A DNA stretch of 64,000 nucleotides from an uncultured Clostridia bacterium (GTDB taxonomy: Bacteria; Bacillota; Clostridia; Christensenellales; UBA1242). How positions within the stretch are numbered: position 1 is the stretch's first letter; every line of letters starts with the position of its first letter. Location of the stretch: NCBI GenBank assembly GCA_944372335.1, contig CALVYQ010000002.1:65159-129158 (forward strand). Direction: 5' to 3'. The translations under genes were made by a program, and so were the position numbers. This document shows, one piece after another, positions 1 through 64,000 of the stretch. Under the pieces are notes generated by a model. The model searched no databases and had not been told where the DNA came from. It worked only from the letters and a program-made list of their open reading frames with translations.

Positions 1-885
1 ACAACTAATCCAAAAGCAAAACAAGTGGAAATTTGGAATTCATTTGCTAATATTTTAATGATACAGAACATTATGAATGATAGCTCTTTATTAAAAGATA
101 AATTTATTGGTAAAATAGTAGACTCAAGAGATATATTAAACAAATTAAAAAAATCTACAACAATTTCATACAAAACTTTAAATAAAAGTCCGTTAATTAA
201 ATGGAGATATCAAGAAGCATTATTAAAATCTGAGAAGTTGCCTAATATGCAAGAACCTTCTTATGAAAGTTGTTTAGAAATATTAAATATTTTTTACGAA
301 AAGTACAATTGGGTAAAAGAAGAAAGTTTTGGGAATAATCCCTTAATAAATTTATCTCATTTCAATCCTAAATCTTCTTTACAACATTATGCTTTTCTAA
401 TGTCTGAATGGATGTCTGGGACAACAATAAATATTTTAATTAAACGAGCAATAAAAAAGCAATCTGGAAGTAAGTTTAGGTTAAGTTTTAATGAATATGT
501 TATATTTGATCCAGATAATAAACGACATGTTAACAAATTAATTAATAATATAATGGATGAAATAGATAGGTTATTAAGATTTAAAATTAAGAATTATTGT
601 GAAAATTATGCCAATATATTAAGAGAAAAAGGTATTGAAAATGTAAATGATTGGGCATTATATCTTGAACATGGTTCAAAAAAATATGAATATATTGAAT
701 TACAAAAAATTGGTATTCCTAGGCATCTAGTAGAAAGATTTTACACTAAGAATAGAGATTTTTTAACTTTTGATAATAAAATTTTAAAAGAAATAGATTT
801 TGATTCGATAAAGAATAATCTTAGAGACTCAAAAGATTCAGAAGATATTGAAATATTGAACATATTAAATGATTTCAATTTGTAA
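1..885 (+). CDS. C-terminal part of a large protein, probably a DEAD/DEAH helicase-type defence protein (5' end outside window)
   Basis: The frame is open to the first base, so only the last 294 codons are present. A GTG at 25 is an in-frame codon, not a convincing start, since no ribosome binding site precedes it. The fragment is charged and probably helical, with a WALYLEHG motif followed by ELQKIGIPRHLVERF near the end. From memory this pattern resembles the extreme C-termini of large DEAD/DEAH-box helicases in defence islands. No helicase motif itself lies in the visible part, so the assignment is weak. It is followed by a hairpin terminator and then by a restriction-modification locus, which fits a defence role. 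It could equally be an unrelated large cargo protein of the integrated element. Confidence 0.4.
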   Translation, partial: TTNPKAKQVEIWNSFANILMIQNIMNDSSLLKDKFIGKIVDSRDILNKLKKSTTISYKTLNKSPLIKWRYQEALLKSEKLPNMQEPSYESCLEILNIFYEKYNWVKEESFGNNPLINLSHFNPKSSLQHYAFLMSEWMSGTTINILIKRAIKKQSGSKFRLSFNEYVIFDPDNKRHVNKLINNIMDEIDRLLRFKIKNYCENYANILREKGIENVNDWALYLEHGSKKYEYIELQKIGIPRHLVERFYTKNRDFLTFDNKILKEIDFDSIKNNLRDSKDSEDIEILNILNDFNL

Positions 886-889
886 TTAT

Positions 890-922
890 AACTAGCAAAA
901 ATTAAATTTGCTAGTTTTTCTT
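890..922 (+). terminator. Rho-independent terminator after the helicase-like fragment
   Basis: A perfect 10-bp stem AACTAGCAAA / TTTGCTAGTT (890-899 with 907-916), with a 7-nt loop, is followed by a T-rich tract. It separates the left gene from the methyltransferase operon. Confidence 0.8.
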
Positions 923-952
923 TTGTAAATTAACACAAAATTTAAAAGTGTA

Positions 953-961
953 TGTTATAAT
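953..961 (+). promoter_or_regulatory. Extended -10 promoter of the first methyltransferase
   Basis: TGTTATAAT (TG plus TATAAT) lies 24 nt before the ATG at 986. I see no good -35 at 17-18 nt, so it would rely on the extended -10. The ribosome binding site AGGAG is at 975-979. Confidence 0.55.
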
Positions 962-985
962 AATTGTAAATTATAGGAGCACCTT

Positions 986-1957
986 ATGATAAATACATTT
1001 TTTGATTTTTGTTCAGGAATTGGAGCAGGACGACTTGGATTAGAAAGATGTGGGTTAAAATGTGTTGGGCATTCTGATACAAGTAGATTGGCAGATTGTT
1101 CATACAGATTGTTACATCAAACAGAGGATAAAAATTATGGCAATCTAAAAAAACTTGGTCAAGAGAATTTGCCAGATTTTGATTTGTTAATAGCAGGATT
1201 TCCTTGTCAAACATTTTCTGTTATTGGTAGACAAGCAGGTTTTAGTGACGATAGAGGTCAAATAATATTTCATCTTTCAAGAATTTTAAGAGAAAAAAAG
1301 CCTAAGTGCTTTATTTTAGAAAATGTAAAAGGTCTAGTTAGGCACGATAATGGACAAACAATAAGAAAAATAATTGAAGAATTAGAAAAATCTGGTTATT
1401 CTACAACATATAAAGTTATTACAAGTTTAAATTGTGGAGTTCCACAAATGAGACAAAGGGTTTATTTTGTTGGAATAAGGAAAGATATAGTAAAAAATGT
1501 TAGTGATTTTGTTTGGCCAGAAAATATACTAATACCAAAACTTGAGGAGTATCTTATTGATAGAGTTCCAATATCAACGTTAAATTTGGATATTTTAAAA
1601 AGATATTTAGTTAATTCGACTAATGCAGGTAAATACTCTATTGAAGATTTATATAAAATGAATGGCAAAGTCTTAGATACGAGAATGAATGACTTAAGAA
1701 TATATGATGGTAAAGTTCCAACTCTAAGGGCTCAGAGAGATGGAATATATTATGTTTTTGATAATAATATTTATCAACTAACAGGATATGAAGCTTTAAT
1801 ATTACAAGGATTTCCTAAAGAATATGCTGACAGAGTAAAAGATAAAGTTACGGATAGGCATCTTTTAATGCAAGCTGGTAATGCTATGACTGTTAATGTA
1901 ATTGAAATGCTTGGAAATTGCATAATTCAATACTTAAAAATAAAGGAGAACAAATAA
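986..1957 (+). CDS. DNA (cytosine-5-)-methyltransferase, type II, first of two at this locus
   Basis: This enzyme transfers a methyl group from S-adenosylmethionine to carbon 5 of cytosine in a specific site. The canonical motifs are present: motif I FDFCSGIGAGRLGLE (from residue 6), motif IV GFPCQ with catalytic Cys74, motif VI ENV with Glu112, motif VIII QMRQRVYFVG, and motif X QAGNAMTVNV near the C-terminus. The target recognition region lies around residues 175-250, and I cannot read its specificity. Its stop overlaps the start of the downstream endonuclease (TAATG), which implies translational coupling. It is clearly different from the M.HhaI-like enzyme encoded convergently 1.1 kb away. 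It may therefore protect a second strand or context, or come from a different ancestral system. The start has an AGGAG site 6 nt upstream. Confidence 0.93.
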   Translation: MINTFFDFCSGIGAGRLGLERCGLKCVGHSDTSRLADCSYRLLHQTEDKNYGNLKKLGQENLPDFDLLIAGFPCQTFSVIGRQAGFSDDRGQIIFHLSRILREKKPKCFILENVKGLVRHDNGQTIRKIIEELEKSGYSTTYKVITSLNCGVPQMRQRVYFVGIRKDIVKNVSDFVWPENILIPKLEEYLIDRVPISTLNLDILKRYLVNSTNAGKYSIEDLYKMNGKVLDTRMNDLRIYDGKVPTLRAQRDGIYYVFDNNIYQLTGYEALILQGFPKEYADRVKDKVTDRHLLMQAGNAMTVNVIEMLGNCIIQYLKIKENK

Positions 1958-2748
1958 TGAATAATTGGGAACAATTTGAAATAGATTGCACAAAATTTTT
2001 AAATGAACAGTTTGGGGAGTATGCAACATTTATTCATCAAGGGAAAAGTGATTCAACTGTACCGGATATAAGAGTAATAACAAAGAAAAACAAACAGTTT
2101 TATATTGAAGCAAAACACTCTCCAGCTCAATGTGGTCAGTTTGTTTTGTTGCCTAATATTGAAACTAAAAAGTTTGAATATAGTAAACTAAATTCAACAG
2201 AAATAAATAACTATTCGCAAACAATAATAGACTATATGAATAGTAATTTTGAAGAATTTAAAGAAGCAGGGACAGCTGGTAAAAATATTGAGTTTGATAA
2301 TTGCCAATCAGTCTTTAACAATTGGATTATAAAAACATATAAGGATAAAGGTGTTAAATTCTTTATAACAAACAATAATGTAATATTACCAATAGAAGAA
2401 TTTGCAAACTATTTTGATGTCTCTGCCAAATATAGAATTAAAAGAAGTGGATCTAGTTCGGTTGGGAATGGAAGTATGAACAAAGTTCTAGAATATATCA
2501 AATCTAAATTCTCAAATATTGAACTAAAAACCACTTATGATAAAGTTTTTATTTATACAAATGATAATTTACACAATCAGCGTTTTGTTGTAGGTAAGAA
2601 TGAATTTATGATATCGAGACGTGAAGATTATTTTGAAGTGCGTAAATTATCCAATACCTTTAATGCAAATGTAATTTTTTCTATTGAACTAAAAACAAGT
2701 AAGGAAGGAGTATCAATAGCTGACTTTATATTTATTTTAGTTAATTAG
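1957..2748 (+). CDS. HhaI-type type II restriction endonuclease (predicted GCGC specificity)
   Basis: The 263-aa product resembles R.HhaI along most of its length as I remember that sequence. Shared blocks include the MNxWxxFE N-terminus, SDST followed by PD and then FYIEAK, CGQFVLLPN, NWI..YK.K.VKFFIT, YRIK.SGS and LSNTFNANVIFSI. The PD...ExK arrangement (Pro-Asp, then EAK about 16 residues later) is the PD-(D/E)xK nuclease core, and the enzyme would cut unmethylated DNA. I chose ATG 1957 over an in-frame ATG at 1918. The later start matches the family N-terminus, has AAAGGAGAAC just upstream, and overlaps the methyltransferase stop as TAATG. GCGC specificity is inferred from resemblance only. 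Its 3' end overlaps the convergent small gene by 8 bp. Confidence 0.82.
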   Translation: MNNWEQFEIDCTKFLNEQFGEYATFIHQGKSDSTVPDIRVITKKNKQFYIEAKHSPAQCGQFVLLPNIETKKFEYSKLNSTEINNYSQTIIDYMNSNFEEFKEAGTAGKNIEFDNCQSVFNNWIIKTYKDKGVKFFITNNNVILPIEEFANYFDVSAKYRIKRSGSSSVGNGSMNKVLEYIKSKFSNIELKTTYDKVFIYTNDNLHNQRFVVGKNEFMISRREDYFEVRKLSNTFNANVIFSIELKTSKEGVSIADFIFILVN

Positions 2749-3031
2749 AAGTTAAAAATTCTAAATACTTATTAACTGCATATTTATATGTGGCAATATG
2801 GTATTTACCAATAGGCAAGTTTCCAATGTGGCGACTTGCCATTTTTTTATTTTGACCACTTTTATTAAATAATTCTAATAATGATATACACTTATCTTTT
2901 TCATACTCTTCATCTAAATCACAGTCTTCTAATGAATGTTCAAGGCGTTTTAATCTTGAAATATAATCACTGCATAATTTTTTTGGAGTATTATTGCTTG
3001 TTAACCAATTATGAAAATCTAATTCTCTCAT
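2741..3031 (-). CDS. 96-aa protein of unknown function coupled to the M.HhaI-like gene
   Basis: The protein is acidic and mostly helical, with no motif I recognise. It begins MRELDFHNWLTSNNTPKKL and ends with an ATYKYAVNKYLEFL helix. An upstream in-frame ATG at 3058 lies inside the methyltransferase. I prefer ATG 3031, one base past the methyltransferase stop, because TTGGAG sits 7-8 nt before it and the N-terminus then starts at the structured segment. The layout of helices loosely recalls the core-binding domain of tyrosine recombinases, but that is a guess. Tight coupling to the methyltransferase and 3' overlap with the endonuclease gene suggest it belongs to the restriction-modification locus. 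Confidence 0.75.
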   Translation of the reverse strand: MRELDFHNWLTSNNTPKKLCSDYISRLKRLEHSLEDCDLDEEYEKDKCISLLELFNKSGQNKKMASRHIGNLPIGKYHIATYKYAVNKYLEFLTSN

Positions 3032-3032
3032 C

Positions 3033-4013
3033 TTATACTCCAACCAATCTTTTACCAATTTCTATTCCAATATATTGAAGAACATCTACAACAACTGAAT
3101 TGCCAAACTGTTTATAAGCTTGATTTTTATTTTTAGCCATAATGTAGGTGTCTGGGAATCCCATTAGACGAGCACATTCTCTCTGGTGTAGTCTTCTTGG
3201 TTTTCCATTTATAAGATAGCCGCCTGTTTTTGCAAAAACACCACCACCATTAGCAGACAATGTAATGGCAATTCCTTTTGTGCTGTAGATTCTTTCGCCT
3301 TGTCCACCTTTATTTACAATACCTAGACGAATAGATTTGTTGCTAGTTTTATTATCTGTTTCATTGTTATAGTAAGTGTCTGGCCTATCTACATAGAGAT
3401 TAAAAACAAGCTTCTCATCATTTAATAAGAAATCTTCAACATGTTTTTGTAGTGCAAAAGCTTTTGGGAAAGAAAATTCTTTTACATCTAAATCTTTTCT
3501 AAAACAAACCATATATATTCTTTCTCTTTTTTGTGGAATACCATAATCAGTTGCATTTAGAACTTTATAATTGAATGTATATCCTAATTCTTCCATAGTA
3601 GCCTTAACAACTTCTAATGTTTTCCCGTTGTCGTGTGTTGCGAAATTTTTAACGTTTTCCATAAATACAACTTTTGGTTTTTTAGCTTTTACTATTCGTG
3701 CAACATCAAAAAACAGGGTTCCACGACTATCTTCAAAACCACGTTGTTTTCCACTAATTGAAAAAGCTTGACATGGAAAACCTGCACATAAAATATCGTG
3801 CTTTGGAATTTGATTTTCATCAACTTTAGTTATGTCACCATCTGGGATTTCTCCAAAATTTTCACAGTAAACTTCTTGTGCAAACTTATCCCATTCACTG
3901 GAATAAACGCACTTTGCTCCTAATGATTCCAATGCTAATCTGAATCCACCCAATCCAGCGAATAAATCAATAAATGTATAATTTTTTAGTGTTTGTTTTT
4001 CAATTTTAATCAT
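3033..4013 (-). CDS. M.HhaI-like DNA (cytosine-5-)-methyltransferase (predicted GCGC)
   Basis: This 326-aa protein aligns with M.HhaI from end to end as I remember it. The catalytic Cys of the GFPCQAFSISGKQ motif is residue 81 and the ENV Glu is residue 119, the same numbers as in M.HhaI. Motif I is FIDLFAGLGGFRLALES and motif VIII is PQKRERIYMV. The recognition-domain block GGQGERIYSTKGIAITLSA followed by GGYLINGKPRRLH is the same as M.HhaI with few changes, and motif X is YKQFGNSVVVDVLQYI. It should methylate the inner cytosine of GCGC and protect against the endonuclease at 1957-2748. It is transcribed from its own promoter toward that gene, with the 96-aa gene following after 1 nt. Expression may be autoregulated by methylation of its promoter. 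Confidence 0.93.
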   Translation of the reverse strand: MIKIEKQTLKNYTFIDLFAGLGGFRLALESLGAKCVYSSEWDKFAQEVYCENFGEIPDGDITKVDENQIPKHDILCAGFPCQAFSISGKQRGFEDSRGTLFFDVARIVKAKKPKVVFMENVKNFATHDNGKTLEVVKATMEELGYTFNYKVLNATDYGIPQKRERIYMVCFRKDLDVKEFSFPKAFALQKHVEDFLLNDEKLVFNLYVDRPDTYYNNETDNKTSNKSIRLGIVNKGGQGERIYSTKGIAITLSANGGGVFAKTGGYLINGKPRRLHQRECARLMGFPDTYIMAKNKNQAYKQFGNSVVVDVLQYIGIEIGKRLVGV

Positions 4014-4034
4014 AGACTATCCTTTAATTTTAAA

Positions 4035-4064
4035 ATTATAGCGCATAGCGCTAAAACATGTCAA
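4035..4064 (-). promoter_or_regulatory. Promoter of the M.HhaI-like gene with two GCGC sites in the spacer
   Basis: On the minus strand TTGACA (4064-4059) and TATAAT (4040-4035) are separated by 18 nt. The spacer contains AGCGC-TAT-GCGCT, a perfect inverted repeat that holds two GCGC tetranucleotides (4041-4044 and 4048-4051). These are the predicted recognition sites of the enzyme encoded downstream, in otherwise very AT-rich DNA. Confidence 0.8.
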
Positions 4065-4119
4065 TTAATTTTATATAAACAAAGTAGGTTCAATAGTATT
4101 AAACTCGATTTTTTATATT

Positions 4120-4688
4120 GTTGAAAAATTTTTGTCGCGTGTTCAAATGGTGAACACGCGGGATTGTTATAATTTGGGTGAAAAAGTTAAAAAATATTTT
4201 TCGCTGGTTCAAATGGTGAGCCAGCGAAAGTTTTAGAATTAAGTTAGAAAAATCAAAAAAACTTTTCTCGTTGTATCAAATGGTGATACAGCGACAGTAG
4301 TAAAATTCTAATGAAAAATCAAAAAACTTTTTTCGCTGCACACAATGGGTGTGCCGCGAGAATTGTAAGATTAATGTGAAAATATTTTTCCGTTTGACCA
4401 AACGGTGGTCAAGCGACAATGCAATAATATGCATGAAAAGATAAGAACTTTTATTGCATGGAAAAATGTAGTGAATGCGACTTTGTTAAAATTTGCTTGA
4501 GAAAGTTGAGAAAATATTTTTCGCAGGGACAAATGGTGCCCCTACGAGAACTGTAAAATTTAGATATAAAATCTTTTCCCCGCATTATCAAATGGTGATA
4601 ATGCGATTATGTAAAAATATATATGAAAAGTTTAAAAACTTTTCCCGCAAAGACAAATGGTGTCCACGCGAGAATGGTAAATTTATTT
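4120..4688 (+). repeat. Tandem array of nine covarying hairpin repeats
   Basis: Nine 25-nt modules start at 4136, 4202, 4269, 4334, 4391, 4455, 4522, 4581 and 4646, giving spacings of 57-67 nt. Each reads as a 9-nt arm, a 7-nt loop and a 9-nt complementary arm. The loop is AAATGGT in six copies, AAACGGT in one, CAATGGG in one and AAATGTA in a degenerate sixth copy. The outer pairs are usually CG...CG and the closing pair C-G. The stem interiors all differ but remain complementary, including T-G wobbles in copies 2, 3 and 5. Copies 7 and 9 have interior mismatches. Most copies are preceded by an A/T-only imperfect hairpin (GAAAA...TTTTC) and followed about 10 nt later by a TGTAAAAT-like element. 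No protein-coding signal is convincing here. Function is unknown. Confidence 0.85.
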
Positions 4689-4691
4689 TAA

Positions 4692-4710
4692 AAGGAGGTG
4701 TGAAATGTAA
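4692..4710 (+). other. Strong ribosome binding site with an immediate start-stop (ATG TAA)
   Basis: AAGGAGG (4692-4698) is spaced 6 nt from ATG at 4705, which is directly followed by TAA. The next gene has its own AAAGGAG site and ATG at 4758. This could be a minimal start-stop element in the leader, or the relic of a lost gene start. Confidence 0.4.
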
Positions 4711-4757
4711 AATTAAAACTAAAAACAAAAACAAATAAAAATTAAAAGGAGAATAAA

Positions 4758-5240
4758 ATGAAAAAGATTGATACAAGTAAACTTATGGAAGTAAAGCTTA
4801 GGATTTATAGTTATGGAACAATTGAAAGGTTGAGTAAATGTTTTGAAAAGCACAAGGCCGATTTTAGAAACAAAAACGAATTTCTTGTTCATGTTATTAC
4901 AAATGGTTTGGATATTTTAGAATTGCAAGATGAGAATTTTAAAGATTACTATCAAAAAATGGAGAATATATCAGAGAAGATAACACACTTTGAAAATTAC
5001 TTATCAGTTAAAGAAAATATGTATATTCAAGATTTGAAAATGATAAATGTTCAACAAATATTTATAGAAAAATTATTGTCAAGAATATATAATTTGGTTC
5101 TTGCTCATGATGATGAAAGAACATTGCAAGCAAGATATGTTGAAGCTGGAATGTATGACAGATTGCCCGAAGGATTGCAGGAACTAAAAAATGAATATTT
5201 AAAGGCAATTGGGATAGAAGAAGATAAAAATGATGACTGA
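4758..5240 (+). CDS. 160-aa protein of unknown function downstream of the hairpin array
   Basis: ATG 4758 has AAAGGAG 9 nt upstream. Residues 10-50 (MEVKLRIYSYGTIERLSKCF, then KNEFLVHVITNGLDILELQ) look like a short beta strand followed by two helices. This is the general shape of ribbon-helix-helix or relaxosome accessory proteins on plasmids and conjugative elements, but the match is not specific. The middle is a long charged helix, and the C-terminus is acidic (EEDKNDD). It is the first gene after the hairpin array and is the natural candidate to bind it. A possible 26-codon reading frame overlaps its stop. No confident family assignment. Confidence 0.7.
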   Translation: MKKIDTSKLMEVKLRIYSYGTIERLSKCFEKHKADFRNKNEFLVHVITNGLDILELQDENFKDYYQKMENISEKITHFENYLSVKENMYIQDLKMINVQQIFIEKLLSRIYNLVLAHDDERTLQARYVEAGMYDRLPEGLQELKNEYLKAIGIEEDKNDD

Positions 5241-5404
5241 AATAGATAAATTTATTAGAAGCAGGATAAGGAATGGGGATATTTTGAAAAATTATGCTCG
5301 TTTTTGCTAGTAAAATAAAGCATTTTACTGGGGCAAAATAAAAACTCGCAGAATCAAAATTGATCCATTCCCCTTATGCGACAAACGTGATGCCCGTTTT
5401 CGTT
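5230..5404 (+). other. Structured intergenic segment with a possible 26-codon ORF
   Basis: A short frame starts at ATG 5230, overlaps the previous stop, and ends at TAG 5308-5310. It may be the remnant of a coupled downstream gene. The same DNA folds well. ATAAGGAATGG (5266-5276) pairs with CCATT-CC-CCTTAT (5365-5377) around a 2-nt bulge. Inside this, AGTAAAAT (5309-5316) pairs perfectly with ATTTTACT (5322-5329). A further CGACAAACG...CGTTTTCG hairpin lies at 5379-5402. It could be a leader RNA, a small RNA or a DNA site such as a transfer origin. Nothing identifies which. Confidence 0.4.
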
Positions 5405-5439
5405 ATTTATTAAGAATTTAACAAACAAAAGGAGTAAAA

Positions 5440-5634
5440 ATGAAGAAAATAAAATATGCAAAAAACATACAAAGTATAAATCTTAAAACAAATAAAGAAA
5501 GAAAAGGACAAGCCAAATTTTATCCGTCAGTAACCAAAAGTGTTGGCGAAACTTTAAGCAATTATTTAACTGATTACATTAAAAAAGATGGAGATATAAA
5601 TAATCTCACACCTGATAATGTATTTAAAAAGTAA
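5440..5634 (+). CDS. 64-aa basic protein of unknown function
   Basis: ATG 5440 follows AAAAGGAG at 7-nt spacing. The N-terminal half is lysine-rich; the second half (TKSVGETLSNYLTDYIKK) is predicted helical, which suggests a small nucleic-acid-binding or accessory protein. I recognise no family. It ends 2 bp from the convergent stop of the DUF6161-like gene, so transcripts from both sides meet here with no visible terminator. Confidence 0.55.
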   Translation: MKKIKYAKNIQSINLKTNKERKGQAKFYPSVTKSVGETLSNYLTDYIKKDGDINNLTPDNVFKK

Positions 5635-5636
5635 TG

Positions 5637-6866
5637 TTATTTAGATTTATCTTTTTCGAGTAAATCAGTAATATTTGCTGTCATTGATGGAGTGGATTCT
5701 CCTTTTAGCAATCCTGTATCTGAACGACTAAATAATGAATTTATAATTAAAGCTCGTTCTTTTTCGGTTATTCCTTTTGATTCCATAAGTGATAGATAGA
5801 AATATGATAATTGTTCTCTTTCACGGGCGTCTCTTGAAAGATGAAATGAACTTAATGATAGTTTTATTGTAATTCTTAATACATAAATTGCTACACTTGT
5901 TATTACTGTTAATAATGCAGTGTCTTTTACAAGGTCTAACCAATAAGCATTTTTATCGAAAAGATTTGGCGTAAATATTATTAATAGAGCAAGTCCTGAT
6001 ATAATGGCAATTGCTAATAATGCACTTACTCCAAGCCAAATGCCGCCACTTTTAGTGTATGACTTTGACATTTTCTTCCAATATTCAGCCGGTTTAGAAA
6101 GTTTTAATTTTTCTTGATATAAATTTTCTAAGTTAGTTAACTCTTGTTCTTTTTGTGTTTTATATTCTAAGAATTGTTGCTTTTGTTCTTCTATTTCTTT
6201 AAGTGTATTATTTTTAACTTCCAGAATTTCTTCTTGTTGATTATGAAACAAATTACTAGAATTTGCAACAAGTTCATTAAGTTCTTTTTCTGTTTTTTCA
6301 AATGCTTCTTTATAAGAAAGTCCATAGTTAGAAACTAAAATTTCAATACTTTGTATTACATTTTTATATTCCATTCCATAATAAAACCCTTCATGCCATT
6401 GAGGATATCCTGAGTAACTTGGGGAATTATTTGTAACAGCATCTCTAAATCCATAAAAGAAATATTGATTCCGGTCTGAGAATTTTTTAAACCATTTAGC
6501 AATATTTGTAATACTTGCGATTTGACAAGTATTAATGAACATATCCACAGAGTTTCTAAATAATCTTTTATTGTCATCTGTTTCTTCTGAGTTTCTTAAA
6601 TTATTAATGTTTGATAACGAACTTGATATTGTAGAACTATAATTTGAAACAATAATATTATTTGAAACTTTTTCGTAATTCCAAAATTTTTGTTCCGTTT
6701 CCAAATATTGAACAAATTGTTTTGTTGTTTTTATTGTTTTATTCGGTAAAGCTTGTTTATCAATAATACGATAATTATCAGGAAGTCTTTTAATTATAAC
6801 TTCGTTTTCTTTAAAATACCTATCCATCCATTCTGGATAAACAATCTTTTCTTGCGTTTCTACCAT
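5637..6866 (-). CDS. DUF6161-like membrane protein with coiled coil
   Basis: The 409-aa protein has an acidic N-terminal region. A strongly predicted coiled coil follows (about residues 190-255, rich in Glu, Lys, Gln and Leu, e.g. LKEIEEQKQQFLEYKTQKEQ). Two hydrophobic helices come next (GIWLGVSALLAIAIISGLAL and TALLTVITSVAIYVLRITIK), then a cytosolic tail with FHLSRDAREREQLSYFYLSL and SLFSRSDTGLLKGE. The tail pattern matches my memory of DUF6161 proteins, which occur in prophages and islands and have no established activity. It sits 1 bp downstream of the XRE repressor gene on the same strand, so the two are probably co-transcribed. A defence or superinfection-exclusion role is plausible but inferred. 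Confidence 0.75.
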   Translation of the reverse strand: MVETQEKIVYPEWMDRYFKENEVIIKRLPDNYRIIDKQALPNKTIKTTKQFVQYLETEQKFWNYEKVSNNIIVSNYSSTISSSLSNINNLRNSEETDDNKRLFRNSVDMFINTCQIASITNIAKWFKKFSDRNQYFFYGFRDAVTNNSPSYSGYPQWHEGFYYGMEYKNVIQSIEILVSNYGLSYKEAFEKTEKELNELVANSSNLFHNQQEEILEVKNNTLKEIEEQKQQFLEYKTQKEQELTNLENLYQEKLKLSKPAEYWKKMSKSYTKSGGIWLGVSALLAIAIISGLALLIIFTPNLFDKNAYWLDLVKDTALLTVITSVAIYVLRITIKLSLSSFHLSRDAREREQLSYFYLSLMESKGITEKERALIINSLFSRSDTGLLKGESTPSMTANITDLLEKDKSK

Positions 6867-6867
6867 A

Positions 6868-7071
6868 CTAATCCTCCAATCCCATTAAGTAATCAATTGA
6901 TACACCGAAATATTTAGCGAGAATTACAAGTTGAGAACCTTTTACATCTGCTTGACAGTTTTCCCAGCGACAAAGAGATGATGAACCAATCTTGACTTCT
7001 CTTGCTAATGCTTGAATTGAAAGTCCTTTTTCTTGTCTTAATTCTTTTAATCTTTCTGCAAATATTTTCAT
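6868..7071 (-). CDS. XRE-family HTH repressor of the element
   Basis: The 67-aa protein is almost entirely one Cro/CI-type helix-turn-helix: MKIFAERLKELRQEKGLSIQ, then ALAREVKIGSSSLCRWE, and a C-terminal FGVSIDYLMGL helix. I chose ATG 7071, not the longer frame beginning at 7263, because AAGGTGG lies just upstream and the extra N-terminal sequence would read through the regulatory region. It is divergent from the small HTH and recombinase genes, across a 106-bp region carrying three similar operators. It probably represses excision functions and its own transcription. Confidence 0.9.
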   Translation of the reverse strand: MKIFAERLKELRQEKGLSIQALAREVKIGSSSLCRWENCQADVKGSQLVILAKYFGVSIDYLMGLED

Positions 7072-7099
7072 ATATACCACCTTAAATTTTTTATAAGTA

Positions 7100-7169
7100 T
7101 ATCCCAAACAAGGGATAAATAGTTGACTTTTCCTAAATAGGGATGATATAATTATCCCGAATAAGGAAT
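7100..7169. promoter_or_regulatory. Divergent operator/promoter region with three repressor sites
   Basis: Three related palindromes are present. They are TATCCC-AAACAA-GGGATA (7100-7117, perfect), TTTCCTAAATAGGGAT (7129-7144) and TTATCCCGAATAAGGAAT (7152-7169). A plus-strand promoter TTGACT (7123-7128), 18-nt spacer and TGATATAAT (-10 at 7147-7152) is overlaid by the second and third sites. Repressor binding there would block transcription of the HTH-recombinase pair. Confidence 0.8.
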
Positions 7170-7177
7170 GGTGAATT

Positions 7178-7378
7178 ATGAAAAATACAATTAAAACTGA
7201 ATTGATAGAAAACTTTATAAAAGAAAACAACTTATCTAAAAGCAAGTTTTGTAAGATGTGCAAAATTAGTCAAAGCACATTAAATAAAATAATGACTAAT
7301 AGTGAGAATTTTAGAATAATTGCACTTTTTAAAATTGCAAGAGTTTTAAAAATTCAAGTTTTTGAGATGTTTAATTAA
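7178..7378 (+). CDS. Small Cro/XRE-like HTH protein
   Basis: This 66-aa protein is a compact helix-turn-helix domain (IKENNLSKSKFCKMCKISQS followed by TLNKIM, then a second helical pair ending KIQVFEMFN). It starts at ATG 7178, only 9 nt after the third operator, and precedes the recombinase start by 13 nt, so both are on one transcript. By position it is the Cro or excision-activator counterpart of the divergent XRE repressor. That role is inferred from layout. Confidence 0.85.
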   Translation: MKNTIKTELIENFIKENNLSKSKFCKMCKISQSTLNKIMTNSENFRIIALFKIARVLKIQVFEMFN

Positions 7379-7391
7379 AAGGAGTAATATT

Positions 7392-9185
7392 TTGAGTAAA
7401 AAACGAGCTGTAATATATGCGAGATTTAGTTCGCATAATCAAACTGAACAATCTATTGAAGGTCAACTTCGTGAATGTTATGCCTATGCAAAAAGAAATG
7501 GGCTTATTATTCTTAATGAATATATTGACCGAGCACTTTCTGGAACGACAGACAACCGACCACAATTCAAACAAATGATTGAAGATAGCAAGAAAGGTGA
7601 TTTTGATTTTGTTTTAGTTTATCAACTAGATAGATTTGCAAGAAATAGATACGATAGTGCCACATATAAAGCAAAGTTAAAAAAGAATGGTGTTAGAGTT
7701 CTATCTGCAAAAGAAAACATAAGTGATGATGCTAGTGGTGTTTTAATGGAAAGTGTTTTGGAAGGAATGGCAGAATATTACTCTGCCGAACTTTCACAAA
7801 AAGTTAAGCGTGGAATTAAAGAAAGTTTAATAAAAGGCAACTACATTGGTGGATATATTTTGTATGGTTTTGATGTTGTAAACAAAAAATATGTTATCAA
7901 TGAAGTCGAAAGTGAAATTGTAAGGAAAATATTTAGAAATTATGCGAATGGTAAAAAGGTAATTGAAATTGTAAATGAACTAAACAACAAAGGTCTTAAA
8001 ACAAAATATGGAAACAAGTTTAGTTTAAATATCATTGCTAAAATGATAAGAAATGAAAAGTATATTGGAATATGCAAAATGGACGATGAAATCTATACTA
8101 ATATATTCCCACCAATAATTGAAGAAAGTATATTTAAAAGGTGTAATTTAATTATGGATAATCATAAACATAGACAAAGAAAAGATAGTTTAAATGAAGA
8201 TGTATATATTTTAAGTGGCAAACTCTTTTGTGGCTATTGTGGATACCCAATGGTGGCAGAAACAGGAACAAGCAAAACTGGTGCTGTTCATAGATATTAC
8301 AAATGTTCAGGCAAGAAAAAGAAAATCACAAAATGCGATAAACATAATGTTAGAAAAGATACAATAGAAGATTTTGTTTTTGAAAAGACAAAAAAATATG
8401 TTCTTGAGCCAAATGTTATTGATACTATTGCCGAAGTTGTTGTGAATAGATTTAATAGTGAATTATCTAACAATGTAGTTTTTACAAAACTACAAGAAGA
8501 ATTAAAAGAAAAGAATAGAGCAATAGACTCTATTCTAAATGCAATGGAAAAAGGAATAATAACAAATTCAACACAGGAAAGACTTATGAAACTTGAAAAT
8601 GAAAAAGCAATACTTGAAGACAAAGTTGAATATGAACAAAATCATCAAATAAAACCACTAGAAAAGGAACAAATTGTAAATTTCTTAAAAGTATATGCAA
8701 GGAAGCAGTTTGATAACAAAACTGACAAAAATGAGTTCTTTAATAATTTCATTTTAAAAGTATTACTTTACGATGACAAAATTACAATAGTTTACAACAC
8801 AAGTTTAAACCCAGCAGAAGAAATATATAACCGACCAAATGATAATGATGATAACAATGACAATAGTGACAATGGAACGACTATTTATAAGAAAGAAATA
8901 GAAATTTCAGACGATGAAAATAAGGACGAAGCGTCCTTGCGTAAACTAAAAAAATTGCCGTTTGAGTTCAAACGACAATTGTTTGGCGGAGAGTTAGGGA
9001 TTCGAACCCCAGATACCTTTCGGTATGCCAGTTTTCAAGACTGGTGTAATCGACCACTCTACCAACTCTCCATATTCAACTTGACGAATTCTCAATTTTT
9101 TTACGCAAACAAATTCTTGACCACCATTCGTCAAGTGTTATTTTATCATATTAATATACATGATGTCAACATTTTATCAGTTTAA
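7392..9185 (+). CDS. Large serine recombinase (integrase) whose frame runs through a tRNA gene
   Basis: The product is a serine site-specific recombinase that integrates and excises the element. The N-terminal resolvase domain has YARFSS with catalytic Ser13 and the YQLDRFARNR motif. Next come a recombinase domain (GGYILYGFDV..., about residues 150-250), a zinc beta ribbon with CGYCGYPM and KCSGKKKKITKCDKH, a coiled coil, and an acidic N/D-rich linker. The TTG start at 7392 is preferred: AAAGGAG lies 7 nt upstream and no site precedes the in-frame ATG at 7362. The last 67 or so residues (from GGELGIRTPDTFRY on) are encoded by the antisense of tRNA-Ser and the DNA beyond it, so they are a product of integration. 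The excised form should have a different C-terminus. Confidence 0.93.
   Translation: MSKKRAVIYARFSSHNQTEQSIEGQLRECYAYAKRNGLIILNEYIDRALSGTTDNRPQFKQMIEDSKKGDFDFVLVYQLDRFARNRYDSATYKAKLKKNGVRVLSAKENISDDASGVLMESVLEGMAEYYSAELSQKVKRGIKESLIKGNYIGGYILYGFDVVNKKYVINEVESEIVRKIFRNYANGKKVIEIVNELNNKGLKTKYGNKFSLNIIAKMIRNEKYIGICKMDDEIYTNIFPPIIEESIFKRCNLIMDNHKHRQRKDSLNEDVYILSGKLFCGYCGYPMVAETGTSKTGAVHRYYKCSGKKKKITKCDKHNVRKDTIEDFVFEKTKKYVLEPNVIDTIAEVVVNRFNSELSNNVVFTKLQEELKEKNRAIDSILNAMEKGIITNSTQERLMKLENEKAILEDKVEYEQNHQIKPLEKEQIVNFLKVYARKQFDNKTDKNEFFNNFILKVLLYDDKITIVYNTSLNPAEEIYNRPNDNDDNNDNSDNGTTIYKKEIEISDDENKDEASLRKLKKLPFEFKRQLFGGELGIRTPDTFRYASFQDWCNRPLYQLSIFNLTNSQFFYANKFLTTIRQVLFYHINIHDVNILSV
8948..8980 (-). 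terminator. Terminator of tRNA-Ser(UGA), inside the recombinase frame
   Basis: On the minus strand, just past the tRNA CCA end, AATTG-T-CGTTTGA pairs with TCAAACG-G-CAATT across a tiny loop and is followed by a run of T. It lies on the element side of the junction, so the element supplies the tRNA with a new terminator. Confidence 0.75.
8981..9010. mobile_element. Right attachment junction (attR) of the integrated element
   Basis: The recombinase frame enters the 3' end of the intact tRNA-Ser gene here. The element extends leftward beyond the window: no second copy of the tRNA 3' end is found between 1 and 8980, so the left end is not in view. The exact crossover dinucleotide cannot be read. 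Confidence 0.6.
8984..9071 (-). tRNA. tRNA-Ser (anticodon UGA)
   Basis: A full cloverleaf is readable on the minus strand. The acceptor stem is GGAGAGT/ACTCTCC with discriminator G and encoded CCA. The anticodon stem is CCAGT/ACTGG with loop CTTGAAA (anticodon TGA, plus-strand positions 9035-9037). A long variable arm (CATACCGAAAGGTATC) is typical of serine tRNAs, and the T arm is GGGTTCGAATCCC. Its 3' end is the integration target of the adjacent serine recombinase. Confidence 0.97.
9079..9169 (-). promoter_or_regulatory. tRNA-Ser promoter and leader with 11-bp inverted repeat
   Basis: On the minus strand TTGACA (9169-9164), an 18-nt spacer and TGATAAAAT (-10 at 9145-9140) drive the tRNA. 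The 5' leader holds a perfect 11-bp inverted repeat, ACTTGACGAAT (9079-9089) and ATTCGTCAAGT (9126-9136). The inner part also forms a CTTGAC...GTCAAG hairpin (9116-9135). Confidence 0.7.
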
Positions 9186-9200
9186 ATTTTTAAAAATATT

Positions 9201-9569
9201 TTAAATTTTAGTCACCCAAAGACTATGAAGATTGCAATAGCTATACACTTCCGTATATTCATCGTTTTTAAAAGTTGCTTCTGGCTTATCTCCCGGATTT
9301 AAGAAACGAATCTCATATCCATTAGTCTTCGTCACGACAATAAAATTTATGTAGTGTTCTGGCGTCATAGGGTGTGGAATAGCTCCAACTTTAACAGTCG
9401 TTTTACATCTTCCCTTTTCAACAACAGGTAGATGTTTTTCTGTGGCTGCCTCTGTTGTATTTGCAACAAGCTCTTCCATCTGCTTTCCACAACAAACTGT
9501 AGGAACCCCTGAATCTACCACTTTAACTACAATATTTCCGCAATGACGGCATCTAAAAAATTCAATCAT
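9201..9569 (-). CDS. dfx: Superoxide reductase / desulfoferrodoxin (class II, two-iron)
   Basis: The enzyme reduces superoxide to hydrogen peroxide in the cytoplasm of anaerobes, using electrons from rubredoxin-type donors. The N-terminal desulforedoxin domain has four cysteine ligands: Cys7, Cys10 (CRHC), Cys26 and Cys27 (CC). The catalytic centre ligands are all present: His46 in EKHLP, His66, His72 (HPMTPEHYI), Cys112 and His115 (CNLHSLW). Its length of 122 aa is normal for the family. AGAGGTGA lies upstream of the ATG. It follows the ribbon-helix-helix gene after 50 nt and pairs functionally with the rubrerythrin at 27.5 kb in oxidative-stress defence. Confidence 0.96.
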   Translation of the reverse strand: MIEFFRCRHCGNIVVKVVDSGVPTVCCGKQMEELVANTTEAATEKHLPVVEKGRCKTTVKVGAIPHPMTPEHYINFIVVTKTNGYEIRFLNPGDKPEATFKNDEYTEVYSYCNLHSLWVTKI

Positions 9570-9619
9570 AATTCACCTCTTTTATATGATACATTTTTAG
9601 CACAACAAAGGCAAATGAT

Positions 9620-9775
9620 TTAATTAAATTTTTTATTTTCAACCTCATTAAAGAAAGAGTTAATCGCTAGCCTTATAATTTCACTTTTATTAATTTTAAA
9701 TTGATTAGATAATATAGTCAACTTTTGAAAATCATTTTCTGACAATCTCACAGGAACATATTTGTTCTTATTCAT
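9620..9775 (-). CDS. Small ribbon-helix-helix DNA-binding protein (51 aa)
   Basis: The protein reads MNKNKYVPVRLSENDFQKL..., followed by a second helix NKSEIIRLAINSFF. The basic beta strand (KYVPVRLS) followed by two helices is the ribbon-helix-helix fold of CopG/Arc-type repressors, which act as dimers. AAGGAG is placed correctly before ATG 9775. It lies 19 nt downstream of the Spo0A-like gene and 50 nt upstream of superoxide reductase, so it is probably a regulator in that small operon. The target is unknown. Confidence 0.85.
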   Translation of the reverse strand: MNKNKYVPVRLSENDFQKLTILSNQFKINKSEIIRLAINSFFNEVENKKFN

Positions 9776-9794
9776 CTTTAAAACTCCTTAAAAG

Positions 9795-10187
9795 TTAAAA
9801 CTGAAAATATTCTTCATTTTTGTATAATCTTAGATTATAATACTCGGCAATCAATCCGATAATCTGTCCGCAAGATGGCTTATCGTCAATTGTAAAAATA
9901 TTAGTATTAAACATCTTGTTGACCTCTAAAAAGCTGTGATTATTAAAAGTTGTATCTATCATGTTTCTTATCGCCCCTTGTACACTTGTCACCTTTTCAA
10001 CATTGTATATAGTGCATACTTCTTTAAACAATCCACCCATCATTTTATGTAAAAGCATCGGATCAACAATAACTAATTCGATAGCACTGAAAAGATATTG
10101 AAAGCCCGTCTGATCCATTCTAAATCCTATTCTAACAAGAGCGTATCTGATGACCTTTCTTGCATTTAATCTTTCCATTTCGCTCAT
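9795..10187 (-). CDS. Orphan Spo0A C-terminal (DNA-binding) domain protein
   Basis: The 130-aa protein matches the Spo0A C-terminal effector domain along its length. Alignable parts are VIRYALVRIGFRMDQTGFQYLF, IELVIVDP, IYNVEKVTSVQGAIRNMID and the FNTNIFTIDDKPSCGQIIGLIAEYY end. It has no receiver domain, so it cannot be controlled by the usual phosphorelay. It would bind 0A-box-like DNA constitutively or through another signal. The start is ATG 10187, with AAGGAG 6-7 nt upstream, not the earlier in-frame ATG at 10211. It heads a likely operon with the ribbon-helix-helix gene. Confidence 0.82.
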   Translation of the reverse strand: MSEMERLNARKVIRYALVRIGFRMDQTGFQYLFSAIELVIVDPMLLHKMMGGLFKEVCTIYNVEKVTSVQGAIRNMIDTTFNNHSFLEVNKMFNTNIFTIDDKPSCGQIIGLIAEYYNLRLYKNEEYFQF

Positions 10188-10215
10188 TAAAAAACTCCTT
10201 TCAAAAAACAAAGTT

Positions 10216-10244
10216 ATTATACCACAAAAACACTATCATTTCAA
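10216..10244 (-). promoter_or_regulatory. Promoter of the Spo0A-like operon
   Basis: On the minus strand TTGAAA (10244-10239), a 17-nt spacer and TGGTATAAT (-10 at 10221-10216). The rest of the gap up to 10386 is AT-rich, with no further feature seen. Confidence 0.7.
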
Positions 10245-10386
10245 AATATTTTTCAAAATTTTACAAGTTATTTTTTTGATATATTTAGCTTTTATTGTCG
10301 AAAAAAATTCTTTGATGATATGTGCGTTAAAAAGATAAAATGTTAAAAGTGGAAAGTCTTGTACTTACAAATATTTTAATGCTATA

Positions 10387-11031
10387 TCAATATTCCTCTC
10401 TCCACGCATCTAACCATTTAGTATATATTTCTCTATAATCAATTTTTTCTCTTGTGAAGTTTATATTGATACATCTAGTATCTTTATGAGTTTCTAGTAT
10501 TGAAAGAGCTTCAGCTGTAATTTCTACTCCTCTTGCATTTGTATTCTCCTTAGGCAATTTTATATATCTATCCCTTCCTATATTGTTTAAAACTTGTTGT
10601 TGACTTTCTTTTGAAAATAGCAATAATTTCCCCTCACTATTCCAACGAATTTTAGCGACCAGCATATCACACGAAGGCATATATGTATTCTTAAATTCTA
10701 ATGCTTTTTTTGCATCTACTGTCCAAATTAGTTTTATTGAGCTCCATCTTTCACTATTCGTTGTCATAGTTTTAATTGATAAAGGATTATCATTAACAAT
10801 CACATCTACTTCCGGTGCGGTTATAGGGATATCAGAATTTACAATATCAATGCCAAATTTATACATTAATAATGCTATCAGAATTCTTTCTCTTACGGAG
10901 CCTATTTCCATTCCAATTTTTCCATTTCTAGAACTCTCTAATTCTGCCAATTGAAATAAATGAGGTAATTTGTTTTTGACTCTTCTTACAATTAAATTAT
11001 CATCAAAAAGTTTATTAAAAACACTACTCAT
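10387..11031 (-). CDS. ThaI-family type II restriction endonuclease (predicted CGCG)
   Basis: The 214-aa protein has the features I associate with the ThaI family. These are LPHLFQLAELESSRNGKIGM, GSVRERILIALLMYKFG, PEVDVIV followed by SIKTMT (a PD-(D/E)xK-like core with Glu-x-Asp and Lys), IKLIWTVDAKKA, and the C-terminal YIKLPKENTNARGVEI. ThaI cuts CGCG, so this specificity is predicted by resemblance. ATG 11031 overlaps the methyltransferase stop (TAATG), which makes this start more likely than the in-frame ATG at 11085. It is expressed after and coupled to its methyltransferase. Confidence 0.8.
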   Translation of the reverse strand: MSSVFNKLFDDNLIVRRVKNKLPHLFQLAELESSRNGKIGMEIGSVRERILIALLMYKFGIDIVNSDIPITAPEVDVIVNDNPLSIKTMTTNSERWSSIKLIWTVDAKKALEFKNTYMPSCDMLVAKIRWNSEGKLLLFSKESQQQVLNNIGRDRYIKLPKENTNARGVEITAEALSILETHKDTRCININFTREKIDYREIYTKWLDAWREEY

Positions 11032-12035
11032 TAAAAATCTCCTCCACTTATTAAAATTTTTTTTAACATCTGAGCTAAATGCCAAGCAAAGACGGGTGCT
11101 ACGGCATTCCCGATTTGTCTATAAGCGTCTGTTGTCGATTTTACGAATACAAAATCATCAGGGAAAGTTTGAATTCTTGCCGCTTCTCTTGCGGATAATC
11201 TTCTTGGCAGTGAATAATGAAATTCAATGTTGCCGTGATGTTCCGCTCTTATTGTTGGAGCAGGTCTATCAGCCTTTGTTACTGTATTTCCTTGCTTTCC
11301 TTTAAATAACTTTGCTTTTGAGTAACCATAATTAGGCAATGCTTTAAGTTTGCTTTCATCTTCTAAATCCCCTATTGCGTCTTTAATAGTTAGCCAAGGT
11401 TTTAAGGTTTTATCTTTTGATGAATGCGTCGGTTTTGTCCATTCTATGTCAACATTTAGATCATTTCTAACTCCAACAATTATTACTCTCTCTCTTGTCT
11501 GAGGAACACCGTAATCTGCCGTATTAAATAACCTATATTCTACTTTATAATTAAGTTTAGAAAAATCACTAATCATTGTGTTTATAGCTAGTCCATTTTC
11601 CCAAGAAATCAAGCCCTTCACATTTTCTGCAAGAAAAACTTTAGGTTTCAATAATTCTATTACCTTTGCCATACTTTGATATAACTTACCTCTTTGAACA
11701 TATATACCCTGTCTTTTACCAGCCAAACTAAAATCTTGACATGGAAATCCTCCTATAACAACATCTGCATATTTAGGTAATTTGAATTGATTATAAAGCT
11801 TAGAGTTGTATTTTTTGTTATTAGCTAAAATTTCAGTTATATCTTTACATAAAACATTTATATCTTTAAAATTTAGCTTTTGCGTCTGAGTTGCTTTTTC
11901 ATCAATATCATTGGCCCATATAACTTTAAATGGATTTTTATCATAGTAATTATTCAAATAATAAAATCCACCCTCAATTCCCAAATCAAGTCCGCCACAC
12001 CCAGAAAACAAAGAAACAACCTTATATTCTTGCAT
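11031..12035 (-). CDS. DNA (cytosine-5-)-methyltransferase partner of the ThaI-type enzyme
   Basis: The 334-aa C5 methyltransferase has motif I VVSLFSGCGGLDLGIEGG, motif IV GGFPCQDFSLAGKRQG with catalytic Cys99, motif VI ENV with Glu137, motif VIII PQTRERVIIVGVR, motif IX RPAPTIRAEHHGN and motif X YRQIGNAVAPVFAWHLA. It should protect the sites cut by the coupled endonuclease, so its target is inferred to be CGCG. AGGGGT precedes the ATG, and an extended -10 (TGTTATAAT on the minus strand near 12070) may drive the operon. The pair is inserted between the Spo0A-like gene and yidC. Confidence 0.92.
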   Translation of the reverse strand: MQEYKVVSLFSGCGGLDLGIEGGFYYLNNYYDKNPFKVIWANDIDEKATQTQKLNFKDINVLCKDITEILANNKKYNSKLYNQFKLPKYADVVIGGFPCQDFSLAGKRQGIYVQRGKLYQSMAKVIELLKPKVFLAENVKGLISWENGLAINTMISDFSKLNYKVEYRLFNTADYGVPQTRERVIIVGVRNDLNVDIEWTKPTHSSKDKTLKPWLTIKDAIGDLEDESKLKALPNYGYSKAKLFKGKQGNTVTKADRPAPTIRAEHHGNIEFHYSLPRRLSAREAARIQTFPDDFVFVKSTTDAYRQIGNAVAPVFAWHLAQMLKKILISGGDF

Positions 12036-12153
12036 TATTTACCCCTAAAAATTTTTTATATACATATTATAACATAACCAAATTAAAAATGTAATAAAAT
12101 ATAAGAATATTTTTCTATGCCATTATTTTAAATATCTATTTTTCCTCTTTAAT

Positions 12154-12192
12154 AAAAAACACCTTAACTATTATAGTTAAAGTGTTTTTCTA
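12154..12192 (-). terminator. Terminator downstream of yidC
   Basis: AAAAACACCTTAACTA (12155-12170) pairs with TAGTTAAAGTGTTTTT (12174-12189) across a 3-nt loop. The single imperfect pair is a G-U wobble on the minus-strand transcript. A-rich and T-rich flanks could make it bidirectional. Confidence 0.85.
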
Positions 12193-13554
12193 TTAAATAT
12201 CCTTTCTTCTATAATCTACATCTATAGTCTCTTTCTTTTTCTTTTCTTTTTTCTTGTCACTTGCCTCTATCCATTTTTTAACAATTAAATTGGTAAGAGG
12301 AGAGAGTGCTATCATCATAATCTGTCCAACTATGATGTATATTGCAAACAAGCTGGTGTACATAAGCGTAAAAATACCTAAAATCAACGGCATTATAAAA
12401 TACATCATCTTTCCGCCCGGCTGAGTTCCTGTTGTTTTTTTACTTAAAAAGTTGTTTAAGAAGATGGATAAAAACGAGGTCAAAACAGCAAGTATAACCA
12501 AGATAAAATACCCATTACCGCCAAGATTTCTCTCTTCAAGGCCGGCAACTACATAGTCGAAAATTTGACCTTCATAGTCATTATCTTCTTCCGCCTGTTG
12601 TTCGTCAGGAGAATAGTATCTTTCAAGATAATTTGTTATTTCGCTCTTAGTGAACACAGGGCTTGTTGTTGGAGATTCAGCCTTATAGATATTTTTTATC
12701 CATAAGAAACTTTCAAGATTATCTATATAGAAGTCTGCTGTCACATTTTCTGCAAGACTTTTTACCACTAAATTATAGGCGGATAAATCGTTAGGAACAG
12801 TCTCTACTCCTTCACTTGGTTCGCCCTCAACACCTTCGCCGTTATCGACAGGAATTTCCTCCATAGCGTATTCTCTGATTAGATTATATATCGTTTCGTT
12901 TGAGATACTGCTTGCTTCCTCTTCAGTTGTGCTTGTAGGCAAGATAGTTATGTTTTCATTAAAAGCTTCTGCCCCTAAACTATCTGTCACAACAACATTC
13001 ATACTTAAATTATCATAGTCAACTTCAACAGTGATAGAGTAATCTACCCCATATTCTAAGCCCTCGTCAATATATGGCTGAATTGCCGTTTGAAAATCAG
13101 TATTTTCATTTAAAAGTAGAACATTATAATACACCGATTTGGTGTTCTCATAGGATTTAGCGATGTTGTAGTTTGACACATTTTGAAGCCCTGTCCAAAG
13201 AGTCAAGAAGACGACAAGTTGCAATACCATTGCAATCAACATTGGAAGGCATGAGGACACCATATTAAATTGATATTTTTTATAGATTTCCTGCTGTTTC
13301 TTTTGAAGCAAAACTTTATCATGGCCATATTTTTTCTGTATAGATTCAAGTTCTGGCTTCATCTTTTCGTTGATTTGCATATTTTTCGTGCTAAAACGTT
13401 TATTGACAACATCAACAACAGCAAACAAAATTCTTACAATAACTGCAAGGAGGATAACTGCTAAAATATAGGAACCCATAGCACCCCTAAAAGCACCTAA
13501 GATACTTTCCCACATACCATGCGGTTCTGTAAGTACAATCGTTAAAGTATCCAT
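12193..13554 (-). CDS. yidC: Membrane protein insertase YidC with an extra extracytoplasmic insert
   Basis: YidC inserts and folds membrane proteins, alone or with SecYEG. The first helix (SYILAVILLAVIVRILFAVV) carries the conserved groove arginine. The cytoplasmic helical hairpin (KMKPELESIQKKYGHDKVLL) follows, then the PMLIAMVLQLVVFLTLWTGL helix and, after a long loop, three more hydrophobic helices and a lysine-rich tail (KKKEKKKKE). The protein is 453 aa, against about 260 for most Gram-positive YidC. The extra length is an acidic external loop at about residues 145-290. No lipobox is seen. The gene overlaps yidD by 13 bp in the rpmH-rnpA-yidD-yidC cluster. Confidence 0.95.
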   Translation of the reverse strand: MDTLTIVLTEPHGMWESILGAFRGAMGSYILAVILLAVIVRILFAVVDVVNKRFSTKNMQINEKMKPELESIQKKYGHDKVLLQKKQQEIYKKYQFNMVSSCLPMLIAMVLQLVVFLTLWTGLQNVSNYNIAKSYENTKSVYYNVLLLNENTDFQTAIQPYIDEGLEYGVDYSITVEVDYDNLSMNVVVTDSLGAEAFNENITILPTSTTEEEASSISNETIYNLIREYAMEEIPVDNGEGVEGEPSEGVETVPNDLSAYNLVVKSLAENVTADFYIDNLESFLWIKNIYKAESPTTSPVFTKSEITNYLERYYSPDEQQAEEDNDYEGQIFDYVVAGLEERNLGGNGYFILVILAVLTSFLSIFLNNFLSKKTTGTQPGGKMMYFIMPLILGIFTLMYTSLFAIYIIVGQIMMIALSPLTNLIVKKWIEASDKKKEKKKKETIDVDYRRKDI

Positions 13555-13805
13555 ACGCTATCTCCTTTTATATTAATTGGAACAGGGTCATAACCTGTCT
13601 TTTTTTGCCAAGGCACGCATCTAAAAATTCGCTTAATGCCAAAATATGAGCCCTTAAAAACACCAAATTCTTCCACACAACCAATAAAGTAATTTGAACA
13701 AGTTGGCCTAAATATACAACTATGAGGCAAAAGTGGTGAAATTAAATATTTGTAAAAAAATATAGGAATTAAAAAAATTGTCTTATAGAGTTTTCTTTTT
13801 TTCAT
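13542..13805 (-). CDS. yidD: Membrane protein insertion efficiency factor YidD
   Basis: The 87-aa protein has the family signature: YKYLISPLLPHSCIFRPTCSNY, then FGIKRIFRCVPW, and GYDPVP at the end. It is a small membrane-associated helper of YidC-dependent insertion. It overlaps rnpA by 23 bp and yidC by 13 bp, so the three are translationally coupled in the classic order. Confidence 0.96.
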   Translation of the reverse strand: MKKRKLYKTIFLIPIFFYKYLISPLLPHSCIFRPTCSNYFIGCVEEFGVFKGSYFGIKRIFRCVPWQKKTGYDPVPINIKGDSVWIL

Positions 13806-14112
13806 ACTTACTAAAGAGCCTTTTTATCTCTTCTAAAAGTTGAGAAAAGTTTAAATCAATAGCCTCATTTCTTGCAAGCAAAACATAATTTCTATATGGC
13901 ATGATTTTTAATTCCTTTCGGCATATTTCTTTTAAACGTCTTTTAAGCAAATTACGCTTATTTGCCTTGCCGAGTTTTTTGTTAATTGAAAAGCCTATAC
14001 GGTAATCAAAAAATTTGCTTTTAACCACAAAAAGGGTAAAGTTATCAGTGCTAACCCTCTCTCCCTTCTTATAGATATAGTTAAATTCTTTGTTCTTCTT
14101 TAAGCTATGCAT
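13783..14112 (-). CDS. rnpA: Ribonuclease P protein component
   Basis: This 109-aa basic protein binds the RNase P RNA and helps process tRNA 5' ends. The N-terminal LKKNKEFNYIYKKGERV and the RNR-type motif (GKANKRNLLKRRLKEICR) are typical. Only 2 nt separate its ATG from the rpmH stop, so its ribosome binding site lies inside rpmH. Its 3' end overlaps yidD. Confidence 0.96.
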   Translation of the reverse strand: MHSLKKNKEFNYIYKKGERVSTDNFTLFVVKSKFFDYRIGFSINKKLGKANKRNLLKRRLKEICRKELKIMPYRNYVLLARNEAIDLNFSQLLEEIKRLFSKYEKKKTL

Positions 14113-14114
14113 TT

Positions 14115-14249
14115 TTAGCCTGCAATCTTCTTTCTACCACGATTTCTGCGTCTTTTCAAAACATTTCTACCGCCCTTGGTTCTCATTCTTTCACGGAAGC
14201 CATGAACCTTATTTTTTTGTCTTTTCTTAGGTTGATATGTTCTTTTCAT
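14115..14249 (-). CDS. rpmH: 50S ribosomal protein L34
   Basis: The 44-aa protein reads [20 protein letters not shown] and ends [11 protein letters not shown], a complete L34. The start at 14249 is preceded by AAGGAGAGG. It heads the rnpA-yidD-yidC cluster. Confidence 0.98.
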
Positions 14250-14297
14250 GTTCCTCTCCTTATGTGTAATTTCTAGCAAAGAAGTGCTATGAAACTT

Positions 14298-14326
14298 ATT
14301 ATAGTAAATTTTATGAGATTTGTCAA
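14298..14326 (-). promoter_or_regulatory. rpmH operon promoter
   Basis: On the minus strand TTGACA (14326-14321), a 17-nt spacer and TATAAT (14303-14298): a consensus housekeeping promoter, as expected for a ribosomal protein operon. Confidence 0.92.
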
Positions 14327-14344
14327 CTCTAAAACGCCGGAAAA

Positions 14345-14385
14345 ATAAAAAAAGGGTGTCGAAATTTCGAGTTATACCCTTATTA
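14345..14385. terminator. Hairpin terminator between the ABC transporter and rpmH
   Basis: AAGGGT (14352-14357) pairs with ACCCTT (14376-14381), with CGAAATTTCG in the loop and A/T-rich flanks on both sides. It lies downstream of the ABC gene and just upstream of the rpmH promoter. The stretch 14386-14551 is AT-rich and shows nothing else. Confidence 0.6.
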
Positions 14386-14551
14386 TTAAATATTTATATT
14401 TAAATTATATGAATAAATACAAAATTGAAGTTGTTATATTTAAATAACTATTTGTCTTGACTATAATGCATAAAAATCTAGATATTAATAATATTTAATT
14501 GTTTTTTTTGTAAAAGTTTTCGCCTAAAACAGAGCAAAAAAAATTCTTTTT

Positions 14552-16213
14552 TTATAGATAAACTATCTCGTCAGCAATATCAAAACATCTTTCATCATGA
14601 GAAATGATAATGGCAATTTTATCACTTGCCACTTTTTTTATTTCTTCTAAAACTTCCATAACATTATTGTTGTCTAGTTCATTTGTAGGCTCATCAAAAA
14701 GGTAAATTTCTCTATCTTTAGAGAGCGTTCTGATAATATCCACTCTCTTTTTTTCTCCGCCTGACAAAATATTTTTTATAGAAGTATTAACGTTTCGGTT
14801 TAGAATCTTTTTCATATTAAATTTTTCAACAAGTTCTGATGCTTTGGTGTTTAGTTCGTCTTTTGGATAGGCTATATTTTCTTTTAAACTTCGATCAAAC
14901 AAGATAGAGTCCTGAAAGAGATACACAATCTTATCCCGATAATTATATAAATTCTTCAATTTAATTTTATCATTGACAATAAGTGTTCCACTTTCAATTT
15001 CTCTAAGTCCACATATAGCGTTGATCAATGTTGTTTTTCCTGCTCCGCTTTGTCCACTTAAGAGATATATTTTACCCTTTTTAAAAACTTGATTATATTT
15101 TTTTTCAAAGTTTTCTACTTTAACAAAATAGTCTTTAACTTCAATTTTCTCAATTTCACCAATATCTAATTTTTCCTTTTCAGTTTTAACTAAATCTTTT
15201 TTCTCTGGATAAATTTTGGATAAATTACACAATTTTATCGAAGCAACTTGAAGATTATTTAAACTATATCCCCAATTTTCCACATTGGTCATAATGTAGT
15301 CTGTCATTGTAAGCGTTGCTGTGACGGTTGTTGCAAGGTTAGTATGATTAGTTAAAATTAAAAAAAGTATAATTCCAAGCACTCCGGCGTATTCCACAAA
15401 GGTGATAATGATCCAATACCAAAAGCCAATATTTGCTCTTGTTTTGTGTTCTTTATAAAATTCCTTATTCATACCGTTTAAAACTTTAAATTCTTTTGCT
15501 TTAGAAGAAAACATGGTTATCATCGGAATATTAGTGAGAGACATTAAAAAATGATTACCAATTTTTCCATTGATATTTTCAATTCTATCCACCACTTTTG
15601 CTTGAAATTTCGTTCTTAAAATTACACAAATAAGAAGCAGAAAAAAATAAGCGATAGCCATTAAACCTACATAAACATCAAAAATAAAAAATTGAATAAA
15701 GATAGCAATAAAACTGAAAAAGCCCATGTAGTAATCCCAAAATGCTGGCTCTATAATGTTATAAATATTATCAACTGCGTTTTTGACGATATAGTAAACT
15801 TCACCATTGGTCATTTTAAAATCTAAGTTTTTTCTTTCTTCTAAAAGTAATTCTTGAACTTTTTCATTTGCCACACACATCATTCGTCTAGCAAAAACAT
15901 CAACAGCCCTATAAATAATCATACCAATTATCCATAAAACAGGTATAGATAAAATTACGATAACATAAAAGGCTATATCACTTAGTATAGAAAGGTCAAT
16001 AAAGCCTAAAACTTTGACATTTTCACCAACCAATCTTGAAAGAATTATGGAAGGTAGCATCGACTGCCAAACTTTCAAGAATGGCATAAATAAAAGAAAA
16101 ATTAAAATAAGCACACAATAGACTTTTTCTTTGCGTCCCATAAAGGACCAAAGAATCTTAAAGGACTGTAAAATTCCTTTTTTATTTTCTCTTAATTTAT
16201 CTTTCTTTCTCAC
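14552..16213 (-). CDS. ABC transporter, fused permease and ATP-binding protein
   Basis: The 553-aa half-transporter has about six hydrophobic helices in its first 300 residues, followed by a nucleotide-binding domain. The Walker A is GQSGAGKTTLI, the Q loop YLFQDS, the signature LSGGEKKRVDIIRTL, the Walker B IYLFDEPTNELD, and the H loop IIISHDE. The ATPase domain is compact and ends right after the H loop (ADEIVYL). It would work as a dimer, and the exporter type is inferred from the fusion order. The substrate is unknown. It lies between dnaN and rpmH, where classical origin regions have no such gene, so it is an insertion into a conserved block. Confidence 0.9.
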   Translation of the reverse strand: MRKKDKLRENKKGILQSFKILWSFMGRKEKVYCVLILIFLLFMPFLKVWQSMLPSIILSRLVGENVKVLGFIDLSILSDIAFYVIVILSIPVLWIIGMIIYRAVDVFARRMMCVANEKVQELLLEERKNLDFKMTNGEVYYIVKNAVDNIYNIIEPAFWDYYMGFFSFIAIFIQFFIFDVYVGLMAIAYFFLLLICVILRTKFQAKVVDRIENINGKIGNHFLMSLTNIPMITMFSSKAKEFKVLNGMNKEFYKEHKTRANIGFWYWIIITFVEYAGVLGIILFLILTNHTNLATTVTATLTMTDYIMTNVENWGYSLNNLQVASIKLCNLSKIYPEKKDLVKTEKEKLDIGEIEKIEVKDYFVKVENFEKKYNQVFKKGKIYLLSGQSGAGKTTLINAICGLREIESGTLIVNDKIKLKNLYNYRDKIVYLFQDSILFDRSLKENIAYPKDELNTKASELVEKFNMKKILNRNVNTSIKNILSGGEKKRVDIIRTLSKDREIYLFDEPTNELDNNNVMEVLEEIKKVASDKIAIIISHDERCFDIADEIVYL

Positions 16214-16420
16214 CCGTGTTTAGCTTTTCAAAATTTAAGTTTTATTTCTAAATTCACTATTTAAAATTTTTAATTATTCATAAAAATTTAGAGCATAACA
16301 ATTCTACCAATCAGTGATTGGCTATTTTTATAAAATTTATATTTATTTTATAAAATTATACTTTGCTAAAAGTCAAATATTTACCTTATCGTTGTCTATC
16401 AAGCTTTAGAAAAAGCATCA

Positions 16421-17521
16421 TTATCCAATCATTCTTACAGGAAGAATTAGGTAAAGGAATTCGTCACCCTCCACCGGCACAATTACGCAAGGATTTGCAG
16501 GACTGTTAAAGCAAATCTTAACAAATTCATCTTGATTTGCCCTTAATGATTCGATAAAATACCTAGCGTTAAAAGCTATTGTTAAATCTTTTCCGCTTGT
16601 GTTTGTTGGAACATTCTCTTTAACATTTCCAATTTCTGAATTTGATGTTATGCAAAGATTTTTTTCTTTTATTTCAAATTTGACACAGTTACCCTGTCCC
16701 ACTTTTGAAAGAAGGGAAGCTCTTTCTAGAGCGTCTTCAAACTGCGTTTTATTTATTATGCAAATCGTTTCATAGTTGGCAGAGATTATTTGCTTATAAT
16801 TTACAAAGTCGCCTTCGATGAGACGAGTGGTAAGTTTTGTTTCTCCAAAATCCACCATCAAAGTATTTTTATCCACATAGACATTTATAAAATCTTCGCT
16901 ATCGTCAAGTAGTCTTGAAATCTCGTCTAAACTTCTTGCTGGAATAACAATATTCAGCTTTAAATCTGAATGAATATTCTTTTTAACCTTAGCAAGACGA
17001 TATCCATCAAGTGCCACTGCATTTAGTTCGTTTTTGTCAATATCAAAAAGTACTCCCTTAAGAATTGGCCTTGAATCATCGATAGCAACAGAAAAACGAG
17101 TTTTGTTTATTATAGTTTTTAAATCTTTCTTGCTAATAGCAAAATATTCACAGCTTTCAAGTTTTTTAAAAGATGGATATTCCAAAACATTGTAACACTG
17201 AATTATACTATGGCTATCATCATAGCGGATAAGCATCTGATTCTTATCATTAAGTTCAAGCTCAATCATCTCATTTGTTAACTTCTTAATAAACTCTGTG
17301 ATAAATTTTCCAGGAACAACAGCTTCTCCCTCAGTTTTTATGTTGGCTTTAATCTTTCTTTCGATGGAAAGGTCACTATCTGTGGCACTTAGCGTTAAAG
17401 TATCATCTTCTGCCGTTATTTTTATACCCTCTAAAATTGGATTGGTAACTTTATTAGAAATTGCTTTGCTGACGCTTAGGAAAGCATCAGAAAGTTCCAC
17501 TCCATGACAACTTACTAACAT
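16421..17521 (-). CDS. dnaN: DNA polymerase III beta subunit (sliding clamp)
   Basis: The 366-aa ring-forming clamp tethers DNA polymerase to its template. The family features include three clamp folds, PILEGIKITA, RPILKGVLFDI and DGYRLA, and the ending YLILPVRMIG. AAGGAG precedes ATG 17521. It is co-oriented with dnaA but separated from it by the 522-bp origin and has its own promoter. The 207 bp downstream, before the ABC gene, contain a CCAATC-AGT-GATTGG hairpin (16307-16321) that may be a weak terminator. Confidence 0.98.
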   Translation of the reverse strand: MLVSCHGVELSDAFLSVSKAISNKVTNPILEGIKITAEDDTLTLSATDSDLSIERKIKANIKTEGEAVVPGKFITEFIKKLTNEMIELELNDKNQMLIRYDDSHSIIQCYNVLEYPSFKKLESCEYFAISKKDLKTIINKTRFSVAIDDSRPILKGVLFDIDKNELNAVALDGYRLAKVKKNIHSDLKLNIVIPARSLDEISRLLDDSEDFINVYVDKNTLMVDFGETKLTTRLIEGDFVNYKQIISANYETICIINKTQFEDALERASLLSKVGQGNCVKFEIKEKNLCITSNSEIGNVKENVPTNTSGKDLTIAFNARYFIESLRANQDEFVKICFNSPANPCVIVPVEGDEFLYLILPVRMIG

Positions 17522-17550
17522 TCTACGCTCCTTTATTTATAGTTTTACTT

Positions 17551-17579
17551 ATTATAACACAAATATTGCGTGCGTGCAA
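17551..17579 (-). promoter_or_regulatory. dnaN promoter
   Basis: On the minus strand TTGCAC (17579-17574), a 17-nt spacer and TGTTATAAT (-10 at 17556-17551), 30 nt before the start codon. Confidence 0.75.
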
Positions 17580-17580
17580 C

Positions 17581-18000
17581 TAAAATAATTAAATTAATAA
17601 ATTTATAGCATAATAATATTATTAATTATGGCTGTGGAAATGTGGATAACTTTTCTAATTTTTCCACATATTGATTTAAAATATTTTTAAAGTGAACAAA
17701 AAATCTATATCTAGTATTTTTTACGTGTGGATATTTTTGTGGATATGTTAAGAACTTTGTGCACAACAGCCTAAAATCTGGGGAAAAGTGGTGTGGATAA
17801 GCTTAAAAGAGAGGAGAATTGACTTAATTATAGCAGAAATTTATTGTATAAGAAAGAAAGTATGCCATTTTTTATATAATAGACAGAGTAAAACGAGAAT
17901 TTGCTATATGCTCTATTTTCAAAGAAAGATAAGAAAAAGCAATACTTTATAAAAAATCAAGAAAAACTAGTAAAAAATTCAAAAAAATCAAAAAAAACAT
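17581..18000. other. Replication origin (oriC)
   Basis: Six DnaA-box-like 9-mers lie between dnaN and dnaA: TGTGGAAAT (17633), TGTGGATAA (17641), the reverse-oriented TTTTCCACA (17660), TGTGGATAT (17726 and 17738) and TGTGGATAA (17792). A stretch that is almost pure A/T (17581-17631) directly abuts the first pair and is a good unwinding-element candidate. The other flank (about 17930-18000) is A-rich. The dnaA-dnaN intergenic position matches the box cluster used in Bacillus subtilis. Unlike there, I see no box cluster upstream of dnaA. Confidence 0.88.
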
Positions 18001-18032
18001 AAAAAATCTATAAGAATATGCCTTATAGATTT
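18001..18032 (-). terminator. dnaA terminator
   Basis: AAATCTATAAG (18004-18014) pairs perfectly with CTTATAGATTT (18022-18032), followed on the minus strand by a long T-rich tract. It keeps dnaA transcription from entering the DnaA boxes. Confidence 0.85.
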
Positions 18033-18043
18033 AAAAATGTAAA

Positions 18044-19387
18044 TTATAGAAGTCCTTTTATATCGTTTACTAAGTTTTGCATTTTCTTGTTTGTCTGTAA
18101 CTCGCTAGTTATTTTGTTACGTGAATGCATGATTGTGGTGTGGTCACGTTTGCCGAAAATTTTACCAATGACAACAAGAGGGAGATTCAAAAGATCATTG
18201 ATTAAATATATGGCTATCATTCTAGGCACAACAACTTCTTTATTTTTCTTCTTCCCAATTATATCTTGATAACTGATGTTGAAGTAGTCGCAAACAGTGT
18301 TTATAATTTTGTCAGTTGTAAGGTCATTTTTAACTTCTTCGTTAGGTTCTTTTGTGAACACCTCTTTGGCTTCTTCCATAGTGGCAACTTTTTTGCCGTT
18401 TAATGTAGCCAAGAAATATACCTCACTTAATTTTCCTTCCAATTCTCTTATGTTTGAATCCACACGTTCTGCAATATAGTTGATAACCTCATCTTCAGCA
18501 TAATATTTTTCAAGTTGACTCTTTTTGTGCAGAATGGCAATTCTTGTTTCTATATCAGGAGCTTGAATATCATGGATAAGTCCAGAAGAGAAACGTGATC
18601 GAAGTCTGTCTTCTAGCGTTTCGATATCTTTTGGAGGTCGGTCGGAGCAGATGATAATTTGTTTGTTGTTCATGATAAGTTCGTTAAAGGTGTGGAAGAA
18701 TTCTTCCTGTGTTTCCTTTCCACGGGAGATAAATTGAATATCATCTACCATCAAAACATCAAGATTACGATATTTGCCTCTGAATTCCATGATAGATTTA
18801 TTTTTAGTAGGAGAATATAGAGAAGCAATATAGTCATTTGTAAATTGTTCGCAAGTTACATACATAATTTTTAAATTTGGAGAAAATTCGTGTATATAAT
18901 TTCCAATAGCATGAAGAAGGTGAGTTTTTCCTAAGCCCACACCACCATAGATAAAAAGTGGGTTATATCTTTTTCCTGGGTGCTCAGCAACGGTGCGAGC
19001 TGCTGCATATACAAACTGATTGCTTTTGCCAACAACAAAATTATCAAAAGTAAATTTTTCTTTAAAAGGTGACTTTTCTTCGTTTTTTGAGGAATTTTTT
19101 TCATCTACTTTGTTATTTTTTAAATATTCTACCTCTTCGTTTTGGTCAAGTACTGTAATTTTAAAATCTTTACCCGTAACCTCATTTGCACAATCATTTA
19201 TCTTATCTAAGAAGTTTCTTAAGATTTGATTCTTTGCTGTTACAGATTGAGCAACAAGTATGAAGTTTTCATTTTCATCAATTTCAAGAGGCTTGATAGT
19301 TTTTATCCAAAGCATAAAGGAAACAGATGAAATTCTAAGTTCAAGTTTTTCTAAGATTTGTTTCCATATTGTTTCAATATCTTGCAT
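18044..19387 (-). CDS. dnaA: Chromosomal replication initiator DnaA
   Basis: The 447-aa AAA+ initiator binds DnaA boxes and opens oriC. Domain I (residues 1-80, WKQILEKLELRISS...) is followed by a short, charged domain II. Walker A is GGVGLGKT at residues 148-155 and Walker B is VLMVDDIQFI. The C-terminal domain IV holds the box-binding helix-turn-helix with GKRDHTTIMHS. AGAGAGGTG precedes ATG 19387. It is transcribed toward oriC and dnaN and is divergent from recF. Confidence 0.99.
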   Translation of the reverse strand: MQDIETIWKQILEKLELRISSVSFMLWIKTIKPLEIDENENFILVAQSVTAKNQILRNFLDKINDCANEVTGKDFKITVLDQNEEVEYLKNNKVDEKNSSKNEEKSPFKEKFTFDNFVVGKSNQFVYAAARTVAEHPGKRYNPLFIYGGVGLGKTHLLHAIGNYIHEFSPNLKIMYVTCEQFTNDYIASLYSPTKNKSIMEFRGKYRNLDVLMVDDIQFISRGKETQEEFFHTFNELIMNNKQIIICSDRPPKDIETLEDRLRSRFSSGLIHDIQAPDIETRIAILHKKSQLEKYYAEDEVINYIAERVDSNIRELEGKLSEVYFLATLNGKKVATMEEAKEVFTKEPNEEVKNDLTTDKIINTVCDYFNISYQDIIGKKKNKEVVVPRMIAIYLINDLLNLPLVVIGKIFGKRDHTTIMHSRNKITSELQTNKKMQNLVNDIKGLL

Positions 19388-19417
19388 TTTAGCACCTCTC
19401 TTTCATTTTATAAGATG

Positions 19418-19446
19418 ATTATATCAATTTTATAACTTTTTTTCAA
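19418..19446 (-). promoter_or_regulatory. dnaA promoter
   Basis: On the minus strand TTGAAA (19446-19441), a 17-nt spacer and TGATATAAT (-10 at 19423-19418). No DnaA box is seen at this promoter. The A/T-only alternating stretch at about 19540-19583 lies between it and recF. Confidence 0.8.
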
Positions 19447-19623
19447 GTTTTTTTTAAAATTTGTTGCCTTTTAACCGAATTTTTGTATTTTTTCAAATTT
19501 TTAATTAAACATAAAAAGAATGAAAGATAACTCCTATATAATATGTATATATATTATATAATATATATTGTATATAATATATAAGGAAAAATGGAGAAAT
19601 CATTTTTATATATTGAAGTTTTA

Positions 19624-19632
19624 TGGTATAAT
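19624..19632 (+). promoter_or_regulatory. Extended -10 promoter giving a leaderless recF
   Basis: TGGTATAAT ends only 9 nt before the recF ATG (19642). The transcript should therefore start at or within a few bases of the codon. No ribosome binding site precedes the ATG and no -35 is evident. Confidence 0.65.
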
Positions 19633-19641
19633 ATATAAAAT

Positions 19642-20730
19642 ATGAAAATCAACAGGTTAAAATTAAGAAATTTTAGAAATTATGAAGAGCTAGAGGTGAA
19701 TTTCGGTGATTCGCTTAATGTTTTTGTAGGTAAAAATGCACAAGGGAAGACAAATTTGCTTGAAAGTATCTATTATTGTTGCATCGGTAAAAGTTTTAAG
19801 TCGGTTAAAGATAAGGATATTATTAAATGGAATCATGAAGATGGATATATAAAAGTTGAGGCGGAGAAAAAATATCGAGATCTAAGTGTGGAAGTTAAAT
19901 TTTCTAAGAAATCGAAAAAGATAGTAATGATTAACAGTCTTCCTATTAAAAGGATAGGAGAGTTAATAGGAGAACTCAATATCGTATTCTTTTCACCAAA
20001 CGAACTTAAACTTGTTAAAGAAAGTCCTGAAGAAAGAAGAAAATTCATGGATATAGATATCTCTCAAATAAACAAAAGATACTTTTATCAACTCTCAAGA
20101 TATGAAAAGATACTTGGAAATAGAAATAAACTATTAAAAAATAGTGAAAATATACAGGTTGTCAAGGAAACTGTGGATATTTGGGATAGAGCACTCGTAC
20201 AATCGGCAAAAAAGATAGCATTTGAAAGAGATAAATTTGTTAAATCAATTGCACCTTATACACAAAAAGCACAATCATATCTTAGTGGAGGAAAAGAGGA
20301 AATTGAACTTAGATACATTTCAGGTTGCGGAGTAAATCTTGATGAAAAATTTGAAGAAAATTTTGATAAACTATTAAAAAAGAATTTAGAAAAAGATTTT
20401 AAGCTTGGTTACACTTCGCTAGGCGTGCATAGAGATGATATTGATATCTTTTTAAATGGCGTGGAAGTTAAAAGTTTTGGTTCTCAAGGGCAACAACGTA
20501 CAGTGGCTTTGTCATTAAAACTTGCAGAACTTGAAAATATGTATAATGAGGTGGGAGAATATCCTATTTTAATGTTAGACGATGTCTTTAGTGAGCTTGA
20601 TAGCGATAGGCAAGAGAGATTATTAAAATTTTCTAGTAGAACTCAAACTTTTATTTCAACAACAGAAAATAAAAATTTAAATGGAATAGAATATTTAATT
20701 TCTAATGGAAAAATATTAAATATTAAATAA
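19642..20730 (+). CDS. recF: DNA replication and repair protein RecF
   Basis: The 362-aa SMC-like ATPase helps load RecA at single-strand gaps. Walker A is GKNAQGKT (residues 30-37), the ABC signature lies in SFGSQGQQRTVALSL, and Walker B is PILMLDDVFSELD. It is full length. Usually recF follows dnaN on the same strand; here it is divergent from dnaA and heads the mnmE-mnmG side. The message appears leaderless. Confidence 0.98.
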   Translation: MKINRLKLRNFRNYEELEVNFGDSLNVFVGKNAQGKTNLLESIYYCCIGKSFKSVKDKDIIKWNHEDGYIKVEAEKKYRDLSVEVKFSKKSKKIVMINSLPIKRIGELIGELNIVFFSPNELKLVKESPEERRKFMDIDISQINKRYFYQLSRYEKILGNRNKLLKNSENIQVVKETVDIWDRALVQSAKKIAFERDKFVKSIAPYTQKAQSYLSGGKEEIELRYISGCGVNLDEKFEENFDKLLKKNLEKDFKLGYTSLGVHRDDIDIFLNGVEVKSFGSQGQQRTVALSLKLAELENMYNEVGEYPILMLDDVFSELDSDRQERLLKFSSRTQTFISTTENKNLNGIEYLISNGKILNIK

Positions 20731-20772
20731 AAAAAATAATAAAAAATTAATTTTTTATTATTTTTTTATAAA
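20731..20772 (+). terminator. A/T-only terminator after recF
   Basis: An almost perfect hairpin of A and T (AAAAAATAATAAAAAATTAA paired with its complement ending in TTATTATTTTTTT) directly follows the stop. The next 100 bp up to the mnmE promoter are A/T-rich without other features. Confidence 0.55.
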
Positions 20773-20873
20773 AAATGTTTAAATTTTTATATTTTTTATT
20801 AATTTTATTTAAAATATATTTAATTTATAATTAAAAATTAATTTTTTATAAATGGTAGTTATCTTTTAACTTC

Positions 20874-20902
20874 TTGCAAAATATATAAAAAGATGATATA
20901 AT
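20874..20902 (+). promoter_or_regulatory. mnmE operon promoter (leaderless)
   Basis: TTGCAA (20874-20879), a 17-nt spacer and TGATATAAT (-10 at 20897-20902). The ATG at 20909 is 6 nt past the -10, so transcription should begin at the start codon, and no ribosome binding site is present. Confidence 0.75.
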
Positions 20903-20908
20903 AAATAT

Positions 20909-22234
20909 ATGGATAGTATAGTTTCAATTTCCACTCCACTTGGAAGGGGTGCTATAAGTATAGTTAGAATGAGCGGTAAGGATAGTTTAAAAATAGCTCT
21001 TAAGTTTTTTCATACAAACAAAAAAGAAATAACTCCTAGATATATGAACTTTGGCAAGTTGGAGCTTGATAAAGGTATCTTTGAAGAGTGTTTGATGGTC
21101 TATTTTAAAGCTCCTTTTTCTTATACGGGTGAAGATGTTGTTGAGTTTCAAATACATGGTGGAATATTGATTGCTCAAAAGGTTTTGGAAACTTGCTTAA
21201 AGAATGGCTGTCATCTTGCAGAGCCGGGCGAATTTTCAAAACGTGCTTTTTTAAATGGAAAGATTACCTTGGATAAGGCTGAGGCGATCATAGGAGAGAT
21301 AAATGCGGAGAGCAAGGCAGAATTAAATTCATCTCTTCAAATTACAAATGGTAAATTAGCACAAAAGGTTAAGGTTGAACAAGACAAATTAACTGAACTT
21401 TTAGCTGAAATTGAAGTGTCATTTGATTATCCAGAATATGATTATGATGAAATCGTCAAAGAAAAGATTTTTGATGTTATCCGAAAGATTAAAAAGGACA
21501 ATGATGAAATTATAGAGAGTTCAAAAAGTGCTGTTTATCTTAAAAACGGTATAAATGTTGCCATCGTTGGTAAGGCAAATGTGGGAAAAAGCTCTATCTT
21601 AAATGCTCTTTTAGGCGAGGAGCGTGCTATTGTCACTGATATCGAAGGAACAACAAGAGATAGTTTAAAAGAAAGCTTTATGCATAAGGGTATAAAGATA
21701 AATCTTATTGATACTGCTGGAATTAGACAGACGGAAGACGTTGTGGAAAAGTTGGGTATCGAAAGAAGTTTGGCTTCGATTGAGCGAGCTGACTTAGTGC
21801 TTTTTGTGCGTGATGGAAGTATAGAAGAGACAGAAGAAGATAAAAAATTAGAGGATAATATTAAAGGAAAAGTGGTTATAAATCTTATTAACAAAATAGA
21901 CAAGCCACGTGTGCTTACTAAAAAAGAAAATGAGCTTGAAATCTCAGCGCTTACCAGGAAGAATATTGATGAATTGAAAGATAAAATTGTTGATGAGATT
22001 ATAGGAAAAGAGATAGATGCAAATGCACTTGTACTCACTAACGAAAGACAAATAAACATTTTAAATAAGTGCGATGAATTGATGCAGAAAATTCTAAATG
22101 CCAAAGAATTGTCTGTCGATGTTGTTGCTATGCTTGTAAAAAACTTATGGAATGAGCTTGGAAAGATAACAGGTAACACTGAAAACGAGGATATAATCTC
22201 TCTCATCTTTTCTAAGTTCTGCTTGGGGAAATAA
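20909..22234 (+). CDS. mnmE: tRNA modification GTPase MnmE
   Basis: With MnmG this 441-aa protein modifies the wobble uridine (cmnm5U) of certain tRNAs. The N-terminal tetrahydrofolate-binding domain starts ISTPLGRGAISIVRMSG. The inserted GTPase domain has G1 GKANVGKS (residues 221-228), G2 GTTRD, G3 DTAG and G4 NKID. The C-terminus is the invariant FCLGK with the reactive cysteine. It ends 1 nt before mnmG. No ribosome binding site precedes the ATG. Confidence 0.98.
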   Translation: MDSIVSISTPLGRGAISIVRMSGKDSLKIALKFFHTNKKEITPRYMNFGKLELDKGIFEECLMVYFKAPFSYTGEDVVEFQIHGGILIAQKVLETCLKNGCHLAEPGEFSKRAFLNGKITLDKAEAIIGEINAESKAELNSSLQITNGKLAQKVKVEQDKLTELLAEIEVSFDYPEYDYDEIVKEKIFDVIRKIKKDNDEIIESSKSAVYLKNGINVAIVGKANVGKSSILNALLGEERAIVTDIEGTTRDSLKESFMHKGIKINLIDTAGIRQTEDVVEKLGIERSLASIERADLVLFVRDGSIEETEEDKKLEDNIKGKVVINLINKIDKPRVLTKKENELEISALTRKNIDELKDKIVDEIIGKEIDANALVLTNERQINILNKCDELMQKILNAKELSVDVVAMLVKNLWNELGKITGNTENEDIISLIFSKFCLGK

Positions 22235-22235
22235 T

Positions 22236-24092
22236 ATGGAAAAATTTGATGCGATTGTTATAGGAGCAGGACACGCTGGCTGTGAAGCTGCACTTGCTCT
22301 TGCAAGAATGGGAAACAAGACTCTACTTCTGACGATAAGCTTAGATGCTGTCGCCTTTTTAGCGTGCAATCCGTCCATTGGCGGAACGGCAAAGGGTCAG
22401 TTAGTCAGTGAAATTGATGCGCTTGGTGGCGAGATGGGAATTATTGCAGACAAAACGGCACTACAGATAAGAATGTTGAATCGTGGGAAAGGGCCAGCTG
22501 TTCAAAGTCTTCGTGCACAGGCTGATAAAAATGCTTATCACACTGAGATGAAAAAGGTGCTTGAAAATGAAGAAAAACTATCTTTAAGACAAGGCGAAGT
22601 GATAGATATCTCTCTTGACGGAGAAAATAAAATTATAACGACAAGTGTAGGTTTAAAATACGAGGCAAGAGCAATAGTTCTTGCTACAGGCGTTTATCTA
22701 GAAAGCGAAATAATAATAGGTAAAACACGAGAAAAAACAGGACCTAATGGCTTTAAAAATAGTCACGGTTTATCCTCCGCCCTAAAAAAATTAGGCTTGG
22801 AACTTGTAAGATTTAAAACAGGAACTCCGGTTAGAATACATAGGCGTAGCGTTGAATTTTCTAAGATGGAAAAGCAGTGTGGAGACGAGCAAATTTCCGG
22901 CTTTTCATATTTAACAAAGAATAGAATTGAAAATAAAGCAGAGTGTTATCTTACCTACACTACACCTAAGACGCATGAAATCATAAGAAATAACTTAGAT
23001 AAGGCACCGGCAATCTCGGGAGAAATTGTCGGCATAGGCCCAAGATATTGTCCGTCAATTGAGACAAAAGTTGTTAGATTTGCGGATAAGGAAAGACATC
23101 AACTCTTTTTAGAACCAGAAGCCTTAGACACAGAAGAGATGTATCTTCAAGGTTTTTCCACATCTATGCCAGCAGATATCCAAAAGGAAATGGTGGAAAG
23201 TGTTATAGGCCTAGATAATGCAGAAATAATGCGTGATGCCTATGCAATTGAGTATGATTGTATAAATCCAACAGAGCTTAATTTGACTTTGGAATGGAAG
23301 AAGCAAAAGGGTATATTTTTTGCAGGTCAAATAAACGGAACTAGTGGTTATGAGGAGGCTGGTGCTCAGGGAATTGTGGCAGGAATAAATGCCGGACTTT
23401 ATCTTGCAGGCAAGGAAATGTTGGTGCTTAAAAGAAGTGATGCATATATCGGAGTGCTCATAGATGATATTGTCACAAAAGGAACTAACGAGCCCTATCG
23501 TATGATGACAAGCCGGGCTGAATATCGTTTAAAGTTAAGACAAGACAATGCCGATTTAAGATTGACAGAGATAGGAAGAAAGGTTGGCTTGGTCAGTGAT
23601 GAGAGATATAAAATCTTCTTAGAAAAGAAAAAGAAGATGGAAGAGATTGAAAAGAAGCTCGACACAAAAGTTAAACTTGATGATAAACTCGTCAAATTTT
23701 ATGAACTACATAATGAAAGCGTGCCAAAGGAAAGTGTTAGATATAGAGATATGTTAAAAAGGGTCAATATCAATATATTTGATATAAAAAACCACTTTAA
23801 TGACTTTCAAGAATATGAATATGATATCCTTGAAAAAGTTAATATAAAGGTCAAGTATGAGGGATATTTAAAACAACAGGAAGAGGATATTGAAAAGGCA
23901 CTTGCAAATGAAAAGATGATGATCCCGGAAGCTTTTGATTATTCAAGTATTAAAGGATTAAGACAGGAAGCTAAGGAAAAGTTGATAAAAATTCGTCCGT
24001 TAAATATAGGTCAGGCTTCGAGAATTTCAGGTGTCTCTCCAGCAGATATCTCCGTGCTTTCTATATATGTGAAAAAGGCAAAAAGGAGATAA
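22236..24092 (+). CDS. mnmG: tRNA uridine 5-carboxymethylaminomethyl modification enzyme MnmG
   Basis: The 618-aa flavoprotein partners MnmE. The FAD-binding fold is at the N-terminus (IGAGHAGCEAALALARMG). Family motifs include ACNPSIGGTAKGQLV, GPRYCPSIE, FFAGQINGTSGYEEAGAQG and RMMTSRAEYRL. The C-terminal helical domain that contacts MnmE is intact. The gene lies 1 nt after mnmE and 3 nt before rsmG in one operon. Confidence 0.98.
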   Translation: MEKFDAIVIGAGHAGCEAALALARMGNKTLLLTISLDAVAFLACNPSIGGTAKGQLVSEIDALGGEMGIIADKTALQIRMLNRGKGPAVQSLRAQADKNAYHTEMKKVLENEEKLSLRQGEVIDISLDGENKIITTSVGLKYEARAIVLATGVYLESEIIIGKTREKTGPNGFKNSHGLSSALKKLGLELVRFKTGTPVRIHRRSVEFSKMEKQCGDEQISGFSYLTKNRIENKAECYLTYTTPKTHEIIRNNLDKAPAISGEIVGIGPRYCPSIETKVVRFADKERHQLFLEPEALDTEEMYLQGFSTSMPADIQKEMVESVIGLDNAEIMRDAYAIEYDCINPTELNLTLEWKKQKGIFFAGQINGTSGYEEAGAQGIVAGINAGLYLAGKEMLVLKRSDAYIGVLIDDIVTKGTNEPYRMMTSRAEYRLKLRQDNADLRLTEIGRKVGLVSDERYKIFLEKKKKMEEIEKKLDTKVKLDDKLVKFYELHNESVPKESVRYRDMLKRVNINIFDIKNHFNDFQEYEYDILEKVNIKVKYEGYLKQQEEDIEKALANEKMMIPEAFDYSSIKGLRQEAKEKLIKIRPLNIGQASRISGVSPADISVLSIYVKKAKRR

Positions 24093-24095
24093 AGT

Positions 24096-24782
24096 ATGGA
24101 GATTAAGGAGATATTTAATAGTTACAATATTAATCTATCAAACGAGCAAGAAGAAAAATTTTTAAGATACTACGAATTTCTTGTGCAAGAGAATCAAAAG
24201 TACAATTTAACAGCCATTACATCAAAAGAAGATGTTTTTTGCAAACACTTTCTTGATAGTGTTTTGCCGGCAGAAGAAATAGAAAAAAACGCTAAGGTGA
24301 TAGATATTGGAAGTGGGGCAGGATTTCCGGCAGTACCGCTAAAGATAGTTCGGCCAGATTTAAAGTTCACACTAGTCGATAGTTTAAATAAAAGAGTAAA
24401 TTTTTTAAATCAATTATTTTATAAGATTAACCTATCAGATATAGAGGCTGTTCACTCCCGTGCAGAAGATTACATCAAGAATAATAGAGAAAAATTTGAT
24501 ATTTCGGTGGCACGTGCAGTAGCCCCTTTAAATACTCTTTTAGAATATATGGTTCCATATCTAAAAGTGGGAGGAAAATGTTTAATCTATAAGTCGCAAA
24601 AACTAGAGGAAGAGCTTTTGCAAGCAAAGACTGCTATGGAAATTCTATCTGTAAAAGTTGTTAAGATTTTGCAATATGAGCTTGCAGGTGCAACGAGAAA
24701 AGTCTTAGTGGTAGAGAAAATGGAAAAGACTAAAGAAAAATATCCACGTGGAAAAAATTTACCAAAATTAAAGCCGTTATAA
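24096..24782 (+). CDS. rsmG: 16S rRNA (guanine-527-N7)-methyltransferase RsmG
   Basis: The 228-aa enzyme methylates G527 of 16S rRNA using S-adenosylmethionine. The signature motifs are NLTAITS, FLDSVLP, VIDIGSGAGFPAVPLKI and VARAVAPL. It ends with the usual KYPRG..LP.LKPL tail. It is the last gene of the mnmE-mnmG-rsmG operon and is 92 nt before parA. Confidence 0.98.
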   Translation: MEIKEIFNSYNINLSNEQEEKFLRYYEFLVQENQKYNLTAITSKEDVFCKHFLDSVLPAEEIEKNAKVIDIGSGAGFPAVPLKIVRPDLKFTLVDSLNKRVNFLNQLFYKINLSDIEAVHSRAEDYIKNNREKFDISVARAVAPLNTLLEYMVPYLKVGGKCLIYKSQKLEEELLQAKTAMEILSVKVVKILQYELAGATRKVLVVEKMEKTKEKYPRGKNLPKLKPL

Positions 24783-24874
24783 ATTTATTAAATTTTCATA
24801 TTTAAATAAAAAATTCTAGTTTATGCTTTATTTTTTTTAAATATTAATGTATAATTAAATAAAAGGAAGATACT

Positions 24875-25690
24875 ATGGGAAAAATTATTGCTTTTGCAAA
24901 TCAAAAAGGTGGTGTTGGAAAAACTACAACTTGTGTTAATGTCGCTGCTTATATGGCTATGATGGGTAAAAAAATTTTGATACTTGATTTAGATCCGCAG
25001 GGCAACGCAACAAGTGGTGTTGGAATACGTAAAACAAAAGATTTAAAGACCATCTATGATTTGATAGACGGAGAAGGCTCGTTTGATGAAGTGATTAAGC
25101 CAACTATTGTTGATAATCTTTATATTATCCCATCAACTGTTGATTTAGCAGGTGCTGAGGTAGAGCTTATTCAAATTCCTCAAAGAGAAAAGATAATAAA
25201 AAATTTGCTTTCAGAAATAAAGGATACTTATGACTTTATTTTAATTGATTGTCCGCCATCATTGGGGCTTATAACAGTCAATGCTTTGACGGCAACTGAC
25301 AGTGTGATAATCCCTATTCAATGCGAGTTTTTTGCACTCGAGGGGCTAACTCAACTGATGAACACTATAAAACTTGTTAAGGAATATCTCAATCCTGATA
25401 TTGATATTGAAGGCGTTGTTATGACCATGAAAGATAAACGCTATAATCTTACAAATCAGGTAAGCAATGAGATAATAAAGTTTTTTAGTAAAAAGGTATA
25501 TGTTACAACTATTCCAAGAAATGTTCGTCTTGCTGAAGCTCCAAGCCATGGATTACCTGTTGCACTATATGACGCTAACTCTAAGGGAGCAGAAGCATAT
25601 CTAAGTTTGGCAGAGGAAATATTAAAAAGAAGTGGAACTCCATTTAAGAGAATTTCTAAAACTAGAAAAATAAGATTTTCGGAGGATTAA
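24875..25690 (+). CDS. parA: Chromosome partitioning ATPase ParA (Soj)
   Basis: The 271-aa protein is a deviant Walker ATPase that binds DNA nonspecifically when ATP-bound and drives origin segregation with ParB. The Walker A is KGGVGKTT (residues 11-18), Walker A' is DLDPQGN, and Walker B is FILIDCPPSLG. A ribosome binding site (AAGGAAG) precedes the ATG. parB follows after 3 nt. Confidence 0.98.
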   Translation: MGKIIAFANQKGGVGKTTTCVNVAAYMAMMGKKILILDLDPQGNATSGVGIRKTKDLKTIYDLIDGEGSFDEVIKPTIVDNLYIIPSTVDLAGAEVELIQIPQREKIIKNLLSEIKDTYDFILIDCPPSLGLITVNALTATDSVIIPIQCEFFALEGLTQLMNTIKLVKEYLNPDIDIEGVVMTMKDKRYNLTNQVSNEIIKFFSKKVYVTTIPRNVRLAEAPSHGLPVALYDANSKGAEAYLSLAEEILKRSGTPFKRISKTRKIRFSED

Positions 25691-25693
25691 TAT

Positions 25694-26650
25694 ATGATAA
25701 ACAATAAGAAAGGACTTGGAAGAGGTTTAGATGCACTGTTCGGTGTATATAAAGAAGAAAGTTATAATAATATAACTAATGAACCACAAGAAAAAAAGGA
25801 AAACGTGGCGAAAGCTGGCGGAGTTTCAGAAATTGAAATAGAAAAAATAAAGCCAAATCCAAATCAACCTAGAAAAAACTTCGACACTGAAGCTTTAAAT
25901 GAACTTGCTTCTTCAATTAAAATGCATGGCATTGTTCAGCCTATTGTTGTCAACGATATGGGCGATGGCACGTATATGATTATCGCCGGAGAAAGAAGAT
26001 GGCGAGCTGCAAATATATGTGGATTAAAGACAGTTCCAGCTGTTGTAAGAAATTACACCGACAAGCAGGTAAAAGAAATAAGTATCATAGAGAACTTACA
26101 GCGTGAAGATTTGAATCCAATTGAAGCGGCAAAGGCGATAAAGGAATTGATGGACGAATATGGATTAACACAAGAGGTTGTGGCTGACAGAATAGGAAAG
26201 AGCCGTTCTAGCATTGCCAATACTTTAAGATTGTTGACTTTATATCCTGATGTTTTAAAGATGGTAGAAGATGGCAAATTGTCGGCTGGACACGCTAGAT
26301 GTCTAGTGGTGATTGAAGATAAAAATCAACAGATAAAATTAGCACAACTTACAGTCAATAAAAATCTAAGCGTTAGAGAACTTGAAAAGGCAGTTAAGAA
26401 TTTAGAAAATCCTCAGAAACGTCATATTGTTATGCCAGAGCAATCGTTGGAACTTAAAGAATTGATTATACAGATGCAGAAAACCTTTGCAACGAAGGTG
26501 AGTGCGATTGGTAATGATAATAAAGGGCGTATTTATATAGATTATTATACAAGAGATGACTTAGATAGGATTGCCGAATTATTAGAATTGTTAAATAAAA
26601 AAGAGATGACCTTGCAAGATTTACAGAATTACAATAAAAGACATAACTAA
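25694..26650 (+). CDS. parB: Chromosome partitioning protein ParB (Spo0J)
   Basis: The 318-aa CTP-dependent DNA clamp loads at parS. The N-terminal GRGLDALFG is the ParA-activating region. GERR (residues 99-102) and ENLQREDLNP (from 133) are the CTP-binding and catalytic motifs. A helix-turn-helix (VVADRIGKSRSSIANTLRLL) reads parS, and a dimerisation domain ends the protein. Its four targets lie directly downstream. Confidence 0.98.
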   Translation: MINNKKGLGRGLDALFGVYKEESYNNITNEPQEKKENVAKAGGVSEIEIEKIKPNPNQPRKNFDTEALNELASSIKMHGIVQPIVVNDMGDGTYMIIAGERRWRAANICGLKTVPAVVRNYTDKQVKEISIIENLQREDLNPIEAAKAIKELMDEYGLTQEVVADRIGKSRSSIANTLRLLTLYPDVLKMVEDGKLSAGHARCLVVIEDKNQQIKLAQLTVNKNLSVRELEKAVKNLENPQKRHIVMPEQSLELKELIIQMQKTFATKVSAIGNDNKGRIYIDYYTRDDLDRIAELLELLNKKEMTLQDLQNYNKRHN

Positions 26651-26668
26651 AACAGTTATGTCTTTTAT
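26636..26668 (+). terminator. parB terminator overlapping the stop codon
   Basis: AAAAGACATAACT (26636-26648) pairs perfectly with AGTTATGTCTTTT (26654-26666), with the parB stop inside the stem and T-rich sequence after. Confidence 0.9.
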
Positions 26669-26842
26669 TTTCTTACGATTAAATAAAGAAATGGATAAAA
26701 CTACATTGTTTATGTATTTAAGATTAAAGCTTAAGTAAAAAGCATACTACTTTAAAAATAATGCTATTATGTATTATTAATAAATAAATTCATGGTGATA
26801 GATAAATCTATCAAACTATATGTAGAATAAAAATTTAAAAAA

Positions 26843-26858
26843 TGTTTCACGTGAAACA
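26843..26858. promoter_or_regulatory. parS site 1
   Basis: TGTTTCACGTGAAACA is the perfect Firmicutes parS palindrome. The symmetry extends outward (AAA...TTT flanks with A and T as the first outer pair). Confidence 0.97.
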
Positions 26859-27020
26859 TTTTTTATTGTTAAAGTTTTAGATTTTATATAGATAAAAATG
26901 TTATTATTTTAAATATTGAAGAAGTTAATATTTAAGGATTGATAATACAACCGTAAATGCTAAGAATTATAATAATAAGATATTTGTAATTAATATTAAA
27001 TAATAATATTCAAAAGAAAA

Positions 27021-27036
27021 TGTTTCACGTGAAACA
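27021..27036. promoter_or_regulatory. parS site 2
   Basis: The same 16-bp palindrome, 178 bp from site 1, with the same outer A/T pair as site 1. Confidence 0.97.
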
Positions 27037-27144
27037 TTTAGTTAAAGTATTTGCATTGATATATAAATAGACGTATAAAAAGAGCTAATGAATTTTAGTG
27101 TTTGTATGAATTCTATTATTTTAAAATATTATTGCTATTAAAAT

Positions 27145-27160
27145 TGTTTCACGTGAAACA
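27145..27160. promoter_or_regulatory. parS site 3
   Basis: The same palindrome, 124 bp from site 2. Here the symmetric flank is AAAAT...ATTTT with outer pair T/A, a different extended version. Confidence 0.97.
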
Positions 27161-27362
27161 ATTTTAATTTAACAAAATATAAAGTGCAGCTATTTTAATT
27201 GAGAGTTTGAATAATATTTGATGTGTTTAAAGTGTTATATTAAATAAAATATCTAAGCTTCTTATCTTATATATTTTGTCAATAGATAATATTATAAAAA
27301 ACAACAGGCTTTCTAATAAGTATAAAATATTCCTATTAAGGAATTGTATAATAAAGGAAAAT

Positions 27363-27378
27363 TGTTTCACGTGAAACA
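27363..27378. promoter_or_regulatory. parS site 4
   Basis: The same palindrome, 218 bp from site 3, with the extended flank of site 3. The 874-bp gap between parB and rubrerythrin contains only these four sites, the parB terminator and the next promoter; I see no gene in it. Confidence 0.97.
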
Positions 27379-27477
27379 ATTTTTAATGATGAAATGATAT
27401 AGTTGATAAAATATGTGTATATGCAATGGATAAGATAGGAATATATGCCATCTATTTATAAATCGGCTATAAATTGT

Positions 27478-27507
27478 TTGACTTTTTGTCATTATTTATG
27501 TTAATAT
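27478..27507 (+). promoter_or_regulatory. Rubrerythrin promoter
   Basis: TTGACT (27478-27483), an 18-nt spacer and TG-T-TAATAT (-10 at 27502-27507), followed by GGAGG before ATG 27525. Confidence 0.65.
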
Positions 27508-27524
27508 ATTATTGGAGGTAAACT

Positions 27525-28067
27525 ATGAAAGAATTAAAAGGTTCTAAAACAGAAAAAAACTTAATGGAAGCATTTGCTGGTGAAAGTCAGGCAAGAAACA
27601 AATATACATTCTATGCTTCAAAGGCTAAAAAAGAGGGATATGAGCAGATAGCTGCAGTCTTTACAGAAACGGCAGATAATGAAAAAGAACACGCTAAACT
27701 ATGGTTCAAAGAATTGCATGGTGGAGATATTCCTGATACTTTAAGTAACTTATTAGATGCTGCAGCAGGAGAAAATGGTGAATGGACCGAAATGTATAAA
27801 AGAATGGCAGAAGAAGCTCGTGAAGAAGGCTTTATGGCTATTGCTGCTAAGTTTGAAGGTGTTGCAGCAATTGAAAAAAGACATGAAGAGCGTTATAGAA
27901 AACTTGCAGAATTAGTAAAAAATAAAACGGTATTTAAGAAGACAGATAAAAAGATTTGGGTTTGCAGAAATTGTGGCCATGTATATGTTGGAAACGAAGC
28001 TCTAAAGATTTGCCCTGTATGTAATCACCCACAAGCTTTCTTTGAAGTTTTAGTAGAAGAGTTTTAA
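27525..28067 (+). CDS. rbr: Rubrerythrin
   Basis: The 180-aa non-haem iron protein reduces hydrogen peroxide in anaerobes. The N-terminal four-helix ferritin-like domain carries the di-iron glutamates and histidine (LMEAFAGESQARNKY, ETADNEKEHAKLW, EGVAAIEKRHEERY). The C-terminal rubredoxin-like domain has two CxxC pairs (CRNCG and CPVC). Both cofactor sites are intact. It complements superoxide reductase encoded at 9.2 kb: one makes peroxide, the other removes it. A weak hairpin followed by T7 lies about 20-40 nt past the stop. Confidence 0.97.
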   Translation: MKELKGSKTEKNLMEAFAGESQARNKYTFYASKAKKEGYEQIAAVFTETADNEKEHAKLWFKELHGGDIPDTLSNLLDAAAGENGEWTEMYKRMAEEAREEGFMAIAAKFEGVAAIEKRHEERYRKLAELVKNKTVFKKTDKKIWVCRNCGHVYVGNEALKICPVCNHPQAFFEVLVEEF

Positions 28068-28326
28068 TAAATTTAACAAAAGCAGTCTTGAAAATAGGCT
28101 GTTTTTTTATTTAGTTGTTTTTAATGCAAAAGATATAGTTATGTTTATATAATTAAAATAGTCTATTTAAATACTTTAGCTGATTTTATTATATTAAATA
28201 ATAGTTATTAAAATATAATTAAAAGCAATATTATGTTATTTGTTTTAAATAAGAAAAATGCAATAATTTGGAATAAATTTTTTCTTAAAAATATATTATA
28301 AAGTTGAAAAAAGATATATAAAAACC

Positions 28327-28355
28327 TTGACAAAAGTTTCTAATAATGGTAAACT
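28327..28355 (+). promoter_or_regulatory. tRNA-Ser(GCU) promoter
   Basis: TTGACA (28327-28332), a 17-nt spacer and TGG-TAAACT (-10 at 28350-28355), 15 nt before the tRNA. The stretch 28110-28326 upstream is AT-rich, with nothing else seen. Confidence 0.75.
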
Positions 28356-28369
28356 AAAATAGTTAATTT

Positions 28370-28460
28370 GGAGAGTTACTCAAGAGGTCGAAGAGGCTCC
28401 CCTGCTAAGGGAGTAGTACTGTAACAGGTAGCGAGGGTTCGAATCCCTCACTCTCCGCCA
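28370..28460 (+). tRNA. tRNA-Ser (anticodon GCU)
   Basis: The acceptor stem is GGAGAGT/ACTCTCC with discriminator G and encoded CCA. The anticodon stem is CTCCC/GGGAG with loop CTGCTAA (anticodon GCT at 28404-28406). The variable arm is long and the T arm is GAGGGTTCGAATCCCTC. A T7 run follows directly and may end the transcript. Confidence 0.97.
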
Positions 28461-28476
28461 TTTTTTTGGAGGAAAT

Positions 28477-28968
28477 GTGTTTAAAGGGCTTAGAGACGAA
28501 ATAGTTTCGTTAAACTCTGATGTCAAAAATATTACAAACTGCGAGAAAGCCAAAAAATTGAGAAAGAAGCTTTTAGTTATCGGCTTGCCATTAGCAATAA
28601 TTGGATATTTGGGCGTTTTTGTGTGCTTTGTGCTGTTTGCTACAGCCGGGGCTGATGGATTTAGCGAGAATGGATTTTCAGCACGATTAATAGTTCCTTT
28701 TGTTTTGATTATTCCTATGGCTGTTATAGCATGTATAGGGACAATGTTGTCTTCACTTGCTTTTAAAATTATAATTACAGGCTATACCACAGATTTGGCT
28801 GATTCAGTGGTGGGTAATAATTGTCCAAGTTGCGGAGATAAGATTACAGAAGAGGAATTATTTTGCAATAAGTGTGGTAAGCCTCTTCGTAGGCAATGTC
28901 CAAAATGTAATCATGTAAATAGTATTAAAAATGATTATTGTGAAAAATGTGGAGAAAAATTAAACTGA
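28477..28968 (+). CDS. Small membrane protein with C-terminal zinc ribbons
   Basis: The 163-aa protein starts at GTG 28477 after GGAGG. It has a charged N-terminus, two hydrophobic helices (LVIGLPLAIIGYLGVFVCFV and LIVPFVLIIPMAVIACIGTM), and a cytosolic tail with four CxxC knuckles (CPSCGDK, CNKCGK, CPKCNH, CEKCGE) that would bind two zinc ions. Such zinc-ribbon membrane proteins are common in Clostridia and have no general function. It directly follows the tRNA and may be read through from it. Confidence 0.85.
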   Translation: MFKGLRDEIVSLNSDVKNITNCEKAKKLRKKLLVIGLPLAIIGYLGVFVCFVLFATAGADGFSENGFSARLIVPFVLIIPMAVIACIGTMLSSLAFKIIITGYTTDLADSVVGNNCPSCGDKITEEELFCNKCGKPLRRQCPKCNHVNSIKNDYCEKCGEKLN

Positions 28969-28990
28969 TATTTATTTATCAGTTTTTTTA
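28962..28990 (+). terminator. Terminator overlapping the zinc-ribbon gene stop
   Basis: AAACTGATA (28962-28970) pairs with TATCAGTTT (28977-28985), followed by T-rich sequence. Confidence 0.85.
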
Positions 28991-29116
28991 TTTTATAATA
29001 TTTTTAATTTAAATTTGTTAGCATGCTAATTGTCTTTAAAATACGAATAAATAAATAGATTAAAAATTATTTATTTTTTTAATTTTATTTTATTTATTTT
29101 TAATTTTTAATTTATT

Positions 29117-29881
29117 TTAAAGGCATAAATCTAAGAGCATCATCAGAACAAATCCGATCATAAAAGCCCAAGTACCTATCGTTGTTTTTTCATTGATGTG
29201 TAGTTCTGGTAAAAGTTCCTCGATTACTACATATATCATTGCCCCTGCCGAAAATGCGAGTAGCCAAGGCATGAGGAAGGTAAGTTCGCTGGCCAAAAAG
29301 AAACCTAAAACTGCGAATATAGGCTCTACTAAGCCACTAGACATACCATATAAAAACGCTTTATGTTTGCTACCAAGCGTTTTGTGCATCGGGAGGGCTA
29401 CGGCCAGACCTTCTGGAAAGTTTTGCAATGCAATGCCAAGAGCTATCAAAAAGGCGGAAAGCATCGAATTTCCGGTTGCAAAAGCCGAACCGAAAGCAAA
29501 GCCAACAGCCAATCCCTCAGGAATATTGTGTATTGTGACCGCTGTAAATAACTTGAAAGCCTTATTTTTGCCCTCATCTTTCTTTAGATTGCTAAAGTGT
29601 CCGGTTATTTTATCAAGAAGTACCATAAAAATGCCACCCAAAAGAAAGCCTATTGCCACCGGCAAGAAAAATAAATCTTGATATTGATTTTCTGAGTACT
29701 CAATTGAAGGCAATAGTAGCGACCAAATAGATGCAGAAAGCATAATGCCAGAAGCAAAACCGATGGTTAACATATTGACAAAGTTAGAGGGCTTCTTCAA
29801 AAAATATACGCAAACTGCTCCTAAAGTGGTCATCAGAAAGATAATCGAAAAGCCTAAAACGATAAAAATTGTGCACGACAT
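29117..29881 (-). CDS. ZIP-family divalent metal transporter
   Basis: The 254-aa protein has about eight hydrophobic helices. The family's metal-binding signatures are on helices 4 and 5 (TIHNIPEGLAVGFAFG and ALGIALQNFPEGLAVALP). A short loop (HFSNLKKDEGKNK) separates the halves. It resembles ZupT-type importers of zinc or iron. AGAGGTC precedes ATG 29881. It is transcribed toward the zinc-ribbon gene and away from the giant gene. Confidence 0.93.
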   Translation of the reverse strand: MSCTIFIVLGFSIIFLMTTLGAVCVYFLKKPSNFVNMLTIGFASGIMLSASIWSLLLPSIEYSENQYQDLFFLPVAIGFLLGGIFMVLLDKITGHFSNLKKDEGKNKAFKLFTAVTIHNIPEGLAVGFAFGSAFATGNSMLSAFLIALGIALQNFPEGLAVALPMHKTLGSKHKAFLYGMSSGLVEPIFAVLGFFLASELTFLMPWLLAFSAGAMIYVVIEELLPELHINEKTTIGTWAFMIGFVLMMLLDLCL

Positions 29882-29939
29882 AGAGACCTCTTTTGTGTTT
29901 TTCTACTTACATAGTATGTTAAAAACAGAATAAGGTTAA

Positions 29940-30146
29940 TGTGGAAATGTGGATAAATTTGAGTCAGAAAAAGTAAAAATAAAAACAATAAAAAATATCA
30001 ACAAAAAGACAAATAATAAAAATTTAAAAAAAATACATGAAAAAATCAAAAAAATTAAAAAATAGACGTTTTTTTCTTAATTTTTTCTAAAAAATCAATA
30101 TTTTTAATTAAATTTGAAAGATTTTTTGATGCGAAAATGTGGATAA
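29940..30146. promoter_or_regulatory. Intergenic DnaA-box cluster
   Basis: TGTGGAAAT (29940) and TGTGGATAA (29948) overlap by one base. Together they form the same 17-mer that occurs in oriC at 17633-17649. A third box TGTGGATAA lies at 30138. Between them is an A-rich stretch (about 29966-30060) like the one beside oriC. The region sits upstream of the giant gene's promoter and holds no gene. Confidence 0.7.
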
Positions 30147-30216
30147 ATTCCAAGATTTGTTTTTAAAAATTTAGTAAAAAATTTTTATAAAATTATTTAT
30201 TTTTTTATGATTAAAT

Positions 30217-30246
30217 TTGACTTTGTTTGCACATATATATTATAAT
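30217..30246 (+). promoter_or_regulatory. Promoter and leader of the giant surface-protein gene
   Basis: TTGACT (30217-30222), an 18-nt spacer and TATAAT (30241-30246). The leader of about 50 nt has a small GCCC-N8-GGGC hairpin (30265-30280) and then AAGGAG 6 nt before the ATG at 30302. Confidence 0.85.
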
Positions 30247-30301
30247 ATTTTCAAGTAAGAATATGCCCATAGATGCGGGCGTAAATTACAAGGAGAAAGA
30301 T

Positions 30302-30412
30302 ATGGATAGATTTAAATCAAAACTAAATCTCGTGCTTGTTGTGGGGCTTTGTTTGTTTGCCTCCGCTTTTGGTATTGGAGTGAATACTTTAAACCTCCAA
30401 CCTTTGGCAAGC
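30302..30412 (+). other. Signal peptide of the giant protein
   Basis: A basic n-region (residues 1-7) is followed by a hydrophobic core of about 20 residues and a likely cleavage near QPLA-STST. The cysteine at residue 17 lies mid-core and is not in a lipobox, so export by Sec and not lipidation is expected. Confidence 0.85.
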
Positions 30413-33400
30413 ACCAGCACGGCTGTGTCAAGTGACAATGACGAAGTGTCGATGTCGTCAGTCACAGAAGATGGCAATGTGATATACATCAATAACGAGT
30501 ACTTTGCTGACGGCGTGTCGCAAATGCCGATTGAGGGAAGTGGAACGGCTCCAACCCTTGATGAACTTGCAATTACTAGTGGCGATGAAATACATATCAC
30601 AAACAGCTTAATTGAGTTTAGTGATGCATCAGGCTTTGACAATTTACAAGGCGTGACGCTTTATATCAACCACTCGATCTTTGTCTATACAGGCAGTTCA
30701 ACAAGTGGCATTTATATGTACGAAGGAACACCGACAACCTTGATTGCAAGTGACTCAATCTTTTTTGCAAGCAACGGTTCGACCGTGAATGTTCCAACGG
30801 CTACCTCAAGGAAACTCACCTCTTTTTATTATGATACAACAAGTGGTATAAGAGGATATGGCCCAGATAAAAGTGCTGTTTCTGGAAATGTTCAACTTGG
30901 TGCACCAACGGAAGGGGCTGATGTGGGGCTTGCTTATCGTGTGGGCTTTTTTGCTCAAAGTGCTTATCCTATCAATCTGAACAGCACAGCAGAAACCACG
31001 CTCTGGACTGGTGATTGGAATTTTTCTGGTGACACAATAGATGGTAACAACGAAGGCTGGATGTTCTCAGCGGTTGAAGTAGGTGCTTCGGCAGATACTC
31101 TTCAGGGTACTGCACTTTATCCATATCCTAGAGACTATGTTTTAGCCAATGCTAGCGGAAATATTGTGACCTTATATGCAAATTTTGAACAGCCAGAAGC
31201 TCAAACGGGAAAGGTAAAAATCGGACTATCTGGAACAAATACAATAACCTTGTCGGGAGATTATGCTTTGACAAGGCCAGGATATAAGCACATTGGTTGG
31301 AAATTATATCCTGACGCAACAAGCACTGTTACACAAATTCAGGTAACTGGTCCTATGTCCTTATATGCAGCTTGGGAAGTTGTAGAATATACCATAACTT
31401 ATGATTTAAATGGCGGGTCTTTGGTGGGCGATGCCTCATCAACTAAAACATATTATTATGATGATACATTTAATCTTCTTTCTGAAGAAGATGTAGAAAG
31501 AACGGGTTACAATGTTGCCCAAGACTTCTGGGTTGTAACAGTTGCTGATGGAAATTGGCCGTCTGGATTAAATAATGGACTAGGTAGGTATGATGCCGGC
31601 GAAGAGATAAGCAATATGTATGGTAATATAACATTGACAGCAAATTGGGCAGCTAATAACTTTATCATAAACTTTGATGGTAACGGTGCTACTAGTGGAA
31701 GTATGGCTCCTCAAGACTTTAATTATGGAATTGCCGAAAGTTTAACCCCTAACGAATTTGAAAGAACGGGCTACCGTTTTACCGGCTGGAATACAAGTGC
31801 TGAAGGAACCGGCACGGCTTATGCAGACCAACAAGATTTAAGCAGTGTGCCTGTTGCAGACGGAGGCACGGTTACACTTTATGCTCAATGGACTCCGGTA
31901 GTTTATACAATCACTCTTGACCATCAACAAGGTTCAAGCTCAACAAGCACTATATATTTAAAATATGAAACCGGTTGGTATTCAAATTTGGCTGCGACTG
32001 CAGAAATATCAGAAGTTGAGGTTCCAACAAGAACGGGCTATACTTTTGGCGGATACTGGACGGACGCAAACGGAACAGGTGAGCAGATTATATTATCTAG
32101 TGGTGCTCTTGCAGAGAACAAAACTACATACACAACAGAGAGTGATATACTTTACGCTCAGTGGACGCCAATCAATGTTACAATCACCTTCAATGCTAAT
32201 GACTACAGCGAAGGCGGAAGAGACACCAATGATAATCCTATTATAGGCGAAGCAAATTTGACAGGCTTAAGCAATGCCAACACTTTGACTATCAATTACG
32301 GCACAAGTTCCTTAAGTGGAACACCAGGCGCAACCCTTGCTGGCTACACCCTTCAAGGCTGGGCAACATCAGCTAATGGAACAACTTATGTTATCAATGC
32401 TAACGGAACGGTAAATGGAACATGGACAGCGTCTGAAAACGCAAATGTAGATACTGTCTATGCAATTTGGGCGCCAATAACCTACACAGTGACCTTAAAT
32501 GCCAATGGCGGAACTTTGGGAACAGATACAAGTGTTGAGGCAACTTACGGTGCGTATATGGACACGATAACCTCGCTTCCATCACGTCCAGGCTATAGTT
32601 TTGCAGGCTTCTATGACACTCAAGAGGCAACAGGTGGAAATCAATATTTTGACGAAGACGGCGTATGCACAAATGTGTGGAATAAGCCAAACACGGCAAC
32701 CTTATATGCACGTTGGACGGCAAATACTTACAGCGTAAGATTGAATATGACCATCAATCGTGCAAGCTCAAGTGCGGTATCTGTTGATTATAACGTGGAA
32801 GGAACAGTTGGTGGCAGTATCAGTAGCGGTAGCTTGACCAACAGCACAAACGCTATCACACTTTCTAATGTAGCTTTCGGCCAGACTTTGACTTTAAACT
32901 TCACAGCTCCTGCAAACTATTATATTTCCAACACGGCTCTCTCTTCTAATCCAAGCGATTTATCTGCAAGTGGAAATCAGATAGAGATTACCAAAGAATT
33001 CAACGATGTCGGCGAGCTTTCTGATAATGTTTTAACTATTAATGTATATCTATATGAGGTATATACTATATCATACAATAGCAATACCGGTGCGGGCAAT
33101 ATGTCAAGTTCTTATAAGCTTCACAATGCAAGCATCAATTTAAAGGCTAACAGCTTCACAAAAACAGGCTACAACTTTGATGGCTGGGCAACAAGTGAAA
33201 GTGGTGCTGTTCAGTATGATGATGCTGCTCCTTACACAGCAAATGCAAGCGTAACACTCTTTGCTAAGTGGGAGGCTAAGCAATACACCATAATCTTAGA
33301 CGCAAATGGCGGTGAGGACGGTGCAACAACAAGTGTAACTGCAACCTACGACGCAACCTTGCCAACTATTCCTTCGGCTAACTTGCCAACGAGAGCTGGT

Positions 33401-36400
33401 TGGGATTTTGAAGGCTTCTTTGATGAGGTAACGGGCGGAAATCAATATTACAACGCAGACGGAACAAGCACTGATAGAACTTGGACAACCGATGGCGGTG
33501 ACACACTCTACGCTCATTGGACAATTCACCAATATCAAATCATCTATACCTACAACAATGGCACAACCACAATCGAGCTTGGTAGGCCGTTTGACTACAA
33601 CGTTAACACTGATATTGTTTTAGGACAAAATATTTCTCTTACAGGCCATGAAATCTCTGGTTGGACTGTTCTATCCTCAGTTGGATCGTGGATGGCAAAC
33701 ACTAACTTTGATAATGGTGCTGAGCTATCTGGTCAATGGGGGACGGTGACTCTCCGTGCTCAGGCTTTGCCAATCCTATATCAAATTCATTTGAACGAAA
33801 ATTCTCCTGTACCTGCAACAGTGGAAAATGCTGGTATTGGTGATGTTGTTTTGAGTGACGATGCTGATATCTATGTTGTCTATGGTACAAGAACACTCTA
33901 CGATAACAGAACAAGCAACACTGCAGGCTCTGGCTCTGGTGCAGTAACTGCAAGCTTAAATGGCTATACCTTCCTTGGTTGGTCAACAGATTCTGAAGCG
34001 GACAGCGAAAGCGAATGCCAGATTGACGCAAACGGAAACTTGAAAAACACTTGGACGTCAACCACGGCAGTGACTCAATTCTATGCAATTTGGGAACAAG
34101 ATGAAGACGGCAATGTCATCACTTACAACTTTGCAGGTGGAAGTTACAACGGTTCGACAAATAATATTCCTTATAAATACAAAGTAAATGCTGAGTTTAA
34201 GCTTTTGGATGGCGATGTTGTGACAAGAGCGGGTTACACGCTCACAGGCTTTGAAGCTTCCAACAGCACGGGAAGCAACTGGGGAACATCAACCTACACT
34301 CCTGGACAAGAGATTTCAGCGTTCTCAAAATATGGTTCTGTGACACTCACTGCGGTTTGGAAAGCCAATGAATATGAGGTGACCTTAAACGCAAACGGTG
34401 GTGTGCTTGGTACGACAACAACTGTGACGGCTACCTATGACGCTTCTATGCCAGCTATCGCAAGAGAAAACTTGCCGACCTACTCTGGCTATACCTTTGC
34501 AGGCTTCTTTGATGATCCAACAAACGGCACAAGATACTATAACGCTGACGGAACAAGTGCAAGAACTTGGAATAAAGCAGAAGAGGGTGTCGTTCTCTAT
34601 GCTCACTGGACGGCAAACGCAACAACAGTCACCTACAATCCAAACGGCGGAACAATGAGCGGATTAAACTACGCAACTCGCCTTGAAGATTGGTCAACAA
34701 CAAAGAACGGTGTGACAATTAATTATAATGCTGAGACAAATGTGTTTACTTTCAATGGAACAACAACTAACAACTATGGTTTGGGTGATTTATTTAACAC
34801 GTATGATTCTGATGTAAATTTTGCAGTAGGAACATATACTTTTGGTTATGATGTGTTGTCAGGAGATTTATCATTTCAGCAAGTTGGTACAGATGCTCCA
34901 TATTTTTCTATAAGTTTCTTAGCGGAAGATGGTAGTGGGTTTAGTGCAGGTATTTGGCCTAGATTAAATAACGGATTAAATCGCAGTATTAGTGCTACGG
35001 TGAATTTTACAGAAGAGATGCATGGGCAAGTTTATAGAATGCATTCAGGTTTTGCAAGTGCAGGAGCGACTATTACTTTCAACAACCTACAAATTCGCTT
35101 CTTTGCTTACTACAACTCATCTATGTCAAGTCAAGTAATTACTCACGATGAGAACACATATATACCAATCGCAGAGCGTGAAGGCTATATGTTCACAGGC
35201 TGGAATACAGAACAAAACGGCAGTGGAATAACATATAGTGCTGGAAATATCGGCGAACTTACTGGCGGAGAAACCACGCTCTACGCTCAATGGGAAGCTA
35301 AGCGTATTCCTGTCACACTCAATCTTAACAAAGGTTCTGCTTCCACAGATCCAAGCTATGATTATACAACTGTATATATCGAATATGACTCTCAAAATGT
35401 CTATGACTCTTGGGTAGGCGGAAATCAGCTTAAAGTTAGCGACTTTATTCCAACAAAGGCTGGTTATACATTTACTGGTTGGAGCTATAACGGTGACTTC
35501 TACACCAATGGCAACGGTGTATTTACCAAAGATTGGGATATTGTTGAAAATGTTAGAAGTTGGAGCAATATAGTTTATCCTACTCTTACTGCAAATTGGA
35601 CGGCTAAGCGTATAGAGGTTATACAAGATGCTGGCGAGGGCGAATACTCTGACACTTCTAAGACAAAGACGGTATATATTCAATTTGATAGCAATCTTAT
35701 CTACTCAGCTTCCACAGGAACAACAACAGCAAGCTTAGAAGTTCCAACTAGAAATCTCTATGATTTTGACGGCTATTATTACGATAACGAAAATAATATT
35801 GTTGTAAATTACACCAACGGACAATTGGTGTTCAGTTCATGGACAATCTATGATGAGGCAGACGATGACAATCCGATAACCATCCATGCTAAATGGAGTG
35901 TGCATGCTTATCAAATCGGCTTTGCTTCTAACGGTGGTAGATTTACAACAGGGGATGCTGACTTAAACGAAATGCCAATGTCAGCAGGCACAAACTTTAC
36001 ACTACACAATGCTTCTAACCTTGTGAGAGAAGGCTATTCTTTCCAAGGTTGGGCGCTTGAAGCTAATGAAACAAATCCTGACAATATCTATGCTGCAGGT
36101 ATGGTGGTAACCGCTGACGAAGCAGAAACAAGCCTATTTTCTCAGATTGCAAGTCATGGTAGAATGTATGCAATCTGGAAGGCTGATCCTTACACTGTAA
36201 CATATTCAGCAGGAGAGTTTGCTGACGAGGTAACTCTTCCTACTCAAACATCCTTTGAATACAATTTTGAATCAACAACTGTTTTAAGTGCTAATGTTTC
36301 GCGCGAAGGCTATACCTTTGCAGGCTGGAAGCCAACCGAAGACGTGGGACTACTTTCAACCGGCGAATATTCTTGGGATATGGACACGGTATATCAAGCA

Positions 36401-39400
36401 AACACAAGCGTTCAAGGCAAATATGGCCATGTAACTCTTGTAGCACAATGGACAAATAATACTTACACCGTTACTTTCGACGGAAACCATGCAACAAGCG
36501 GAGAAATGGATCCACAAGCATTTACCTATGATGTTACACAAGCACTTTCATTAAATACTTTTAAACGAAACGGCTACACCTTCCTTGGCTGGTCAAGAGA
36601 AAGTGGTGCCAGCACTCCTACATACACTGACGGACAAGAAGTTGAAAATCTATCAAGCTCAGTGAATGGCAGTGTAACCCTATATGCTGTTTGGAAGGCT
36701 AATGTATATGCCGTAACTCTTGACACAAACTATTCGTCACTCATTAATAATGGTGGCAGTCCAACATTATCTACACCTACAACAGTTTATGTGGTGTATG
36801 ATTCAAATGTTATCTACTCATCGAGAACAGGCTCAACGCAAAGCGATTACGCAGTATCCGACGTGGTAACTCCTGTGGTATCTAATCTTACAGGCTACAC
36901 CTTTAGAGGCTGGGCTCTTGATGGGCAATTAATCACGAATAACCTCGGAAGTCTAACCGCAGTATGGAATAGATATGACGCTTCGTCATATACTTTGACT
37001 GCGCAATATGACCCGATTGAATATAATTTAACAATCAACTTTGCCGATTTTGCAGGCATCACTGCTCTTGGCGCAATGAACTCAACAAGCTTGACAGTGA
37101 CAAGAAGTGATGATGAGGCTTACTCACAAACTCTAACCTATGGCAACAGCGTTGTTATAACAAAAGACTTTGATGATGAAGCTGTTGAAATCACTTTGAC
37201 TAGAACAGGCACAGAAAACTATTATCTTGCTCTTGGCAGTGTTCCAACCTCTGGGGCAAGCAGAAACAGCATAACCATCAATTGGACACCAAACATTAAC
37301 GATAGCGAAAATGTTGTGGTCAGAGAAATATATGATATCACTCTCAGCGTAAACGGCTCGACAAGTGTTGAAGAGAAAATTCATGACCAAAACGAAGTCT
37401 TTGAGGTAACTCCTCCAACTGGTTACGATTTCACAGGTTGGGTAATCTCTGAGACAGGCCCTGACACAGACGGAGATGTTCTTGCAGAGGGCGAGCCATT
37501 CACTTTGAACTGTGACGCAACTTTGACCGCTCAATTCGTTCCTATCGAATATGATATCACATATACCTTTGATGAAAGCATCTACACTGAGGTGCAATAT
37601 AACGGCGAAACCCTCGCTCAAAGCTCAGTGACAATCGAGGGTGCTTACACAATTGAAGACGATTTGGCTCTTCTTGGAAACGAAACTTTCACACGCTATG
37701 GCTACACAATCACAGAGTGGGATTTTGTCAGCGGAACAAATCAAAGCTACGGCTGGCAATCAACTGAGTTCGTGCTTTCAGAAGAAAGCTTCGGCACAGG
37801 CTTCTTTGGTGATGTTGTCTTAAAGGCAGTGTTTAACACCGTTTCTTATACAATAACCTATCAGGCAAATGGCGGAAACTTTACAGGCGATAGCTCTGAT
37901 AATTATACCATTGAAAGTGGAGCGACTCTCTTTGGTGATGCTGATATTGTAAGAGAAGGGCACACACTTGTTGGCTGGAATTATCAGTCTGACGGAAGTG
38001 ATACAGAAAACAATTGGAGCGTAAATAACGGCACAACTGTTGACTATCAAAAGGGTGCAACAGTGACCGGCAGATACGGCAATGTTACTCTCGTTGCTGA
38101 GTGGAGTGCAAACACCTACACTATCACCTACGATGCAAATCAAGGTAGATTTAACACCGAAAACGATTCAACTCAAGAATATACCTATCCAAATACCATC
38201 ACCTTAAGAAATGGCACAAACGTCATTCGTGATGGCTATGCTCTTGTTGGCTACACAATTTTGAACGATGAGGGCAATTGGGAAGAAAACTATCCTGACG
38301 GCATCAGCTTTGCTCAAGATGCAAGCTTCACAACAATAGCAAATCTCTATGGAGATGTCACTCTTAGAGCGGTATGGCAACCATTAAAGACTAACTATGA
38401 TGTTATCGTCTATATCCAAACAGCAGAGGGCGACAGCTATACAGAGCTTGGCAGATACTCTGACGGACAGACTTACAATGCTGGCGAAACTGTAAATATT
38501 GAAGCTGTCAAGAATGCAATTGCTGGTGGTAGAGTAAATGTAAACGGCTTTGAATATCGCACAGAAAATGGCTACACCACAAACTATGATAACGCTTTGA
38601 CTGTTGTTGGTGACGGCTCACTTGATATATCGATTTACTATAACTATGTTGTCTATACGGCAACTATAAACGCAGGCGAAGGTGGCTCTTTCGCAAATGG
38701 CGGAGCTAACACCGCAACCATGTATTACAATGTTTACGGACGAGTTGAATATGCAAATCAAGTTGTGACAAATCAGTATGAGGGCTTCACTCTTCCAACT
38801 ACAAGCGAAATTGTAAGAACCGGACACACTTTAACCGGCTTCACTCCATCAACCACAGAGGATATAACCGGAAGCTCCAAGTGGTTCGCTTCAAGCACAC
38901 AATTAAATCCTGGCACAGTGATCTCCTCCGATGCTGACCTTGCTGATAACAGTGGCAGATTGTTCGGCAATATCACCTTAACTGCTAATTGGCAAGTTAA
39001 CACCTACACAATTCAATATAACCAAAACTATGGCACAGGTAACGCTGGTGTCAAAGGCCTTAACTATGCTATCCGTGCAGAAGATTGGAACACCACTCAA
39101 AACGGCGTGACCATTAACTATGATGCCGACACAAATGTCTTCACTTTGGACGGAGAATCAGGAGCAGATGGCTTAACTCTTTTAACCTATGATGGAACAT
39201 TCTCAGCAGGAACTTATGTCGTTGGTTATTATGTTTCTAGCGGTTCATTTATAGCTGAATCAAACACTAACCTCTATTTCAGATTTAGATTTGATAGTGG
39301 TGAAACTAGCAATGTAACAGGAAACACAAGCTATGGTTCTACAACTATAACCTTAGATAAAGAAAGAACTACTACATTTAGAGTAAATATTTCAACAATG

Positions 39401-42400
39401 GTGTACAATTTCTTTAATCTTAAAATTTCCTTCTTTGCTTATAGACAAGATGAAGTTGTTTTGGAGCAACAGGTAACCTATGGGCTGGCACAACCTCTTC
39501 CTTATGCTGAAAGAACAGGCTATCACTTTGTCGGCTGGAATACCGAGCGTGACGGAAGTGGTACATACTATAGTTATGAAAATATCGACACTATAACAAG
39601 CAATGATATTCTCTATGCTCAATGGGAAGTTAATAACTATGTTGTCAATTTTGATGCAGATAATATCATTTATTATCCATATCATCTACAAACTCTTAAT
39701 ACCACCGATGGCGATATAGAAATAAGCTTAGTTGGTAATGAGATGGTTACTTCCTATACCTTTACTGAGGTTGGAACTGGACTTAATTTGAGAGGTCCTG
39801 CACTTGAAGAAGGTGAAGAATATGTTTGGTCAGTGGATTTTAGGTCAACTCACGCACATAATCTATACGCAATAGGTCATGAGCAGGGTGGAAACATCTC
39901 CTACAAAATCACAGAGACAAATGAATGGGTGACCGTTACAAATAAATTTACTGCTAACGATGGATCGGTCGGCTTCACATTCTACTCCAACTCTTGGACT
40001 GTCGGTGAAGTGTTCGAGTTTAAGAATGTTTCTGTTCAAAAGGTAAGTGATATCGAAGCTGATCATGCTATCGGAAATAGAACGGTGAGATACAACGAAC
40101 TCTATGGCACTCTTCCAACTCCAACAAAGACAGGTTACACTTTCAACGGTTGGTATTTGAATGGTGAACGCATAACCTCGACTTCCACCGTGACAACAGC
40201 TTCTAACCACACCTTAACGTCGCAGTGGACGGCAAACACCTACTATGTTCGCTTCAATCCAAACGGTGCAACAAGCGGAACAATGGCAAATCAACAATTT
40301 ACCTATGATGCAGAGCCTACTGCACTTAGCTTAAATACCTATAAACGCCCTGGCTACATCTTCCGTGGCTGGGCGACAGCGGAAACTTTGAACGCTGAAA
40401 CTTATGAAGAGAGAGTGGAATATCCGGACGAAGCAGAAGTTCAAAACTTAACTGCAGTTCCTAACGGAATAGTTGACCTTTACGCTGTTTGGGAGCCAAG
40501 AACGGTTACTGTAACTTTTGACCTTAACGATGTAACAAACAGCAACGGCTCAACAGAAGCTACCTTCACTATTGACGCTCTCAACTCAAACGGCGGAGAG
40601 ATGTTCGTTAAATTCTCAGAGAAATTCTCCGAGCTATATATCACTGATGAAAACTCTATCATCGGTATGCCTGAGGCTAGACGTGACGGCTACGAATTTA
40701 TAGGCTGGTTCACAGATAGAACTGCAGGCTCAGAAGTGACAGAAAGCACAGTGGCAGAGAGCATTGTTAACCCTGACACACTTGCTATCACTCTCTACGC
40801 TCGCTGGACAGCAAATCAATACACCGTGACCTATAACGGCAACGGCGGAACGGTGAATGGTGACGGCTCAACCGAAACTATTTCTGGAGCAGGAGCTACC
40901 TTTGATGCAAATTACACTTATCGTCCAAATGATGGAACGAATGAAACTAACTTTGTTAGAACCGGCTATACCTTTGCAGGTTGGTCACTCACACAAAACG
41001 GAGCAATAGCATACACCGCTGAACAACTTGGAACAGAGGGCTATGAAACTCCATTTATCCACACCTCTAACATCACGCTCTATGCGGTATGGACAGAACA
41101 CACATACACACTTACATTTAACTCGAATGATGAAAATTATTCGGGAAGCATTTCTACTGTCAAGAGTGGACTTAGCGAAAGCGTGGTGCTTAGATACACA
41201 CAAAACTACGAACTTGTTGAAATCTTCGATAAAGAAGGCTATGAATTTGTTGGCTGGGCAACTGACCCTGACACCACAGAAGATGACTTTGACAGCGACG
41301 CTCCGGGAATCTCTGACGGTATGGTTACTGTCGGAGAAACAGTTTCAAGATTGACTCCAAATGCGAATGGAACTTATGACCTCTATGCGGTATGGCGTAG
41401 CGAACCTGTTTCCTACACTGTCAACTATATGTATCAGACAGTGGCAGCAGCAAGGGCAGGAACAACAAACCTCTCAACTGACTTTACAAGATTTAGCTAC
41501 ACAACCACAGATGAATATGCGGGAACAGAAATCGTGGTATCCACTCTTGCAAACGCATTTATCTCGGATAATGCTGAACTTAAGGCAACTTTCTTACAAT
41601 CAACTTCAACTTCAAATATTGATGAAGACTATGTTGTTGCCGGTGACGAAAGCTTGGTTATTAACATCTACTTCACACGTGGAACTTACAATGTGACCAT
41701 CGTGAAAGAGGCAGGTATTGACACTGTAACCGTGCGTGGAAATAACAACACCGTGATAAGCGGAAATGGCACCTATGCTGTATATTATGAGGAGAGCATC
41801 ACTCTCTCTGCAACCACACTTCCGGGCTATATCAATCCTGTATTCACAGGAACAAGCGGAACAATCACATCTCCTGTTCAAATTTTAGCGGACAGCACCT
41901 TTACAGCAAGTGCAACAGCAGATATAGTTAACTTCACTGTGGAAATCTATCAGGCTGATTTAGACGGAAGCTATGAAGATACAACCGAAAACACAAGAAC
42001 ACTATCTGGCACAACTGACACTGATGTAAGTTTGACAGCAGTAAGTTATGGCGTCAATGTCAACACCACAAACTTTGAATTTGACGGCTTTAGATATGAC
42101 GCAAGCACAACACAGAGCGCAAACGCTGACCTTAACGTCAACGGCGACGAAAGCACAGTTATCAAAATTTACTTTGCAAGAAGAACATTCGACTTTGTCA
42201 TCGCTGATTACAAAAATGTTGGCATAGAAAGCGTAACCATTGATTGCGACTATGCAACAAATGGACATGAAAGTGAAAGTGATGTGGGTGATTATGTAAA
42301 CTACACTTGGAGAATTGTCTATGGTGCAAGCATAAATGTTACCCTTGTTGAGGAAACAGGTTATGAATTTACTCGTTGGACAACTAGTGCAGAAATTGAG

Positions 42401-45400
42401 AACTTTAATACTAAAACAGCAAATCAAACAAATCTCATAATGCCTGCATACCATGTCTCCATTCACCCATTCCTTGATCTTGAAACTTACACCTTAACAA
42501 TCAATCCTAATGGTGGAACATATATTGATTCTTCTGAGAACATAACAATAACTCAAGACTACCTTACAACCTACACACTTCAAACTCCAACTCGCCGTGG
42601 CTATACCTTTGACCATTGGACTTTAAGTGGCACAGGCACCGGCTCACTTGATGGCAATATCTTCACCTTTGGCGTTGGTGACAACACTGTGACAGCCGAG
42701 TGGACGGAGAATACATACACTGTAACATTTAGTGATGTTTTCAATTCTTTTGAGGTTGTGATTGCAGGATATGACGGCACTGTTAAATCAAGAGAAACAA
42801 TCACATCAACCGACAATGTTATAACTCTCAACTTTACAGATATCTTAATTACAACAGATACAGGAGTTTCTTCAAATCCTGAAGGAGCAACCTTTACTGA
42901 AATTAAAGGAACAAATCCAACTAGAAAGGGATATGTATTTGGTAGAAATGATTCAAATATTGATACAACTACAGGCGTTCATTATACATTAAAATATGAA
43001 GTTTATGGTATTGAAACTGGAGGATATAGGCTGGCTGAAGATAATGGTGAAACAGAATGGTTATATAATTCTTTTACCGGTATGCATACTCGCACATTCG
43101 CTTGGACAATGCTTGTTGATGAAGGTAATGTCACCATAAATATTGACTGGTCACCGGAAGTTTATGAAATCTCATTCAATGGCAATCAGAGTGATGGTTC
43201 AACAGATGTTACTGTTTCAAATAGCACAACTTATATTGAATATAACGGAAATGCTTTCTATACAACAATTACAGATGAAACATATCCTATTACCGAAGTT
43301 ACCGGCAGTGCAATCACTCCAACCGCTTCGAGAGACGGCTATGAGTTTGCTGGTTGGTGGACTTTGGCTGACGGCGGAGTGCAGGTGATTTCAGAGGCTG
43401 GAAGATTGCTTTCAAATGTTTCTGGCCATACTGACGCTGACGGTAGATGGACAAGAACGGACGGCGTGACACTTTATGCTCATTGGACAGCAAATAGATA
43501 TGAAATCGAACTCAATGTCAACACAGGAACGCTTGACGGAGATAGCATTATTGACTCTTCCGTTTGGGCAGAATTTGACTCAACAAATCTTTATGTTGAC
43601 CAAACATCTACAACAACTGTAAATCCTACCGCTTCTAAGGTCGGCTACACCTTCAACGGCTGGAAAACAACTCAAAATGATTTAGGCACACTATTTATAA
43701 GTGCAGAGGGAGAACTTCTTGCTCCATATAGAGCACTTACTGGCGATGAGGTATTTGCATACTTCACAGTCAATGATTACGAAATCACGCTTAACCTAAA
43801 TGCAGGCACTGACTCTTCCGCTGTGCTTGATACTGCCGGCGTACAGCTTACCGATAACAAGGTATATATCACATTCGGCACAAAGAACATCTATAACTCT
43901 ATGGATACTTCTTCAAGAGTTACAGTTGCTCCAAAGGCAACACGCACAGGCTACGACTTCATCGGCTGGGCAACAAGTGCAGACGCAACAGCTCTTAGCG
44001 AATGTGCTATCAACGCTAGTGGACAACTTATCAACAATTCCACATTCAGTGAAGCAGATACTCTATATGCAGTATGGAGAATAGGCACATTTGTTATCAC
44101 CACAGATTTAACTGACGCAAAAATAATAGATTTCAGCATTACAGGTGATGCAACTGTGCAAGAAACTGAAAATACCTATCGTGTAAACTTCGGCACAGAA
44201 GTGAGAATTGCCTTCAATAATATGCCAGGCTACTCCTTCACAGGCTTTGTAACAACTCCAAACGTCTCTATCTCAACAAATGAGGGCGGATATGAGTTCA
44301 CAATGCCAGCATATAGCTTTACACTTAAATTAAATTCAGACAACAACTTAATCTTAGTTAACCTTGACGCTAATGACGACGCTGGTGCAACAAAGGCAGA
44401 TGCTCTTACATATAACCATATATATATTGGCTATGAGTCAAGAGAAATCTACGCTGAGCGTGGCGAAAATCGTTGGGAAAATGTTGGAGGAACAATCGCT
44501 CCAACAGCACGCCGTGACGGTTATAACTTCCTTGGTTGGTCAACAAATGCCAATGCTACAACAGCTGACGAGTGCCTCATTAACGCTAATGGTGCATTAA
44601 ATTCTGACTTTACAAATGCCACAGTTGACGGAGCAATCACACTCCATGCAATCTGGCAGAAGACTGATGTTGCATACTCTGTGGAATACTACCTACAAAA
44701 TGTCAATGATGATCTATACACACAAGATACTTCAAGAACAACATCGGGAACAGGTGCAGTTGATACAAATGTAACTCTCAGCACCTATCAAACAACTATC
44801 AAAGGCTTCACTTTTGGTAGATATGAAACAAACAACACAGATACCTCCTCACTCAATATTCGTGGTGACGGACAACTTGTTGTTAGACTTTACTACACAA
44901 GACTCTCTTACACTTTGACAATCGTTAAGGATAATGGAGAGGCAAATGATACAGTAGATAGACGCTTTGAGGCTACCTATACTTTACCTACGCTCTCTAA
45001 GACAGGTTATACCTTTGACGAATGGACGGTTGAACTTGGCGAAGGTTCAGTAAGTGGAAATACCTTCACATTCGGTGCTACCGATGCCACTGTTAAGGCT
45101 AATTGGACAGCTAATGTCATTAAAGTTAACTTGCTTCCTGGCGAGGGTGACAGTGTAAGCGTAAGCACAATCTATGCAAAATATGATAGCTCAACACTCT
45201 ATTCTGATGAAAGTGGAAATACTCCACTCACCACTATGCCAACGGCTAGCTATGTGGGCTATGACTTTGACGGCTTCTATCTTGATGAAACCCCTGTAAT
45301 CTCAAAAACAGGGCTTGTATCAACTTGGAAATATGCTGACGAAACAACACTGACCGCACACTTCACTCCACATACCTACACAATCACCTATCAAGATAAC

Positions 45401-48400
45401 TATGGAAAACCATCACTCTCAAGTGACGAATACACAATCTTAGACGAGATTGAACTTGCTACTTCTGAGCGTGCTGGCTACACCTTCCTTGGTTGGAGAG
45501 TTTCGGCAGACGCAGGCTCTTGGACAGCAAATGAAGAGTTCCTTGTGGCAGAAGATGAAATGACAGTTTCTGCCGGCAGACACGGAGATGTTACACTAGT
45601 GGCTATGTGGCAAGAAACTCCATACACCATCACCTACAACACTGATGGTGGCGAACCTATCGAGGCTCTTCCTTATGATATCTTAGACACAATCACTCTT
45701 CCTCTTCCAGAGAAAGAAGGCTTCAACTTCCAAGGCTGGCAAGCAACTCTTTCTGGTGAGGGAAATTGGAGCACAACCGTTCCTTATCAAGCAAATGCTG
45801 AGCTTAATAATATGTATGGCAATGTCACCTTGACGGCTCTTTGGTCAGCAAGCACCGACACCGCATACACCATCAACATTTACTTACAAAATATCAACGC
45901 TTCTAACGAACCAAGTTACGGCGAGCCTGAAACTCCTATCGTGAGATACGGCACAACCAACGAGGCAATCACAATCACAGTTTCTGAGGACGGAAACTTT
46001 GTGACTGTAAATGGTATTGACTATAACTACTATAGTCAAGGCTTCCACTTTGACGATAGTAAGGCAAACACAATGAGTGCTACTATCGAAGCCGACGGAA
46101 GCACAGTACTTTACTTCTACTTTGCTAGAAACACTGTAACGCTAACAGTTAATGCTGGAACAGGCGTGACGGGCGTTGTGCCAAATGGAGCAACATCCAC
46201 TGTATTTGGTGCTACACATGCAATTTCCGCTAGCTTAGCAAACGGCTATACCTTCTCTCAATGGACGGTGGCTGGAACAACTCCAAGCAAATTTACATCC
46301 ACAGAAATGAATCAATCTATTGTTATGGCAAATGGCAATGTAACTCTCACTGCTGTTGCCACAACAGAGAACTTCACAATCACCTATGTTGACGGAGAAA
46401 CTGAAGATAAAGTTCCGTATGTTGTAACCGAAGCTATCACTTTGAAAGTGGTTGAGCGTGCAGGTCACACCTTTATGGGTTGGCGTGTTCGTGAAAATGC
46501 CGGTGTCCTTGGAGATAAATATTCTTGGACAGCAGACGAACTTATCACCTCTGCAACCCTTACTGCAGGCAGATTTGGAGATGTTATTCTTGATGCAGAG
46601 TGGCAACCAAACACCGTTGCTGTGACACTATACGCTAATGACGAAATTGGAACGCAGGATAGTGCAACCACACTTCCAAATGGCGGAACAATCTATATCA
46701 CCTATGGCACAACAAATATCTATGCTTCAAGAACAACAGTAGCAGGACATACAACATATCCTTATGAACCTGTTGGAAGCACAATCAATCCAACAATTTC
46801 AAGACGTGGATACAACTTCCTTGGTTGGTCAACAAATAGAAATGCAACTAAGGCTAGCGAATGCTTGATTGATGCAAGTGGTGTATTAAAGGCTAATTGG
46901 ACAACAAGCGAAGTTGACGGTCAGACGCTCTATGCTATCTGGCAAGCAAAGGCTATCACTTTGACGCTTACAGGCGAAAACGCAACTATTGCTGACACGG
47001 AAGTTCATGTTTACTTTGACGGAACTGTCATCTATGCAGATAGAGCTTTATCCACACCTCTTGCAAGCGTGACAGCATCGAAGTATGGCTACAACTTCAC
47101 AGGCTTCACATACAACTCTCAAACGGTTATCACATCTCTTGGTGTAATCAACAATGTTTGGAACTATTCAGACACAGATTGCACATTAACCGCACAGTTT
47201 ACAAGAGAGCAATACACAATAACCTATGAATATATCGACTCTGAGGGTACAACTCAAACCTCAACTCAAAACTACTACACTGATGACAACATCACCTTGA
47301 TGACACCTACTCGCACAGGCTACACATTCACAAATTGGAAGGTTGCTGAAAATGTTGGTGATATGGGTGAAAAATTTGCATGGATAAAAGACGAAAAGAT
47401 TAATTCTGGCTCATTCTCAACAGCAGGAAGATTTGGTGATGTTAGACTTGTTGCAGAATATAACAATAACTCTTACACACTTCGCTATAACTCAAATGTA
47501 ACAGGACTTATCGGCGCTGAAAATGTTTCTGGACAAGTCGCAGATGATACGGCTTATTGGGATACAAAAACCACAATCGCACAATATGACTACACGCTCG
47601 CTGGCTACCATATGATTGGCTGGAGCACAAGAGCAGACGGCGAAGGCACAACCTACACAGCAGGACAGGAAGTTGTGCTTAACCTTACAGCAACCGCTGG
47701 TGGAGAAGCTACACTCTATGCTATGTGGCAGATAGATAGCTTCACTCTCACACTTGAAATCGCTGACGATGCTAATAGTACGGCAGGTGTTGCAAGCGTA
47801 ACTGTAACAGAAACGACCGGCGTAACGGCGAATGATGACGGCACTTACACTGTTGTTTATGGCACACAGGTTACTCTCAATGTGACCTATAACAATGGTT
47901 ATCAATTCCTTAGATGGGAAGGTGGCACAGTCACAGATAGCATTTTCACAATGCCAGCACAAGAAACCACTTTAACAATTGTTGCTGGACCTATCGGCTA
48001 TCAACTTAACTATCAAGGAAATGAGGGAACAATCAATGGTAGTGCGACCTACCCTGTTCCTGTTAAATTTAATGAAAATGTAACACTTTTAACTGATGAA
48101 AAGGTGACTATTTCAAGACCTGGTTACACCTTCACTGGTTGGAACACGCAAGCAGACGGAAAAGGCACTCACTATGACGAAGGAGCAATATATCATTATG
48201 CAACAGTTGGAAGTGTCAGCCTATTTGCTGAATGGCAAGCAAATGAATATACTGTGACCTATTATGCAAACAATGGGGCCGAAACTGAACAAACATATCC
48301 TGACAGCATAAAGGCAGTGTTTGACACAGATTACACAGTTCTTGCTAACAGCGTGACTAACTTCTCAAAAACAGGTTATCACTTTGTTGGTTGGGCAACA

Positions 48401-51400
48401 AGACGCACATCAAGTGAGGCAGGTTATGTTCTCTATAATGAGGGAGATGAATTTAGCTATACAACTCCTAACAATACCATTCTCTATGCTCAATGGACAG
48501 CTAATCAATATACAGTTTACTACAATGCAAACGCAAACAACAAATATCACTACGGCGTGGCAGAAGGCTCAACTTCTCCAACAGTGACCTTCTATGACGA
48601 TGAGTTCGTTGTGAGTGATTATGAATTTACGCTAACCGGTTACACACCGACAATAGACGAGACCTACAGCCTTGCTTATTGGACGGAAAATCCTAACGGC
48701 TCTGGCACAAGATATTATGTTGGGCAAAGATACAGCAATCTTACAAGTGACTATAACGGCAGTGAGACACTCTATGCTCAATGGACTCCTGAAACTTATG
48801 AAGTTACTGTGAAAGATAGTGATAAAAAGACACATCAAGAAGATAAGGTATTTAATGTTGTTTATGCAACCATTAAGGGAGCAGACTTCTTCCCTGAATA
48901 CATCAACTATCAAAAAGAGGGTTGGACCCTTAAAGGCTTCTATATTGCAGACGCTGAGGGCAATGCCTCAACAACAATGCTTATTGACGACAAGGGCAAC
49001 TTGGTTCAAACCGTAAACTACAATGACGATAAGATTGTTGAGCTTGGTAGATGGGTATATCCAAACGACATCACAGTTATTGCGGTATATGATCCAAATC
49101 CATATACAGTTACATTCAATGTCAATGAAAGACCTGACTATAAGACAGATGATGAACAGGCAAAACCATATATTCAAGGTCATGGAGCAAATGAGTCAGT
49201 TGATAAAACTGTTTACTATGACCATAGATATAACGGCGAATACACCAACAGCGTTTACTGGCCAAGACCTATCTATGAGGGCTTCCTCTTCTATGGCTGG
49301 TCAACAAGAAGTGATTACTATATGCTTGCAGCAGATCTATTCAATGAATATACAAACAATAGATTTGCAGACAGCCTTACAGATTATACCTTTGCCTATG
49401 TTTTAGGAACAAATCCAGATCACCAAGGCGAAGCTGAACAAGAAGAAGTAGATTTCGTCTTTGTAAAAGTTTCAGCAGTGGCAGAAGGTTCTGATCCATA
49501 CAGTGGCTGGGCTGATATCACAAATATAGATGACTTGCTATTCACACGTGAAAATGTCAAAGGCACAGATGATATTGTTGAAGGAACAGACACAGTTCAA
49601 CTCACAGCTGACCAAGACCTTTATGCAATTTGGATTGGTAGAAATGATGTTCCTTACACTGTTTACTACTTACAAGAAGAAATCACACATAGAGATTTAG
49701 GTGAAGGGCATGAGATTGAAAAGACTGATGGCGCAGGCGGAAATATCACTACTTATCCAAACGTTAATGAATTGTTTGTTACAGATGGCGAAGAGAGATT
49801 TGTCAACTATGACGGCAAGACTTATAGAGTTCAACAGGAAGTGCCTGATGTCAATGGTATCACGGCAGACGCTGTTTTGAACTATCTATCTACTCAGGAA
49901 TATGCAGGATTTAAATATAGTGCTTACGAATTCGCAGGCGACCAGATTGACGGTAATGGTAAAACAATCATCTTTGCTTTCTATGCGCGTCAGAGCTATC
50001 AAATCACTTTGAATTCTGAAAACGGCGTTCAAAGTATGTTAGCGACTGAAGGTAATGGCGTAACAAGAGTAGGCGAGACCAATGCTTACAATGTTATGTA
50101 TGGCGCGGGGGTTACAATTTCCGCAACCGTAAAAGCTGGTTACAACTTTGGTATCGACAACGCTGACCTTGTAAAATGGTCACAGAGTGCAGTTGGTTCA
50201 ACGGTTACTTTAACTGACAGCTACACTCCAACAAGCGGAAAACACACTGCAATTTCCTCGACCTTTACAATGACCGCAACAAATAGAATTGACTTCACAA
50301 TTTCGGCTCATGCTAACACCGACACAAAATACACAATCAAATATTACTTTGAAAAGGTGGACGGCTCTGATTATGAGCAAGATTTAAAAAACCATAAAGA
50401 TGAGGTTCTTTTTGGCACAACCGACACAAATATTGATTACAGCGAACAACAAATCGAAATAAACGGCTTCTTGTTTGACCGCTATGGTTCAACATCTACC
50501 ACAGATACAACAGAGGGCACATCTCTCAATATCGACGGCGATGGTTCAAGAGTGATTAAACTCTATTACGATAGACGTGACGATATCAAACTCACCTTGA
50601 CAACAGATATTCAAGAAGCAATCAGTGACATCTACATCACAATCGGTGACTCTAAACAAGAGGGAACATCAAATGTAAATGTGACCTATGGCACAAGCGT
50701 AACTGTTTCAGTCACTGTTAAAAATGGTTATAGCTTTAATGGCTTCACCTCCTCTTCCTCACAGGTAGCTTCTGTGGATAAGGACGGGGCGGTAAAATCG
50801 GGAACAACCTATTCCTATACTTTCAATATGCCTTATGAAGATGTGACAATCACTGCGAATATGCTTAGAAACACAGACACATCATTCAATATTGTGTATA
50901 TGTTCGAGAAATTAGACGCTGAGGACTTCACAGGTAGTGAGAGATATGAGGAGCTTGCTAAATATCCACAAACAACAGGCGAAGGCACAACCGATGCTCT
51001 AATTACAAGAGAACTTCTTGCAGGACAAGGCAAGATTATCTCAGAAGCAGGATATGTTTATGCAAGCATCGGCAGTTTAACAAATGAACCTGTATATATC
51101 TCAGGCGAAGGCAACAGCACAATCTATGTTTACTACACACGTGATACCTACACCGTGACAATCAACTATCTATATAGTGAAGCATCTCTCAACGATGGAA
51201 CAATAACAGATGCAGAAATTCACGAAAGAGTTAGACTTGGTGAAAGCGTTGTTGTGACATATCCAACATTTGACGGCTATGAAATTGTTGGTGGAGAAAC
51301 AGGCACAACAATCACAGTTCAAGATGACAGCGAAAATGCTAACATAAACACAGTCAACGTTTACTATGATCCAATCGAATACACTGTTGAGTATTTAAAG

Positions 51401-54400
51401 AACAACGGAGCAATCACAGTTGACGGCTCGGCTACTTATACTATCGAAACAGCAATCACTTTGCCTACTATTGAAAGAGAAGGATATTCTTTGAATTATT
51501 GGCACGCAACAGAAGACTCTGGACAGAAAGAGGACGACTCTTACGCTTGGACAACAACCGAGCAGATTCGTGGAACAAGCATTCCAGCTGGCAGAATTGG
51601 CAATGTGACCTTGCAAGCTGAATGGTCAGCAGGTGACAACAATGTTACCTTCCAAGTTAATAACCTTTCAGTTACAGGTGACAGTACGGCCATCTCCGGC
51701 GAAGAATACACTGCAACCTTAAAGGCAGAGCTAGGCTATCTTCTTCCAGACACCATTCAAGTTAGCATAAACGACGAAGAGTTGACAGCTGGCGACAGTA
51801 CCTATACATATAGTAGCGAAACAGGCGTTATCACAATCGTTGGTGGTGCGGTTGTTGGTGATATTGTAATCACCGCTAACGGAGTTGCTGATAGATTTAA
51901 GGTAACCATTAATCTTAATGACGCAAACTTCGGAAAAGGTAGCACGAATGCAACTGTCAATATCACAACAAAGAACGATGTTGATGGAACTACAAGTGCG
52001 TTAAGCGTATCAGGTGGACTTATCACTCTCTACGCTGTATATGACGGAGATTATTCTGTACTCTACACGAGTGAAGATGGCAATGAGTATGTCAGCCTTG
52101 CAGACTTCACAGCAACAACGGTAAATAGAAAGGGCTATGATTTTGTCGGCTTCTATTCAACAAGCTATGATGCAGACAATGTTGCAAGCGGTGCTGTTGT
52201 GGTTACAGCTTCCACTTCTTTTGCAACGGCAAACGACACAACTGTCATCTATGCTTACTACACAGCTCATGCAATCACAATAACACTTGAAGCTGGTGAA
52301 GGTGCAACAGTAACAAACAGCACTGTCTATGTTAAATTTGACACTCAAACCCTTTATAGTGTAAACACAAGCGGAGTTTTAAGCGGAGAGGTTAATCCAA
52401 CGGCAAATAGACCGGGCTATGATTTTGAAGGCTTTGTGAGTGGAGAAGAAACAGTTATCTCAGAGGCAGGCGTTCTTCTAAATGCTTGGATAATTGATGA
52501 GAACACCACTCTTACAGCAGACTTCACAGCAACACCTTATCAAATAACATACTCTGCTGGAACGGCAAGTGGTGTAACTCTTCCAAGTCAAGTGACAGTA
52601 GATTATGACATTGAAAGCAAATACACCCTTGCAGGTGCAACACGTGACGGTTATAACTTCCTTGGTTGGAGACCTACCTCAAATGTTGGCTTGATTGGTG
52701 AAGTATATACTTGGTCAACAAGCGAACTCTATGATGAGGACACTCCTGTTGCAGGAAAGTATGGCAATGTGACACTTGTAGCTGTGTGGGGTGTAATTCC
52801 ATACACAGTAACCTACACTCTCAAAGCTGGCGAAAGCTTTGCAAGTGGCTTTGAGGCTACACAAAACTATGATATTGAAAGCGAAGAAAATATTTACGGC
52901 GTGACATCGATAACAAGAGATGGCTATACTCTATCATCATTCCGTGTTTTAAGTGAAAGCGTTGGCTCTTGGACAGAGGGAGCGATTGTCGCTCTTAACA
53001 CAACCCTTACAGGAAAGTGGGGGAATGTAGAGTTAGAGGCGGTTTGGACGGCTGGAAATAACGATGTCGATGTTACAATCACAAACGCAACGCATAACGC
53101 TCCAATAAGTGTTGATAGTGGTGCTGAGCTTACCTTCACAATCACACCAAATGCTGGCTACAGCTTGCCAACAAGCTTGACGGTTATGATAAATGGAGCT
53201 GAAAGTGATGAGTTCACATATCAAAACGGCGTTGTTACAATCGGAGAGAATATTATTAACGGCGATGTGGTAATCACAGGCTCGGCTGTTGCTAATAGCT
53301 ACGATATAACTGTAAATGGCGTTCATGCTCTAGTAAGAGTCGGAACAGAAGGCGAATATGAAACAAGTGCAACCTATAACGCAACAACAGGAACATCTTT
53401 CACAGTCTATGCTCAAGCAGTTAAAGGCTATGAAAATGTGACATTCACTGTTGAGGGCTTAGCAACTGTTACACCGCTAACTGAAAATAATGGAACATAC
53501 AGTGCAGTTATCTCTGGCTTCACAGCATCATTCACAGTTACGGCAACCGCTGTTCCTATGAATAACAGAGTGACCTTTGAGCTTGAGAACTTAAATAGAG
53601 ATTCTGGTGCAGATAATGTAAATACAGACGCTCCATACACTGCAAAACTCAGTGCACAAAATGGCTACAGTCTCCCAAGCGAAATCACAATCACAAATGG
53701 CACAGAACCACTTATAGCAGGTGAAGATTACACTTATAACGCTGAAACAGGTAATATTTCAATCAATGCAAATATTATCAATGACAATGTAACTATTGAA
53801 GCAAGCGGTGTTGCAAATAGATACATGGTGACCTTTGACCTTAATGACCATGCTTCTGGCAACGGCTCAACAAACGTTGAAAGCGTAACTGTTGGTGATA
53901 CACAACTCACCATCGCAAATGGCAACATCGAACTCTATGTGACCTACAACACAACCTATGCTACTCTATATGTTCTAGGTGAAGATGGCGGATATACTGC
54001 AATCGCTTATGATGACTTTGTAGATGCAATTTCAAGACTTGGCTACACATTTGGTGGCTTCTATCAAGAAGAATTGGCAGTAAATGAAACACCTACAACC
54101 TCTCCAATCTCTTCTGCAACTCTATTTAAAACATGGAACCACACAACCGTTGTGTATGGTTATTGGACAACAAATGAAAACACTCAATATACCGTTATCC
54201 ACAACATTCAAGGCTTTGGCGAAAGCGATGAGTTTGAAGCAACCATCACAAGAACGGCATACGGCGAAACGGACACAAGTGTTCAAGCGGCACTTTTGAC
54301 AGCGGGAGATTTCTTAGGCGAAGGCTTAGATATTAACGGCTTTAATATGCCTGTTGTTCAAAATGTAACAATCAGTGCTGACGGAAATGCCTCTGTAACC

Positions 54401-57400
54401 TATCTCTACACAAGAAGATACTTTAGTTTGACCTTGATTGCAGGCACAGGCGTGGCTTCTACAAGTTACACAAGTGGTAATTCTAGTGGCCTTGCAGATG
54501 GCTATGTTTACTATAACGATAGCGTGACCTTAGATGCAACTCCAGCCACAGGCTATGAGGCTCCTATCACATGGAGTAAGACAGCAGACGTCACAACAAC
54601 GCCAGATATCACAGGCAACACATTCACAATGGGCGTTGGTGAGGCAAGTTACACTGCAACCGCAACCGCAAGAAAAATCACAATCACATTAAATGCAAAC
54701 GATGGCGGATACTTTGGAGATAACTTACCTACAACACAAAGCGAAGTAACCTATAATGAACTTTATGGCGATGCACTTATCACTCCAACTGCGAAAGACG
54801 GCTATACCTTTAGAGGTTACTACACAACTCTAATTCCTGCAGACGGAGATACATCAACTGCAACTCCAATTACAGAGAACACAACTGCTGATATTAACAC
54901 TCTTGACCTTGAGAATGGCACAACCTTCTATGCATACTACACCATCAACTCTTACACTTTGACAATAAGATATCAAAAGGCTGATGGCTCTGAGATAGCA
55001 GAAACTCACACAGAATCTGTTAAGTTTGGTGCAACATATACAGTTCAGTCACCATCAAATATCAGAGGTTACTACACAGAACAAACAACAGTTACAGGCA
55101 CAATGCCAGCAGATAACCATAAAGTTATTGTGACATATTCACCTAAGACATACAACATCGTGCTTAACTCTAACTTCCCTAGTGCAACGGGAGTAAAAAA
55201 TATAACTGACACAACTCAAACAGCTACCTATGATGCAACATTCACTTTTGACACAATGGCAACCTTGATTTCAAGAAATGAAGCTTGGAATCTTGCAGGT
55301 TACACCTTCCTAGGTTGGTTCAGTGACCCAACAGACGAAGATGCTCAACATTATGCAAATGGTGCTTCAATTGACCCATGGAACTTTGATGGACAAGATA
55401 CCTATAACTTCTATGCTAGATGGGAAGCTCGTGGTGATGTTAAATATACGGTTAATTCCTATTTAATGGATACAAACGGCACAACCTACACTATGACAAG
55501 TGATGTTCGTGAGAGCTTTGCTAACAGCGGAATCGTTGTAAGCTATGATGGTTCTGGTAACCCAATCATCAACAGCAAGCCATATCCAAACACAGGCTTT
55601 ACCTACGACAATACTCAAGGCACAGATTTAAGTGAAACCTTATATGTAAATGCTGATGGCACAACTGTTATTGAGCTTTACTATACAAGACAAGAATTTT
55701 TAATCACAATTGTGGCAGGTGAGGGAACAACCTTAACCGGTGCGAAAACTGATACTTACTACTATGGTGAACAGATAACAATCAATGCCAGCGTTCAAGA
55801 CGGCTTTGTATGGAACGGCTGGACAGCAGAAGGCAACAGTCCAACGGGACTTGTTCAAGGTGCAAGCGGACAACAACAGCAGACAATCACGATAGGACTT
55901 GGCACAGCGACAATCACTGCTAACGCAACAAGAGACATATATCAACTTACAATCAATCCTAACGGCGGTGCATATAATGGCAGTACGGAATTACAATATG
56001 TAGAAGGAGCATTTGAATCTACATATACTCTATCCACACCTACCGACTACACCGGCTACACCTTCACAGGTTGGAAATTGACAGCGGGTAAAGGCGAATT
56101 CATCGGCTCATTGGAGACAGGATTTAGTTTTAAGTTTGCTGATAGTAATGCAACCATACAAGCTCAATGGGAAGCAAATCGTGTGGCTGTGACAATCAAT
56201 GCAAATGACCTTACCGGTTCAACAAGAGCTAGTTTAACTCTCACAACAAAGAATGATACAGAGAGTGGCACAAGTGGAACTACTGTTAACTTCACAGATA
56301 GCAAGCTTACAGTCTATGCGGTATTTAACGGAACTTATGAGAAACTCTATATAAGCGAAGAAAGTGATGAATATATCTCACTTGCAGGTTTTGTAAATGA
56401 GTCAACTATAACAAGACCGGGCTATAACTTTACAAACTTCACTTTGAATGGCGAAGTTATCACAAGTGACACTAAGTTTGCAAGTGCAACACCTATTGAG
56501 TTACTTGCTAATTGGACAGCTAAGACCTATAGCCTTACAATTGTTGAAAATCCTGAGGGTAAGGTGACAGTTGAGGTTGATAAGACTGCTGAAACTGACG
56601 GAAGATATAAGGTGGCGTTTGACAGCTCGGTTACCTTGACAGCAACTCCAAGCGAAGGCTACATGTTTGCAAACTTCTCTTCAAGTGGAGTGCTTTCAAC
56701 AAGTGCAAGCTACACATTCTCTTACACAACTGTAGGTAATATGACAATCACAGCGAATGTTACGGCAAATCCATACACTATCCTATATAATAACAACGGT
56801 GGTACAGGCGAAATCTCAACAACTTCTGCTACCTATGATGAGCCAAGAGCTATATCAAGTGGAGCGGGCTTCTCTAAGACAGGCTATACATTGACCGGCT
56901 GGACTTTGACACCAAACGGCACAACAAGTAATGTACAACCTATCGAAAGTCTTGATGATATTGAAACAGCAGGCCTATACAGCTTTGGCGGAACAGTTTA
57001 TGCTTATAATCTTGCTCCAAGCGGAAGCGTAACAATCTATGCCGTTTGGACAGCTAATACTTATAATGTCACAATCGACGAAAAGGGCGGAAGCGATATA
57101 TCTGACCTTAGCAGTGTTGTCTATGATGATATTATTGCAATCGAAGGCACTTCAACACGAGATGGCTACACCTTTATGGGTTACTCGTTTGAAGATGACA
57201 ACGCAAGTGATGTTCAAGAAGTCACCGAAGAGATGATAAGCGAATATGACGGACTTAAAGAATACCTACTTGGCGAACATTTAGGCAGAGGTATCTATCT
57301 ATATAATGGCACTTACTATGTATTCAACCTTACTTCAACAAATGGCGGAACTGAAACAATATATGTTGTTTGGAACGCTCACAATGTCAATGTAAAGTTT

Positions 57401-60400
57401 GAATACTATCTTGAAACACTCGACGGCGAGTTTAGACTAGATGGCGATCAGGTATTTAAAGATGAAAATCTTGGAAATACAGTAAATACCAGAACCGAGC
57501 AAAGACTTACAGGCTCAGAAGTAAGCATCAGCGTTGCTTATTACGAAGGCTTTACTTATAGTAGAGGCCATGAGGGTGAAGTTCTTTCCGCAACCGTGGA
57601 CGGAAACGGCGAAACAACCCTTAAAGTTTACTACACAAGAAATACTTACACTGTGAACTATACAACTCCTCAATTTGGTGTTGAAAGTGTGACAGTTACT
57701 GGCGCTGTGACTGCAAGTGGAAATACATTCAAGTATAACGAAGAAGTTACAATCACATCTACCCTTAGTAAGGGCTACACATTTGGTAGGTACACATATG
57801 GCTCAGGAGATTCTGACTTCTCAGCACAAAACCCATACACATTTAATATTAAAGAAAATATGAACTTTGATATCACAGTCAATGCTGGTGGAGCAACCTT
57901 TAAGGTGGCATACTATGCCGAGAACCTTGACGGACAAGGCTATGCACTTGTTGAAAATGTTGACACCAATAGCTATTCAGGAAATGTTGACGATCTTATC
58001 ACCAAGGAAGTTCTTGAAGGTTTAGGTATCTCCTTCGAAATGACAGGATATCTATATGACCATATTGACGAAGGTAAGAGAATCACTGCTGACAATAGCA
58101 CAGTTGTTGGAATTTACTTCAATAGAGATTACTTCACTTTGACACTCACGCGTGTTGCTGGTGTTAATACACTTACTGCAAGCGGAACTTATGTCGGCGA
58201 GGGTGTGGTAAGCGGACAATCAACCTCTTATGAAGTTAAGTTTGGTGCAGATGTCACAATTTCCTATACACTTGCAGACGGATATGCATTCAAGGCTTGG
58301 AGTTCAACTCTTGTAACTGTTGGCACAAGTGAGACTCTTTCTGGCACTGGTACAATTGATGAAATGCCAGCAGAAAATCTCACAATCAACCTTGAAGTAA
58401 CAGGATTGCCATCAAGCTTTAAAGTTATCTTCATGTTTGAAACATTCACAGACAATGTATATTCGGCAACCGATGAACTACATGCTAGTGGTGAAACACA
58501 AGTGATTAGCAAGGAAATTGGCGGAAACTTTGTTATAACTGGCGAAGAAATTGACAGCTTAGATGAATTTACTCTTAACACCTTTACTGGCTTCACATAT
58601 CATGACTTTGAGAAAGGCAAGATAGTTGCAGCTGATGGTTCAACAACCGTGATGGTATATTTGAAGAGAAATCCTGTAACTATCAATGTAACACTTGGCG
58701 CAGGCGTTCAAGACTTGACGCTCAGCGTTAATGAGAAAGAAGGAGCAATTGAGGGCGAAAATGACTACACATTATCGCAAGAATTTGATGCTGACGGCGA
58801 AATGGTGGTTAAATTTAATGCTGATGTAACAATTACCTATAATTTGTTACCGGGATATGAGAACATCTCCTTCACAGGCGTGACTGTTTCGGGAGATACC
58901 TTTAAAGTTCCTGCAAACACTGTTAACCTTGTAGCTTCGGCTGAGACAGTTGAGACCACAATCACCTTCCACGGCGAAGGCGGAACGCATAATTTAGGCG
59001 GTGATGATAACACAACTTATACTCAAGAAAACGCAAAATATCTATCTCGTGTAACGCTTATGTCTAATGCATTCACAAGAACGGGTTATGCTTTTGAGGG
59101 TTGGGCAACAGAGGACTCTCTTGAAGAAGAACTATTAGAAGATAGAGTTGTTTACGATAATGGTGAAATCCTTGAACAATATCCATTCTATTCAGATCTC
59201 GACCTATATGCAGTTTGGAGCAACAACACTTATACCATTACTTACAACGGAAATGGCGGAAGTGTGGCTCAAGCTGAGGGCGATCCGATAACTGAGATTG
59301 ACCACGAGGGCGAAGTTGAGTATGACACGGCTGAAGCACTTGTAGCTATAACCACACTTGGCTTTACAAGAACAGGTCACAGCTTCGACGGCTGGACAAC
59401 TGTAAGCGGTGGCACAACAAGTGAAGCGCAAGAGGTTGATAGCTTAGATGAAATTGTAACAAATGGCATCTATCGCTTAACAACAGACGGCACATATTAT
59501 GCATTTAACCTTGCATCAAATAAAGGTGACAATGTCATCCTCTATGCAGTATGGCGTGAACATACCTACACAGTTACTTACAATTCTAACTACACAAGCA
59601 AAGATGCAACAGATGACACTTATAGTGAAGAAGATAATACTTATAACTACACTGAACGCTTCAACGCAGTTTCTATCACAGACACAGACTTTGCTCTCAC
59701 AGGTTATCACTTTGTCGGCTGGAATACTGAGCGTGACGGCTCTGATAGATGGATAAGTGAGAACGAAGAAGTTTGGAGTTTAACAAGCGAAGATAACGGA
59801 GAAGTTATACTTTATGCTCAGTGGACAGCAAACTCTTACAGCATTGCTTATAATGGCAATAGTGGAAGTGGAGAAATGACAGCAACTCCTGCTACTTATG
59901 ATGCTGTTGTAGAATTATCTCCAAATGAATTTGTTAAACCTGCATACACGTTTGCTGGTTGGACAACAGTGAACGGTGGAACTACAAGTGAGGCAACCTT
60001 AGTTACATCTACCACCGAAATCAAAACAAGCGGACTTTACTATATTGTCGGCGAAAACGGCGAGAGAACCTACTATGCTTACAATTTAACTGCCGAGGCA
60101 AATGGCACAGCAAATATCTATGCTGTTTGGACGGCAACATCATATAACATCACATATCTAGCTAATAACGGAACATTCGGTGCTAGCGTAGTAGGAGCAG
60201 AGAGCGGAGAATACATCTTCCCTTACACAATAGAAGACGATATTACATTCTTAACCGACATCTCACGTGAGGGTCATACACTTGTTGGTTACACGATAAG
60301 TGGTAACAGCACTTGGACGGGCGTATTCGGCGGAGAGGTGCTCTTTGAAGATTATGCTGGATATACAAAAGGCACACTCTATGGCAATGTTACCTTAGAG

Positions 60401-63400
60401 GCTAAGTGGCAGATTAATTCTCATAAACTTACAATTAACTATGTTTATGGTGATACTGATCATCCACATTACAATGAAATAATAAAAACTTACAGTAATA
60501 GCTATAACTATGGTGCTACATACTCTATCACATCGCCAACAGACATCACAGGCTACTCATGCAGTGCGGAAGATGCAACAATCACTGGCGTTATGCCTGA
60601 TGAGGATGTTACTGTAACCGTTTACTACTATGCAAAAGAAATTACAATCACCTTCAATTATATGGACAGTGTAGCATCTCCTGCAACTAAGTTTGAATAT
60701 GACAGTCTTGTTGTGAGATATGACTATGCGTTCTCGACGGCAAAAACTCCTGGCGATGACGGAGAAGTTGTAGGTCTTGTTGATGGCTATCGCGCTGGCT
60801 ATGACTTTGCTGGTTGGTGGACAACTCAAAATTATCAATCAGGAACACAAGTTACAGACACTGATATAGTTAACACAACAAATAATATTAAGTTGTTTGC
60901 AAGGTGGACACCTAGAACAGATACTGACTACATCATCAACCTTCTATTTGAAGAGCTTAACACTGAAAACTATTCAATCAATCCAGATTATGCAGAAGCA
61001 ATAAGCGCAGAGGGCACAACTGATGCAGTTCCAACCGAAGAGGCAATCTTAGACTATATCAATACAAAGTATCCTACCATTGTTGGCTTCACTTATGCTG
61101 ATAGATTTGATCAAACACCAATAAGTGTAAATGGAAATACTGTAATCAATGTTTACTTCGATAGAGATTATAACAGCTTGACACTTACTGCTGACTACGG
61201 CGTTGAGAACTTTGACGCTAAGTATGATACGACCGTTCACACTGGAGATGTTGAGTATATAAGAGGCTCAAATGGCTCGTTACAAGTAAGATATGGCACT
61301 ACAATTGTACTTAGCGTAACAGAGCGTGAAGGCTATGAATTTACTACCTTTACGGCAACCGGAATTGAGCCAGCCGATATTGTGGATAACAAATTCACAA
61401 TGATTGATGGCACTGTAACGATTAACGCTGGAGCTAGCGCAAGAACTTACGAAATCAGGTACTACAGCAACTATAGCCTAGAAGACGCAAACTATAAAAC
61501 AGCAACAGGAACCTATGCTCAGACTGAAACGCTAAAAACCGCCGAAGAGCTTAGCTTTGAACTTTCTGGTTATGGCTTCCAAGGTTGGGCAACCTCTCGT
61601 GAAGGTGGCGTAAAATATGCAGGCGGAGAACCCTTCAACATGAGCGGAACATATCAAGATGTAGTTGAACTCTATGCGGTTTGGGAAGCTGGAGCAGTTA
61701 CGCTCACCTTCACAACAAGCACGGGTATCGACAGAAATAACATCTTAGTCTATGTAAATGACAGCGAAGAAGGCGTTTCAATTGACAATATTGGTTCGGT
61801 AAAATATGATGATGTCATCAAGGTTGATATCACAAATGCAGTGATGGCTGGTTATAACTTTAATAATTTCGTTGTAAACAGTGAACCACAAACGACAGAA
61901 GAACCAAATGTTTACACCTTTACACTTCATGGCAACACAACAGTAGAGATTGATGCAACTCCTAAGACGGATGCTCAACTTAAAATTATCTATGTAACAA
62001 GAAATCTTGAAAACACCGAATTTGTAGTTAAAGACGAACAAATCATCGGTGGCCCAGATTCAGGCTTAGCAATTGCAACTGGAAGACCTATCACAGCTGA
62101 GTTTATGGTGGAACTTGGAGTCATCGACAGTGAAGATGGTGACGATAGATATGAAGGCTTCTATTACTCATCAATAACCAACAATTTACAAAATGTAGCA
62201 AGCACGGAATTCACTGTTATCTACAATACTAATATTGCAGAGAGCGAAGAGGGAACTTATACAACTGTTTACATCTTATATAGACGCCATATAAGACTTC
62301 TTACCCTTCAAACTGAGGGTGATGGCGTTGTAAGCTTTACAGCAACAGCGGAAGGCTCACCTAGTGACAATGTTGCTCCACAAGCAGAACAAGGTCAGTA
62401 CAGAGTAACCTTTGGAACAAGCGTACGCCTTAACCTTGACTTAGAAGATGGTTATGTGCTTGACAGATTTGAAGTTAGCGCAATCGAAGCAGTTGGTAAT
62501 GTCGAAAATCTCGCAGGCGCTATCGACTTAATCGCTCAGGAAATCGAAGAGGGTGTGATTGGGTATTATAAAGATGCTGTGGCAGATGATAATCTCCTAT
62601 TCACAATAACCGAAGATGAAACGGGCTATATTCTTGAAACAATGCCAAATTACAGTGTAAGCATCAAGGCAATAACAAAGGCAATTAACTTCACTGTTCA
62701 ATACCATTCTAACTATGTCGCAGAGGGCGGAGAAACGGAAAAGATTTCTGAACTTGAAACCTGGACATATAATGTGGAAGGAACAATCAAGAATATCACT
62801 AACAGCACATTCGCAGGTTGGGCAAGAGCTGGCTATGAATTTGTTGGTTGGGCATACACCACTGACAGCGGAGTAGTATTCACATTTGCTGACGAAAATG
62901 ACTTAGCACATAACTTCGACTACGAAACAATTGCAACTTATAACTTTGAAATCAATCTATATGCAATTTGGTCGGCTGGTGATGTCGAGTATATAATCAA
63001 CTATTATAGAGAAGATTTGACAACAGGCGAATATGTAATCCTTAAAGACCCTGTATCTAATACAGGCAAAGTTGGAACAACTGTTCGTGTTCCAGAGGAG
63101 GAAGCTCCGACAGGTTATAGACGCAATGACGGTGCATCAACCTTATCAAAAGTTCTTACTCCAACAGATAATGTTCTTGAAGTTTACTATGACCTCATTG
63201 TTAGCGAACTTACAGTGACGGCAAACAATGAAAATATTACAAATATTTCTGCAACAAGTAATCAAGCAGGCTTTACAGCTGGAACATTTGAAGATGGCGT
63301 ATATACTGCAAGCATTAAGTATGGTGCACTAGTCACATTGTCAGCTAGTGCTAATGCCGGCTATAAGCTTGGCGATTGGAGTGTTGTAAGCGGTGGCATC

Positions 63401-64000
63401 AGCATCCCTGAAAACTCCTTCACAATGGGCTTAGTTAATGTTGAAATTGAGATTGATGTTGAATATGAAACATACATCTTGACATTCAACGGCAATGGCG
63501 GAACTTACGACAGTGGTGACGGAACTATGGTTAGCACACCATACACGCAAGAGTTCTATTACACTCAAATAGCTAACTTAACTGAAAACAAGTATAGCTT
63601 AGAGGGTTACACCTTTGGTGGTTGGTCAATCACGAAGGCTACCGAGCCTGAAACTTATGCTGACGGAGCAAGCTTCACCTATGATGTTACAAGCAATCTT
63701 GAAGCTACTGCCATTTGGACGCCTAACACAAATACCTCTTATAGCATCGTTGTAAGCATACCAAGTGCAACTGAAAATGAGAGGCTTGAGGTAACCGTTC
63801 CAATGACAGGCACAACAGCAAGCGAAATCACAGAAGACGAGGCTTGGGAAGCTCTCAATGATGCTCTTGACGACTTCAACATAACCTTACCAAGTGCGGA
63901 GGACGGCTTTGAGTTTGTCGGCTTCACAGAAGGAGCTCCAACAATTGGTGCTGACGGAGAAACAACTGTTCATGCAACCTTCTCAAGAAAGAATCTTTCC
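30302..64000 (+). CDS. Giant secreted InlB-repeat protein, at least 11,233 aa (3' end outside window)
   Basis: One reading frame stays open from ATG 30302 to the last base. I checked the frame by translation near 33.2, 40.2, 50.0, 60.0 and 64.0 kb and it never shifts. The N-terminus is a signal peptide (MDRFKSK, then LNLVLVVGLCLFASAFGIGV). An N-terminal region of about 300 residues follows. The rest is mostly InlB B-repeat-type units of 65-90 residues, typically starting YTVTYNxNGG, with GYxFxGW in the middle and ending LYAQW. I count roughly sixty. Interspersed are MucBP-like units ending YYTR, divergent InlB-like units and a few other modules listed separately. Such proteins are usually adhesins or wall-associated fibres. 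The anchor would be at the unseen C-terminus. GC content is clearly higher than in flanking genes. Transcription is away from oriC. Confidence 0.95.
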   Translation, partial: MDRFKSKLNLVLVVGLCLFASAFGIGVNTLNLQPLASTSTAVSSDNDEVSMSSVTEDGNVIYINNEYFADGVSQMPIEGSGTAPTLDELAITSGDEIHITNSLIEFSDASGFDNLQGVTLYINHSIFVYTGSSTSGIYMYEGTPTTLIASDSIFFASNGSTVNVPTATSRKLTSFYYDTTSGIRGYGPDKSAVSGNVQLGAPTEGADVGLAYRVGFFAQSAYPINLNSTAETTLWTGDWNFSGDTIDGNNEGWMFSAVEVGASADTLQGTALYPYPRDYVLANASGNIVTLYANFEQPEAQTGKVKIGLSGTNTITLSGDYALTRPGYKHIGWKLYPDATSTVTQIQVTGPMSLYAAWEVVEYTITYDLNGGSLVGDASSTKTYYYDDTFNLLSEEDVERTGYNVAQDFWVVTVADGNWPSGLNNGLGRYDAGEEISNMYGNITLTANWAANNFIINFDGNGATSGSMAPQDFNYGIAESLTPNEFERTGYRFTGWNTSAEGTGTAYADQQDLSSVPVADGGTVTLYAQWTPVVYTITLDHQQGSSSTSTIYLKYETGWYSNLAATAEISEVEVPTRTGYTFGGYWTDANGTGEQIILSSGALAENKTTYTTESDILYAQWTPINVTITFNANDYSEGGRDTNDNPIIGEANLTGLSNANTLTINYGTSSLSGTPGATLAGYTLQGWATSANGTTYVINANGTVNGTWTASENANVDTVYAIWAPITYTVTLNANGGTLGTDTSVEATYGAYMDTITSLPSRPGYSFAGFYDTQEATGGNQYFDEDGVCTNVWNKPNTATLYARWTANTYSVRLNMTINRASSSAVSVDYNVEGTVGGSISSGSLTNSTNAITLSNVAFGQTLTLNFTAPANYYISNTALSSNPSDLSASGNQIEITKEFNDVGELSDNVLTINVYLYEVYTISYNSNTGAGNMSSSYKLHNASINLKANSFTKTGYNFDGWATSESGAVQYDDAAPYTANASVTLFAKWEAKQYTIILDANGGEDGATTSVTATYDATLPTIPSANLPTRAGWDFEGFFDEVTGGNQYYNADGTSTDRTWTTDGGDTLYAHWTIHQYQIIYTYNNGTTTIELGRPFDYNVNTDIVLGQNISLTGHEISGWTVLSSVGSWMANTNFDNGAELSGQWGTVTLRAQALPILYQIHLNENSPVPATVENAGIGDVVLSDDADIYVVYGTRTLYDNRTSNTAGSGSGAVTASLNGYTFLGWSTDSEADSESECQIDANGNLKNTWTSTTAVTQFYAIWEQDEDGNVITYNFAGGSYNGSTNNIPYKYKVNAEFKLLDGDVVTRAGYTLTGFEASNSTGSNWGTSTYTPGQEISAFSKYGSVTLTAVWKANEYEVTLNANGGVLGTTTTVTATYDASMPAIARENLPTYSGYTFAGFFDDPTNGTRYYNADGTSARTWNKAEEGVVLYAHWTANATTVTYNPNGGTMSGLNYATRLEDWSTTKNGVTINYNAETNVFTFNGTTTNNYGLGDLFNTYDSDVNFAVGTYTFGYDVLSGDLSFQQVGTDAPYFSISFLAEDGSGFSAGIWPRLNNGLNRSISATVNFTEEMHGQVYRMHSGFASAGATITFNNLQIRFFAYYNSSMSSQVITHDENTYIPIAEREGYMFTGWNTEQNGSGITYSAGNIGELTGGETTLYAQWEAKRIPVTLNLNKGSASTDPSYDYTTVYIEYDSQNVYDSWVGGNQLKVSDFIPTKAGYTFTGWSYNGDFYTNGNGVFTKDWDIVENVRSWSNIVYPTLTANWTAKRIEVIQDAGEGEYSDTSKTKTVYIQFDSNLIYSASTGTTTASLEVPTRNLYDFDGYYYDNENNIVVNYTNGQLVFSSWTIYDEADDDNPITIHAKWSVHAYQIGFASNGGRFTTGDADLNEMPMSAGTNFTLHNASNLVREGYSFQGWALEANETNPDNIYAAGMVVTADEAETSLFSQIASHGRMYAIWKADPYTVTYSAGEFADEVTLPTQTSFEYNFESTTVLSANVSREGYTFAGWKPTEDVGLLSTGEYSWDMDTVYQANTSVQGKYGHVTLVAQWTNNTYTVTFDGNHATSGEMDPQAFTYDVTQALSLNTFKRNGYTFLGWSRESGASTPTYTDGQEVENLSSSVNGSVTLYAVWKANVYAVTLDTNYSSLINNGGSPTLSTPTTVYVVYDSNVIYSSRTGSTQSDYAVSDVVTPVVSNLTGYTFRGWALDGQLITNNLGSLTAVWNRYDASSYTLTAQYDPIEYNLTINFADFAGITALGAMNSTSLTVTRSDDEAYSQTLTYGNSVVITKDFDDEAVEITLTRTGTENYYLALGSVPTSGASRNSITINWTPNINDSENVVVREIYDITLSVNGSTSVEEKIHDQNEVFEVTPPTGYDFTGWVISETGPDTDGDVLAEGEPFTLNCDATLTAQFVPIEYDITYTFDESIYTEVQYNGETLAQSSVTIEGAYTIEDDLALLGNETFTRYGYTITEWDFVSGTNQSYGWQSTEFVLSEESFGTGFFGDVVLKAVFNTVSYTITYQANGGNFTGDSSDNYTIESGATLFGDADIVREGHTLVGWNYQSDGSDTENNWSVNNGTTVDYQKGATVTGRYGNVTLVAEWSANTYTITYDANQGRFNTENDSTQEYTYPNTITLRNGTNVIRDGYALVGYTILNDEGNWEENYPDGISFAQDASFTTIANLYGDVTLRAVWQPLKTNYDVIVYIQTAEGDSYTELGRYSDGQTYNAGETVNIEAVKNAIAGGRVNVNGFEYRTENGYTTNYDNALTVVGDGSLDISIYYNYVVYTATINAGEGGSFANGGANTATMYYNVYGRVEYANQVVTNQYEGFTLPTTSEIVRTGHTLTGFTPSTTEDITGSSKWFASSTQLNPGTVISSDADLADNSGRLFGNITLTANWQVNTYTIQYNQNYGTGNAGVKGLNYAIRAEDWNTTQNGVTINYDADTNVFTLDGESGADGLTLLTYDGTFSAGTYVVGYYVSSGSFIAESNTNLYFRFRFDSGETSNVTGNTSYGSTTITLDKERTTTFRVNISTMVYNFFNLKISFFAYRQDEVVLEQQVTYGLAQPLPYAERTGYHFVGWNTERDGSGTYYSYENIDTITSNDILYAQWEVNNYVVNFDADNIIYYPYHLQTLNTTDGDIEISLVGNEMVTSYTFTEVGTGLNLRGPALEEGEEYVWSVDFRSTHAHNLYAIGHEQGGNISYKITETNEWVTVTNKFTANDGSVGFTFYSNSWTVGEVFEFKNVSVQKVSDIEADHAIGNRTVRYNELYGTLPTPTKTGYTFNGWYLNGERITSTSTVTTASNHTLTSQWTANTYYVRFNPNGATSGTMANQQFTYDAEPTALSLNTYKRPGYIFRGWATAETLNAETYEERVEYPDEAEVQNLTAVPNGIVDLYAVWEPRTVTVTFDLNDVTNSNGSTEATFTIDALNSNGGEMFVKFSEKFSELYITDENSIIGMPEARRDGYEFIGWFTDRTAGSEVTESTVAESIVNPDTLAITLYARWTANQYTVTYNGNGGTVNGDGSTETISGAGATFDANYTYRPNDGTNETNFVRTGYTFAGWSLTQNGAIAYTAEQLGTEGYETPFIHTSNITLYAVWTEHTYTLTFNSNDENYSGSISTVKSGLSESVVLRYTQNYELVEIFDKEGYEFVGWATDPDTTEDDFDSDAPGISDGMVTVGETVSRLTPNANGTYDLYAVWRSEPVSYTVNYMYQTVAAARAGTTNLSTDFTRFSYTTTDEYAGTEIVVSTLANAFISDNAELKATFLQSTSTSNIDEDYVVAGDESLVINIYFTRGTYNVTIVKEAGIDTVTVRGNNNTVISGNGTYAVYYEESITLSATTLPGYINPVFTGTSGTITSPVQILADSTFTASATADIVNFTVEIYQADLDGSYEDTTENTRTLSGTTDTDVSLTAVSYGVNVNTTNFEFDGFRYDASTTQSANADLNVNGDESTVIKIYFARRTFDFVIADYKNVGIESVTIDCDYATNGHESESDVGDYVNYTWRIVYGASINVTLVEETGYEFTRWTTSAEIENFNTKTANQTNLIMPAYHVSIHPFLDLETYTLTINPNGGTYIDSSENITITQDYLTTYTLQTPTRRGYTFDHWTLSGTGTGSLDGNIFTFGVGDNTVTAEWTENTYTVTFSDVFNSFEVVIAGYDGTVKSRETITSTDNVITLNFTDILITTDTGVSSNPEGATFTEIKGTNPTRKGYVFGRNDSNIDTTTGVHYTLKYEVYGIETGGYRLAEDNGETEWLYNSFTGMHTRTFAWTMLVDEGNVTINIDWSPEVYEISFNGNQSDGSTDVTVSNSTTYIEYNGNAFYTTITDETYPITEVTGSAITPTASRDGYEFAGWWTLADGGVQVISEAGRLLSNVSGHTDADGRWTRTDGVTLYAHWTANRYEIELNVNTGTLDGDSIIDSSVWAEFDSTNLYVDQTSTTTVNPTASKVGYTFNGWKTTQNDLGTLFISAEGELLAPYRALTGDEVFAYFTVNDYEITLNLNAGTDSSAVLDTAGVQLTDNKVYITFGTKNIYNSMDTSSRVTVAPKATRTGYDFIGWATSADATALSECAINASGQLINNSTFSEADTLYAVWRIGTFVITTDLTDAKIIDFSITGDATVQETENTYRVNFGTEVRIAFNNMPGYSFTGFVTTPNVSISTNEGGYEFTMPAYSFTLKLNSDNNLILVNLDANDDAGATKADALTYNHIYIGYESREIYAERGENRWENVGGTIAPTARRDGYNFLGWSTNANATTADECLINANGALNSDFTNATVDGAITLHAIWQKTDVAYSVEYYLQNVNDDLYTQDTSRTTSGTGAVDTNVTLSTYQTTIKGFTFGRYETNNTDTSSLNIRGDGQLVVRLYYTRLSYTLTIVKDNGEANDTVDRRFEATYTLPTLSKTGYTFDEWTVELGEGSVSGNTFTFGATDATVKANWTANVIKVNLLPGEGDSVSVSTIYAKYDSSTLYSDESGNTPLTTMPTASYVGYDFDGFYLDETPVISKTGLVSTWKYADETTLTAHFTPHTYTITYQDNYGKPSLSSDEYTILDEIELATSERAGYTFLGWRVSADAGSWTANEEFLVAEDEMTVSAGRHGDVTLVAMWQETPYTITYNTDGGEPIEALPYDILDTITLPLPEKEGFNFQGWQATLSGEGNWSTTVPYQANAELNNMYGNVTLTALWSASTDTAYTINIYLQNINASNEPSYGEPETPIVRYGTTNEAITITVSEDGNFVTVNGIDYNYYSQGFHFDDSKANTMSATIEADGSTVLYFYFARNTVTLTVNAGTGVTGVVPNGATSTVFGATHAISASLANGYTFSQWTVAGTTPSKFTSTEMNQSIVMANGNVTLTAVATTENFTITYVDGETEDKVPYVVTEAITLKVVERAGHTFMGWRVRENAGVLGDKYSWTADELITSATLTAGRFGDVILDAEWQPNTVAVTLYANDEIGTQDSATTLPNGGTIYITYGTTNIYASRTTVAGHTTYPYEPVGSTINPTISRRGYNFLGWSTNRNATKASECLIDASGVLKANWTTSEVDGQTLYAIWQAKAITLTLTGENATIADTEVHVYFDGTVIYADRALSTPLASVTASKYGYNFTGFTYNSQTVITSLGVINNVWNYSDTDCTLTAQFTREQYTITYEYIDSEGTTQTSTQNYYTDDNITLMTPTRTGYTFTNWKVAENVGDMGEKFAWIKDEKINSGSFSTAGRFGDVRLVAEYNNNSYTLRYNSNVTGLIGAENVSGQVADDTAYWDTKTTIAQYDYTLAGYHMIGWSTRADGEGTTYTAGQEVVLNLTATAGGEATLYAMWQIDSFTLTLEIADDANSTAGVASVTVTETTGVTANDDGTYTVVYGTQVTLNVTYNNGYQFLRWEGGTVTDSIFTMPAQETTLTIVAGPIGYQLNYQGNEGTINGSATYPVPVKFNENVTLLTDEKVTISRPGYTFTGWNTQADGKGTHYDEGAIYHYATVGSVSLFAEWQANEYTVTYYANNGAETEQTYPDSIKAVFDTDYTVLANSVTNFSKTGYHFVGWATRRTSSEAGYVLYNEGDEFSYTTPNNTILYAQWTANQYTVYYNANANNKYHYGVAEGSTSPTVTFYDDEFVVSDYEFTLTGYTPTIDETYSLAYWTENPNGSGTRYYVGQRYSNLTSDYNGSETLYAQWTPETYEVTVKDSDKKTHQEDKVFNVVYATIKGADFFPEYINYQKEGWTLKGFYIADAEGNASTTMLIDDKGNLVQTVNYNDDKIVELGRWVYPNDITVIAVYDPNPYTVTFNVNERPDYKTDDEQAKPYIQGHGANESVDKTVYYDHRYNGEYTNSVYWPRPIYEGFLFYGWSTRSDYYMLAADLFNEYTNNRFADSLTDYTFAYVLGTNPDHQGEAEQEEVDFVFVKVSAVAEGSDPYSGWADITNIDDLLFTRENVKGTDDIVEGTDTVQLTADQDLYAIWIGRNDVPYTVYYLQEEITHRDLGEGHEIEKTDGAGGNITTYPNVNELFVTDGEERFVNYDGKTYRVQQEVPDVNGITADAVLNYLSTQEYAGFKYSAYEFAGDQIDGNGKTIIFAFYARQSYQITLNSENGVQSMLATEGNGVTRVGETNAYNVMYGAGVTISATVKAGYNFGIDNADLVKWSQSAVGSTVTLTDSYTPTSGKHTAISSTFTMTATNRIDFTISAHANTDTKYTIKYYFEKVDGSDYEQDLKNHKDEVLFGTTDTNIDYSEQQIEINGFLFDRYGSTSTTDTTEGTSLNIDGDGSRVIKLYYDRRDDIKLTLTTDIQEAISDIYITIGDSKQEGTSNVNVTYGTSVTVSVTVKNGYSFNGFTSSSSQVASVDKDGAVKSGTTYSYTFNMPYEDVTITANMLRNTDTSFNIVYMFEKLDAEDFTGSERYEELAKYPQTTGEGTTDALITRELLAGQGKIISEAGYVYASIGSLTNEPVYISGEGNSTIYVYYTRDTYTVTINYLYSEASLNDGTITDAEIHERVRLGESVVVTYPTFDGYEIVGGETGTTITVQDDSENANINTVNVYYDPIEYTVEYLKNNGAITVDGSATYTIETAITLPTIEREGYSLNYWHATEDSGQKEDDSYAWTTTEQIRGTSIPAGRIGNVTLQAEWSAGDNNVTFQVNNLSVTGDSTAISGEEYTATLKAELGYLLPDTIQVSINDEELTAGDSTYTYSSETGVITIVGGAVVGDIVITANGVADRFKVTINLNDANFGKGSTNATVNITTKNDVDGTTSALSVSGGLITLYAVYDGDYSVLYTSEDGNEYVSLADFTATTVNRKGYDFVGFYSTSYDADNVASGAVVVTASTSFATANDTTVIYAYYTAHAITITLEAGEGATVTNSTVYVKFDTQTLYSVNTSGVLSGEVNPTANRPGYDFEGFVSGEETVISEAGVLLNAWIIDENTTLTADFTATPYQITYSAGTASGVTLPSQVTVDYDIESKYTLAGATRDGYNFLGWRPTSNVGLIGEVYTWSTSELYDEDTPVAGKYGNVTLVAVWGVIPYTVTYTLKAGESFASGFEATQNYDIESEENIYGVTSITRDGYTLSSFRVLSESVGSWTEGAIVALNTTLTGKWGNVELEAVWTAGNNDVDVTITNATHNAPISVDSGAELTFTITPNAGYSLPTSLTVMINGAESDEFTYQNGVVTIGENIINGDVVITGSAVANSYDITVNGVHALVRVGTEGEYETSATYNATTGTSFTVYAQAVKGYENVTFTVEGLATVTPLTENNGTYSAVISGFTASFTVTATAVPMNNRVTFELENLNRDSGADNVNTDAPYTAKLSAQNGYSLPSEITITNGTEPLIAGEDYTYNAETGNISINANIINDNVTIEASGVANRYMVTFDLNDHASGNGSTNVESVTVGDTQLTIANGNIELYVTYNTTYATLYVLGEDGGYTAIAYDDFVDAISRLGYTFGGFYQEELAVNETPTTSPISSATLFKTWNHTTVVYGYWTTNENTQYTVIHNIQGFGESDEFEATITRTAYGETDTSVQAALLTAGDFLGEGLDINGFNMPVVQNVTISADGNASVTYLYTRRYFSLTLIAGTGVASTSYTSGNSSGLADGYVYYNDSVTLDATPATGYEAPITWSKTADVTTTPDITGNTFTMGVGEASYTATATARKITITLNANDGGYFGDNLPTTQSEVTYNELYGDALITPTAKDGYTFRGYYTTLIPADGDTSTATPITENTTADINTLDLENGTTFYAYYTINSYTLTIRYQKADGSEIAETHTESVKFGATYTVQSPSNIRGYYTEQTTVTGTMPADNHKVIVTYSPKTYNIVLNSNFPSATGVKNITDTTQTATYDATFTFDTMATLISRNEAWNLAGYTFLGWFSDPTDEDAQHYANGASIDPWNFDGQDTYNFYARWEARGDVKYTVNSYLMDTNGTTYTMTSDVRESFANSGIVVSYDGSGNPIINSKPYPNTGFTYDNTQGTDLSETLYVNADGTTVIELYYTRQEFLITIVAGEGTTLTGAKTDTYYYGEQITINASVQDGFVWNGWTAEGNSPTGLVQGASGQQQQTITIGLGTATITANATRDIYQLTINPNGGAYNGSTELQYVEGAFESTYTLSTPTDYTGYTFTGWKLTAGKGEFIGSLETGFSFKFADSNATIQAQWEANRVAVTINANDLTGSTRASLTLTTKNDTESGTSGTTVNFTDSKLTVYAVFNGTYEKLYISEESDEYISLAGFVNESTITRPGYNFTNFTLNGEVITSDTKFASATPIELLANWTAKTYSLTIVENPEGKVTVEVDKTAETDGRYKVAFDSSVTLTATPSEGYMFANFSSSGVLSTSASYTFSYTTVGNMTITANVTANPYTILYNNNGGTGEISTTSATYDEPRAISSGAGFSKTGYTLTGWTLTPNGTTSNVQPIESLDDIETAGLYSFGGTVYAYNLAPSGSVTIYAVWTANTYNVTIDEKGGSDISDLSSVVYDDIIAIEGTSTRDGYTFMGYSFEDDNASDVQEVTEEMISEYDGLKEYLLGEHLGRGIYLYNGTYYVFNLTSTNGGTETIYVVWNAHNVNVKFEYYLETLDGEFRLDGDQVFKDENLGNTVNTRTEQRLTGSEVSISVAYYEGFTYSRGHEGEVLSATVDGNGETTLKVYYTRNTYTVNYTTPQFGVESVTVTGAVTASGNTFKYNEEVTITSTLSKGYTFGRYTYGSGDSDFSAQNPYTFNIKENMNFDITVNAGGATFKVAYYAENLDGQGYALVENVDTNSYSGNVDDLITKEVLEGLGISFEMTGYLYDHIDEGKRITADNSTVVGIYFNRDYFTLTLTRVAGVNTLTASGTYVGEGVVSGQSTSYEVKFGADVTISYTLADGYAFKAWSSTLVTVGTSETLSGTGTIDEMPAENLTINLEVTGLPSSFKVIFMFETFTDNVYSATDELHASGETQVISKEIGGNFVITGEEIDSLDEFTLNTFTGFTYHDFEKGKIVAADGSTTVMVYLKRNPVTINVTLGAGVQDLTLSVNEKEGAIEGENDYTLSQEFDADGEMVVKFNADVTITYNLLPGYENISFTGVTVSGDTFKVPANTVNLVASAETVETTITFHGEGGTHNLGGDDNTTYTQENAKYLSRVTLMSNAFTRTGYAFEGWATEDSLEEELLEDRVVYDNGEILEQYPFYSDLDLYAVWSNNTYTITYNGNGGSVAQAEGDPITEIDHEGEVEYDTAEALVAITTLGFTRTGHSFDGWTTVSGGTTSEAQEVDSLDEIVTNGIYRLTTDGTYYAFNLASNKGDNVILYAVWREHTYTVTYNSNYTSKDATDDTYSEEDNTYNYTERFNAVSITDTDFALTGYHFVGWNTERDGSDRWISENEEVWSLTSEDNGEVILYAQWTANSYSIAYNGNSGSGEMTATPATYDAVVELSPNEFVKPAYTFAGWTTVNGGTTSEATLVTSTTEIKTSGLYYIVGENGERTYYAYNLTAEANGTANIYAVWTATSYNITYLANNGTFGASVVGAESGEYIFPYTIEDDITFLTDISREGHTLVGYTISGNSTWTGVFGGEVLFEDYAGYTKGTLYGNVTLEAKWQINSHKLTINYVYGDTDHPHYNEIIKTYSNSYNYGATYSITSPTDITGYSCSAEDATITGVMPDEDVTVTVYYYAKEITITFNYMDSVASPATKFEYDSLVVRYDYAFSTAKTPGDDGEVVGLVDGYRAGYDFAGWWTTQNYQSGTQVTDTDIVNTTNNIKLFARWTPRTDTDYIINLLFEELNTENYSINPDYAEAISAEGTTDAVPTEEAILDYINTKYPTIVGFTYADRFDQTPISVNGNTVINVYFDRDYNSLTLTADYGVENFDAKYDTTVHTGDVEYIRGSNGSLQVRYGTTIVLSVTEREGYEFTTFTATGIEPADIVDNKFTMIDGTVTINAGASARTYEIRYYSNYSLEDANYKTATGTYAQTETLKTAEELSFELSGYGFQGWATSREGGVKYAGGEPFNMSGTYQDVVELYAVWEAGAVTLTFTTSTGIDRNNILVYVNDSEEGVSIDNIGSVKYDDVIKVDITNAVMAGYNFNNFVVNSEPQTTEEPNVYTFTLHGNTTVEIDATPKTDAQLKIIYVTRNLENTEFVVKDEQIIGGPDSGLAIATGRPITAEFMVELGVIDSEDGDDRYEGFYYSSITNNLQNVASTEFTVIYNTNIAESEEGTYTTVYILYRRHIRLLTLQTEGDGVVSFTATAEGSPSDNVAPQAEQGQYRVTFGTSVRLNLDLEDGYVLDRFEVSAIEAVGNVENLAGAIDLIAQEIEEGVIGYYKDAVADDNLLFTITEDETGYILETMPNYSVSIKAITKAINFTVQYHSNYVAEGGETEKISELETWTYNVEGTIKNITNSTFAGWARAGYEFVGWAYTTDSGVVFTFADENDLAHNFDYETIATYNFEINLYAIWSAGDVEYIINYYREDLTTGEYVILKDPVSNTGKVGTTVRVPEEEAPTGYRRNDGASTLSKVLTPTDNVLEVYYDLIVSELTVTANNENITNISATSNQAGFTAGTFEDGVYTASIKYGALVTLSASANAGYKLGDWSVVSGGISIPENSFTMGLVNVEIEIDVEYETYILTFNGNGGTYDSGDGTMVSTPYTQEFYYTQIANLTENKYSLEGYTFGGWSITKATEPETYADGASFTYDVTSNLEATAIWTPNTNTSYSIVVSIPSATENERLEVTVPMTGTTASEITEDEAWEALNDALDDFNITLPSAEDGFEFVGFTEGAPTIGADGETTVHATFSRKNLS
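34663..35130 (+). other. Beta-sandwich-like insert module 1 in the giant protein
   Basis: Between the start (NPNGGTMSGLNYATRLEDWS) and end (PIAEREGYMFTGWN) of one InlB-type unit lies an insert of about 140 residues, with NGVTINYNAETNVFTFNG and alternating strands ending LQIRFFAYYN. The size and pattern suggest a jelly-roll, carbohydrate-binding-like domain. That fold is inferred, not shown. Confidence 0.6.
39034..39470 (+). other. Insert module 2, paralogue of module 1
   Basis: It repeats the module 1 landmarks in order: GLNYAIRAEDWNTTQNGVTI, NYDADTNVFTLDG, then LKISFFAYRQ, and the second half of an InlB unit (AERTGYHFVGWN). The two are clearly related, but the middles have diverged. Confidence 0.6.
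39640..40085 (+). other. Insert module 3 in the giant protein
   Basis: A third beta-rich insert, inside the very next InlB unit, has SYTFTEVGTGLNLRGPALEE, EYVWSVDFRS and VGEVFEFKNVSVQKV. It resembles carbohydrate-binding jelly rolls in layout and ends, like the others, just before a PTPTKTGYTFNGW segment. Confidence 0.5.
51635..53825 (+). repeat. Three copies of an Ig-like module in the giant protein
   Basis: Copies at about 51635-51895, 53057-53305 and 53562-53822 share NN(V/D)xVTF, GYxLPxxIxVxING, YTYxxxTGxITI and DxxITAxGVAN, about 85 residues each. They differ from the InlB units by lacking GW and the LYAQW end. Confidence 0.6.

Follow-up and report, generated by a model that had tools for sequence, protein, structure and literature searches.

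What would a bacterial genome do with nine inverted repeats in a row that share one scaffold, no two of them with the same stem? The question is raised by a stretch of 64,000 nt from an uncultured Clostridia bacterium (the window), in which an earlier note had picked out an array of hairpins and read it as the mark of selection on a folded RNA or single-stranded DNA. Our analysis points elsewhere: the array is probably a set of tandem promoters with operators for the regulators of many helper elements, placed as an OR gate before a mobility gene.

Anatomy of the array

Nine units lie at 4116-4694, all in one orientation on the plus strand, and each consists of an A/T tract, a 25-nt inverted repeat of 9-7-9 form and a -10-like hexamer. 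Unit 1 (4116-4184) has its repeat at 4136-4160 (CGCGTGTTC/GAACACGCG) and the -10-like hexamer TATAAT at 4168-4173, and the same plan is followed by unit 2 (4182-4250; repeat 4202-4226, CGCTGGTTC/GAGCCAGCG; -10-like box 4234-4239), unit 3 (4249-4317; repeat 4269-4293, CGTTGTATC/GATACAGCG; box 4301-4306), unit 4 (4314-4382; repeat 4334-4358, CGCTGCACA/TGTGCCGCG; box 4366-4371) and unit 5 (4371-4439; repeat 4391-4415, CGTTTGACC/GGTCAAGCG; box 4423-4428). Unit 6 (4435-4503) is decayed, with a model score of 21 as against 58-77 for the other eight. It is followed by unit 7 (4502-4570; repeat 4522-4546, CGCAGGGAC/GCCCCTACG; box 4554-4559), unit 8 (4561-4629; repeat 4581-4605, CGCATTATC/GATAATGCG; box 4613-4618) and unit 9 (4626-4694; repeat 4646-4670, CGCAAAGAC/GTCCACGCG; box 4678-4683). 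From start to start the units are 66, 67, 65, 57, 64, 67, 59 and 65 nt apart and, with G-T pairs allowed, units 1 to 9 keep 9, 9, 9, 8, 9, 6, 7, 9 and 6 of their nine stem positions paired.

This agrees with what the earlier note had described, namely nine modules at spacings of 57-67 nt with stems that all differ. The loop, said to be mostly AAATGGT, has that sequence in six of the nine units (1, 2, 3, 7, 8 and 9) and reads AAACGGT in unit 5 and CAATGGG in unit 4. Real too are the A/T box that precedes the repeat and the TGTAAAAT-like box that follows, of which the second now reads as the -10 hexamer.

Covariation of the stems

Selection on the stems, with pairing kept by compensatory change, was the central claim of the first description; the stems do look selected, and they covary strongly. 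In a gapless alignment of 19 units, made up of eight of the nine window units (unit 6 left out), four of the five listed units of another array and seven single units, 94.7% of stem cells are paired as against 67.2% in shuffles, and the covariation score is 0.66 as against 0.18; for both values, none of 500 shuffles came as high. That seven of the nine stem pairs vary on both sides is a weaker sign, reached by 35 of the 500 shuffles. We also agree that the stems act as individual identities on one scaffold and that the array is not a recent tandem duplication.

A folded strand would account for such covariation, and would favour G.T over A.C mismatches, which a double-stranded dyad would not. 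Among 103 distinct stems, taken from units scanned by flanks and loop only, 57 mismatches are G.T and 47 A.C (p=0.38), as in double-stranded dyad sites, so that the T-G wobbles, real as they are, do not point to folding as had been supposed. Each repeat also lies upstream of its own -10 box, and a transcript from that unit would therefore lack the repeat, whereas transcripts from earlier units would include it. An Rfam scan of 3900-5700 returned no family at its gathering score, the most bits inside the array going to Plastid-rps12 (23 vs 78 needed) and Fusobacteriales-1 (22 vs 52.1). Type III toxin-antitoxin repeats and integron attC sites were likewise thought of and set aside. With stems that, as set out below, track the recognition helix of a winged-helix protein, a folded RNA or single-stranded DNA becomes very improbable.

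Distribution of arrays

Homologous arrays were found by a covariance-model search, the check proposed with the first description. The model R1 (E≤0.01) has matches in 62 of the family's 309 genomes, among them that of the window, and at E≤0.001 it matches three of 291 sampled genomes of the class, all in the window's genus. Loci were drawn from 44 of the 62 genomes and were picked among the matches listed; the 69 sources comprise 58 stretches so picked, one to the left of the window, the window itself and nine loci with homologues of the 160-aa protein encoded behind its array. Units scoring at least 35, to which the stem counts below are confined, number 206 in 52 array loci, five with one unit and 47 with two to eight, and the largest array has 14 units at a looser score cut. 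None of the 52 loci has units on both strands. Half-sites are never repeated inside an array (0 vs 21.7 expected), a non-redundancy that is not significant with one array taken per lineage (eight lineages, P=0.13); 32 of the 47 arrays belong to one lineage. A description of such an array was not found in the literature searched, mostly by title and the opening of the abstract.

Promoter-like signature and the genes behind the arrays

A hexamer with at least four of the six TATAAT bases stands at a fixed place in 184 of 185 distinct array units, a count partly favoured by construction since the models that picked the units contain -10 columns and seven helper units. The stricter pattern TAnnnT is found at the -10 place in 155 of the 185, and positions 59-63, which come after the hexamer, hold 0.00-0.14 bits. 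A consensus scan of 4050-5500 for paired -35 and -10 boxes gave 8 as against 8.1 in shuffles; the lack of an excess fits activator dependence and fits equally the absence of any promoter.

In 30 of 34 arrays a ribosome-binding site and an ORF on the same strand lie within 300 nt, as against 260 of 1700 random positions. The four arrays with no adjacent ORF are L077, L091, L106 and L112; in L091 and L106 a gene stands at 255 and 212 nt once lower-scoring last units are counted. The likely output gene in the window encodes a protein of 160 aa (4758-5240, plus strand), and between it and the last unit lies a ribosome-binding site with an ATG-TAA start-stop mini-ORF (4690-4710, plus strand). Such a mini-ORF is seen behind many arrays, and L076, L083, L091 and L128 have two each.

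The genes behind the arrays, whose kinds were read from the gene listing with families tested for some, encode small accessory-like proteins, alone as in the window or together with MobL-type relaxases, or else Rep-like proteins. Sixteen array loci encode their own MobL relaxase, and the motif HxxT[DE]N[KR]HIH is kept in the aligned ones. Of two Rep-like proteins compared with PHROG, one weakly matches replication initiation. The Rep-like gene of L084 has an integrase behind it and type III restriction genes ahead of it.

The same anatomy could serve the opposite sign of control, the units being promoters that helper regulators switch off in the manner of Cro. The repeat overlaps the core promoter, with its centre at about -33 if the -10 is rightly placed, and this is a common position for repressors. 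Against it stands an argument of logic: with nine promoters and nine repressors, one helper would hardly alter the output, and there would be no reason to collect operators. We regard repression as unlikely.

Single units and MobL helpers

In 12 loci exactly one unit stands ahead of a small gene for a winged-helix (HTH) protein, an accessory gene and the gene of a MobL-type relaxase, the relaxases being called by an HMM built from such relaxases. Three of the twelve, L020, L028 and L029, were checked against Pfam MobL and score 86-99 bits (cut-off 28.5), while falling below the NCBIfam MobP2 cut-off (90-102 vs 200). One helper checked, L098, has a coupling protein (T4CP), a VirB4-like ATPase and a pilin, and from their gene content the helpers read as MobL conjugative elements. 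Two further single-unit contigs (L078 and L110) end inside or soon after the HTH gene. Throughout, in 14 of 14 single-unit loci, 48-56 nt separate the end of the repeat from the regulator's start codon.

Relatives of the HTH protein (E≤1e-8) occur in 24 of 309 genomes of the family and in 25 of 396 of the order, many of the latter weak. Many of these loci have a repeat, a -10 and a ribosome-binding site before the gene, among them the distant L152, L162, L163, L174 and L179; a 9-7-9 repeat was not seen in 13 of 52 regulator-like loci, mostly weak relatives at the level of the order, and doubtful in several more. No relative at the same threshold was found in the window's own genome, which is 85% complete, and a search of plasmids with the L098 regulator gave no match.

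A sigma-region-4-like gene is present in 11 of the 12 single-unit MobL loci. It is the second gene of the helper operon in L098, L108 and others, and its product, which resembles sigma-70 region 4, is possibly a partner of the HTH regulator. When the loop, which lies at the -35 position, was compared with this protein across 19 loci, no signal appeared at the recognition helix, the best column lying elsewhere. The gap between the sigma-like and accessory genes of helpers such as L086, L087 and L098 contains a similar non-coding stretch with a TATA...GAAGGGG-like motif, another candidate for an oriT or a promoter.

Regulators in phages

Six further HTH relatives came from IMG/VR, and a like unit precedes the regulator in all six contigs. 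Terminase is encoded in five of the six and portal in four, and a MobL relaxase in none, with the proviso that these records may be fragments. The regulator of L198 is preceded by a LexA/S24 repressor gene, from which small ORFs separate it, and is followed by a gene for an SNF2 helicase. Inspection by eye shows an ORF resembling this helicase behind the regulator in each of the other five contigs, and one resembling the repressor ahead of it in L196, L199 and L200; the contigs L197 and L201 end a short way upstream. The operon looks to be of an early type, and the phages that carry the regulator are apparently temperate, a word that leans mainly on the repressor gene seen in L198, since a tyrosine integrase (PF00589) is found in one contig of six. 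The named phage PV036446.1 has a distant relative of the regulator (28% identical), with a repeat and TATATT before the gene.

The unit is therefore not confined to relaxase-bearing helpers and their passengers, and this bears on a further explanation, that each unit imitates the transfer origin of another conjugative element, as relatives of pWBG749 are imitated by staphylococcal plasmids. A unit does head the relaxase operon in 12 of the 14 single-unit loci, and there is a close precedent in which several oriT mimics go with a small specificity factor (PMC8136818, in the excerpt cited). A like unit before phage regulators nonetheless means that the unit does not serve in general as an origin of transfer. 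Also against mimicry are the 16 array loci that encode their own relaxase, and the arrays conserve the -10-like box after the repeat while losing the GTCAA that lies further on in helpers. In pLS20, moreover, accessory genes lie between oriT and relaxase according to the excerpt cited (PMC5675868). Origin mimicry has lost ground because of the -10-like boxes, the adjacent genes and the units before phage regulators, and we now think it quite unlikely.

Putative operators shared by arrays and helpers

The reading of the units as promoters with borrowed operators asks that their stems resemble those beside the regulators, and many do. Of 412 array arms, 222 are identical to the half-site of a regulator. 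Among 99 distinct array stems, 23 differ by at most one base from one of nine helper stems, compared with a mean of 2.8 and a maximum of 9 in 2000 runs with shuffled base pairs, and exact matches number six as against 0.64; both counts are partly favoured by the helper units in the picking models. Three of the nine helper stems, of the types TGTTATC, CTGGGAC and ATGGGTC, have no exact match in arrays. Among 76 distinct half-sites, 16 equal a regulator half-site (null mean 4.3, maximum 13 in 5000 runs). Over the flanks, a stem-matched unit resembles the helper that it matches little more than it does other helpers (0.567 vs 0.553), so the units are not just recent wholesale copies. In the arrays, operators of helper-encoded regulators thus adjoin a -10 with no -35, as far as sequence can tell.

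Within the window, both arms of units 1, 2, 3 and 8 agree with regulators, of four types in all. Unit 1 matches regulators with the helix SKMTVRR and has the same stem as helper L098; unit 2 matches SRSTVKR and has the stem of helper L121; unit 3 matches SRITVVR or SRLTVFR, with one mismatch to helper L108; and unit 8 matches SKITVHR, with one mismatch to helper L118. Units 4, 6, 7 and 9 have no exact partner: unit 4 has the orphan half-site TGCACA, and unit 7 has AGGGAC, which a single change would turn into the half-site TGGGAC, ATGGAC or ACGGAC of known regulators. AGGTTC and GTGGAC count as orphan half-sites as well.

Three orphan stems had been taken beforehand as calling for a helper, and one of them was met. 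TTGACC, which unit 5 has on both arms, occurs in 20 array loci, and the same six letters form the left half-site ahead of the later-found phage regulator of L197, whose helix is HYNTVRR; both arms match exactly in the arrays L095 and L100. The TGCACA type has no exact match in viral contigs, and the pattern CGYTTGACC occurs there in four stretches, none with a unit.

Matching operators would also be expected of a defensive decoy, in which the sites titrate and blunt regulators that phages and conjugative elements bring in, and some array elements (the window and L084) do carry restriction-modification genes. Decoys, however, have no need of a -10-like box in almost every unit or of a gene on the same strand behind 30 of 34 arrays, and a single site per regulator makes a weak sponge. 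Titration seems to us improbable.

A proposed recognition-helix code

If the regulators bind these stems, site and reader should change together. Where regulators are otherwise alike, their differences concentrate at residues 34-36 and 39, and the AF2 model of the regulator (mean pLDDT 73) places a helix at 35-48 in a winged-helix fold; its best Foldseek matches are winged-helix regulators, none at E≤0.001. Thirty regulator loci (L129-L158) were considered, of which 26 had a 9-7-9 repeat and a -10, and 23 remained after removal of duplicates. Across these 23, which include the nine regulators from which columns 35, 36 and 39 had been chosen, half-site and helix are associated with a partial Mantel value of 0.536 (0/5000 permutations), shared descent being only partly removed. 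In a scan of all 91 variable columns with divergence removed, 35 and 36 rank first and second; column 39, earlier counted in the code, is not among the 14 best. The pairings include SKMTVRR with GTGTTC, SRITVVR with TGTATC, SRSTVKR with TGGnTC, SKITVHR with ATTATC or GTTATC, and SRKTVVR with TGGGAC.

The six later-found phage regulators offer a forecast. Prediction from the nearest helix gives 4.55 mismatches of 12 as against 7.02, and none of 5000 permutations was as low, with the same reservation on shared descent. The individual fits vary, being good for L198, L199 and L200, slightly better than average for L197 and L201, and worse for L196 (7.0 vs 6.5). A natural pair is found in L098 and L108, whose relaxases are 98% identical and whose regulators differ at ten residues, all within 15-39; in the 69-nt unit, four inner operator base pairs are changed, with two other differences. 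By these comparisons the stems appear to covary with the recognition helix as dyad sites for a DNA-binding protein would.

The output gene of the window and its element

The 160-aa protein shows 27-34% identity with four accessory proteins of helpers, its C-terminal part included, and in helpers the accessory gene sits just upstream of the MobL relaxase. We infer that it is of the ribbon-helix-helix type. Pfam gave no match over the cut-off, a PDB profile search with the protein family gave hits at chance level, the AF2 model is poor (mean pLDDT 56), and searches of plasmids and phages gave no match. By analogy with pLS20 and SmpO, the protein may bind the element's own origin and recruit the relaxase of a helper.

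That this gene goes with the array, as the earlier note had asked, holds for seven of nine loci with close homologues; of the other two, L036 has no array and L037 starts inside the gene. For distant homologues, inspection by eye found no array in the upstream stretches viewed of L008, L010 and L012, and one in L013. In L036 (7086-8453) a helicase-like frame runs into residue 10 of the 160-aa protein, a junction that is either a deletion or an assembly chimera.

Behind the gene, sequence comparison picked out a long imperfect hairpin, AAGCAGGATAAG ... CATTCCCCTTAT, with a small hairpin (5259-5405, plus strand), a candidate oriT or attenuator that is also found in L098 (at 9587) and L081 (at 3464). 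With up to two mismatches it occurs in 7 of 14 single-unit loci, 10 of 36 arrays with no relaxase and 8 of 16 with one, and absences say little where, as here, many loci are incomplete. The notion that it is restricted to helpers and relaxase-less elements was withdrawn on the last of these counts.

Further along, a large serine recombinase with Resolvase, Recombinase and zinc-ribbon domains (7362-9185, plus strand) is the probable integrase of the element. The end of its frame runs into a tRNA-Ser(tga) gene on the minus strand (8984-9071), a likely attachment site. Direct repeats of the tRNA region of at least 13 nt were sought to its left and none was found, and the borders of the element were not located. 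Two C5 cytosine methyltransferase genes beside the array (986-1957 and 3033-4013) are likely restriction-modification cargo. From 30227 to 64000 the window is a single ORF of at least 11258 aa that runs off its end, with a G+C content of about 0.42 as against 0.29 at the left end of the window and, by eye, repeat-like surface-protein sequence.

Discussion

The computations support the architecture of the unit, the matching to helpers, the covariation with the recognition helix, the common orientation and the adjacency to a gene. We propose the following as the probable mechanism. Each unit would combine an A/T tract, a 25-bp inverted-repeat operator in the place of the -35 and a -10 box, and each operator would imitate that of a different winged-helix regulator, all of one family and encoded either by the first gene of relaxase operons in MobL conjugative elements or in early-type operons of phages. 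When a helper becomes active, its regulator would bind the matching unit and the gene behind the array would be transcribed, any one unit being enough. The output would be a relaxosome-accessory-like protein in the window and, elsewhere, an accessory protein with a MobL relaxase or a Rep-like protein. The element would thereby be a hitchhiker that switches on its own mobility whenever one or another helper of a panel is active. Three steps in this are inferred: binding by the regulators in the manner read, activation by them, and mobilisation as the output.

Possible, and put forward more tentatively, is a wider reading in which a single mobile element keeps a panel of operators, one for each specificity of phage or conjugative regulator, as an OR gate that launches its own transfer, with a short helix code linking site to reader. 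The contents of an array would then report which helpers a lineage has exploited, in the way that CRISPR spacers record past invaders, with opportunity in the place of immunity.

How one hitchhiker stays compatible with many unrelated helpers is largely an open question, and the answer may lie in the DNA, where successive promoters would each suit a different regulator. The contents of arrays could then predict helper ranges from sequence, and the pairing of half-site and helix offers a ready-made natural series of specificities. One shared family of regulators would also link conjugative elements and phages.

The layout of the unit resembles that in sigma appropriation by MotA/AsiA of T4, where an activator site near -30 and a strong -10 occur with no -35. 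A parallel in function would be SGI1, whose AcaCD promoters answer the master activator of a helper plasmid with no obvious -35, one of them driving excision (PMC5058578, in the excerpt cited). Our element would likewise be mobilisable, with promoters that may respond to helpers and that, by sequence, have no -35. In SGI1, as described there, the promoters answer AcaCD and a related activator, whereas here up to 14 tandem units carry different putative operators that match regulators of phages as well as of conjugative elements.

The relaxosome of pLS20 is akin in its components, since the relaxases described here match Pfam MobL and a small accessory gene lies just upstream; the excerpts cited (PMC5313138, PMC5675868) describe no array or panel of regulators and operators. 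With the oriT mimics of pWBG749 and its SmpO (PMC8136818, in part) our system shares mobilisable DNA that carries variants of a helper-specific recognition site, and a small DNA-binding protein in which a few residues shift specificity, so that similar helpers differ at both site and reader. In the portion cited, an oriT is read by a ribbon-helix-helix relaxosome factor, whereas here the site is promoter-like, would be read by a winged-helix protein and occurs in phages too.

Akin in spirit is Stl of the SaPIs, through which a satellite answers structurally unrelated proteins of different helpers (PMC6695447, in the excerpt cited). In that account one repressor binds several phage proteins, while here the same breadth would be reached with many DNA sites, one for each regulator.
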